36,857 nucleotides of DNA from Longimicrobium sp. (GTDB lineage Bacteria; Gemmatimonadota; Gemmatimonadetes; Longimicrobiales; Longimicrobiaceae). The DNA lies in assembly GCF_035474595.1 (NCBI RefSeq), contig NZ_DATIND010000072.1, forward strand, positions 1-36,857, read 5' to 3'. The first letter of the stretch is position 1. The number at the start of each line of letters is the position of its first letter. Below the pieces are notes generated by a model that saw nothing but the letters and a program-made list of their open reading frames with translations, did no database searches and was not told the DNA's origin. This document shows positions 1 through 36,857 of the stretch, in pieces. Position numbers and translations under genes: made by a program.

Positions 1-134
1 TGGAAGACAGTTGTCCGGGCGGCTCGACCATGCCTGTTGCCAGCGCACAGCCCGCCCGTGGCTACGGAGGTGTACCGTCAATTCCTCCGGCGGGACTTTC
101 ACCCGCTAGAACACGCCGCCTTCGCACGGCGCAC
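1..134 (-). ncRNA. Probable group II intron, 5' end (continues beyond window start)
   Basis: Read on the minus strand, this stretch starts with GTGCGCC/GTGCGAA and soon contains GCGGGTGAAAGTCCCGCC. The GGTGAAAGTCCC pattern is typical of domain I of bacterial group II introns. It continues as a GC-rich, hairpin-dense non-coding sequence to the window edge. The likely first base is 127 or 134, as two GTGCG starts lie 7 nt apart. It sits directly behind a long hairpin (135-189), as expected for class C introns, which insert behind intrinsic terminators. The reverse transcriptase and domains V/VI would lie outside the window, so the identity rests on the 5' motif and the position. Confidence 0.5.
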
Positions 135-189
135 CGCAGAGAAGCGGAGGAGCAGAGAGGAATTTCTCTGCTCCTCCGCCTTCACTGCG
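135..189 (-). terminator. Long hairpin at the end of the radical SAM operon; intron target
   Basis: The arms 144-158 and 165-179 pair perfectly over 15 bp (GCGGAGGAGCAGAGA with its complement). After a one-base bulge the stem extends through 135-143 and 181-189 with one mismatch. It lies 29 nt behind the stop of the helical-repeat gene. On the minus strand the intron-like sequence replaces any T-tract. On the plus strand a short T run (CTTTTT) follows about 10 nt after the stem. Confidence 0.55.
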
Positions 190-217
190 TGAACGAGTCT
201 TTTTAGCGGATGCGGGC

Positions 218-1393
218 TCAGTCCGAGAGCACGTCCTGCAGCTGCTCGTACAGCGCGTCGAGCCCGGGGTCCGCGGGCGCCGCGCCGCGCCCGCGGCGGC
301 AGCGTGGATACAGGCTGCTTTCCTGGAGCGCCTCCATCTCCCCGGCCCATCGTGCCCGCTCCGGCGCCGGGGCGAGCGCGGTCAGCAGCCGCAACGCGTC
401 CACCGCGAACACCTCGTCGCGCGCGTCGCGGCCCCCTTGCAGGAGCAGCCGCGCCAGCGAGAGCGCATCGCCCTCGAGCCCCGCTTCGCGGCAGGCGCCG
501 GCGTAGCCGTGCACCACGTACAGGGCCTTCAGCGCGCCGCGCCCCGCCGCCGGATCGCGGCCGATGGCCGCCGCCGAGCCGGACAGGACGGCGCGCGCGG
601 TCGCCGCGTCTCCCGACAGCAGCAGCGCCTCCGCCAGGCGCAGGAGGAAGACCGCCCGCTCCCATCCGTCGCACGCGCGCGCCGCGGCCAGCGCCGCGTC
701 GCAGGCGCGTCCGCACTCGCCCGCGCGGCACCACGCCACCACCGACGCCTCCACCCCGAAGCGGGCGATGGCGGGCGCGATCCCCTCCGGGAGCGCGGCG
801 GCGAAGCCGAGCGCCTCGGCGTCGCGCCGGTTCTGCAGGAGCGCCTTCAGCGAGTCGATCACGTAGACGCCCTCCAGGAACTCGCCGAACCCCACCGCGT
901 CCGCCGCCACCTCCTCCCACCCCTCGCCGCTGACGCACGCTCCGCCCACGGGCACCGGGCGCGCGGCCCGGTGCGCCAGCAGCCCGGAGAAGCGGACCAG
1001 CGCGCCGGCCCAGTCGCCCGCCAGCGCCTCGAGCCGCCCCAGGTTCACCCAGGGCTGCAGCGCCTGCGCGGCGATGGCCGGGTCACCCGCGCGGCGCGCC
1101 AGCCGGAGCTGCCACTCCATCTGCGCCTCGCACAGCGCCCGCGCCACCTCGCCGCGCCCCTGGTGCGCGGCGATCAGCGCCACCTGGTTGGCGGCCACCG
1201 CCACCTCGCGCGAGCGGGCGCGCGGCTCCGGCGCGCCCGCGGCCCGGGTCAGCAGCGCGGCCGACCGGCGCCCCCACTCGGGGAGCGGCGCGCGCGCCAA
1301 TCGGCCGTGCGGGAGCAGGAGCGTGGCCGAGACGCCGGACGCGGGGCGCGCCGGCCGCGCTTCGCGCGCGTCAGCCCGCGCCGGCGCAGGCAT
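218..1393 (-). CDS. Helical-repeat (TPR-like) protein of the radical SAM peptide operon
   Basis: This is a 391-residue Ala/Arg/Leu-rich protein with no signal peptide or membrane segment. Repeated A-x3-A/L-x2-A helical pairs (for example around residues 60-130 and 225-330) suggest a TPR-like alpha solenoid, though no family is recognised. The ATG lies 23 nt inside the end of the radical SAM gene, with GAGGG about 6 nt upstream, so translational coupling is likely. An overlapping gene directly behind a maturase suggests a role in binding the peptide or enzyme, or in export or proteolysis; that role is inferred. The C-terminus has a Cys/Arg-rich stretch (SLYPRCRRGRG). Confidence 0.7.
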   Translation of the reverse strand: MPAPARADAREARPARPASGVSATLLLPHGRLARAPLPEWGRRSAALLTRAAGAPEPRARSREVAVAANQVALIAAHQGRGEVARALCEAQMEWQLRLARRAGDPAIAAQALQPWVNLGRLEALAGDWAGALVRFSGLLAHRAARPVPVGGACVSGEGWEEVAADAVGFGEFLEGVYVIDSLKALLQNRRDAEALGFAAALPEGIAPAIARFGVEASVVAWCRAGECGRACDAALAAARACDGWERAVFLLRLAEALLLSGDAATARAVLSGSAAAIGRDPAAGRGALKALYVVHGYAGACREAGLEGDALSLARLLLQGGRDARDEVFAVDALRLLTALAPAPERARWAGEMEALQESSLYPRCRRGRGAAPADPGLDALYEQLQDVLSD

Positions 1394-2807
1394 GCTCCGC
1401 CCTCGGCGCGCGCGCCAGCGTGGCGCGCATGTCCATCTTCAGCTTGCCCTTGGTGGGGCTGCAGGTGCGGTACCCCTCGCGCAGCCGGCTGAGCGGGCAG
1501 GCGGCGCCCTCGCACGCGGGAAGGAGATGGCAGCTCTGGCACATCGAATCGCCCTCGAAGTGCGGCCGCACCCACCGCGACAGCCGCGCCTGGTCGATCT
1601 CCATGGTGCCGTCGGGGTGGATCTGCCCCACCACGTTCTCCTCCATCTCGTCCAGCGCCACCGTGCACTTCATCAGCTTGCCCGTGGCGCTCACCACGAA
1701 GTTGTACGGCCGCGCCGCGTAGCAGGCCTGGCTCCCCGGGCGTGACACCCGCTCGATCCCGCCGTCGTCGCGCAGGTCGGCCTCGCGCGCCTCGGCCCGC
1801 ATCCCGCGCAGCCCGTCGCGCTCCTCGCGCACCCCGCAGACGGCCAGCTGGGCGTCGTTGGGGCCGCCCCACCGCCCCACTGCGTGGAAGCCCAGCTTGA
1901 AGCGCGGGTCGCTGCCGAAGTCCTCGCTCAGCGACTCGATGAACGCGCCCATGCGCGGCAGGTTCTCGTGGTCGAAGTTCACCCGCAGGTTCACCCGGAA
2001 CTCCTCGGAGCGGCGGTGCAGCGCGCGCAGGTTGTCCAGGATCACCTCGCAGGTGGGGCTGCCGTCGCGTCCCACGCGCTTGCGGTCGTGCTCCTCGGGA
2101 AGCCCGTCCACCGTCACCTGGAACGAGCGGCACCCCCAGGAGAGGAGCTTGCCGGCGCGCTCGTCGTCCAGCAGGTAGCCGTTGGTGGTCATGTTCTGCC
2201 ACACGGCGATCCCCTCGCGCCGGCCCAGCTCCGCGAAGAAGGGCGCCAGCTCCTCCACCGCCTCCCATCCGTACAGCGGCTCGCCGCCGAACCACATGAT
2301 CCCGATCTCCTTCAGGCTCGCCGCGCGCTGCTCGGCCATCGCCCGGATCCCCTGCCGCACCTCGGGAAGCATGGTGCCGTGCTTGAACTTCTCGTAGCAG
2401 TACACGCAGCGGAAGTTGCAGTCCTCGCTGGCCATCAGCACCAGCTGCAGGGTGTCGGTGCGCCACTGGTCCTGGGCCCGGCGGAAGCGGAACAGGTCCA
2501 GCTCGTCGACGTCGGCGCGCACCAGGTAGCCGCGCCGCTCCAGGTACTCGGCCGCGCGCCCCAGCGGCGCGGCCAGGCCGTCCACCGAGAGAAGGTCCAG
2601 CACGGCCTCGCGGTGCTCCGCCTCGTAGACGTTGATGGCGCCGGTCAGGGTGTTCCACAGGATCAGGCGCCCGTCGTCGCCCACCGTCCGCGCGTTGAAG
2701 CGCGAGGGCATCCAGCGCCCGGACGGGCGGTAGGCGAGCTGCACCAGCGGCGCCGCGGGGGCGCGGGGGCCGTCGAGCGGCGACTGCCGCATGTCGAGCG
2801 TCGGCAT
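1371..2807 (-). CDS. Radical SAM/SPASM peptide-modifying enzyme
   Basis: This 478-residue cytoplasmic enzyme probably modifies the two precursor peptides encoded just upstream. Residues 35-120 form an N-terminal region resembling peptide-binding (PqqD/RRE-like) extensions. The radical SAM cluster motif is C130-NFR-C134-VY-C137, inside ASEDCNFRCVYCYEK, followed by MWFGGEPL, the usual GGEP. The C-terminal SPASM region has a first cysteine pair (QACYAA...GKLMKC) and then C423, C426, C432, C437 and C449, ligands for auxiliary Fe-S clusters. SPASM enzymes of this kind form thioether, C-C or related crosslinks in RiPPs; the product here is unknown. The start at 2807 has AGGAG about 12 nt upstream, a long spacing, so the next ATG (codon 6) remains possible. 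Confidence 0.9.
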   Translation of the reverse strand: MPTLDMRQSPLDGPRAPAAPLVQLAYRPSGRWMPSRFNARTVGDDGRLILWNTLTGAINVYEAEHREAVLDLLSVDGLAAPLGRAAEYLERRGYLVRADVDELDLFRFRRAQDQWRTDTLQLVLMASEDCNFRCVYCYEKFKHGTMLPEVRQGIRAMAEQRAASLKEIGIMWFGGEPLYGWEAVEELAPFFAELGRREGIAVWQNMTTNGYLLDDERAGKLLSWGCRSFQVTVDGLPEEHDRKRVGRDGSPTCEVILDNLRALHRRSEEFRVNLRVNFDHENLPRMGAFIESLSEDFGSDPRFKLGFHAVGRWGGPNDAQLAVCGVREERDGLRGMRAEAREADLRDDGGIERVSRPGSQACYAARPYNFVVSATGKLMKCTVALDEMEENVVGQIHPDGTMEIDQARLSRWVRPHFEGDSMCQSCHLLPACEGAACPLSRLREGYRTCSPTKGKLKMDMRATLARAPRAEHACAGAG

Positions 2808-2842
2808 GGGCTGCGAGGCTCCTGGTCACGGGTGGGGGCGGG

Positions 2843-2869
2843 GTACCGGCCGGGGTCGCCGGCCGGTAC
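2843..2869 (-). terminator. Hairpin between precursor 1 and the radical SAM gene (possible attenuator)
   Basis: GTACCGGCC at 2843-2851 pairs perfectly with GGCCGGTAC at 2861-2869, with a 9-nt loop. There is no T-tract. The same hairpin, with one wobble pair, lies downstream of the other precursor (3143-3169). A partial terminator here could keep peptide transcript above enzyme transcript. Confidence 0.4.
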
Positions 2870-2889
2870 GGGAACTCCCGCGGCGCCGG

Positions 2890-3060
2890 CTACGCGGCCG
2901 TCTCGTCGCAGGTCCAGCCCCAGCTGGTCACCGGGGGGCAGTTGTTCGGATAGCAGGCCTGTACGTTCACGTTCGGATCGGACATCGGGTCGATGATGTT
3001 GCTTTCCAGCTCCAGCGTGGGAATGTCGTCGAGCTTCACCGGCTTGCGCGGACTGGCCAT
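2890..3060 (-). CDS. RiPP precursor peptide 1 (YPNNCPP type)
   Basis: This 56-residue peptide has no signal sequence and an excellent ribosome site (AGGAGG, 5 nt from ATG). The leader-like half reads MASPRKPVKLDDIPTLELES, then NIIDPMSDPNVNVQACYPNN, and the C-terminus is CPPVTSWGWTCDETAA. It is almost identical to the peptide at 3190-3366 through CYPNNCPP, and both differ only near the C-terminus. That is the usual pattern of a conserved leader with a variable core. Cysteines at 36, 41 and 51 are candidate thioether donors for the radical SAM/SPASM enzyme. I do not recognise a named RiPP family; the assignment rests on size, duplication and position before the maturase. Confidence 0.8.
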   Translation of the reverse strand: MASPRKPVKLDDIPTLELESNIIDPMSDPNVNVQACYPNNCPPVTSWGWTCDETAA

Positions 3061-3142
3061 CGGCGCCTCCTGGGGGTCACGGGGAAAAGCATGTCGAGCG
3101 TCGGCATGGGGTTCCGAGGCTCCTGGCCACGGGTGGCGGCGC

Positions 3143-3169
3143 GTATCGGCCGGACTCGCCGGCCGGTAC
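3143..3169 (-). terminator. Hairpin between the two precursor genes (possible attenuator)
   Basis: GTATCGGCC at 3143-3151 pairs with GGCCGGTAC at 3161-3169 with one T-G wobble. It corresponds to the hairpin 300 bp away at 2843-2869. There is no T-tract, so it may act as an mRNA processing or stability element rather than a terminator. Confidence 0.35.
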
Positions 3170-3189
3170 GGGGCCGCCCGCGGCGACGG

Positions 3190-3366
3190 CTACACCACGG
3201 TCGTTTCGTCGGGGCACGACGAGCGGATGGCAGTCCACGGCGGGCAGTTGTTCGGATAGCAGGCCTGCACATTCACGTTCGGGTCGGACATGGCGTCGAT
3301 GACGTTGCTTTCCAGCTCCAGCGTGGGCAGATCATCGAGCCTCATCGGCTTGCGCGCACCGGCCAT
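3190..3366 (-). CDS. RiPP precursor peptide 2 (YPNNCPP type)
   Basis: This 58-residue peptide is the first gene of the operon. Its ribosome site is AGGAGG, 5 nt before the ATG at 3366. The leader reads MAGARKPMRLDDLPTLELES, then NVIDAMSDPNVNVQACYPNN, ending CPPWTAIRSSCPDETTVV. Residues 9-43 are nearly the same as in the downstream paralog, while the tail differs and is two residues longer. Cys36, Cys41 and Cys51 keep the same positions as in the paralog. Its promoter should lie between 3370 and about 3500. A longer frame upstream (to 3591) has no good ribosome site and was not used. Confidence 0.8.
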   Translation of the reverse strand: MAGARKPMRLDDLPTLELESNVIDAMSDPNVNVQACYPNNCPPWTAIRSSCPDETTVV

Positions 3367-3720
3367 GAGCGCCTCCTGGGTCACGAGGAAAAGACGCGGG
3401 GGGTACACCCCATCCGGACGGCATGCCACGTACCCCGCGCATCCGATCGGCCATCCCGTGGCGTGGCAGTGACTTGGAGCACAGCGGGCGGCGGCGGGCT
3501 CCGCCACGTGCGGCGGCACGCCTCTACCGGTGGCGGCGGACCGCCACGAGTGGCGCTCCGGGTCTACGCGGGGCCGAGCCGGCGAAGTCACGGTGCGAGA
3601 GTGCGAGAGTGCGAAAGTAACGACCCGCGCCCCCCGCCCGTCGCAGCTTCGGGGCGGCTGGGGATGGCGTCCCTCCGGCTGTGCGAACGGCTTCGGCCCC
3701 TTCCACGATGCCGGAAATCC
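3367..3720. other. Intergenic region upstream of the RiPP operon
   Basis: No gene is supported here. It should contain the minus-strand promoter of the peptide operon within 3370-3500, but no convincing -35/-10 pair stands out. At 3593-3619 it holds one copy of a simple repeat (GTGCGAGAGTGCGAGAGTGC) that recurs in other gaps of the window. Confidence 0.5.
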
Positions 3721-3723
3721 CGT

Positions 3724-3729
3724 TATATT
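3724..3729 (+). promoter_or_regulatory. Predicted -10 element of the tRNA cluster
   Basis: TATATT lies 16 nt before the first base of tRNA-Leu in an otherwise GC-rich stretch. That spacing gives a transcription start just upstream of the tRNA. The sequence 17 nt further upstream (TTCCAC) is a poor -35 box. Confidence 0.45.
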
Positions 3730-3744
3730 GATGGCTCGTTACAA

Positions 3745-3829
3745 TGCTCCTGTGGCGGAATTGGTAGACGCGCTAGATTCAGGATCTAGTGGGCGCAAGC
3801 TCGTGGAGGTTCGAGTCCTCTCGGGAGCA
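3745..3829 (+). tRNA. tRNA-Leu(CAG)
   Basis: This is an 85-nt class II tRNA. The acceptor GCTCCTG pairs with CGGGAGC through one wobble. The anticodon stem CTAGA/TCTAG encloses the loop TTCAGGA, giving anticodon CAG. A variable arm (GGGCGCAAGCTCG) and T-arm GGAGGTTCGAGTCCTCT follow. The discriminator is A and CCA is not encoded. Confidence 0.95.
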
Positions 3830-3845
3830 CTGGTTGGAGAAATGT

Positions 3846-3919
<74 letters not shown>

Positions 3920-3922
3920 CTC

Positions 3923-3996
3923 GGTCGATTAGCTCAGCTGGTTAGAGCGCTCGCCTCACATGCGAGAGGTCCGGGGTTCGAGTCCCTGATCGACCA
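3923..3996 (+). tRNA. tRNA-Val(CAC)
   Basis: The acceptor GGTCGAT pairs with ATCGACC. The anticodon stem CTCGC/GCGAG encloses the loop CTCACAT, giving anticodon CAC. The T-arm is CGGGGTTCGAGTCCCTG. The length is 74 nt, the discriminator is A and CCA is not encoded. It follows tRNA-fMet by 3 nt, so the three tRNAs are probably one transcript. Confidence 0.95.
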
Positions 3997-4008
3997 CTGA
4001 ATACGAAC

Positions 4009-4039
4009 CGCCCCGGCAAGCAGCAGCTTCGCCGGGGCG
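4009..4039 (+). terminator. Terminator hairpin of the tRNA cluster
   Basis: CGCCCCGGC at 4009-4017 pairs perfectly with GCCGGGGCG at 4031-4039, followed by the T-rich TTCTGCATT. It lies 12 nt behind tRNA-Val. Confidence 0.65.
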
Positions 4040-4334
4040 TTCTGCATTCTCGGCTCAGTGCCAGATTCAGTGACGCTGGACCGCAATAATGCCGCAGAGC
4101 ACCGAGATCGGCGAAGGGCGTGGCAGCCTCATCGACGTAGAGCGACCCGCCACGAGGGTATTCCATCATGCGCCGCGCGGGACGTGACACGCCTCTCACA
4201 GCGATTAGCAATTGGGGGTAGGTCGTGGAGATGGGGATACCTGGAGAGAGCCCGATCCCGAGGGCGCAACCCGCCGAGCTGATCCGGGGTGGGTCGAGTA
4301 GCGCCCTCTAGATCGGTCATGTGACGCAGCTCGC
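4040..4334. other. Gap without a supported gene
   Basis: Open frames in this stretch have no ribosome site and no protein-like composition. GC content is lower than in the neighbouring genes. No repeat or RNA was recognised. Confidence 0.5.
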
Positions 4335-4622
4335 CTACCTCTGCGAACAGGTCACGTGGGATGCTGGTGGTTCGCTCACGATCTTTCCTGTTACTTCTCC
4401 CCAGGCGAAGTAGCCGGCCAAGGAGGTTATCAGGGCGATCGTTACTCGCGTCAACTTCCGGGCTGTTGCACGCGAGAGTCGAAGCATTAGCGTATCACCG
4501 GCCACTGTTCTGATCGTTAGCTCCTGAACATGGAACTCGGAGCGATCGATCAGGTCTGTGGTTTCGTCGCCGATGTATTGTCGGACGACGGACTCGATTG
4601 GCACTTCGTTCGGACAACTCAT
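4335..4622 (-). CDS. Small hypothetical protein with one membrane segment
   Basis: This 95-residue protein has a strong ribosome site (GGGAGGGAGGATCGA before ATG). Residues 1-45 are hydrophilic, with a cluster of acidic residues (IGDETTDLIDRSEFHVQEL). Residues 60-77 (VTIALITSLAGYFAWGEV) form a single predicted membrane helix preceded by basic residues (RATARKLTR), so the N-terminus is probably cytoplasmic. It is the last of three closely spaced small genes on this strand. GC content is lower than in flanking regions, which may point to acquired DNA. No family is recognised. Confidence 0.6.
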   Translation of the reverse strand: MSCPNEVPIESVVRQYIGDETTDLIDRSEFHVQELTIRTVAGDTLMLRLSRATARKLTRVTIALITSLAGYFAWGEVTGKIVSEPPASHVTCSQR

Positions 4623-4663
4623 TCGATCCTCCCTCCCCAGGGAAGTTCAGCGAAGCGAGATCG

Positions 4664-4882
4664 TTAGACGATCAGGATTTTCCGCTCCGCGCCGTTCTCC
4701 CGGATGATCAGCTCCGCACCCGGGGTATTCTCCACCTCCAGCACCATCAACCCGATCTTCACGCAGGTCCGCAGGAGGTCTGCGGTCGACGTCCCTTGCT
4801 TGGCCGCAATTTCCTTCAGCTTCCGCTGGAGCGCGGGCTGAAGAGTGAGGTTGTGGCGAGGCTTGCTCGTCGTTGAAGCCAT
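4664..4882 (-). CDS. Ribbon-helix-helix-like small DNA-binding protein
   Basis: This 72-residue protein begins MASTTSKPRHNLTLQPALQR and continues KLKEIAAKQGTSTADLLRTC. A short beta segment (HNLTLQP) followed by two helices is the layout of CopG/Arc ribbon-helix-helix proteins, where the first strand contacts DNA. The C-terminal part (LEVENTPGAELIIRENGAER) is probably a small beta extension. The ribosome site is AAAGGAGG, 6 nt from ATG. It lies 41 nt upstream of the one-TM gene and 23 nt downstream of a Cys-rich peptide gene. RHH proteins often repress their own operon; a phased repeat upstream (5407-5440) is a possible target. The family call is from motif shape only. Confidence 0.65.
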   Translation of the reverse strand: MASTTSKPRHNLTLQPALQRKLKEIAAKQGTSTADLLRTCVKIGLMVLEVENTPGAELIIRENGAERKILIV

Positions 4883-4905
4883 GTGAGTCCTCCTTTCTTC
4901 GGTCG

Positions 4906-5085
4906 TTAGGCCGTGCAGACGAGCGACACCTCTGGACAGCTCATCGCGCCGCTGCTGTGTCGAAGATACGCCCGGCGCGGTGGCGTTCTTCCGCAATGGC
5001 ATCTCGCGTCGCCGTGCTCGGCTGCTCCTGATCGACACGTGCACAGGGCTACCTCGATTGCGAGACTTTCCATTCGTGTGACCAT
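4906..5085 (-). CDS. Small Cys-rich peptide of unknown function
   Basis: This 59-residue frame starts MVTRMESLAIEVALCTCRSG and contains CTC, CHC and a tail SCPEVSLVCTA, giving six cysteines. The ATG at 5085 has GGAGG 5 nt upstream, which supports this start over the longer frame from 5166. Size, a short leader-like N-terminus and paired cysteines would fit a modified or secreted peptide, or a metal-binding mini-protein. There is no signal peptide and no enzyme next to it. It begins a cluster of three small genes. Confidence 0.45.
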   Translation of the reverse strand: MVTRMESLAIEVALCTCRSGAAEHGDARCHCGRTPPRRAYLRHSSGAMSCPEVSLVCTA

Positions 5086-5796
5086 TTCTTCCTCCGGATG
5101 TTGCCTTGGTGTTAGCCCAGCTCTCGTTTCGATGGTCACAAGCTTCCGCCTGTGGGGGAATTCCATCGCGGCTCATAGTCAGGTGACCGCCCGCCGGGCT
5201 TTGCTTGCGGTTCACTGAGCCAAGTACGCGTCCGAACGTTCCGCTCTTTCTCTCCACCCGGGGCTTTGCTTCCCGCCGATGGCGCTGCCCCATTCGCGCC
5301 AGACGATAGGCCGATCCTGTATCCGTCCGTGCCACACCTGACATCGGTACAGCGTCTATCAGGCACCATCCTGCAACGCAGAACACGTGCCAAGGTGGTG
5401 TATTTAGCACGTAATTGGCACGAAAACAGCACGTATTTTCACGGGATTGATCGTAGCCGCAGGTGGTTCGCATTTCCGGAACGTGCCGGCGCGTCACCGG
5501 TGGGATCCTCTGCCGCCAGCCAGGACGCGGCGGCGCGGCGGCGAGTGCGGAGCGAACGGGGCGAACAACGGCCGAAGTCATTGTGCTCCAAGTGTTTTCG
5601 CGCATCTATGCAGTGCTGCGGAAACGCATAGGGGTCCGCCGCCTTCATCTGGCGGGGCGGTTTAAGGCCGGGCGCGGGGGAGATCCGCCTCCGTGCCGCG
5701 AGCGCAGGGTCACAGCGCGTCCTTCCAGGCGGCGCGCTCCGGTGCCATTCCGGCGCCGGACGCGCCCGTCGCCGTTCCCTCCCCCGGAGGTGCACG
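5086..5796. other. Long intergenic region without a supported gene
   Basis: About 700 bp separate the divergent small-gene cluster and the TPR gene. Open frames here lack ribosome sites. The stretch 5384-5445 is AT-richer and carries phased CACG repeats, listed separately. Promoters for both flanking units must lie here. Confidence 0.5.
5407..5445. promoter_or_regulatory. Phased GCACG direct repeats (possible operator)
   Basis: GCACGT at 5407, GCACGA at 5418 and GCACGT at 5429 are spaced exactly 11 bp apart, each followed by an AT-rich pentamer. A weaker CACGG follows at 5440 and a CACGTG palindrome lies at 5384. One-turn spacing places the sites on one face of the helix, as for cooperatively bound regulators such as ribbon-helix-helix proteins. 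No target gene is proven. Confidence 0.4.
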
Positions 5797-7296
5797 ATGC
5801 CGTTTCGCCGAGCCATCATGCTGCTGCCGCCCGTCGCTTTCGCCGCGCTGTGCGCGGGGGCGCTGGCCGCGCAGCCGCAGCCACAGATCCAGCGCGCCAC
5901 CATGCTGTACCCCTCGGCGCAGCACGCCCCCGCGGCGCTGGAGCACTTCGCCCAGGGGCAGCACGCGCTGGACTTCGGCGACGCGCCGGGCGCGCACGAC
6001 CACTTCCAGCTGGCGGTGCAGGCCGACCCCGCGTGGGGGTACGCCCATCTCCAGCTGGCCGCGAGCGCCAACTCGCTGGAGGAGTTCCGCGCCAGCCTGC
6101 AGCGCGCCGAGCAGGTCGCCGCGCAGGCCACGCCCGCCGAGCAGCTGCTCATCCAGATGGCGCGCAAGGGCTTCGACGGCGACATCGAGGGGCAGCTCGC
6201 GCTGGCCCAGCAGCTGGCGCAGGCCAACCCCCAGAGCCCGCGCGCGCTGATGGAGCTGGCGGCCGTGCAGGCGCGCATGGGGCACGAGGCCGACGCCCGC
6301 GCCACGCTGCAGCGCGCCGCCCAGGCCGCGCCGCAGTTCGCGCCGCCGCTCATCCAGCTGGCGTCGCAGTACCTGAACGAGCCGCGCGACCTGCCCAGCG
6401 CCGAGGCCACCATCGTCCAGGCGGTGGCGCTGGCGCCGGAGGAGAGCTACGCGTACGACGTGCAGGGCGACGTGCTGCGCATGGCCGGAAAGCTGGACGA
6501 GGCGCGCACCGCCTACACCCGCGCCGCCCGGCTGGCGCCGCGCGAGGGCTCGCCGCTGCAGCAGCGCGGGCACGTGAACTCGTTCCTGGGCCGCTACGAT
6601 CAGGCGCGCGCCGACTACGCCGCGGCGACCGCGCTGGGCCGCGGCAACGAGAAGGCGGTGTACCCCGTCTGGCACGCGCTGGTCAGCGTGCACCAGGGGA
6701 ACCCGCGCGCCGCCATCCAGGAGCTGGACCGCCTGGTCGCCGCCATCGGGGGGATGAACGTTCCCGACCCCGACGGCTCGAAGGTGTTCGCGCTCGACGA
6801 AGAGGCCACTATCGCCCTGCACACGCACATGCTGGACGATGCCGCGCGGGTGATCGCGCTGCGCAACCAGCTGGCGATGGCCGACGCGGCGCGCAGCGGG
6901 TCCGACGACTTCCGGCGCCAGGAGCAGGCGTACGCGGCATACTGGGAGGGGATGCTGGCCGCGCGGAAGGGCGACTTCCCGGCCGCGACCGAGGCATACC
7001 GCCGCATCATGACCACGGTGGAGCCGCTGCGCGACCCGCGGAAGGCCGAGTTCGCACACGAGCTGATGGGAATGATCGAGCTGCTGCAGAACCACCCGGC
7101 CGAGGCGGCGGCGCACTTCGAGCACGCCGACCCCAACGACATCTACGTCACCTACCAGCGCGCGGTGGCGCTGGCCGCCGCGGGGCGGAACGCCGACGCG
7201 CAGCCGCTCTTCCAGCGCGTGGCCGAGTACCGCTTCAACAACGCCAGCATCGCGCTGGTGCAGAAGGACGCCATCTGGCGCGCATCCGCGCCCTGA
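5797..7296 (+). CDS. Secreted tetratricopeptide-repeat protein
   Basis: This 499-residue protein has a signal peptide (residues 1-26, hydrophobic core MLLPPVAFAALCAGALA, cleavage after AAQ). The mature part is a chain of TPR-like helix pairs. Examples are ALEHFAQGQHALDFGDAPGA near residue 48, GDVLRMAGKLDEARTAYTRA near 225, and GMLAARKGDFPAATEAYRRI near 385. TPR proteins are scaffolds; no catalytic motif is seen. The ribosome site GGAGGTG lies 5 nt before ATG. A strong terminator follows at 7323-7359. It is encoded opposite the five downstream precursor peptides, so any functional link to them is unproven. Confidence 0.85.
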   Translation: MPFRRAIMLLPPVAFAALCAGALAAQPQPQIQRATMLYPSAQHAPAALEHFAQGQHALDFGDAPGAHDHFQLAVQADPAWGYAHLQLAASANSLEEFRASLQRAEQVAAQATPAEQLLIQMARKGFDGDIEGQLALAQQLAQANPQSPRALMELAAVQARMGHEADARATLQRAAQAAPQFAPPLIQLASQYLNEPRDLPSAEATIVQAVALAPEESYAYDVQGDVLRMAGKLDEARTAYTRAARLAPREGSPLQQRGHVNSFLGRYDQARADYAAATALGRGNEKAVYPVWHALVSVHQGNPRAAIQELDRLVAAIGGMNVPDPDGSKVFALDEEATIALHTHMLDDAARVIALRNQLAMADAARSGSDDFRRQEQAYAAYWEGMLAARKGDFPAATEAYRRIMTTVEPLRDPRKAEFAHELMGMIELLQNHPAEAAAHFEHADPNDIYVTYQRAVALAAAGRNADAQPLFQRVAEYRFNNASIALVQKDAIWRASAP

Positions 7297-7322
7297 CGGG
7301 CATCGATCCACACGAAAACGAT

Positions 7323-7359
7323 CGGCCCCGCACGCCGGCTGGCGCGCGGGGCCGCTTTT
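7323..7359 (+). terminator. Intrinsic terminator of the TPR gene
   Basis: CGGCCCCGC at 7323-7331 pairs perfectly with GCGGGGCCG at 7346-7354, followed by CTTTTC. Confidence 0.8.
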
Positions 7360-7373
7360 CATCTACCGACATG

Positions 7374-7428
7374 GTGCGAGAGTGCGAAGGTGCGAGAGTA
7401 ACAACCCGCACTTTCGCACTTCGCACCC
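7374..7428. repeat. GTGCGAGAGTGCGAA-type simple repeat forming a hairpin
   Basis: GTGCGAGAGTGCGAAGGTGCG is followed by its approximate complement (CGCACTTTCGCACTTCGCAC). It lies between the TPR terminator and the last precursor gene. Related 7-8-bp-period sequences occur near 3593, 32535 and 36117. Confidence 0.7.
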
Positions 7429-7438
7429 TCGTCCTACT

Positions 7439-7678
7439 TCAGTCCACGCAGCTCGGGCCCGTGTTGAAGCACATGTTCACGCACGAGTTCCCACAGGTGT
7501 TCCAGTGGAAGTCGGTCTCCTGGCAGTACGCGGTCGCGTCCTGGCACGACGTGGCGAACGGGTCGGCCGTGGGGAGGAACGACTGCGCCTGCACGGTGCC
7601 CTTCGCGCCCCGTGCGTCATCGCGCGCGGTGAACGACTCCACGCGCAGGGTCTCGGGATCCAGCTTCAGCTTGCGCAT
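7439..7678 (-). CDS. Pinensin-like lanthipeptide precursor A
   Basis: This 79-residue peptide starts MRKLKLDPETLRVESFTARD, a leader shared by the four peptides upstream. The [KR]LKLD...LRVESF pattern is typical of pinensin-family class I lanthipeptide leaders. GTVQAQS marks the usual leader-core junction. The core is longer than in its neighbours and contains Cys at 45, 52, 62, 66, 70 and 77, with several Ser/Thr. The core sequence is quite different from the other four (NTCGNSCVNMC). The ribosome site GGAG precedes the ATG at 7678; the longer upstream frame has no support. Confidence 0.75.
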   Translation of the reverse strand: MRKLKLDPETLRVESFTARDDARGAKGTVQAQSFLPTADPFATSCQDATAYCQETDFHWNTCGNSCVNMCFNTGPSCVD

Positions 7679-7725
7679 CTCGGCTCCGGGAGGTGAATGG
7701 GGATGGGATCGATTCGCCCCGGCCG

Positions 7726-7917
7726 TCAGCAGCTGGACGGGTCGGTGGGCGCGCACGCCAGCGTGCAGTCGCAGTAGGTGATGCAGCTGTTCACGATCGA
7801 CTCGCAGGTCGCGAACCGGCTGCCGAGGCCGTGCACGGTTCCGTTCCCGGCCTCCAGCGCGGCGGTCGCGAGCGACTCCACGCACAGGGTGTCGAGATCC
7901 AGCTTCAGCTTGCGCAT
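7726..7917 (-). CDS. Pinensin-like lanthipeptide precursor B
   Basis: This 63-residue peptide begins MRKLKLDLDTLCVESLATAA. The leader motif is altered to LCVESL, where the paralogs have LRVESF or LRVDSF. The core after GTVHG carries Cys at 38, 45, 49, 51, 55 and 63, ending CDCTLACAPTDPSSC. The CDCTLxC block matches peptides C-E. The ribosome site is weak. The altered leader could reduce recognition by a modifying enzyme or protease. Confidence 0.75.
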   Translation of the reverse strand: MRKLKLDLDTLCVESLATAALEAGNGTVHGLGSRFATCESIVNSCITYCDCTLACAPTDPSSC

Positions 7918-7955
7918 TCGCGTTCCGTGGAGGGAGATGGGGGTTTGGCGCGCCG

Positions 7956-8153
7956 TCACGAGGTGGTGCACGGCACCGTGTTGCAGCCGAGCGTGCAGTC
8001 GCAGTTCGTCACGCCCGTGGGGGGCTGGCAGGTGTCGGCGCAGGTGAAGTTCCTGGTGGCATAGCCCAGCACGGTACCGCCGGCCGCGGGCTTCGCGCCC
8101 GCCTCGAACGAGTCCACGCGCAGCGCGCCGACGTCCAGCTTGATCTTCTTCAT
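7956..8153 (-). CDS. Pinensin-like lanthipeptide precursor C
   Basis: This 65-residue peptide begins MKKIKLDVGALRVDSFEAGA. GTVLGYA marks the likely start of the core, which has CADTC, then TNCDCTLGCNTVPCTTS at the end. Ser/Thr residues near the cysteines would allow lanthionine rings, if a synthetase acts on it. GGAG lies 8 nt before the ATG. Confidence 0.75.
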   Translation of the reverse strand: MKKIKLDVGALRVDSFEAGAKPAAGGTVLGYATRNFTCADTCQPPTGVTNCDCTLGCNTVPCTTS

Positions 8154-8187
8154 CGATCTTTCTCCGGTTGGGGGATGATGCTTCCCG

Positions 8188-8394
8188 TCAGCCGATCGGG
8201 TCGGTGCACGGGAAGACGAGGGTCGGGCAGCCGAGGGTGCAGTCGCAGTTGGTGGCGCAGGTTCCGAAGCACGACACTCCGCAGGTGGCGGGCTTGGTCG
8301 CGTGGCCGTGCACGGTGCCCATCTCGTCCCGCGGGGTGCCGGTGGGGAACGAGTCCACACGCAGCGCTTCGGGATTCAGGCGGATCTTCTTCAT
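8188..8394 (-). CDS. Pinensin-like lanthipeptide precursor D
   Basis: This 68-residue peptide begins MKKIRLNPEALRVDSFPTGT. The core after GTVHGHA contains CGVSCFGTCATNCDCTLGC and ends in FPCTDPIG. It is closely related to precursor E, differing mainly in the stretch after LGC, so the two probably arose by tandem duplication. GAGG lies 5 nt before the ATG. Confidence 0.75.
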   Translation of the reverse strand: MKKIRLNPEALRVDSFPTGTPRDEMGTVHGHATKPATCGVSCFGTCATNCDCTLGCPTLVFPCTDPIG

Positions 8395-8435
8395 CAGGTC
8401 CTCGGTGGTCGAGAGGGTGCAACGACGCGCGCCGG

Positions 8436-8639
8436 TCAGCCGCTCGGCTCGGTGCACGGGGCGATGCTGGGGCAGCCGAGCGAGCAGTCGCAGTTGGTGA
8501 CGCACGTGCCGAAACACGATGCGGCGCAGGTGCCAGGCTTGCTCGCGTACCCGTAGACAGTGCCCAGGTCGGCCCGCGCCGCGCCGGTGGCGAACGAGTC
8601 CACGCGCAGCGCTTCGGGGTCCAGCCGGATCTTCCGCAT
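8436..8639 (-). CDS. Pinensin-like lanthipeptide precursor E
   Basis: This 67-residue peptide begins MRKIRLDPEALRVDSFATGA and is the first gene of the array. The core after GTVYGYA has CAASCFGTCVTNCDCSLGC and ends APCTEPSG. The ribosome site GAGGAGAG precedes the ATG. A promoter probably lies in 8640-8770. No LanB/LanC, LanM or LanT gene is found in the window. Confidence 0.8.
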   Translation of the reverse strand: MRKIRLDPEALRVDSFATGAARADLGTVYGYASKPGTCAASCFGTCVTNCDCSLGCPSIAPCTEPSG

Positions 8640-8738
8640 TGTGCTCTCCTCTGGTGGTCCGCGCTGCGGGCTGGCGCCGATGCGGCGCGAACGGTTGATT
8701 GCACCGCCGGGGTGGACGGATCAGCGGGCGTCCACCGC

Positions 8739-8768
8739 GCTTTAGCGCGCGGACAAAACTCGCTCCAA
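8739..8768 (-). promoter_or_regulatory. Candidate promoter of the precursor array
   Basis: On the minus strand TTGGAG (8763-8768) is followed after 18 nt by TAAAGC (8739-8744), about 100 nt before the first precursor. The match to consensus is modest. Confidence 0.25.
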
Positions 8769-8851
8769 GGCTGAATAAGAGCGAGAAACGGGTCGGAAGA
8801 CGGGCACACCGGGGCGCCCGATGAGAGAGATGACTCCAAGCTTATCAGCAG

Positions 8852-10549
8852 ATGTCCGAATCTGAAAGGGCGGGATTCCGGGGACAGCGCTCCCGCCGGG
8901 CGATCCCGGCGGCTTGGCTGCTTGCGGCGGGAGTGGTGATCCTGCTGCTCTGGCTGGTGCTGTATCCCAACCTGTTCGTGCTGGGCGACAGCTTCCTGGA
9001 CCAGGGGCGGGTGACCGGGGCGCACTACGCGCGCTTCTTCGGCAGCGCGTCGGAGCTGCGGGCGCTGTGGAACAGCGTGTGGATCTCGCTGGCGAGCGTG
9101 GTGCTCTCCGCGCTGATCGGGGTGCCGCTGGCCTTCCTCTTCGCGCGGCGCGAGTTCCCCGGGCGGCGCGTTCTGGGCGGCCTGGCCGCAATGCCGGTGC
9201 TGCTCCCGCCGCTGGTCGGCACCATCTCCTTCCTCTTCCTCTACGGCGAGTCCGGGTTCCTGACGCGCGGCGTGCAGACGGCGCTGGGGCTGGCGGAGGC
9301 GCCGTGGCGGCTGGACGGCGCGTGGGCGGTGCTGCTGGTGCACGCGTACACCATGTATGTCTACTTCTACCTGTTCACCTCCGCCGGGCTGGCGCGGCTG
9401 GACGCCGGGTATGCCGAGGCCGCGGCGGCGCTCGGCGCGGGGTGGTGGACCACGCTGCGCCGCGTGACGCTGCCCATGCTGGCCCCCGCGCTGGGCGGCG
9501 CGTCGCTGCTGGTGTTCATGACGTCGATGGCGTCGTTCAGCGCGCCCTACGTCTTCGGCGGCGGCTTCCGCGTGCTCACGACGCAGCTCTACGCCAGCAA
9601 GCTGAACGGGGAGAACGGCCTGGTCGCCGTCGAGGCGGTGGTGCTCGCGCTGGTCTCGCTGGCGTTCCTCGTCCCCCTGCAGCGCTACGAGGCGTCGCGC
9701 GACTACACCGGCGCGTCCAAGGGGCTGGCCGTGGCGCCGCCGCCCGAGCGCGGGCGCGGGTGGCTGCTGACGCTGGCGGCCGCGGTGTTCGTCGGCTTCC
9801 TCCTGCTGCCGCACGCCACGGTTCTGCTCGTCTCCTTCGTCCCCGAGGGAACGTGGACCACGCAGACCTTTCCACCCGTCTACTCCGCCGAGCCGTACCG
9901 CCGGATGTTCGGCGAGGCCGAGCAGCTGCGCCCGGTCCTCAACTCGCTGCGCATGGCGACGATCGCGACGATCGCCAACGTGGCCTTCGCCTTCGCGGCG
10001 GCGTACCTGCTGGCGCGGACGCGGGTGCGCGGGAAGGCGATCGTCTCCGCGCTGGTCGCGCTCCCGTGGGCTCTGCCGGGGACTGTGCTGGCGATCTCGC
10101 TGGCGTCCACGTTCAGCGTGAACCGGCCGCTGGCGGGGCGATTCGTGCTGGTAGGGACCTTCGCGATCCTGCCGCTGGCGTACTTCATCCGCAACATCCC
10201 GCTGGTCACGCGCGCGGCGCTGTCGTCGTTCCGCCAGCTCGACCCCTCGCTCGAGGAGGCGGCCGCGTCGCTCGGCGCCGGCCCCGCCACGGCCCTGCGG
10301 CGCGTGGTGCTGCCGCTGGTGCTGCCGGGGCTGATGGCGGGCGCGCTGCTCGCGTTCGTCACCGCGCTGGGCGAGTTCGTCGCCTCGATCCTGCTCTACA
10401 CCAACCGCACGCGCCCCATCAGCATGGAGATGCTGTCGCAGCTGCGCGCCTACGACTTCGGCGGCGCCAGCGCATACGGCGTGCTGCTGATCGTCCTCGT
10501 AGCCCTCGTCTTCGCGACGGGATACAGGAACGTGGTGGAGGGGAGATAG
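8852..10549 (+). CDS. Iron(III)-type ABC transporter permease, two fused permease halves
   Basis: This 565-residue inner-membrane protein has about twelve hydrophobic segments in two homologous halves. Each half carries the EAA loop that contacts the ATPase: EAAAALGAGWWTTLRRVTLP (about residue 190) and EAAASLGAGPATALRRVVLP (about residue 468). This duplicated layout is typical of FbpB/SfuB/ThiP-type permeases for ferric iron, thiamine or similar ligands. No binding protein or ATPase gene lies beside it, so it must work with partners encoded elsewhere or be an orphan. The ATG at 8852 has no clear ribosome site; a slightly different start is possible. Confidence 0.88.
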   Translation: MSESERAGFRGQRSRRAIPAAWLLAAGVVILLLWLVLYPNLFVLGDSFLDQGRVTGAHYARFFGSASELRALWNSVWISLASVVLSALIGVPLAFLFARREFPGRRVLGGLAAMPVLLPPLVGTISFLFLYGESGFLTRGVQTALGLAEAPWRLDGAWAVLLVHAYTMYVYFYLFTSAGLARLDAGYAEAAAALGAGWWTTLRRVTLPMLAPALGGASLLVFMTSMASFSAPYVFGGGFRVLTTQLYASKLNGENGLVAVEAVVLALVSLAFLVPLQRYEASRDYTGASKGLAVAPPPERGRGWLLTLAAAVFVGFLLLPHATVLLVSFVPEGTWTTQTFPPVYSAEPYRRMFGEAEQLRPVLNSLRMATIATIANVAFAFAAAYLLARTRVRGKAIVSALVALPWALPGTVLAISLASTFSVNRPLAGRFVLVGTFAILPLAYFIRNIPLVTRAALSSFRQLDPSLEEAAASLGAGPATALRRVVLPLVLPGLMAGALLAFVTALGEFVASILLYTNRTRPISMEMLSQLRAYDFGGASAYGVLLIVLVALVFATGYRNVVEGR

Positions 10550-10602
10550 CGCGGGCCCTCACCCGAAAATGGAGAGGGGAAGATGCCGCGGATGGAGCGG
10601 AT

Positions 10603-10675
10603 CAGCCTCGCGCAGTTTGCGAGGCTTCCCGTAGTTGTTGCTGCGACTTCAGTCGCCGGTGAGGCCAGCCCGCGA
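10603..10675 (+). repeat. Dispersed intergenic repeat, copy 1 (TAGTTGTTGCTGCG type)
   Basis: CAGCCTCGCGCAGTTTGCGAGGC followed by TCCCGTAGTTGTTGCTGCG, CTTCAGTCGCCGGT and GCCAGCCCGCGA. About 73 bp match another intergenic copy at 29494-29569 with few changes. It starts with a small hairpin (CCTCGCGCAGTTTGCGAGG). Confidence 0.75.
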
Positions 10676-10867
10676 ACTGCCTATTCGGGCGCGCCACGCT
10701 GATACTTCTTCCCTAGCTGGTATCAGCGATTTGCCAGATCCATCAGAGTCACCAGCCCGGCTGTCAAACTCTCCGGGGCTCGCGCGTCTCTCTGGAAGAG
10801 TGCCCGGCGGCTGGCGCGCGGGATGCGGCAGCGGCGGCCGGGCGGTGACAGCATCATGGAGATGCGG

Positions 10868-12574
10868 ATGAGATCGGTGCGATTCCTCACCTTCGCGGCC
10901 GTGGCGGCGCTGGTCGTGCCGCCGCCGGGACGCGCGCAGGCGCCGGCGGCGCTGGCGTCCGCGCGGACGCAGACGCGCGCGGATTCGGCGCGGGTGCTGC
11001 GCGATGCGCGGCGGGCACAGGCGGCGTTCGAGCGCGTGCGCTTCCAGCATCTCCCGTGGACGAGCGAGAACACGGGCAGCGGCGGGAGTTGCGACGAGAT
11101 CATCGGGCGATTCTGCCTGACGCACAACGACACCGAGGAAGACTGGACGCCGCCGCCGGAGCACCCTTCCGTGCGCGCCGAGCGCGACTCGCTGATCGCG
11201 GCGCTCGACGAGGCCGCCGCCGCGTCGCCGGGCGACGCGTGGGTGGCCGGGCAGCGGGTGCGCTACCGCGTGGAGGCGGGGCGCTTCGCCGAGGCGTCGC
11301 GGGTGGCGCGCGAGTGCCGGGCCGGGCGCTGGTGGTGCCTGGCGCTGGACGGCTACGCGCGGCACGCCGCGGGCGACTACCGCGCGGCGGAGGCGACGTT
11401 CGCGCAGGCGCTCGCGGCAATGCCGGCCGCGGAGCGCCGCGAGTGGGACGCGCTCTCGCCCGTGCTGATGGACGCGGACGCGCGGGCGCTGCGGCGCATG
11501 GACGCATCCGCGCGCGAGGCCGCGGTGCGGCGGATCTGGTGGCTGGCGGACCCGTTCTGGATGGAGCCGGGGAACGACCGGCTGACCGAGCACTACGCCC
11601 GCCTGGTCGCCGACCGCTTCCAGGACCGCGCGCGCACCACCGAGGGGATCTACTGGGCGTTCGACCTGGCCGAGATCCTGGCGCGCTGGGGCGCCCCGAG
11701 CGGGTGGGAGCGGGTGCGGCCGCGCTTTGGGCAGGGGGCCATCTCGTCCGTCATCACCCACTATCCCCCCAGCTTCGAGTTCATCCCCACGCTGGCCATG
11801 GCGCGCGACCCGCTGGCCATCCGCGCCGACGACTGGCGGACGGACGAGAAGGGCGCCCACTCGTTCTACGGCCCGCCCGGCGTGCGCCGCTTTGGGCCGC
11901 TCCCGCACCAGGTGGCCGTCTTCCGCCGCGACGGCCGGGCCGAGGTCGTCGCGGCCTTCGCCATGAAGCCCGACAGTCTTCCCGCACACCCCACGCTCGA
12001 GGCCGGGCTGGTGATAATGCGCGACCCCGGCGCCGCGCCCGTCGTCCAGACCGCGCGTGTCGACGGAACGCGCGGCGTCCTCCGCGCCACCGCCGAGCCG
12101 GAGGCTACGGTGCTGAGCCTGGAAGCGCGCGAGCGCACCAGCCAGCGTGCGGCGCGCGCCCGCTTCGGCGCGGACCTGCGGCGGCCGGCGGAGCACGGGA
12201 TCGCCATCTCCGACGTGCTGCTGCTGGACCGCGACGCGCGCCCGCGGTCGCTGGACGAGGCGGCGCCGCTCGCGCGCGGGAGCACCCGGTTCCGCGCAGG
12301 CGAGCGCGTGGCGATGTACTGGGAGGTGTACGGGCTGGAGCCGCGCGCCGACAGCGTCGCCTTCTCCCTCGCGCTGTCGCGCAAGCGCACGCGCGGCGCG
12401 GCACCCGTGCGCATGCGCTGGAGCGAGGCCGTGCCCGGCGGCGCCATCGTCCCCCGCTCGCTCGCCCTCACCCTCCCCCGCCTCGCCCCGGGCGACTACG
12501 TCATCGAGGTCTCGGTCCGCACGCGAATGGGCACAACCGTCACGACCAGGCGGGAGATCACGATCGAGCGGTGA
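10868..12574 (+). CDS. Secreted protein with a degenerate GWxTD-like region
   Basis: The start at 10868 has GGAG 6 nt upstream and gives 568 residues with a signal peptide (MRSVRFLTFAAVAALVVPPP, cleavage after GRAQA). ATGs at 10856 and 10862 are alternatives. The middle carries AVRRIWWLADPFWMEPGNDR and then LARWGAPSGWERV. This resembles the W-x-DPF...NDR...GxP pattern of GWxTD-domain proteins, which are common in Gemmatimonadota/Bacteroidota. The C-terminal third (GERVAMYWEVYGLEP...PGDYVIEVSVRTR) looks like a beta-sandwich. A Cys-containing segment (GGSCDEIIGRFCLTHNDTEE) near residue 70 may form a disulfide. Function unknown. Confidence 0.8.
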   Translation: MRSVRFLTFAAVAALVVPPPGRAQAPAALASARTQTRADSARVLRDARRAQAAFERVRFQHLPWTSENTGSGGSCDEIIGRFCLTHNDTEEDWTPPPEHPSVRAERDSLIAALDEAAAASPGDAWVAGQRVRYRVEAGRFAEASRVARECRAGRWWCLALDGYARHAAGDYRAAEATFAQALAAMPAAERREWDALSPVLMDADARALRRMDASAREAAVRRIWWLADPFWMEPGNDRLTEHYARLVADRFQDRARTTEGIYWAFDLAEILARWGAPSGWERVRPRFGQGAISSVITHYPPSFEFIPTLAMARDPLAIRADDWRTDEKGAHSFYGPPGVRRFGPLPHQVAVFRRDGRAEVVAAFAMKPDSLPAHPTLEAGLVIMRDPGAAPVVQTARVDGTRGVLRATAEPEATVLSLEARERTSQRAARARFGADLRRPAEHGIAISDVLLLDRDARPRSLDEAAPLARGSTRFRAGERVAMYWEVYGLEPRADSVAFSLALSRKRTRGAAPVRMRWSEAVPGGAIVPRSLALTLPRLAPGDYVIEVSVRTRMGTTVTTRREITIER

Positions 12575-12619
12575 TACCGGATCTGGCAATCAACTGCGCA
12601 TTACAATCAGCCCCAAGGA

Positions 12620-12855
12620 GACGTCATCCTGAGGCCGGCCACACTGACGCTCTTCTCGCACGAGCGCCTGAAGGCCGAAGGATCTATAGGTGACGTCGCA
12701 CGTCAGTTTTCGAAGCGCACACGCCGATCTCGTCAATTCGGGAGAGGTGGAGGCGCGCTTCGACGGGCGAACGTGCAGAGCCGGCTATGGATCCTTCGGC
12801 CTGCAAAGTCTTGCGAGGGATGAGGGGACCGTGTGGCCGGCCTCAGGATGACGTC
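12620..12855. repeat. 236-bp inverted-repeat element (MITE-like)
   Basis: The 25 bases at 12620-12644 are the exact reverse complement of 12831-12855; each arm contains GGCCGGCCTCAGGATGACGT or its complement. An inner pair is GGCCGAAGGATC with ATAG (12672-12688) and CTATGGATCCTTCGGCC (12785-12801). There is no open frame inside. A related single arm pair lies at 29600-29666. It looks like a mobile or palindromic intergenic element without a transposase. Confidence 0.75.
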
Positions 12856-12894
12856 TTTTGTGGCGTTCGATTGGCGCCAGGGACCGTATGACAG

Positions 12895-12928
12895 GAAGGG
12901 CGGGCCTCCGCGAGGAAGCCCGCCCTTC
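12895..12928 (-). terminator. Terminator hairpin behind mlaD
   Basis: GAAGGGCGGGC at 12895-12905 pairs perfectly with GCCCGCCCTTC at 12918-12928. It lies 25 nt behind the minus-strand stop at 12953. The T-tract is weak. Confidence 0.6.
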
Positions 12929-12952
12929 TCCATCTCCCGAATCCCCCGAGCG

Positions 12953-13945
12953 TCAGAAGACGCTGACGCTGAGGTACTTCTTGGGGTTGGCGCGGATGTC
13001 GGTGGTCAGCTGGTTCAGGTTGGCGACGGCGCTGTTCAGGTTCACGTACAGCGAGTCGTCCTTGCTCAGCCGGCCCAGCGTGCCCTCGCCGCGCTCGATG
13101 CGGCCCATCACCACCGCCAGCGAGGTGCTGGCCTGGTTCAGCTGCCCCGTGGCCGCGTCCAGCCGCGCCGTCAGGCTGTCGGTGCGGGCGATGGCGCGCG
13201 CCAGCTCGGGCCGCGTGGCCGCCCCCTCGATCCCCGCCGCGCTGCGGCGCAGCGACGCCGAGAGCGCCGAGAGCTGCGACCGCTGGTCGGCGGCCAGCGC
13301 CTGCAGCGAGCCCAGCATGGACTGCAGCTCGGCCGCGCTGGTGTGCACCGAGCCGATGGCCTCCTGGCTCAGCAGCAGGTTGGCGCGCGTGAGCAGGGTG
13401 TCGGCCTTGCCGCCCACCTGCCTGGCCGTGCCCGCCAGGTCCTGCGCGGTGCCGCTGAGCCCCTGGTCCTGGTCGGCGCTGGCCAGGATCTCGCCCTCGC
13501 CGGCCTCGGTGCGCGAGCGGCCGGGGAGGACGTCGGCCACCATCTCGCCCAGCAGCCCCTTGGCCGTCAGCCGCACCTTGCTGTCGTCGGGGAACTTGTA
13601 CTTCCCCTCGATCTCCAGGCGCATGGCCACGCCGCCCGGCGTGAGCTTCAGGTCGGCCACGCGGCCGATGTTCACCCCCGAGAGCTGCACGGGGTCGCGC
13701 GCGCGGATGCCGCCGGCGTCGCGCACCACGGTGGACACGTAGTACCGCCCGCGGAAGGTGCCGGGGTCGGTCAGGATGAACAGGGCGGCCAGCACGGCCA
13801 GGATGCCGGCCAGGACGAAGATCCCGACCTGCACCTCGCGCCGGGGGGACCGGGTGGGTTGGACGATGGCCATGTCTCGCGGGGAGATTCGGTTACGGGC
13901 GGACGCGGCCGCCCCCTGGTTGCTTTCGTCTGCGCGCCGGATCAT
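12953..13945 (-). CDS. mlaD: MCE-domain lipid transport protein (MlaD-like)
   Basis: This 330-residue protein is the substrate-binding subunit of an Mla-type phospholipid transporter at the inner membrane. Residues 35-61 form one N-terminal membrane helix (REVQVGIFVLAGILAVLAAL). The single MCE domain follows (about 60-135), with the typical VRDAGGIRARDPVQLSGVNI, then GLLGEMVADVLPG. A long helical C-terminal part (about 165-310, SLTARLDAATGQLNQASTSL) may form a channel or coiled coil. The ATG at 13945 overlaps the MlaF stop as ATGA, with GGAGG upstream; this favours it over the internal ATG at 13873. Confidence 0.88.
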   Translation of the reverse strand: MIRRADESNQGAAASARNRISPRDMAIVQPTRSPRREVQVGIFVLAGILAVLAALFILTDPGTFRGRYYVSTVVRDAGGIRARDPVQLSGVNIGRVADLKLTPGGVAMRLEIEGKYKFPDDSKVRLTAKGLLGEMVADVLPGRSRTEAGEGEILASADQDQGLSGTAQDLAGTARQVGGKADTLLTRANLLLSQEAIGSVHTSAAELQSMLGSLQALAADQRSQLSALSASLRRSAAGIEGAATRPELARAIARTDSLTARLDAATGQLNQASTSLAVVMGRIERGEGTLGRLSKDDSLYVNLNSAVANLNQLTTDIRANPKKYLSVSVF

Positions 13946-14733
13946 AGCGCCTCCGCCATCTCGTCTTCGGGCACGTCGCGCTCGATGAAGGCGCGCACGA
14001 GCTGGTCGTCGCTGGCGCGGAACTCGTCGGGGGTGCCCACGAAGCGGATCCGGCCGTGGTCCAGCAGCGCCACGCGGTCCGAGATCGGCAGCGTGCCCTC
14101 GATGTCGTGCGTGACGATGATGCTGGTGACCCCCAGCTCGCCCGCGAGCTGCGCGATCAGCCGGTGCACCACCGTGCCGTTCACCGGGTCCAGCCCGGTC
14201 ACCGGCTCGTCGTACAGCAGGATCTCGGGCTCGCCCACGATGGCGCGCGCGATCCCGACGCGCTTGCGCATCCCGCCCGAGAGCTCGCTGGGAAGCTTCC
14301 CCAGCACCTTGTTGGGGTCCAGGTTCACGTGGTCCAGCGAGCGGGCCACCCGCCGCAGCACCTCCTGGTCGCCCCACGACGCGATCTCCTCGTCGGTCAG
14401 CCCCTGCGCCACGTTCTCGTACACCGTCATCGAGTCGAACAGCGCGGCGTTCTGGAAGACGTATCCCACCTTCTTGCGCACGTCGCGCAGCGCGCGGCGG
14501 CCGCCGCGGAACACCGAGATCCCGTCCACCACCACCTCGCCGCGGTCGGGCACGATCAGCCCGATCGTGGTCTTCAGCAGCACGCTCTTGCCCGTTCCCG
14601 AGTGGCCCACCACGGAGATGGTCTCGCCGCGGCCCACCACCAGGTCCACGCCCGCCAGCACCGGCTGGTCGAACGCCTTCCACACGTCGCGGTACTCGAC
14701 CATCGGGTCGCCCACCGCCGGGGTCACCGTCAT
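13942..14733 (-). CDS. mlaF: ABC ATPase of the Mla lipid transporter
   Basis: This 263-residue ATPase has Walker A GHSGTGKS (43-50), Q-loop YVFQN (91-95), signature LSGGM (151-155), Walker B ILLYDEP (171-177) and the switch His209 (VTHD). LSGGMRKRVGIARAI with DEPVTGLDPV is typical of MlaF/Mkl ATPases that pair with MlaE permeases. The gene lies between the permease and the MCE gene, so the three make one transporter for outer-membrane lipid balance. It shares ATGA with the next gene. Confidence 0.9.
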   Translation of the reverse strand: MTVTPAVGDPMVEYRDVWKAFDQPVLAGVDLVVGRGETISVVGHSGTGKSVLLKTTIGLIVPDRGEVVVDGISVFRGGRRALRDVRKKVGYVFQNAALFDSMTVYENVAQGLTDEEIASWGDQEVLRRVARSLDHVNLDPNKVLGKLPSELSGGMRKRVGIARAIVGEPEILLYDEPVTGLDPVNGTVVHRLIAQLAGELGVTSIIVTHDIEGTLPISDRVALLDHGRIRFVGTPDEFRASDDQLVRAFIERDVPEDEMAEAL

Positions 14734-14846
14734 CTATTCCTCCACGTCCCCGCGTCGTCGCCGAACATCAACGGAAAAGTCCTGAGTGCCAAGTCCTGAG
14801 TCCTAAGTGGACGGGCTGTTCTCCATCCCTGTCCCCTGTCCCCTGC
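14734..14846. repeat. Short intergenic simple repeats between mlaE and mlaF
   Basis: AAGTCCTGAGTGCCAAGTCC with TGAGTCCTAAGTG, followed by CCCTGTCCCCTGTCCCCTG. The 7-8-bp units resemble those at 25127-25189 and 16050-16070. No gene is present. Confidence 0.6.
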
Positions 14847-15701
14847 TCAGTTCAGCAGCAGCGGCGGGAAGAGCGCGTCGATGACCAGCACCGACAGCGT
14901 CATCAGCACCACCGCGCTGGTCGTGCTCTTGCCCACGCCCTCGGCGCCGCCGCGGGTGGACAGGCCCATGTGGCTGGCCACCAGGGGGATGACGAAGCCG
15001 AACGCCACGCCCTTCAGCTCCGAGTACAGCATGTCCCAGTTGTGCCAGAACAGCCCCGCGCCGTAGCGGAAGGCGGGGATGCCGAGATGCACGGTCGACT
15101 GCGCGGCCACCATCCCGCTCACCACGCCCGCCAGGTTGCACAGGGCGACCAGGATCGGGACCACGATGATCCCCGCGATCAGGCGCGGGGCCACCAGCGT
15201 GCGCACCGGGTCGCGGCCCAGCGAGTGCAGCGCGTCGATCTGCTCCGACACCTGCATGGTCCCCAGCTCGGCGGTGATGCGCGCGCCCACCCGGCCGATC
15301 AGCACGATGGCCGTCATCACCGGGCCCAGCTCCAGGATCACCGAGCTGGCCACCACGCTTCCCAGGATGTAGAGGGGGACGCCGCCGGTGAACTGGTAGC
15401 CACCCTGCTGGCTGGTCACGATCCCGCCCAGCATCCCCGTCACCAGCACGATGGGGATGGAGCCCACGCCCATCCAGTACATCTGCCGGGCGATGTCGGC
15501 CAGGGCCACGCGGCCCGTGAACAGGTACATGGCCGAGCGCCACACCAGCGTGGCCATGTCGCCCGCGTGCGCCGCGAAGCGCTCGCCGCCGGTGCCCAGC
15601 CGTGCCAGGAAGTCCGTGAACGCGCGGCCGGGATGGAACCCCTTGCCGGCCCGGGGCGCGGGTACGGGGACCGCCGGCCGCTCCTCCGTGATCGTCTGCA
15701 T
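14847..15701 (-). CDS. mlaE: Permease of the Mla lipid transporter
   Basis: This 284-residue inner-membrane protein has about five to six hydrophobic segments. The family signature EQIDALHSLGRDPVRTLVAP lies in the cytoplasmic loop, and GPVMTAIVLIGRVGARITAE is also conserved. The ATG at 15701 has GAGG 4 nt upstream; an upstream in-frame start (15893) has an Arg-rich, non-conserved prefix and was not used. It is the first gene of the Mla operon, with 113 bp before MlaF. Confidence 0.9.
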   Translation of the reverse strand: MQTITEERPAVPVPAPRAGKGFHPGRAFTDFLARLGTGGERFAAHAGDMATLVWRSAMYLFTGRVALADIARQMYWMGVGSIPIVLVTGMLGGIVTSQQGGYQFTGGVPLYILGSVVASSVILELGPVMTAIVLIGRVGARITAELGTMQVSEQIDALHSLGRDPVRTLVAPRLIAGIIVVPILVALCNLAGVVSGMVAAQSTVHLGIPAFRYGAGLFWHNWDMLYSELKGVAFGFVIPLVASHMGLSTRGGAEGVGKSTTSAVVLMTLSVLVIDALFPPLLLN

Positions 15702-16071
15702 CAAACCTCGCCAGGATGAAAAAGCCCGGGCCCGCCCCCGGCGGAACCCGGCGCGCGCCTCGCCCTCGGCGCCGCGCTGAATACCCCCCGCGCACCTGTC
15801 CGGTTCGGCTGAAATGCTACGCCGGAAGCGCCTCGGACGGATTGCCCTCACTCCCAAATCCGTTTCCCCCGCCAACACCCGCGAAAGTAGCAACCGTACG
15901 CGGCAGATACCAGAAAAATCGCTTGGGAGAACAGGAATTCCGTCTCCGCGATCATCGCCCCGCGATGCGCATCGTACTTCCGTACTTCCGTACTTCCCAG
16001 CCTCAGGACGACGCCGGAGGAGGAGACAGGTGCCATCTCGCGAAGGCCGTCCCTGTCCCCTGTCCCCTTGA
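15702..16071. other. Gap between the mla operon and the end of the RND operon
   Basis: No gene is supported. The mla promoter should lie near 15710-15950. At 15965-15991 CGTACTTC is repeated three times in tandem. At 16045-16068 CCCTGTCCCCTGTCCCC matches the simple repeat before mlaF. No T-tract terminator for the RND operon is visible. Confidence 0.5.
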
Positions 16072-19000
16072 TCAGTCCGCCGACATCGCCTCGGGCTCCA
16101 GCCGCGGCCGCATGCGCTCCACCGGCGGCCCGTGGTGCTCCTCCTTCTTCGGGCCGCGGCGGAAGAGGCCGAACAGCCACTCGCGCAGGTCGTCCAGGAT
16201 CTCGTAGTAGGTGGGGATCACCAGCAGCGTCAGCAGCGTGCTGGCGATGACCCCGCCCATCACCGCCACGCCCAGCGGCGAGCGGAACTGCGAGCCCTCG
16301 CCCTTCCCCAGCGCGATGGGCATCATCCCCGCGACCAGCGCGAAGGTGGTCATCAGGATGGGCCGCAGGCGGATGGCGCCCGCCTCGATCAGGCTTTCGC
16401 GCAGCGGCGTGCCCCGCTCGTGCGCCCACTTGGCGAAGTCGATGAGCAGGATCGCGTTCTTGGCCACGATCCCCGCCAGCAGGATCACCCCGATCAGGCT
16501 CATCAGGTTCAGCGTGTTCCCGGTCAGCCACAGCCCCAGCATCACCCCGATCAGCGAGAGCGGGAGCGAGAGGAGGATGGCCAGCGGGTCCAGGAACGAG
16601 CCGAACTGCACCACCAGGATCAGGTACATGAGCATGATGGCCACGCCCAGCGCGAAGAAGATGCGTCCGAACACCTCCTGCTGGTCCTTGGTCTGGCCGC
16701 CCTGCGTGATCTCGTAGCCCGCCGGCACGCGCACGTGCTCCTTCAGGCGCGTCTCGATCCCCGCCACCACCTCGGTGAGCGGCGACCCCTGCGTGTTGGC
16801 CTGCACCGTGATCACGCGGTCGCGGTCCAGGTGGTCGATCTGCGCGGGGCCGAGGCCCTGCCTGATCGTCGCGACCTGCCCCAGCGGGAGCGACGTCGTC
16901 CCCGTGGGGCCCTGCAGGACCAGGGGGATCGACGCCAGGTCGGCCGCGCGGCGCCGGGCCTCGGGATCGAGCCGCAGCTGCACGTCGCGGGTCTCGCCCG
17001 AGGGGTCCACCCAGTCGCCCGCGTCGATCCCGGCGAACGCCGGGCGCAGCGCCTGCGCCACCTGCCCGGCCGTGATGCCGAGCGAGCCCGCCAGCCCGCG
17101 GTTCAGCTCCACCTCCAGCTCCGGCTTCTGACCCTTCGTCGACAGGTCCACGTCCACCGCGCCGGGCACCTGCCGCACCTCGGCCATCACCTGGTCGGCC
17201 AGCCGGTTCAGCACGGCGATGTCGGGGCCGCGCAGCTGGATCTGGATCTCCTTCTGCGGTCCGAAGCCGCCGGTGCTGAGCGAGGCCGTGGCCCCGCCCA
17301 CGTGCGCCGCCTGCTCGCGGATCTCGGCCGCCAGCTCGTCCTGGCTGCGGTGCCGCGTGGCCTTGGGAACCAGGCGCACGTAGATGTCGCCCTGGTTCAC
17401 CGTGCCCTGCTGCCCGCCCACGGTGGCGTAGGTGTACGCCACCTCGGGGTGGGTGCGGGCCACCCGCGCCACCTCGTCGGCCTTGCTGCGCGTGTACTGG
17501 ATGTTGCTTCCCGCCGGCGTGTCGATGTGCACGATGAACTCCGAGCGGTCGTCGGGCGGGAAGAACTGCCCGCCCAGCTTGGCGAACACCGGCGACATGG
17601 CCCCGCCCACCACCATGGCCACCAGCCCGCCCAGCACCACCGCCGCGGTAACCGACTTCCCCGGCTTCGCCAGCGCCAGGAAGGCCGAGAGGCCCACCGC
17701 GATCGCCAGCACCACCAGGAAGGAGACGAGGCCCTTCACCGGGAGCATCAGCGCGCCGATGAAGGTGCCCAGCGACAGGATCACCATCGACGCGCGGTGG
17801 TCCAGCGCCCAGGCGATCACCCCGCGGTAGCGGTCGGAGAGCCGCGCGAACCAGTTGTTGAAGTGGTCCAGCTGCCGCCCCACGAAGCCCTTCTCGTGGT
17901 GCTCGCGGTGCGGGTCCGGCCAGTAGGCGCTGAGCATGGGGTCCAGCGAGAACGACACGAACAGCGACACCAGCACCGAGCAGGCGATGGTCAGCGCGAA
18001 CGGCGCGAACCACTGCTGCGCCAGCCCGCCCATGAAGGCGATCGGCACGAACACGCAGACGATGGAGAAGGTGGTCGCTGCGACCGCCAGGCCGATCTCG
18101 TCCGTCCCCTCCAGCGCCGCGTGGTAGTGGTCCTTCCCCATCTCCACGTGCCGCACGATGTTCTCGCGCACCACGATGGCGTCGTCGATCAGGATGCCGA
18201 TGGCCAGCGAAAGCCCCAGCAGCGACATCGTGTTCAGCGTGAAGCCGAAGGCCCACACCGCCACGAACGACGCCAGCACCGAAACCGGCAGCGCCAGGCC
18301 GGTGATCACCGTCGAGCGCCAGCTGTTCAGGAAGAGGAACACCACCAGCACGGTCAGCAGCGCGCCCTCGAAGAGCGTTTCCTGCACGTTCTTCACCGAG
18401 CGGCTCACCCGGTCGCCCGAGTTCTTCACCACGTCGAGCTTCACCCCCTGCGGGAGGCGCGCCTCGATCCTGTGCACCTGCTCCAGCACCGCGCTGGCCA
18501 CCTGCGTGGTGCTGTAGCCGGAAGACTTGATCACGTCGATCCCCACCGCCGGCTTGCCGTTGAACAGCGCCAGCGAGGTGGGCTCCTCGGTCCCGTCGCG
18601 CACCGTCGCGACGTCGCCCAGCCGCACGACGGCGCCGCCGGGGTTGGTGGCGACGACCAGCTGCTGGAACGACTCCGGATCCGGAAGCCGCCCCTGCAGT
18701 CGGATCGACCGCTCGTCCCAGGTTCCCGTCAGCTTGCCCACGGGGGCGGCCAGGTTCTGCGACTGCAGCGCGGCGGCCACCTGCGGCACCCCCACCCCCG
18801 CCGCCTGCATCCGCGCCGGGTCCAGGAGGACGGAGAGCTCGCGGGTGATGCCGCCCTGCACGTTCACCTGCGCCACCCCGGGCACCGCGCGCAGCTCGCG
18901 CGTCAGCGCCGGGTCGGCGATGCGGGTGAGCTCGGCCGACCCCAGCGTGGTGGAGGAGAGCGTCATGGAGACGATCGGCTGCGAGTTCGGATCGAACCGG

Positions 19001-19386
19001 CTGAGGATCGGCTCCTTCATCTCCTGCGGCAGCTCGTTGCGGATCTGCGAGATCTGGTCGCGGATGTCCTGCGTGGCCTGCTGCAGGTCCTTGCCGAAGA
19101 TGAACTGGACGATGACCACCGCGTAGCCGTCGAAGCTCTGGCTGGTCACCTGGTCCACGCCGCTGATCCCGCCGATGGCCTCCTCCACGCGGTCCACCAC
19201 CTCGCGCTCCACCGTCTCGGGGCTCGCGCCCGGATAGGGGATCGACACGGCCACCACCGGCGGCTGCACCTCGGGAAACTCGTCGGTCTTCAGGTTCAGC
19301 AGCGCGAAGATGCCGAACACGACCAGCGCCAGCATCGTCACCACGGTGACGACGGGCCGCTTGATCGAAAAGTCGGAGATGAACAT
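16072..19386 (-). CDS. RND efflux pump inner-membrane transporter (AcrB/HAE1-like)
   Basis: This 1104-residue proton-driven efflux pump works with the adaptor and TolC-like gene upstream. The N-terminus MFISDFSIKRPVVTVVTMLA is typical. TM4 carries the proton-relay pair D401-D402 (GLSLAIGILIDDAIVV). Conserved PGVAQVNVQG and FPPDDRSEF segments mark the porter domains. It is longer than the usual 1020-1050 residues: between TM7 (about 533-549) and FFPPDD it has two further hydrophobic stretches (553-572 and 579-600). They could add a membrane hairpin. Codon-level continuity indicates a real insertion, not a frameshift. It starts 12 nt behind the adaptor gene. Confidence 0.95.
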   Translation of the reverse strand: MFISDFSIKRPVVTVVTMLALVVFGIFALLNLKTDEFPEVQPPVVAVSIPYPGASPETVEREVVDRVEEAIGGISGVDQVTSQSFDGYAVVIVQFIFGKDLQQATQDIRDQISQIRNELPQEMKEPILSRFDPNSQPIVSMTLSSTTLGSAELTRIADPALTRELRAVPGVAQVNVQGGITRELSVLLDPARMQAAGVGVPQVAAALQSQNLAAPVGKLTGTWDERSIRLQGRLPDPESFQQLVVATNPGGAVVRLGDVATVRDGTEEPTSLALFNGKPAVGIDVIKSSGYSTTQVASAVLEQVHRIEARLPQGVKLDVVKNSGDRVSRSVKNVQETLFEGALLTVLVVFLFLNSWRSTVITGLALPVSVLASFVAVWAFGFTLNTMSLLGLSLAIGILIDDAIVVRENIVRHVEMGKDHYHAALEGTDEIGLAVAATTFSIVCVFVPIAFMGGLAQQWFAPFALTIACSVLVSLFVSFSLDPMLSAYWPDPHREHHEKGFVGRQLDHFNNWFARLSDRYRGVIAWALDHRASMVILSLGTFIGALMLPVKGLVSFLVVLAIAVGLSAFLALAKPGKSVTAAVVLGGLVAMVVGGAMSPVFAKLGGQFFPPDDRSEFIVHIDTPAGSNIQYTRSKADEVARVARTHPEVAYTYATVGGQQGTVNQGDIYVRLVPKATRHRSQDELAAEIREQAAHVGGATASLSTGGFGPQKEIQIQLRGPDIAVLNRLADQVMAEVRQVPGAVDVDLSTKGQKPELEVELNRGLAGSLGITAGQVAQALRPAFAGIDAGDWVDPSGETRDVQLRLDPEARRRAADLASIPLVLQGPTGTTSLPLGQVATIRQGLGPAQIDHLDRDRVITVQANTQGSPLTEVVAGIETRLKEHVRVPAGYEITQGGQTKDQQEVFGRIFFALGVAIMLMYLILVVQFGSFLDPLAILLSLPLSLIGVMLGLWLTGNTLNLMSLIGVILLAGIVAKNAILLIDFAKWAHERGTPLRESLIEAGAIRLRPILMTTFALVAGMMPIALGKGEGSQFRSPLGVAVMGGVIASTLLTLLVIPTYYEILDDLREWLFGLFRRGPKKEEHHGPPVERMRPRLEPEAMSAD

Positions 19387-19398
19387 CCCTGCTCTCCT

Positions 19399-20508
19399 TT
19401 ACGGCTGCGCGGCCGCGCTGACGCGGACCGGGGTGCCCGGGGCGGTGCCGATGGCGGGGCCCACCAGCACGGTGTCGCCCGCGGCCAGCCCGGCGGTGAC
19501 CTCGACCTGCTCGGTGTCGGGGTCGCGGGTGCCGAGCTGCACCGCCACGCGCTCGGCCTTCCCCCCCTTCAGGCGCAGCACCGAGGGCGCCACGCCGCGC
19601 TCGTCCACCGCCGCGGCGGGAACGAGAATGCCCTGCCGCACGGTGCTCTCCACCCGCCCCTGCGCGAACAGGCCGGCCACCAGGGTTCCGCCCTCGTTGG
19701 GGATGGTGACCACCACCGGCACCTGGCGCGTGGCCGGGTCGGCGGCGGGGGCGATGCGCTGCACCGTGCCGGTGAAGGTGCGCCCCGGGTAGCCGTTCAC
19801 CGTGAAGCGCACGGTGGAGCCGATGTGGAGCTGCCCCAGCTGCTCGGCGGGAACGTTGGCCTCGAGCCGCATGCTGCGCGGGTCGACCACGGTGAAGAGC
19901 GCCGCCCCCGGCTGCACGATGTCGCCCGCGCCCACCGGGCGCACGCTGACCACACCGGTGATGGGCGAGCGCACCTCGCTGTTCGACAATTGCTTCTGCG
20001 CGCTGGCCTGCTGGCTGCGCGCGCCGGCGGCCTGCGCCTGCGCCTGGCTGAGCTGGGCGCGCGCCGTCTCCAGGTCGCGGTCGCTCATGGCGCCCGCCTG
20101 GTTCAGCGTCTGCGCGCGCTCGTAGTTGCGCCGCGCCACCTCCAGCGAAATCTGCGCGGAGGAAACGCCGGTGCGCGCCGAGGTGGCCGCGTCGGTCAGC
20201 GCGGTGGCGTCGATGCGCGCCAGCGGCTGCCCGGCGCGAACCGCCTGCCCCTGGTCGGCGTACACCGCCAGCACCTGGCCGGAGATCTGCGCCCGCACCT
20301 GCGCCTCGCGCTCGGCCATCAGGCTGCCGGAAAGCTGCGGCCCGGTGCGGATCTCCTGCTGCTGCACCACGGCCACCGCGTCGGGCCCCAGGACGATCCC
20401 CTCGGCCGGCTTCTCCACCGCGGCGTCGCTTTCCTTCCCGCACCCCGCCAGCACCAGGGCCACGCCGGCGGCCAGCGCCGCGCGCCCGATCGTGTTGTTC
20501 ATCATCAT
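19399..20508 (-). CDS. RND efflux periplasmic adaptor (HlyD/MexA-like lipoprotein)
   Basis: This 369-residue protein has a lipoprotein signal (ALAAGVALVLAGC, lipid Cys near residue 23). A barrel-sandwich half-motif (QISGQVLAVYADQGQAVRAG) comes next. A coiled coil follows (about 100-170, TSARTGVSSAQISLEVARRN onward), then the second half-motif (SEVRSPITGVVSVRPVGAGD). It bridges the RND pump and TolC. The ATG at 20508 overlaps the TolC stop as ATGA, so translation is coupled; ATGs at 20505 and 20502 are also possible. Confidence 0.92.
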   Translation of the reverse strand: MMMNNTIGRAALAAGVALVLAGCGKESDAAVEKPAEGIVLGPDAVAVVQQQEIRTGPQLSGSLMAEREAQVRAQISGQVLAVYADQGQAVRAGQPLARIDATALTDAATSARTGVSSAQISLEVARRNYERAQTLNQAGAMSDRDLETARAQLSQAQAQAAGARSQQASAQKQLSNSEVRSPITGVVSVRPVGAGDIVQPGAALFTVVDPRSMRLEANVPAEQLGQLHIGSTVRFTVNGYPGRTFTGTVQRIAPAADPATRQVPVVVTIPNEGGTLVAGLFAQGRVESTVRQGILVPAAAVDERGVAPSVLRLKGGKAERVAVQLGTRDPDTEQVEVTAGLAAGDTVLVGPAIGTAPGTPVRVSAAAQP

Positions 20509-22175
20509 CCCCCCGTTCCGCTGAACGCCGACGACGTCGGCACCTGTGGCTGCTGCTGGGTCGGCTGTTGCTGTTGCTGCTGCTGTTGCTGGAGCTGCTG
20601 TTGCTGCTGGAGCGCGGCGGCGCCCGCGGCCTGCCCCACGTTCAGGGGCAGGTCGGGGAGCAGCGCCACGCGGATCTGCGCGATCTGCAGGTCTCGCGCG
20701 GCCTGCGCGCGGTTGGCCTGCGACTGCTGCAGCAGGATCCGCGAATCGGTGAGCTCCGTCTGCGTCGACAGCCCCTCGCGGTAGCGGATCTCGGCGATCT
20801 GGTAGGCGCGGCCGGCCTGCTCCACCGTGCCCGCGCTGGCCTGCCACTGCGCGCGCGCCGCGGCCAGCTGGTCCAGCGCGGTGCGCGTGTCCAGCTCCGC
20901 CTGCTGGCGCGTCTGCTCCAGCGTGGCGCGCGCCTCCATCACGTTGGCCTGCGCCACCATCTCGTCGCCGCGGATGCGCCCGCCGGTGAAGAGGGGAACG
21001 GAGAGCTGCGCGCCCACCGTCCAGTTGGTGGCGAAGTCGCTCCACGCGGGGAACAGCCCGCTGGGGTACCCCACGCGCGCGTAGTTCGAAACGATGCTGA
21101 GCGTGGGAAGGCGCTGCGCCCGCGCGATGCGGAACTGCGCCTCCTGCGTGGTCACCGCCTCCACCGCCTGGCGCACAGGGGCGCGGTTCGCCGTCGCCGT
21201 GTCGCCCATCAGGTTCGGGTTCGACGCGAAGCGCGAGACGGGAACCGGCGCCGCGTCGTTCAACGGCGTGGTGAGGCTCACCGGCTGGTCGGCGGGGATG
21301 TCGAGCAGGAGCCGCAGCCGCGTGTAGGCCAGGTCGCGGTCCGCGCGGCGCTGGATGACTGCCGGCCGCTGGTTGTCGCGCGTCACCTGGGCGCGCAGCA
21401 GCTCGAACTCCGGCTGGTTCCCCACCTGTTTGGCGAGGGTGACCTGCCGCAGCGTCTCTTCCGACTGTGCCAGCGTGGCCTCGGCGATCGCCAGGAGCCG
21501 GTCGGCCAGCGCGGCGTTGTAGTACGCCTGCGCCACGTCCAGCACCAGCTGCGCGCGCGTCGACGCCAGCTGGATCTCGGCCCGCCGCCGCCCCGCCGTG
21601 GCCGCGTCCACCTGCGCGCCGATGCGGCCGCCCGAGAACACGTTCTGCTGCAGGTTCAGCCCCAGCTGCCAGGTGTTCTCGCGCCCGAAGGGGAGCGAGC
21701 CCAGCGACGAGAAGGGGTTGCCGTTGGCCGCGCAGTCCACCGCGTGCTCCAGCGAGTCCAGCCGCGACTCCACCGGGAGCGCCGGGTTGGGGACGAACTT
21801 GCCGCAGTTGGTGGGCCCCGACTGCGTGGTGGTGTCCGTCCCCCCGGACAGCGAGGAGAACTGCGACGCTAGTGCGCGGCTGTACGACGCGGTGCCGTTC
21901 AGCTGCGGCAGCCGCTGGCTCTGCGCCTGCAGCCGCTGGCCGCTGGCGCGCATCACCCCCGCGCGGGCCACGGTCAGCTGGTCGCTGGTCCCCTCGGCGA
22001 TGGTCAGCGCCTCGTCGAGCGAGAGCGGGCGGGCGCCGGGGATGGCGGCCACGGTCTGCTGCGCCGCGGGCGCGCCCGGCGGCGGGAGCGGGTGGGTCTG
22101 CGCCGCGAGCGGGGCCGCGAGCAGCAGGGCGAACGCAAGGGCCCCGCAGGCGCGTGGGGCGAAAGATTCAGGCAT
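20505..22175 (-). CDS. TolC-family outer-membrane efflux protein with Gln-rich tail
   Basis: This 556-residue protein has a signal peptide (residues 1-26, ALAFALLLAAPLAAQ). Two outer-membrane efflux repeats follow, with long helices (for example AEATLAQSEETLRQVTLAKQ and LEQTRQQAELDTRTALDQLA). It forms the outer duct of the RND pump. The C-terminus after the second repeat is unusual: a run of mostly glutamines (about 520-550) ending VPTSSAFSGTGG. The start at 22175 fits the signal peptide; 22250 is an in-frame alternative just behind the regulator's stop. Confidence 0.92.
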   Translation of the reverse strand: MPESFAPRACGALAFALLLAAPLAAQTHPLPPPGAPAAQQTVAAIPGARPLSLDEALTIAEGTSDQLTVARAGVMRASGQRLQAQSQRLPQLNGTASYSRALASQFSSLSGGTDTTTQSGPTNCGKFVPNPALPVESRLDSLEHAVDCAANGNPFSSLGSLPFGRENTWQLGLNLQQNVFSGGRIGAQVDAATAGRRRAEIQLASTRAQLVLDVAQAYYNAALADRLLAIAEATLAQSEETLRQVTLAKQVGNQPEFELLRAQVTRDNQRPAVIQRRADRDLAYTRLRLLLDIPADQPVSLTTPLNDAAPVPVSRFASNPNLMGDTATANRAPVRQAVEAVTTQEAQFRIARAQRLPTLSIVSNYARVGYPSGLFPAWSDFATNWTVGAQLSVPLFTGGRIRGDEMVAQANVMEARATLEQTRQQAELDTRTALDQLAAARAQWQASAGTVEQAGRAYQIAEIRYREGLSTQTELTDSRILLQQSQANRAQAARDLQIAQIRVALLPDLPLNVGQAAGAAALQQQQQLQQQQQQQQQPTQQQPQVPTSSAFSGTGG

Positions 22176-22255
22176 ATCCGTCAGCGTCTGGTCTGAAGCG
22201 GTTCGGTGCTTCGTCGCTCCGGCCGCCACCGGGCCGGGGTCCGTCTCCATCTCCG

Positions 22256-22744
22256 TCAGGCCGCGTTCTCGGTTGGGCCGGCGGGGGTGCCGCCGTTCTC
22301 CATCCGGCGCCAGGTGTCCAGCATGCGGTCCACCTCGGTGATCAGCAGGCCGTGGAAGCGCTCGGCCTCGCGCAGGCGCCGCTTTCCCTCGGCCATCTGC
22401 GGCGGGAGCGCGGCCTGCGCGTCGCCGAAGATCTTCACCATCTCGCGCCAGCGGCTCTGCGCCACGCGCATGATGTGCTCCCACGGGCTGTCCTGCGCGC
22501 GGTAGAAGTCGCGCCGGTCGCCCAGCGAGCTCACCCGCTCGATCATCCCGAACTGCTCCAGCATCCGGCAGTTGGTGCTCACGCCCGCCTTGCTGGCCTG
22601 CAGCTTTTCCGCGAGCTCGTCGAGCGAGTACGGGCGGCCGCCGATCAGCAGAAGGCCGAAGATGCGTCCCGCGCTGCGGGCCATCCCCTCCTTCTCGCAG
22701 ATCAGCCCCATCCGCTCCACGAACTGCTGCACCGACTCGTCCAC
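22256..22744 (-). CDS. MarR/GbsR-like transcriptional regulator of the efflux operon
   Basis: This 162-residue protein has a winged helix-turn-helix (about 25-90: RSAGRIFGLLLIGGRPYSLD, then ELAEKLQASKAGVSTNCRML). The C-terminus is a long dimerisation helix. The sequence GLICEKEGMARSAGRIFGLL is characteristic of the GbsR subgroup. As first gene of the operon with a palindrome over its promoter, it probably represses itself and the pump genes and responds to a pump substrate; the ligand is unknown. Confidence 0.88.
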   Translation of the reverse strand: MDESVQQFVERMGLICEKEGMARSAGRIFGLLLIGGRPYSLDELAEKLQASKAGVSTNCRMLEQFGMIERVSSLGDRRDFYRAQDSPWEHIMRVAQSRWREMVKIFGDAQAALPPQMAEGKRRLREAERFHGLLITEVDRMLDTWRRMENGGTPAGPTENAA

Positions 22745-22781
22745 AGTGTGTCTCCTGTGATGGCTTCCTCATTCTGCCGCA

Positions 22782-22836
22782 ACGATATCAGTATCTGACC
22801 GTTCAGTCAATCCTGAACGATACAAAACATCTGACC
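22782..22836 (-). promoter_or_regulatory. Efflux operon promoter with overlapping palindromic operator
   Basis: On the minus strand TTGACT (22805-22810) and TATCGT (22782-22787) are spaced 17 nt. The -35 box lies inside a perfect palindrome, GTTCAG-GATTGA-CTGAAC (22801-22818). GGTCAGAT also occurs twice as a direct repeat (22793-22800 and 22829-22836), flanking the palindrome. It lies about 40 nt before the regulator start. Confidence 0.6.
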
Positions 22837-23000
22837 GAGCTGAATTCATCGAAAGATAAGTCGCGGCGCCACAATGAGATGTGGCGCGTGGAGGAAACTA
22901 CTGATTCCGATCGAGAGATTCCTGACGGGGAAGGTGCCCCGGGAGTGGACGACGAAGAGGTGGGACATCGCCGCCGCACCGGCATCGTCAACAGAAAGAT

Positions 23001-23079
23001 CTCACGCGGGAGACGCGAAGACGCAGAGAACTCACCGCATGGGATGAGTTCTCTGCGTCTCCCCGTCTCCCGCGGTGAG
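23001..23079. repeat. Long intergenic hairpin (GAGACGC...GCGTCTC type)
   Basis: CTCACGCGGGAGACGCGAAG continues as ACGCAGAGAACTCA, then reverses after a 10-nt loop (TGAGTTCTCTGCGTCTCCCC, GTCTCCCGCGGTGAG). The style resembles the hairpin at 135-189 and the end of the window (36832-36857). The divergent region 22840-23367 holds no other supported feature. Confidence 0.7.
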
Positions 23080-23367
23080 GCCCATCTGTCTGGGAGCGTT
23101 GGAGATGGCGCAAATCACAGGGAAAGGAGCAGCTGCTCGCAACCCGCCCGGGGAATCATCCGTATGGATGGAGGGGCGAAGATCGGCCGGGGGAGTGGAC
23201 GGATTCGCAATGATCGCATACATTTACCGCCTTCGGCACGAGCTCCGGGGCGGCACGCCCGGCCGGGAGCCTGCTTCCCCGATGTTTCCGTTGGGCCCTC
23301 ACCTCCAGCAGCGGCTGAACGCGCCGGCACTTCCCGCCGCCGTGCGCCCGGGCCGCGGACCCCTGCC

Positions 23368-24063
23368 ATGAGCTCTATCTTCGACAAGATCAAGGACGTC
23401 GGCAAGGACGCGCTCGGCACCTTCGTCGTGCTCGACGAGGATGGCAACGAGCAGCCGCAGGGCGCTCCCGGGGCCCCCGCCGACGCCACGCTGGCCGCCC
23501 CCGTCCGGGGCGCCGCCGCCGGGCCCGCGCAGCAGGGCGCCGTGCCGGTTCCCGCCGTGGCCGCCGCGCCCGACGCCGAGTTCGTGCAGCAGCTGCAGGC
23601 GGCGGTGGACGGAAGCAGGAAGCCGGCGCTGAAGCAGTTCCGCACGCTCTTCGCCGCGCTGGGCGCGGTGGCCGACGAGGGCACGCGCACGCAGCTGGCC
23701 GTATCGGCCGCGCAGGCCAGCCACGGCGTGAGCGCCACGCAGATCGCCGAGGCCATCGCCGACCGCATGCAGATCCTGGCGGGCGAGAAGGCCGCCTTCG
23801 ACAAGGCCGTGCAGGAAGAGACGGCGCAGTCGGTGGGCGGCACGCAGGCCGAGATCGAGAAGACGCGCGCCGAGATCACCCGGCGCATCGAGGAGATCAA
23901 GGCGCTGGAGGCCAAGGCCGCCGAGCTCGACAAGCAGGCCCGCGAGGCGCGCGCCGCCATCGACGCCAACTCGGCGCGCTTCGCCGCCAGCTACGCCGTG
24001 GTCCAGGCCGAGCTCGAGGCCGAGCGCTCCCGCATCGCCCCCTTCCTCACAACCGCGAAGTAG
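23368..24063 (+). CDS. Alanine-rich coiled-coil protein of the ABC-OmpA cluster
   Basis: This 231-residue soluble protein has an N-terminus (MSSIFDKIKDVGKDALGTFV) that may form an amphipathic helix. An Ala/Pro-rich linker follows (residues 30-65), then a helical domain (70-145). The rest is a coiled coil (about 145-215: AEIEKTRAEITRRIEEIKAL, then EAKAAELDKQAREARA). No signal peptide is present. It lies 7 nt before the next coiled-coil gene, so the two are co-transcribed and may interact. The general look recalls PspA-like or scaffold proteins, but no family is recognised. No good ribosome site is visible. Confidence 0.75.
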   Translation: MSSIFDKIKDVGKDALGTFVVLDEDGNEQPQGAPGAPADATLAAPVRGAAAGPAQQGAVPVPAVAAAPDAEFVQQLQAAVDGSRKPALKQFRTLFAALGAVADEGTRTQLAVSAAQASHGVSATQIAEAIADRMQILAGEKAAFDKAVQEETAQSVGGTQAEIEKTRAEITRRIEEIKALEAKAAELDKQAREARAAIDANSARFAASYAVVQAELEAERSRIAPFLTTAK

Positions 24064-24070
24064 CCCCGCG

Positions 24071-25120
24071 ATGGAGACCTCCGCTACCGCCGGCGCGCCC
24101 AAGGCCGCCCGCACCTTCTGGCAGCGCCCCGAGGGCAAGGTGGGCGCCGGGATCATGGCCGGCCTGGGCGTGGCCATCGCCTGGGCGTTCGTGCACTTCC
24201 TGCCCAAGCTGATCGAGATCGCCCAGAACACCCTGTACCTGGCCTTCCTGGTGGGGGTGCTGGCGCTCGTCTACTTCACCGTGTTCGTGTGGGACCGGCC
24301 GCGCACGCTGCTGTTCTACTCGCTGCAGATGATCAGCCGCTGGGTCACCGGCAACTTCGTGGAGCTGGACCCGGTTTCGATCCTGAAGAGCTTCGTGCGG
24401 CAGATGGAGAAGCGCCGCGAGGTGATCCAGGACCGCCTGGCCCGCATCGTGGGCGTGCGGCGGATGGTGGAGGCCAAGATCGCCCGCAGCGAGAAGGAGC
24501 GGCAGGACGCCCTCCGCCTCGCGAAGGCCGCGCAGGCCACGCACGACGAGGACGGGCTGAACGCGCACGCCGAGATCGCCGCGCGCCGCGCGCGCGACAT
24601 CGAGGAGTACCGCTCGATGCAGGAGCAGATGCTCAACATCGAGAAGCTCCTGCAGCGGGTGATGCGCCGCGCCGACTACCACATCCAGACCGCGCGCGAC
24701 GAGGCCAACCAGCTGGCCGACAAGCACACCATCACCGGCGCGGTCGCCTCGGCCACCGCCGCCGCGCAGGGGATCTTCGGCGACACCGACCTGGCCGAGG
24801 TGCGCGACATGGCCGCCGAGCGCATCCGCGACGACTACGAGAAGCGCCTGGGCGAGCTGCAGACGCTGATCGACCTGACCGACTTCGACCACGCGGTGGA
24901 CCTGAACCAGATGGCCTTCCGCCAGGAAGGGCTGACGCAGCTGATGGAGGCGGAGAAGAAGGTGACCGCCGCCGAGCTGGCCGACCCCGCCGCGACCTCG
25001 GCGGGCGCCGGCGCCGCGCTGCTGGCGCAGGCCGAGTCGATGGGCGGTGGATCGGGCGGCGCCGCGCCGCCGGCCGCGACCCCGGAGAACCGCTGGCGCG
25101 GGAAGCTGCGGAGACAGTAG
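24071..25120 (+). CDS. Two-TM membrane protein with long coiled coil
   Basis: This 349-residue protein has residues 24-48 (KVGAGIMAGLGVAIAWAFVH) and 53-75 (LYLAFLVGVLALVYFTVFVW) as membrane helices. The rest is cytoplasmic and largely helical, with a charged coiled coil at about 115-215 (KRREVIQDRLARIVGVRRMV onward). The C-terminal tail is Gly/Ala-rich and ends NRWRGKLRRQ. It probably anchors a cytoplasmic assembly at the membrane. It is followed by a hairpin, then by the OmpA-fusion and ABC genes on the same strand. No family is recognised. Confidence 0.8.
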   Translation: METSATAGAPKAARTFWQRPEGKVGAGIMAGLGVAIAWAFVHFLPKLIEIAQNTLYLAFLVGVLALVYFTVFVWDRPRTLLFYSLQMISRWVTGNFVELDPVSILKSFVRQMEKRREVIQDRLARIVGVRRMVEAKIARSEKERQDALRLAKAAQATHDEDGLNAHAEIAARRARDIEEYRSMQEQMLNIEKLLQRVMRRADYHIQTARDEANQLADKHTITGAVASATAAAQGIFGDTDLAEVRDMAAERIRDDYEKRLGELQTLIDLTDFDHAVDLNQMAFRQEGLTQLMEAEKKVTAAELADPAATSAGAGAALLAQAESMGGGSGGAAPPAATPENRWRGKLRRQ

Positions 25121-25126
25121 AAAAGA

Positions 25127-25201
25127 AAGTGCTGAGTGCCGAGTGCTGAGTGCCCGGCAGCACCGATCGCACTCAGCACTCAGCACTTCAGTAGAGTTTT
25201 T
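25127..25201 (+). terminator. Hairpin of AGTGCTGAGTGC repeats with T-run
   Basis: AAGTGCTGAGTGC at 25127 is repeated as GAGTGCTGAGTGC and pairs with GCACTCAGCACTCAGCACTT (25170-25189). GTTTTT follows about 7 nt later. It may end or attenuate the transcript of the two coiled-coil genes before the OmpA-fusion gene. The same simple repeat occurs in other gaps. Confidence 0.5.
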
Positions 25202-25236
25202 GCCGGCGAAGTGAACCCGAACCCCGTTTTCCTACC

Positions 25237-27084
25237 ATGCAACTGACATCGACGGGCCAGAAGACCGTCCGCATCCTGGGCGGGCTGGCCGTGATCGCGG
25301 CGCTGGGCTTGGGGCTGCGCTACGCGGCCCAGCACGGCTACGGCCGCCAGATCATGAAGGCCCTCGTTCCCGAAAAGGTGAGCGGGCTGGACAGCGGCTC
25401 CGACATCGGCAACGGCTTCGCCACCGGCACGGGCACCGTGGCCCTGGCGCCGCTCCCCACCGACCGCCCAGCCGAGATGCCCGGCGCCCCCGAGGTGCGC
25501 ATCAACTTCTGGGCGTGGAACTCCCAGATGGGGTGCCTCTACTCCAACGGCGGCCCGGTGACCACGCAGGGCTCGCTGATGGAGAAGCAGGGCGTCAAGG
25601 TCCGCATCGACCGGCAGGACGACAACACCCAGCTCATGGCGCAGCTCACCGCGCTGGCCAAGGGGCTGCACGACGGCCAGGCGCAGCCCGCCGCCGGCGT
25701 GCACTTCGTGGGCATCATGGGCGACGGGTCGGGCGCCTTCCTGGCCGCGCTGAACAAGCAGCTGGTGGACTCGTTCGGCGAGGACTACCGCGCCGAGATC
25801 ATCGGCAGCTGCGGCTACTCGCGCGGCGAGGACAAGCTGATGGGGCCGCAGAAGTGGCGCGACAACCCGCAGAGCATGCGGGGCGCCGTGGTGGCCGGCG
25901 TGCTGCGCGACGGCGACTGGAACATCGCCCAGCGCTTCATGGGCGACAACGGCATTCCCAACAACCCCGACGAGACCACCTACGACCCCAACGCGGTCAA
26001 CTGGGTGAACACGTCGAGCTACGTGGAGGCGGCCGAGAAGTACGTGGCCAACTACTGCGAGGACCGCAAGGTGGTGGTCGACGGGAAGCCGACCGGCGAG
26101 ACCAAGAAGGTGTGCGTGGACGGCATCGTCACCTGGACGCCGGCCGACGTGACCGCGGCGCGCGAGCGCGGCGGGATCGTGAGCATCGTGTCGACCAAGG
26201 AGTACACGTCGCAGATGCCGCACGTGATCATCGGCATCCACAAGTGGAACCAGCAGAACCGGCAGACGGTGGAGAAGATGCTCACCGCCTTCCTGCAGGG
26301 CGGCGACCAGGTGCTGCACCACCAGGAGGCGCTGCACCGCGCCGCCGAGATCAGCCAGCAGATCTACAACGAGAAGGGCGCCGACGCCGCGTTCTGGGAG
26401 AAGTACTACCGCGGCGTGACCGAGGCCGACAAGACGGGGATCCAGGTGGACCTCGGTGGATCGAAGGCCAACAACCTGGCCGACAACCTGGTGCTCTTCG
26501 GCCTGGCGCCGGGGACAACTCCGGAGACCAGCCGCTTCCGCGCCACCTACACGGTGTTCGGCAACATCGTGAAGCAGCAGTACCCGCAGCTGGTGCCCAG
26601 CATTCCGCCGGTGGACCAGATCGTGGACGTGAGCTACCTGCAGGCCGTGGCGCAGCGCGCCGGCGGCACGCAGGCCGCCGCCGCCGCCGCCGAGACGCAG
26701 ACGTACAACGGCAGCGGCAACGTCTCCCGCGTGGTGGGCCGCCGCAACGTCTCCATCACCTTCGAGACCGGCTCGGCCAACTTCACCCCGGCGGGCGAGC
26801 AGCAGCTGGAGCAGCTCTTCAACGAGCTGTCCATCAACTCGCTGACGGTGGAGATCCACGGCCACACCGACAACGTGGGGAACCCCGACGCCAACCAGCA
26901 GCTGTCGGAAGACCGCGCGATGGCGGTGAAGAAGTGGCTGGAGCAGCGCTCGGCCAGCACCTTCCCGCAGGGCCGCATCCGCATCTTCGCCCACGGGTCG
27001 ACCATGCCGATCGAGTCCAACCGGACGGCCGAGGGGCGGGCGGCCAACCGCCGCGTGGAAGTCGTGATCGGCACCAACAGCTGA
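25237..27084 (+). CDS. Membrane-anchored solute-binding-like protein fused to an OmpA domain
   Basis: This 615-residue protein has one N-terminal membrane helix (residues 11-30, VRILGGLAVIAALGLGLRYA), which looks like an anchor because no cleavage site follows. Residues 85-480 resemble a type 2 periplasmic binding protein of the nitrate/taurine class (EVRINFWAWNSQMG, LMEKQGVKVRIDRQDDNTQL), with an extra Cys-containing insertion (YCEDRKVV..KKVCVDG). Residues 504-612 are an OmpA/MotB-like peptidoglycan-binding domain. It has FETGSANFTPAGEQQL, HGHTDNVGNPDANQQLS with Asp545, and NRTAEGRAANRRVEV with Arg605/606, the expected diaminopimelate contacts. The permease and ATPase genes follow directly. 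The fusion would tie a transporter's binding module to the cell wall. Confidence 0.88.
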   Translation: MQLTSTGQKTVRILGGLAVIAALGLGLRYAAQHGYGRQIMKALVPEKVSGLDSGSDIGNGFATGTGTVALAPLPTDRPAEMPGAPEVRINFWAWNSQMGCLYSNGGPVTTQGSLMEKQGVKVRIDRQDDNTQLMAQLTALAKGLHDGQAQPAAGVHFVGIMGDGSGAFLAALNKQLVDSFGEDYRAEIIGSCGYSRGEDKLMGPQKWRDNPQSMRGAVVAGVLRDGDWNIAQRFMGDNGIPNNPDETTYDPNAVNWVNTSSYVEAAEKYVANYCEDRKVVVDGKPTGETKKVCVDGIVTWTPADVTAARERGGIVSIVSTKEYTSQMPHVIIGIHKWNQQNRQTVEKMLTAFLQGGDQVLHHQEALHRAAEISQQIYNEKGADAAFWEKYYRGVTEADKTGIQVDLGGSKANNLADNLVLFGLAPGTTPETSRFRATYTVFGNIVKQQYPQLVPSIPPVDQIVDVSYLQAVAQRAGGTQAAAAAAETQTYNGSGNVSRVVGRRNVSITFETGSANFTPAGEQQLEQLFNELSINSLTVEIHGHTDNVGNPDANQQLSEDRAMAVKKWLEQRSASTFPQGRIRIFAHGSTMPIESNRTAEGRAANRRVEVVIGTNS

Positions 27085-27178
27085 TCGGACCAGGCAGCAC
27101 CGGCCGGGGCGCGGGGGGAACCTCTCCGCGCCCCGGGCGCGTCTCCACCTTCTCCCTTTCCCAACCGACGTCCAGCCG

Positions 27179-27964
27179 ATGCCTTCACTCGGTCCCGCGC
27201 TCCGGCCCAACCAGTGGGTCCCGCAGCGCACCTACCTGAGCATGGCCGCCGCCTGGGGCGGCGCCGTGATCCTCCTCTGGCTCTTCGCCTCGGGGATCTT
27301 TCCGTCGCCGGCCAAGGTGGCCGAGGCGCTCCGCACGCTCACCGCGCAGCAGGGGCTGCTGGGCGAGCTGCTCACCAGCCTCACGCTGTTCGGCGAGAGC
27401 CTGCTGATCGCGGTGCTCATCTCCTTCGCGCTGGCGTACCTGAGCGTGGTCCCCGCGCTGCGCCCCATCGTCACCGCGCTCACCAAGGCGCGCTTCCTCA
27501 GCCTGGTGGGCTTCACCTTCGTCTTCACCCTGCTCTTCAACGGCGGGCACTCGCTGAAGCTGGCGCTGCTGGTGTTCGGCATCTCGGCCTTCCTGCTGAC
27601 CTCGATGGTCGACATCGTGGCGGCCGTGCCCACCGAGAAGCTGGACCACGCGCGCACGCTGCGCATGGGCGACTGGCGCGTGGTGTGGGAGGTCGTTGTC
27701 CTCGGCCAGATGGGCGCCGCCTTCGACGCCATCCGCCAGAACGCGGCGATGGGGTGGATGATGCTGACCATGGTGGAGGGGCTGGTCCGCGGCGAGGGCG
27801 GGATCGGGACCATGCTGATGGACCAGCAGAAGCACTTCAACCTGGCCGCCATCGTGGCCGTGCAGGGGGTGTTCCTGATCGCCGGGTTCTTCCAGGACGC
27901 GTTCCTGGCCTGGATGAAGGGGGTGCTGGTTCCCAGCGCCGCCCTGGTCACCGCGCGCCGCTGA
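27179..27964 (+). CDS. ABC permease, TauC/SsuC-like
   Basis: This 261-residue inner-membrane permease has about six hydrophobic segments. The segment FPSPAKVAEALRTL after the first helix and the loop EKLDHARTLRMGDWRVVWEV (the EAA-type ATPase contact) are typical of nitrate/sulfonate/taurine permeases. No ribosome site is obvious, but the frame begins 95 nt behind the OmpA fusion and 11 nt before the ATPase gene. With its neighbours it would make a transporter or an ATP-driven envelope device. Confidence 0.88.
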   Translation: MPSLGPALRPNQWVPQRTYLSMAAAWGGAVILLWLFASGIFPSPAKVAEALRTLTAQQGLLGELLTSLTLFGESLLIAVLISFALAYLSVVPALRPIVTALTKARFLSLVGFTFVFTLLFNGGHSLKLALLVFGISAFLLTSMVDIVAAVPTEKLDHARTLRMGDWRVVWEVVVLGQMGAAFDAIRQNAAMGWMMLTMVEGLVRGEGGIGTMLMDQQKHFNLAAIVAVQGVFLIAGFFQDAFLAWMKGVLVPSAALVTARR

Positions 27965-27975
27965 GGAGGGCAACC

Positions 27976-28806
27976 ATGAGCACCCAGCACGCGTACGAGC
28001 GCAAGAGCGTTCTCGTCGACATCCAGGGCGTGACCTTCGCGCGGGGCGGCGTTCCCATCCTGCGCGAGGTGAACGCGCAGATCCGCGACGTGGTGCGCCC
28101 CGGGGTGAAGCAGGGGCAGATCGTGGGGCTCCTGGGCCCGTCGGGCGTGGGAAAGACCACGCTCTTCAAGATCCTGGCGGGGCTGGTGAAGCCCGACGCG
28201 GGAACGGTGAAGATCGGCGAGAAGGGGATTCCCGCTTCGCCCGGCCTGGTGGGCGTGGTGGCGCAGAACTACATCCTCTTCGAGCACCGCACCGTCCTGG
28301 GCAACCTCGTCATCGCGGCGAAGCAGGCGGGGATGAAGGCGGACGACGCGAAGGCGGCGGCCATGAAGTACCTGGAGCGCTTCGGGCTGCAGGCGCACGC
28401 CGGCAAGTACCCCGTGCAGCTCTCGGGCGGGCAGCGGCAGCGGGTGGCCATCGCCCAGCAGCTGCTGTGCAGCGAGAACTACCTGGTGATGGACGAGCCC
28501 TTCAGCGGGCTGGACGTGCTGCAGCAGGAGAACGTGCACGCGCTGCTGCAGGAGGTCAGCCTGACCAACGAGGAGAACACGCTCATCATCGTCACCCACG
28601 ACGTGTCGGCCGCCGTGGCGGTGTGCGACACCATCTGGCTGATGGGGCGCGACCGCGACCCGCAGGGGAACGTGATCCCCGGCGCGCGCATCGTGGAGGA
28701 GATCGACCTGATCGAGCGCGACCTGTGCTGGCACCCCGACATCCGCCTGCGCCCGGAGTACATCCAGCTGGTGAACGAGATCAAGGAGCGCTTCCACACG
28801 CTCTGA
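27976..28806 (+). CDS. ABC ATPase, TauB/SsuB-like
   Basis: This 276-residue ATPase is complete: Walker A GPSGVGKT (54-61), Q-loop Gln97, signature LSGGQ (149-153), Walker B LVMDEP (170-175) and switch His208. It has a short insertion before Walker A (RDVVRPGVKQGQIV) and a C-terminal extension of about 45 residues rich in charged residues (LIERDLCWHPDIRLRPEYIQ). The extension also occurs in some nitrate-type ATPases. The ribosome site is GGAGGG, 5 nt before ATG. A hairpin follows. Confidence 0.93.
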   Translation: MSTQHAYERKSVLVDIQGVTFARGGVPILREVNAQIRDVVRPGVKQGQIVGLLGPSGVGKTTLFKILAGLVKPDAGTVKIGEKGIPASPGLVGVVAQNYILFEHRTVLGNLVIAAKQAGMKADDAKAAAMKYLERFGLQAHAGKYPVQLSGGQRQRVAIAQQLLCSENYLVMDEPFSGLDVLQQENVHALLQEVSLTNEENTLIIVTHDVSAAVAVCDTIWLMGRDRDPQGNVIPGARIVEEIDLIERDLCWHPDIRLRPEYIQLVNEIKERFHTL

Positions 28807-28827
28807 CCGCGCCCCAAGCGGCTGGCC

Positions 28828-28862
28828 GAGAGCGGCCTCCGCCCCGCGCGGAGGCCGCTCTC
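28828..28862 (+). terminator. Terminator hairpin behind the ABC-OmpA cluster
   Basis: GAGAGCGGCCTCC at 28828-28840 pairs perfectly with GGAGGCCGCTCTC at 28850-28862, 21 nt behind the ATPase stop. There is no T-tract. Confidence 0.65.
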
Positions 28863-29019
28863 GCGCGTCCGGCGGAAACGCCTGTTACACGCCGGGTGTC
28901 CTGCGATCGGGGAGATTGGGGGATCGGTGGATGGGGATGCGGGATGCGGCTCGGCAAACAGGTGACGGCCCCGCGCCCGCGGGAGTCATCCCCCGGGGCT
29001 GGCCGTGGAGAACGACGAC

Positions 29020-29331
29020 ATGCAGGCGGACGTTCCGCCCTGGAGAGATGATCGCTTGGAGACGATGGGGATGAACCGCAGTGCCCTGTGGTCCGCGGTG
29101 GCCGACGCCACCCGGCCGCTGCAGCCGCCCGACACCGACAAGCGCGACGCGCTGGGCCGCGTGGTGCGGGCGATCGAGGACGCGCGCGACGCCGGCATCG
29201 ACTCGGCGGAGATGGCCCAGGTGCGCGGACTGGCCCTGGTGGCGCTCAGCGACGGCGCGCGCCCGAAGCTGGTTTCGGCCATGGCCAGGATCTACGGCAC
29301 CGCCATCGTAGAGCGCGCCAAGGCCCGGTGA
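29020..29331 (+). CDS. Small hypothetical helical protein
   Basis: From the ATG at 29020 this is 103 residues; the frame also allows GTG at 29005 and ATG at 29065 or 29071 (GGAG about 9 nt upstream of the last). The sequence is helix-rich (DKRDALGRVVRAIEDARDAG, GLALVALSDGARPKLVSAMA) with no signal or membrane segment. It follows the ATPase gene after a hairpin and is itself followed by a strong terminator at 29358. Whether it belongs to the transporter is open. Confidence 0.6.
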   Translation: MQADVPPWRDDRLETMGMNRSALWSAVADATRPLQPPDTDKRDALGRVVRAIEDARDAGIDSAEMAQVRGLALVALSDGARPKLVSAMARIYGTAIVERAKAR

Positions 29332-29357
29332 CGCGGAGGCGTCGCATCTGCGAATGA

Positions 29358-29395
29358 AAGCGGCCGCGGACACCTGGGGGTGTTCGCGGCCGCTT
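29358..29395 (+). terminator. Terminator hairpin
   Basis: AAGCGGCCGCGGACACC pairs with GGTGTTCGCGGCCGCTT (one wobble), followed by CGTGTTT. A 17-bp stem of this strength fits an intrinsic terminator of the small gene. Confidence 0.7.
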
Positions 29396-29493
29396 CGTGT
29401 TTCCGCTCGACTCCGCCCGGGATGAGCTGCGCGCACGACCACGATGGATGGAAGGGAGGCATCCTCAGGGGCGGAACTGGCTGCCGAGCCGAA

Positions 29494-29569
29494 CAGCCTC
29501 GCGTAGTTTGCGAGGCATCCCCTAGTTGTTGCTGCGGCTTCAGCCGCCGGTAAGCGGGCCAGCCGCGAG
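29494..29569 (+). repeat. Dispersed intergenic repeat, copy 2 (TAGTTGTTGCTGCG type)
   Basis: It matches 10603-10675: CAGCCTCGCGTAGTTTGCGAGG, then TCCCCTAGTTGTTGCTGCGG, CTTCAGCCGCCGG and GGCCAGCCGCGA. Both copies lie in gaps between genes. Confidence 0.75.
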
Positions 29570-29599
29570 TCTCCTGAACGCACGTGCATCCGAGGCCAC

Positions 29600-29666
29600 A
29601 GATCCTTCGGCCTGCAACCGCTTGCGTGCAAATCGGTTGCGGTTTGGCCGGCCTCAGGATGACGTC
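29600..29666 (+). repeat. Dispersed repeat related to the 12620-12855 element
   Basis: GATCCTTCGGCCTGCAACCG, a short internal hairpin (GCAACCG...CGGTTGC), then GGCCGGCCTCAGGATGACGT. It corresponds to 12788-12855. The rest of the gap 29396-29768 holds no gene. Confidence 0.75.
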
Positions 29667-29713
29667 GGCAGGGCGGGGTGTGCGGGGGATACCATCCTCC
29701 CGCGGACGAAAGA

Positions 29714-29745
29714 CGGGGCGGCGAGGAAGGATCCTCGCCGCCCCG
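29714..29745 (-). terminator. Terminator hairpin behind protease 1
   Basis: CGGGGCGGCGAGGA at 29714-29727 pairs perfectly with TCCTCGCCGCCCCG at 29732-29745. It lies 24 nt behind the minus-strand stop at 29769. Confidence 0.65.
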
Positions 29746-29768
29746 ATCGACATCTCCCGATTCGTCCG

Positions 29769-30923
29769 TTACAGCGTGCTCTTGTAGAGCAGGCGGTTGG
29801 GCGTGCCGGTGACGTTGCCGGTGATCACGTTCGTGGTGGAGTTGTTGATGATCCACGACACGATCGTGCTGCTGGCCGCGTCGCCGAAGGTGCCCTTGTA
29901 CAGCGCCGCCACGCCGGCCACGTGCGGGCTGGCCATGCTGGTGCCGCTGATGGTGTTGGTGCCGCTGTTGATCCAGGTGCTGGTGATGCTGCTGCCCGGC
30001 GCGTAGGCCTCGACGCACGAGCCCCAGTTGCTGTAGCTGGCCTTGGCGTCGCTGCTGGTGCTGGCCGCGGTGGTGAACACGCCCGAGGCGCTGGCCGGCG
30101 ACACGTTGCAGGCGTTCTGGTTCTCGTTCCCCGCCGCCACGGCCAGGAACACGCCCGAGTTGGCCAGGTTGGTGGCCGCCGTGTTCAGCGTGCTGCTCAG
30201 CCCGCCGCCCAGCGACATGTTGGCCACCGCGGGCTTCACCGCGTTGGCGCGCACCCAGTCGATCCCCGCGATGATGGCGCTGGTGGTGCCGCTGCCGCTG
30301 CAGTTCAGCACGCGCACGCCGCGCAGCAGCACGCCCTTGGCCACGCCGTACGTGGTGGAGCCGATCGTTCCCGCCACGTGCGTCCCGTGCCCGTTGCAGT
30401 CGGCGCCGCTGCCGCCCGCGTAGTCGTACGAGGCCGCCGCGCGGCTGCCGAACTGCGGGTGGTTGGCCTGGATGCCGGTGTCGATGATGTACGCCCGCAC
30501 GTTGCTGGCGGTGGTCGTGTAGGTGTACGTCCCCGAGAGCGGGCGGGCGCGCTGGTCGATGCGGTCGATCCCCCAGGTGGCGCCGGACTGCGTGGTGGCC
30601 ACGCTGTACACCTGGTCCTGCTCGATGTAGTCCACGTTCGGGTTGTGCTGCAGCGCGTTCAGCTGCCCCTGGTTCAGCTCGGCGCTGAAGCCGTTCACCG
30701 CGGCGGTGTACACGAAGTGCGGGTTCACCCCCGAGACGGCGGCCACCGAGCGCGGGTCGGCGCCTTCCTTCACCACCACCACGTACGAGCCTTCCACGGC
30801 CACGCCGCGGGCAGCCACCACGGGCGCCGCGGCGCGCGTGGAAGTGGCCGTCGGGCTCTGGTCGGCGCAGGCGGCCAGCGCCAGGGCGGATCCCGCGAGC
30901 ATCACGTTGCGGAGCGCTTTCAT
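29769..30923 (-). CDS. Subtilisin-like (S8) lipoprotein protease 1
   Basis: This 384-residue proteinase K-type serine protease has a lipoprotein signal (LAGSALALAAC, Cys19). An inhibitor I9-like propeptide spans about 45-110 (SYVVVVKEGADPRSVAAVSG). The catalytic domain has Asp148 (IIDTG), His179 (CNGHGTHVAG), oxyanion Asn266 (AAGNEN) and Ser329 (GTSMASPHVAG). Cysteines at 176, 208, 272 and 303 could form disulfides. GGAGG lies 7 nt before the ATG. It is one of three related proteases in a row and was probably duplicated. A cell-surface nutritional or processing role is inferred. Confidence 0.93.
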   Translation of the reverse strand: MKALRNVMLAGSALALAACADQSPTATSTRAAAPVVAARGVAVEGSYVVVVKEGADPRSVAAVSGVNPHFVYTAAVNGFSAELNQGQLNALQHNPNVDYIEQDQVYSVATTQSGATWGIDRIDQRARPLSGTYTYTTTASNVRAYIIDTGIQANHPQFGSRAAASYDYAGGSGADCNGHGTHVAGTIGSTTYGVAKGVLLRGVRVLNCSGSGTTSAIIAGIDWVRANAVKPAVANMSLGGGLSSTLNTAATNLANSGVFLAVAAGNENQNACNVSPASASGVFTTAASTSSDAKASYSNWGSCVEAYAPGSSITSTWINSGTNTISGTSMASPHVAGVAALYKGTFGDAASSTIVSWIINNSTTNVITGNVTGTPNRLLYKSTL

Positions 30924-30996
30924 ACCACGTCCTCCATCCGGTGGGGGGAGAGCAGCCGCCGCGGCACTCGCCGCGGCGGGTGGTGCGGCGGCGGCC

Positions 30997-32139
30997 CTAG
31001 AGCCCCGCCGTGTAAAGCAGCCGGTTGGGCGTGCCCGCGGGCACGTTCTTCACCACGCCCGCGGTCGCGTTGGTCTTGATCCAGCTGTCGATGGTGACGG
31101 ACGCCGCATCGCCGAAGCGGGCCTTGTACAGCGCCGCCACCCCGGCCACGTGCGGCGCGGCCATCGAGCTGCCGGTGAGCGTGGCGGTTCCCGAGCCGAT
31201 CCACGTGGAGACGATGGAACCGCCCGGTGCATAGCCGTCTACGCAGCTGCCGTAGTTCGAGGTGGCCAGCCGGGTGTCGTCGGGGTTGGTGCCGGCCGTG
31301 GTGAAAACGGCCGCGGCGCTGGCGGGCGACACGTTGCAGGCGAGCTGGTTCTCGTTCCCCGCTGCCACGGAGGTGAAGATCCCCGCGTTGGACAGGCTGG
31401 TGACGGCGGTGTTCAGCGTGGAGGAGAAGGGACCGCCGAGGGAGAGGTTGGCCACGGCGGGCTTCTGCGCGTTGGCGCGCACCCAGTCGATCGCGGCCAC
31501 GATCCCGGAGGTGGAGCCGGAGCCGTTGCAGTCCAGCACGCGCACGCCGCGCAGCGACACGGCCTTCGCCACGCCGTACTGGGTGGAGCCCACGATGCCG
31601 GCCACGTGGGTGCCGTGCCCGTTGCAGTCCGCCCCGGTGCCGCCGAACGCGTCGTACACGTTCTGCGCGCGGGCGCCGAACAGCGGGTGGGTCGTCTGGA
31701 TCCCCGTGTCCAGGATGTAGGCGCGGACCCCGACCCCGGTCCCGGCGGTGTAGGTGCCCGAAAGCGGGAGATAGCGCTGGTCGATGCGGTCCAGGTTCCA
31801 CGGCACGCTGGTCTGCGCCGCGTGGTAGACGGCGTCCTGCTCCACGTAGGCGACCGCGGGGTTCTGCCGCAGCGCGTTCAGCTGGCCGGCCGTGAGCGTG
31901 GCCGCGAAACCGTTCACCGCCGCGGTGTAGACGTGGCGCGGCGCGGCGCCCAGCCCCGCGGCGACTCCGCGGGGGTCGGCGCCGGCGTTCAGCACCACCA
32001 GGTACGCGCCGCCGATCCCGCCGGCGGACGCCAGCCGCACCGGCGCGGCGTGCGGCGCGCGCGCGGCCGTGGGCGATCCGTCCGCGCACGCGGCGGCGGC
32101 GGAAAGCGCGAGCAGGAACGTCGAGCGGATCGGGCGCAT
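30997..32139 (-). CDS. Subtilisin-like (S8) lipoprotein protease 2
   Basis: This 380-residue paralog of the neighbouring protease has a signal with Cys18 as probable lipid site (LLALSAAAAC). It has an I9-like propeptide (AYLVVLNAGADPRGVAAGLG) and catalytic Asp144 (ILDTG), His175 (CNGHGTHVAG), Asn262 (AAGNEN) and Ser325. Its serine motif is GSSMAAPHVAG in place of GTSMASPHVAG. It ends soon after the catalytic domain (NRLLYTAGL), like protease 1. The ribosome site is weaker (AAGGG). The gap of 73 bp to protease 1 suggests possible co-transcription. Confidence 0.92.
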   Translation of the reverse strand: MRPIRSTFLLALSAAAACADGSPTAARAPHAAPVRLASAGGIGGAYLVVLNAGADPRGVAAGLGAAPRHVYTAAVNGFAATLTAGQLNALRQNPAVAYVEQDAVYHAAQTSVPWNLDRIDQRYLPLSGTYTAGTGVGVRAYILDTGIQTTHPLFGARAQNVYDAFGGTGADCNGHGTHVAGIVGSTQYGVAKAVSLRGVRVLDCNGSGSTSGIVAAIDWVRANAQKPAVANLSLGGPFSSTLNTAVTSLSNAGIFTSVAAGNENQLACNVSPASAAAVFTTAGTNPDDTRLATSNYGSCVDGYAPGGSIVSTWIGSGTATLTGSSMAAPHVAGVAALYKARFGDAASVTIDSWIKTNATAGVVKNVPAGTPNRLLYTAGL

Positions 32140-32570
32140 CGAATTACCCTTGCCTGTGTGTGAAGCGCGGACCTCCGCCGCACTCGTCGGCTACCGGATC
32201 ACGACAACTGTTCATCGATCATCACCAACCCGGAGAATCGGCAGTTCCGGAATCCATCATCGCGTCCGACAAGCTGTTTGCTGTGGTGGAGGGGAATTGT
32301 GGCAGAACCTGCGCCAGATCGAACGTGAAGATCAACTGATTGTCATCCAATGAGATAATCCTTTGGGGTCATATCGAGATGCGCACTGGTTTGGTGCGGT
32401 CTGCACCGGGAGTGTGCGTGATGATTGGGAGGAGGGATGATCTCGAGAGGAGAAAATGCGGCTAAAGTCGCTACAACGGCACGCACTCCGCCTGCGCGGA
32501 CTTCCCCATAGAACCATCCATGACCGAACTCACGCACTCACGCACTTCCGCACTTCCGCACTCTCGCACC
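32140..32570. other. Gap between proteases 2 and 3
   Basis: No gene is supported. The protease 2 promoter should lie in 32160-32350, which is clearly AT-richer than the coding regions, but I cannot assign boxes with confidence. At 32535-32570 there is a copy of the CGCACTTCCGCACTCTCGCAC simple repeat. Confidence 0.5.
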
Positions 32571-32611
32571 AAAAAAATCCCGCCCGGCGCAGAACCCTGC
32601 GCCGGGCGGGA
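32571..32611 (-). terminator. Intrinsic terminator of protease 3
   Basis: TCCCGCCCGGCGCAG (32578-32592) pairs perfectly with CTGCGCCGGGCGGGA (32597-32611). Seven A residues at 32571-32577 give a T-tract on the minus strand. This is the clearest terminator in the window. Confidence 0.92.
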
Positions 32612-32644
32612 CGATCGCCGAGGGCCGAAGCCTTCAGTGCGAGA

Positions 32645-34168
<1,524 letters not shown>

Positions 34169-35051
34169 GAAGCGTCCTCCCCGGGGGGTTGGGTTGCGGC
34201 GCCCGGCCCAGTGCCGGCGCGCCGGCCGCGGCCGCGTGGGGAACGGCCGCGATACTCGGGAGACAAGGGATCGCAGACCCACCCCACGCGCCGTTTGCGC
34301 GAAAGACGGTCTGGTGCGGCGGGTGGGCGCCGCCGCGAGTCCGGGTGCATGTCCTGAGCGGGGCCGTAGCAGAGCACGCACCGCACCGCACCTGCAACAA
34401 ATCGCAAGCGGTTGGCGAGCATCGACTTGTGGATTTTACCGCGCCGGCGGGGCCGCGAGATTGTAGTGCGGCTGCACCATGCCGGTGCACCGAGACGGTG
34501 CGGCCTCGCGCGAGGGCGGGCGGCCCGCGCGCGCGACCACGTGCGCGAGGACAGGAAGAATCCCTCAGATTGCAGCGGATAAGGTTTGTTGGTTTCGACG
34601 CTCCCCCATACCGACCGAACCCGCCGAGATGTCGCCAGGTGCGTACTCATGGGTAGGGGGATCCGGGGGAGGGAGATTTCGGAACTCCGGGGAGACGCGG
34701 CTGCACCAGTGCGGTGCGGAACGGCGCATTCTGGTGCTAGATAAAACCTGCGTCGAGCCGCGCTCCCTGTCCTCTTCATCTCCATGCATTCATGGAGTGA
34801 TCGGGACGGAACTCCATCGAAACAAATGGTCTACGGGACGGCCGCCGCCTTCCTCGGCCGAGGGCCGCGCAGGTGCGTCGGGGAGCGGCCCGCATCTTGT
34901 ACCATGATGGAGCCAGGCGAGCAACATTTGGTCCCATTGCGGCCTCCCACCAGGACGCGTGCTCGCCCTTGCCGGCCCTCCCGGGCCGGCGCGTCCCGGT
35001 GGCCGCGCTTCCTCTGGCGCGGCTCCGACCCCCTTTTCTCGTGGAGGTCGC
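34169..35051. other. Long divergent intergenic region
   Basis: About 880 bp separate protease 3 and the divergently transcribed EXORDIUM-like gene. The open frames here are not protein-like. Promoters for both genes should be present; an AT-rich TAGATAAAA at 34738-34746 is a weak candidate for the plus-strand gene. No RNA gene was recognised. Confidence 0.5.
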
Positions 35052-36089
35052 ATGGCCCGCATTTCGTCCCTGGCAGTGGCAACCGCCGGCATCGTCGCGC
35101 TCGCGGCGTGCTCGGACGCCAACCCCAACCAGCCCCGCGTTCCCGCGCAGCCCGCCGGCTCCACGGCGCTGCAGCACCTGGGCATCGCCCCGGTGCGCAC
35201 GCCCAACCGGCCGATGTTCAGCAACAACGGCAACGAGCTGAACCACGGCAACGCCAAGCCCACCGGCCCCAGCAACGCGGCCACCGGCACCGGCATCAGC
35301 TACCACGGCGGCCCCCTGCTCACCTCGCAGACCAAGGTGGCCGCGGTGTACTGGGCGTCGACGCAGGTGTACACCGGCGGCCCCACGCCGGGCACGCAGG
35401 GCGCCGGCTCGTCCGACGGCTCGCTGGTGGGCTACTTCATGAGCCACGTGGGCGGCTCGCCGTACTTCAACATCAACAGCACGTACTACAACTCGGCCGG
35501 CACGCACGTGTCCAACATCGTCAACTACACGCAGTTCTGGGCGAACAACGTGTACGGCGTGCCGGCCAGCGGCGCCAGCGTCAGCGACTCGCAGATGCTG
35601 TCGATGCTGCAGTACGCCTTCAACAACGGCAAGCTGACGTACGATTCGGGCACCCTGTACGCCATCTTCACCAAGGGCACGGTGAACCTGGGCGGCGGCT
35701 TCGGCACGCAGTACTGCGCGTACCACAGCTGGGGCACGGTGACGGTGGGCGGCGTGGCGCGCACGGTCCTGTACGCGGCCATGCCCGACGACTACGCCAA
35801 GTCCAGCGCCTGCTCGTCGGGCGCCGCGGCGGCCAACGGCGACCCGCACGCCGACGCCGAGGTGAGCACCCTGGTGCACGAGATCGAGGAGACCACCACC
35901 GACATGAACGGCAACGCCTGGTTCGACGCGTCGGGCTACGAGAACGCCGACAAGTGCGCGTGGACGTACGGCAGCACGTACACCTCGGCGCTGGGCGGCG
36001 TGGCCAACGTGCACCTGGGCACCAAGGACTACCTCATCCAGCGCAACTGGGTGAACAGCGGCACCGGCGGCTGCTTCATGAGCTGGTAG
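35052..36089 (+). CDS. EXORDIUM/phosphate-induced-like lipoprotein
   Basis: This 345-residue protein has a lipoprotein signal (VATAGIVALAAC, Cys20). GISYHGGPLLTSQTKVAAVYW resembles the YHGGPLL...V..IW start of plant EXORDIUM (phosphate-induced protein 1) proteins. GTQYCAYHSWGTV matches their C-x-YH region, and ENADKCAW is also conserved-looking. A TLVHEIEETTTDMNGNAWFD segment contains HEIEE with a nearby Asp, which could bind metal; catalysis is not established. Six cysteines in the mature part fit a secreted disulfide fold. GGAGG lies 4 nt before the ATG. It lies next to three secreted proteases. Function in bacteria is unknown. Confidence 0.75.
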   Translation: MARISSLAVATAGIVALAACSDANPNQPRVPAQPAGSTALQHLGIAPVRTPNRPMFSNNGNELNHGNAKPTGPSNAATGTGISYHGGPLLTSQTKVAAVYWASTQVYTGGPTPGTQGAGSSDGSLVGYFMSHVGGSPYFNINSTYYNSAGTHVSNIVNYTQFWANNVYGVPASGASVSDSQMLSMLQYAFNNGKLTYDSGTLYAIFTKGTVNLGGGFGTQYCAYHSWGTVTVGGVARTVLYAAMPDDYAKSSACSSGAAAANGDPHADAEVSTLVHEIEETTTDMNGNAWFDASGYENADKCAWTYGSTYTSALGGVANVHLGTKDYLIQRNWVNSGTGGCFMSW

Positions 36090-36116
36090 TCGCGCGGGCG
36101 CACCTTCGGTGACGGG

Positions 36117-36185
36117 GTGCGAGACTGCGAAGGTGCGGATGTGCGAGAGTGGGGGGATCCGCGAGGATTCTCCCACTCTCGCGTT
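36117..36185. repeat. GTGCGAGAGTGCG-type repeat hairpin behind the EXORDIUM-like gene
   Basis: GTGCGAGACTGCGAAGGTGCG and GTGCGAGAGTGGGGGGATCC, then CTCCCACTCTCGCGTTTTCG. The latter pair could act as a terminator (GAGAGTGGG/CCCACTCTC followed by GCGTTTTC). Confidence 0.6.
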
Positions 36186-36303
36186 TTCGCTGCAGGGCCC
36201 AATCGCAAGAACGGCGTTGGGGCGATGATGCGGGGTGGCCTGATCGTTGCCCCCGTCACCGGCTTCCGTGGATGGGGCATTCCCGAGCGAGCGAGGTGGC
36301 GAG

Positions 36304-36801
36304 ATGGCACGATACAGGATGCGGCAGCGGCTGATCTCGATCGGCGAGGACTACGTGATCGAGGACGAGAGCGGGCGGGCGGTGTACAGGGTGGACGGCA
36401 AGGTGCTGCGCATCCGCGAGACGTTCGTCATCGAGGACATGGGCGGGCGCGAGCTGGTGACGATCCGCGAGAAGAAGCTGGCCATCCGCGACAGCATGAA
36501 CATCCTGCGCGGCGGGAAGACGGTGGCCACGGTGAAGAAGGCGCTCTTCTCCCCCTTTACCGACAAGTTCGTGGTGGACGTGGACGGCGGCGACGACCTG
36601 ACGGTGAAGGGCGACCTGCTGGACCACGACTACGAGATCCGCCGCGACGGCAGGCGGATCGCGCAGGTGTCGAAGAAGTGGTTCGCGCTCAGCGACACCT
36701 ACGGCATCGACATCGCCGAGGGCGAGGACGACGCGCTGATCCTGGCCGTCGCCGTGGCGCTGGACGAGATGGCGCACGATCCCGACGAGGGGAAGGGCTG
36801 A
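36304..36801 (+). CDS. LURP-one-related/scramblase-like protein
   Basis: This 165-residue protein is a chain of beta hairpins: YVIEDESGRAVYRVDGKVLR, FVIEDMGGRELVTIREKKLA, then DYEIRRDGRRIAQVSKKWF with YGIDIAEGEDDALILAVAVA. This is the LURP-one-related (DUF567, tubby-like barrel) pattern, including the terminal hydrophobic helix (ALILAVAVALDEM). Members may bind lipids; function in bacteria is mostly unknown. GAGGTGG lies 4 nt before the ATG. It follows the EXORDIUM-like gene after about 210 bp. Confidence 0.85.
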   Translation: MARYRMRQRLISIGEDYVIEDESGRAVYRVDGKVLRIRETFVIEDMGGRELVTIREKKLAIRDSMNILRGGKTVATVKKALFSPFTDKFVVDVDGGDDLTVKGDLLDHDYEIRRDGRRIAQVSKKWFALSDTYGIDIAEGEDDALILAVAVALDEMAHDPDEGKG

Positions 36802-36857
36802 TCTCCATCTCCAGACTCACCAAACAGATTGGTTCACGCGGAGACGCGGTGCCGCGG

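Follow-up and report, generated by a model that had tools for sequence, protein, structure and literature searches.

A five-gene cassette joining a predicted wall-tethered ABC system to a PspA-like protein in Longimicrobium sp. and in giant phages

Genes of the cassette

The window analysed here is a stretch of 36,857 nucleotides of Longimicrobium sp. DNA. From position 23368 to 28806 it holds five ORFs, A-B-C-D-E, all on the + strand and with the architecture that the initial annotation had described. When the window was compared with two congeners (G006 and G009), conservation was confined to A-E and the flanks differed. Since only these five genes are kept amid other surroundings, A-E is treated as one unit.

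Gene C (25237..27084, +) encodes a protein of 615 aa with a TM anchor, a substrate-binding module and an OmpA domain. Hydropathy places a hydrophobic helix at about residues 9-31, and the predicted structure (pLDDT 89) gives a module of TauA/CmpA fold at about 81-475. The model of this module was aligned to TauA with a VIA Z of 27.5 (290 residues, 3.0 A) and to CmpA/NrtA with Z of about 24-25. When the module alone was searched against the PDB, as a single sequence or as a profile, there was no meaningful sequence match, and so it is placed by predicted fold only; a search of a plasmid collection with it found no relative. Residues 508-605 are an OmpA domain according to Pfam (PF00691, 4e-20, 72.4 bits against a gathering score of 27.2). 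The Asp and Arg for wall binding correspond to D545 and R560, which we take to be the equivalents of the DAP-contacting residues, and each is conserved in 97% or more of 132 homologues. Judged from its sequence, the domain is of the peptidoglycan type and is a predicted wall tether. The membrane-anchored TauA/NrtA-like module fused to an OmpA domain with intact wall-binding residues, as annotated initially, is therefore confirmed.

Gene D (27179..27964, +; 261 aa) encodes a probable ABC importer permease of the TauC/BPD_transp_1-like kind. The window's protein matches PF00528 (BPD_transp_1) at 1.7e-4 and 21.8 bits, below the gathering score of 26.4, while the D proteins of phages LR756500 (27.8 bits), LR756501 (56.0 bits) and phage G (gp243, 83.4 bits) pass it. 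Its NCBIfam matches are weak (SaoP 1.7e-6, TauC 9e-6). Gene E (27976..28806, +; 276 aa) encodes an ABC ATPase (PF00005, 2.9e-28) that matches TauB at 8e-37 in NCBIfam, with other importer ATPases scoring equally well or better. Of the TauC-like permease and TauB-like ATPase named before, the second label thus holds without being specific and the first rests on a weak match. The Walker A, LSGGQ, Walker B and H-loop motifs of E are kept, and G57, G59, K60, S150-G152, D173, E174 and H208 are at least 97% conserved in 121 sequences. By these motifs the ABC engine looks intact, so that C-D-E could still import a solute.

Gene A (23368..24063, +) encodes a cytoplasmic coiled-coil protein of 231 aa, in which a short N-terminal amphipathic-looking stretch is followed by a low-complexity linker, a helical domain and a long coiled coil. 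It has no hydrophobic segment by hydropathy, and searches of Pfam and NCBIfam assigned it to no curated family, with no Pfam model above cut-off. Gene B (24071..25120, +; 349 aa) combines hydrophobic segments with a PspA/Vipp1-like helical hairpin. The initial annotation saw two coiled-coil proteins, one of them with two TM helices; hydropathy does give two segments in B, at about residues 26-73, but the model draws both as one long helix. The hairpin consists of helices 101-156 and 160-233 in the model, with further helices after it.

A Foldseek search of the PDB with the B model returned Vipp1 or PspA for all of hits 1-13 (E 5e-4 to 0.07), and a B profile searched against the PDB had Vipp1 as its best match (0.005). 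The VIA Z of 10-12 for the B model is not fold-specific, as it is also reached by BAR domains and other helical bundles. The alignment of B with Gemmatimonadota PspA by hhalign has a probability of 58%. Against PF04012 (PspA/IM30) the window's B gives no match at E 1 and hence stays below the gathering cut-off; 4 of 26 B members match it, the best at E 8e-4. On the other hand, a profile from viral B alone matches PspA-type proteins (L108 at 3e-7 and L059 at 1.6e-5), and three Acidobacteria (L050, L108, L052) carry a bona fide PspA, above the PF04012 gathering score, in or beside the B slot. Because the fold search, the profile searches and the genuine PspA in the same operon slot agree, we identify B, from sequence and model, as a probable remote relative of PspA/Vipp1 in the ESCRT-III superfamily, for which polymerisation and membrane remodelling may be expected. 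The earlier remark that the coiled coils recall PspA is right for B.

Occurrence in phages and bacteria

The initial annotation had proposed a gene-neighbourhood search, and in it the coiled-coil genes turned out to be conserved beside the ABC genes. All five genes A-B-C-D-E occur in 87 of the 103 viral loci; A lies upstream of C in 95 of them and B in 97, and D homologues are found in 99. Phages retain A and B no less regularly than the transporter genes. The viral sample includes about 100 IMG/VR contigs, and the full set is present in the huge phage LR756500, the 735-kb phage LR756501 and Lak megaphage A1 (A 7e-33, B 1e-65, C 1e-29, D 2e-30, E 1e-52). Profiles built from viral members only recover the window's A at 1.4e-33 and its B at 4e-68, with best non-members at 4e-4 and 0.07, respectively. 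Of the 24 viral records tested, 15 have a terminase or a T4-type portal above threshold. Nine records (L128-L133, L147, L164, L165) gave no terminase, above-threshold portal or Gp23 match, and for them the viral assignment is that of IMG/VR; two of these have weak sub-threshold portal or sheath matches. In a tree of C, phage and bacterial genes interleave, and divergent phage versions of C match NMT1-like binding families. The cultured Bacillus phage G has C, D and E plus a relative of A in gp243-gp250; its coiled-coil gp247 looked PspA-like by eye, and profiles failed to confirm it as B or PspA.

In bacteria the cassette is patchy, compared with its frequent occurrence in phages. Within Gemmatimonadota, C was found in 1 of 119 sampled genera. 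Cassette relatives exist in Flavobacterium, Myxococcota and Armatimonadota genomes, and Pedobacter isolates also carry the bacterial version. In Myxococcota and Armatimonadota an A homologue and a further coiled-coil protein with a TM segment are mostly downstream of E. Three CPR copies (L095, L104, L106) were considered as misbinned phage contigs. They were kept as bacterial, since their neighbours, read by eye, look bacterial (TypA-, UvrD-, P-type ATPase-, MsrB-, ribosomal L1- and GyrB-like ORFs) and neither portal nor terminase was found in these genomes. The genes recur in identical order across phyla and viruses, and the five-gene arrangement is therefore far beyond chance. No AAA+ ATPase was noticed in the ORFs that flank the window's cassette, and 22 other loci have one as a neighbour.

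This kind of operon is already known in bacteria. Ravi et al. 2024 (PMC11237479), in their passage on such operons, noted that PspA or TM-Snf7 is joined there to an ABC ATPase, a permease and a PBPB-OmpA protein, and suggested that membrane remodelling is connected with transport; an AAA+ ATPase "may occur" with them and is not strictly required. For the phage-borne versions we found no report in the literature searched, and the cassette is absent from the main texts of Al-Shayeb 2020 (PMC7162821) and of three papers on Lak phages. The viral side thus appears to be unreported, although its absence from the literature is unproven. Neither the PspA/ESCRT-III identity with its published precedent nor the whole cassette in huge phages was part of the initial annotation, whose interpretation is partly supported overall; the mechanical or stress-sensing role that it suggested stays a hypothesis.

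Possible role of the cassette

We propose, with a probability of roughly one half, that the cassette encodes an ABC device that is anchored in the wall and coupled to a PspA-like protein for membrane maintenance, and that it is exchanged between giant phages and bacteria. The products of A-E would form one envelope machine. D and E would make up an inner-membrane ABC transporter of type I, and C would be a binding protein with a membrane helix at one end and an OmpA domain gripping peptidoglycan at the other. B would coat or support the inner membrane as a membrane-anchored PspA/Vipp1-like protein, with A as a cytoplasmic partner of B, of E or of both. Most likely, a ligand- or tension-dependent state of C would be relayed via D and E, whose ATP use would drive transport and also control assembly of the A/B layer, so that the inner membrane stays intact under envelope stress. 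For a giant phage, the benefit may be a stretched host cell that stays sealed while infection runs its long course. Horizontal transfer from a phage-bacterium gene pool probably brought the cassette into the window's genus.

We counted for a joint envelope machine the five-gene conservation, the PspA-like B, the wall tether, the ATPase motifs, the AAA+ neighbours in 22 loci and the precedent in the operon passage of PMC11237479. Counted against it were the hhalign value of 58%, the VIA Z shared with other folds, the missing helix 0 in B, the missing adjoining AAA+ ATPase and the unconfirmed gp247 of phage G, together with the fact that an ordinary importer would account for C, D and E.

The neighbourhoods of the loci help in weighing the alternatives, as no recurrent metabolic, hydrolase or defence gene was seen beside the cassette. 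The best of these alternatives, which we consider possible yet clearly less probable, is a specialised nutrient importer, in which C-D-E import a small solute of the TauA/CmpA class, the tether only holds C close to the transporter, A and B serve as accessory scaffolds and phages carry the set as an auxiliary metabolic module. It fits the fold of C, the intact E motifs, the many invariant residues of the binding module, which suggest a fixed ligand, and the NMT1-like matches of divergent phage versions. However, plain importers can do without a wall anchor and without a PspA-like partner, while here A and B are as constant in phages as the transporter genes, a PspA family member can occupy the slot of B, and metabolic neighbours were not seen to recur. 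An FtsEX-like mechanotransmitter, using ATP without transport to pull peptidoglycan or sense the membrane-wall distance via C and thereby remodel the wall or regulate hydrolases, is unlikely: the predicted physical link of C between inner membrane and wall, the nearly invariant wall-binding residues and the coiled-coil partners would suit it, but D is an importer-type permease by NCBIfam, the module of C retains a full SBP fold and hydrolase genes were not seen to recur nearby. Still less probable is a superinfection-exclusion or anti-phage module, i.e., a phage envelope complex that blocks competitor DNA entry and was domesticated by bacteria as defence, for although the cassette is frequent in phages and patchy in bacteria, PADLOC matches the OmpA domain of C to MotB-type ZorB models of Zorya, and Al-Shayeb et al. 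(PMC7162821) suggested a possible effect of surface proteins encoded by phages on infections by other phages, the cassette is also present in Flavobacterium, Myxococcota and Armatimonadota genomes, recurrent defence neighbours were not seen, and the PADLOC matches are generic OmpA/MotB and ABC domains only, for which reason a defence-system label was not adopted.

We return to the envelope machine, which, at about even odds, would recur as cargo in the largest phages (Lak megaphages, the 735-kb phage, LR756500 and about 100 IMG/VR contigs, and in part Bacillus phage G), keeping the host envelope intact in infection and moving between giant phages and bacterial chromosomes, including that of the window's genus. 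Giant phages have hundreds of genes without understood use. Since bacterial chromosomes keep the gene order that is seen in Lak megaphages, in the 735-kb phage and in many huge phages from the environment, the cassette must repay its approximately 5 kb. Its components suggest that an ESCRT-III-type protein, coupled to an ABC engine, maintains the host envelope. PspA is named after its response to phage, and so a phage with its own PspA-like system would be a direct and testable twist. Knockouts are feasible, given that phage G can be grown in culture and that the bacterial version exists in isolates of Flavobacterium and Pedobacter, and this makes a puzzling, putative virus-borne cell-envelope machine accessible to experiment. 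The cassette, with an ABC ATPase as constant partner, also bears on a question left open in the operon passage of PMC11237479, namely by what means PspA homologues that lack an AAA+ ATPase control their assembly.

Comparison with known systems

The operons of Ravi et al. share with B-E of the window the ABC ATPase, the permease, the binding-OmpA fusion and the PspA/TM-Snf7 partner. They differ in the AAA+ ATPase, which is stressed there and absent beside the window's cassette, and their operon paragraph (PMC11237479) describes neither the conserved A protein nor occurrence in phages. The gp243-gp250 cluster of Bacillus phage G likewise holds a permease, an ATPase, an A homologue and two binding-OmpA proteins, but in a different gene order, with two C paralogues and a binding module nearer to the NMT1 families.

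With PspA/IM30 (PF04012), Vipp1 and ESCRT-III, B shares the long helical hairpin and a weak profile similarity, and PspA proteins take its slot in some Acidobacteria. Unlike them, B has two N-terminal hydrophobic segments in place of the amphipathic helix 0, and it lies under the PF04012 threshold. The C-terminal domain of C resembles OmpA, Pal, TagL and MotB in its conserved DAP-contact Asp and Arg (34% identity and 1.5 A to TagL), whereas in C it is fused to a solute-binding module. Finally, the TauABC, SsuABC and NrtABC-CmpABC importers have the same binding-module fold and ATPase family and probably the same permease family. The cassette is distinguished from them by its divergent permease, under the PF00528 gathering score, by its coiled-coil partners and by a binding protein that is predicted to be tethered at both ends, to the membrane and to the wall.

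Components of the five-gene cassette

The cassette occupies 23368-28806 (+ strand) and consists of five ORFs, namely A (23368-24063, 231 aa), a cytoplasmic coiled coil; B (24071-25120, 349 aa), with hydrophobic segments and a helical hairpin; C (25237-27084, 615 aa), a binding module fused to an OmpA domain; D (27179-27964, 261 aa), a permease; and E (27976-28806, 276 aa), an ABC ATPase. Upstream on the - strand are a MarR-type regulator (22256-22744) and, from ORF translations read by eye, putative TolC-like and RND-efflux-like genes. The downstream genes are a small ORF, a subtilase (29769-30923, - strand; I9 pro-domain present) and, next to the latter, its apparent close copy (30997-32139, - strand; ORF translation). 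A palindromic repeat (25118-25190, AAGTGCTGAGTGC...GCACTCAGCACTT) lies between B and C. At an E threshold of 1e-5 the genome has 31 matches to it, which occur in both orientations, and it is therefore considered a dispersed REP-like element.

In the Pfam search, the OmpA domain of C (72.4 bits) and ABC_tran in E (99.6 bits) were recognized, the permease match of D was below threshold, and no reliable family was obtained for A and B. By NCBIfam, D is related to SaoP/TauC; for E, related families are the ATPases of many importers, TauB among them; Walker A, LSGGQ, Walker B and the H-loop are all retained in E. For C, a structure model that used 41 homologues reached a pLDDT of 89.4. In this model the module at about residues 81-475 is similar to TauA (Z 27.5, 290 residues, 3.0 A) and also to CmpA and NrtA, while the predicted C-terminus resembles the peptidoglycan-binding domains of TagL, OmpA and Pal. 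The initial annotation had described the wall-binding Asp and Arg as intact, and indeed D545 and R560, which we take to be the counterparts of the DAP-contacting Asp and Arg, are conserved in at least 97% of 132 homologues. Many binding-module residues are conserved to the same level (at least 97%), and since several of them are acidic (E198, D199, D225, D227, D250, D304), the ligand may be cationic or an amine.

The model of B has a mean pLDDT of 74, with the hairpin mostly above 90, and contains two hydrophobic segments followed by helices 101-156 and 160-233. Its first 13 PDB matches in Foldseek are all Vipp1/PspA (E 5e-4 to 0.07), and Vipp1 also gives the best PDB matches of the B profile (0.005). 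Aligned to PspA with hhalign, B scores 58%, in a register beginning at a common D/N-P motif, and A scores 0.4%. The VIA Z of 10-12 for B is a value that does not tell ESCRT-III from BAR domains, and PF04012 was touched by 4 of 26 B sequences. The strongest evidence for the PspA-likeness of B is the operon context: a genuine PF04012 protein fills the B slot in the Acidobacteria loci L050 (65.7 bits) and L108 (66.9 bits), and is the gene after A in L052 (79.9 bits). A B profile built from viral members only matches the PspA of L108 (3e-7) and of locus L059 (1.6e-5), and misses that of L052.

Conservation in bacteria

C was found in 7 of the 10 genomes of the window's genus, its own genome counted; the remaining 51 sampled genomes of the order gave OmpA-domain matches only and no C. 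Across the phylum, 5 of 298 sampled Gemmatimonadota genomes contain C, all from one genus out of 119. The congener G008 shares its flanks with the window. For the congeners G006 and G009 the match is limited to the A-to-E segment and the flanking genes differ, so A-E act as one movable block. The five-gene system that had been proposed is real and conserved, as seen from the ORFs and from its recurrence in relatives and phages.

One genome-collection scan yielded 189 C relatives, from which 79 loci were kept. Bacterial C loci occur in Acidobacteriota, Armatimonadota, Myxococcota (including the complete genome of Minicystis rosea), Bacteroidota (Flavobacterium, Pedobacter and Niastella isolates), Abditibacteriota and three CPR lineages. 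In 30 of 85 bacterial loci the set A to E is complete, and A and B precede C; in Myxococcota and Armatimonadota a homologue of A is located mostly after E, accompanied by another TM coiled-coil protein. Some Bacteroidota loci (e.g. L078, L082, L097) have neither coiled-coil gene nearby. On the whole, the absence of the coiled-coil genes from relatives, which would have refuted the initial proposal, is mostly not what is seen.

In Acidobacteria, Armatimonadota and Myxococcota the neighbourhood of the cassette, mostly the part following E, also contains a second conserved TM coiled-coil family, Bp (about 290 aa; L108:5799-6620 and 20 other loci), with no reliable Pfam family. AAA+ ATPases, possible Vps4-like partners, are encoded alongside the cassette in 22 loci from bacteria, some Flavobacterium among them, and phages (for example L110:11426-12934, L025:15340-16797, L050:12338-14056 and L104:2992-4587); none is beside the cassette in the window.

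Cassettes in giant phages

A tblastn search of phage records found full-length C in the 462-kb huge phage LR756500 (31%, E 7e-74), where all five genes are present in order. Scans of IMG/VR gave 34 loci first and then 140 matching stretches, 80 of which were kept. Among 103 distinct viral loci, on contigs of up to 578 kb, A is present in 95, B in 97, D in 99, E in 96, and all five genes in 87. Of 24 viral records that were tested, 14 have a T4-type portal match above threshold, against 0 of 14 control genomes; terminase was found in 14 of the 24, and one or both in 15, while the phage status of the other 9 comes from IMG/VR alone. Two more distant cassettes, left out of all profile building, have the same order: the 735-kb phage LR756501 (A 4e-41, B 8e-53, C 1e-28, D 3e-29, E 4e-60) and Lak-A1 (A 7e-33, B 1e-65, C 1e-29, D 2e-30, E 1e-52). 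All 15 matched Lak records contain a C relative. In the cultured Bacillus phage G, D is gp243, E is gp245, the A homologue is gp246 (5e-15) and two C paralogues are gp249 and gp250. The cluster also includes gp247 (L229:3797-4537), a coiled-coil protein carrying a hydrophobic segment at its N-terminus. It may be a divergent B or PspA, which the profiles did not bear out, and it is left unassigned. In two viral contigs a large, similar-looking protein lies just upstream of A (L132:2966-5473, with weak VWA matches in Pfam; L165:3506-5878, with none).

A and B are weakly conserved, and a control was run for them. Profiles from viral members only recover window A at 1.4e-33 and window B at 4e-68, together with 36 of 37 bacterial A members and 30 of 31 bacterial B members. 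Among some 6,000 ORFs, the top-scoring one outside the family is at 4e-4 for A and 0.07 for B. The outcome was the same in the reverse control, with bacterial-only profiles lacking Gemmatimonadota.

In a tree of 129 viral and bacterial C proteins, the two kinds of rows interleave, with 10 label changes, at least 5 of them forced by well-supported branches. All rows from the window's genus fall into a single clade (support 100), which groups with phage contigs and Acidobacteria at moderate support (88), while a 37-row clade rich in Myxococcota and Armatimonadota is nearly all bacterial. The simplest reading is transfer between phages and bacteria, which for the window's genus may have run in either direction. 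A 479-kb IMG/VR contig (L131:7707-13337) has the order C-D-E-Bp-A, as in Myxococcota/Armatimonadota, and its C falls within the bacterial clade.

Proposed role and known systems

We infer that A-E would make up one complex, in which the ATP cycle of E would be coupled to B. Its purpose would be the maintenance of the inner membrane under stress, and the phage would benefit by keeping the host sealed. Among the rivals to this maintenance role, a specialised importer is the strongest, given the intact transport core; the others are a superinfection-exclusion module and a wall mechanotransmitter of the FtsEX kind.

No literature report of the phage cassettes was found; Al-Shayeb 2020 and three Lak papers are silent on them in their main texts. 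The giant-phage cassette appears to be unreported, and the phage copies make the system more interesting than the initial annotation supposed. The bacterial operon has a short published precedent, being already described as a kind in section 18 of Ravi et al. 2024 (PMC11237479), on operons that combine a PspA or TM-Snf7 protein with an ABC ATPase, a permease and a PBPB-OmpA protein and in which, according to the authors, AAA+ ATPases may occur. When compared with PspA, B is alike in hairpin fold and operon slot but falls short of the PF04012 threshold, and for this reason it is named an ESCRT-III/PspA-like protein rather than PspA.
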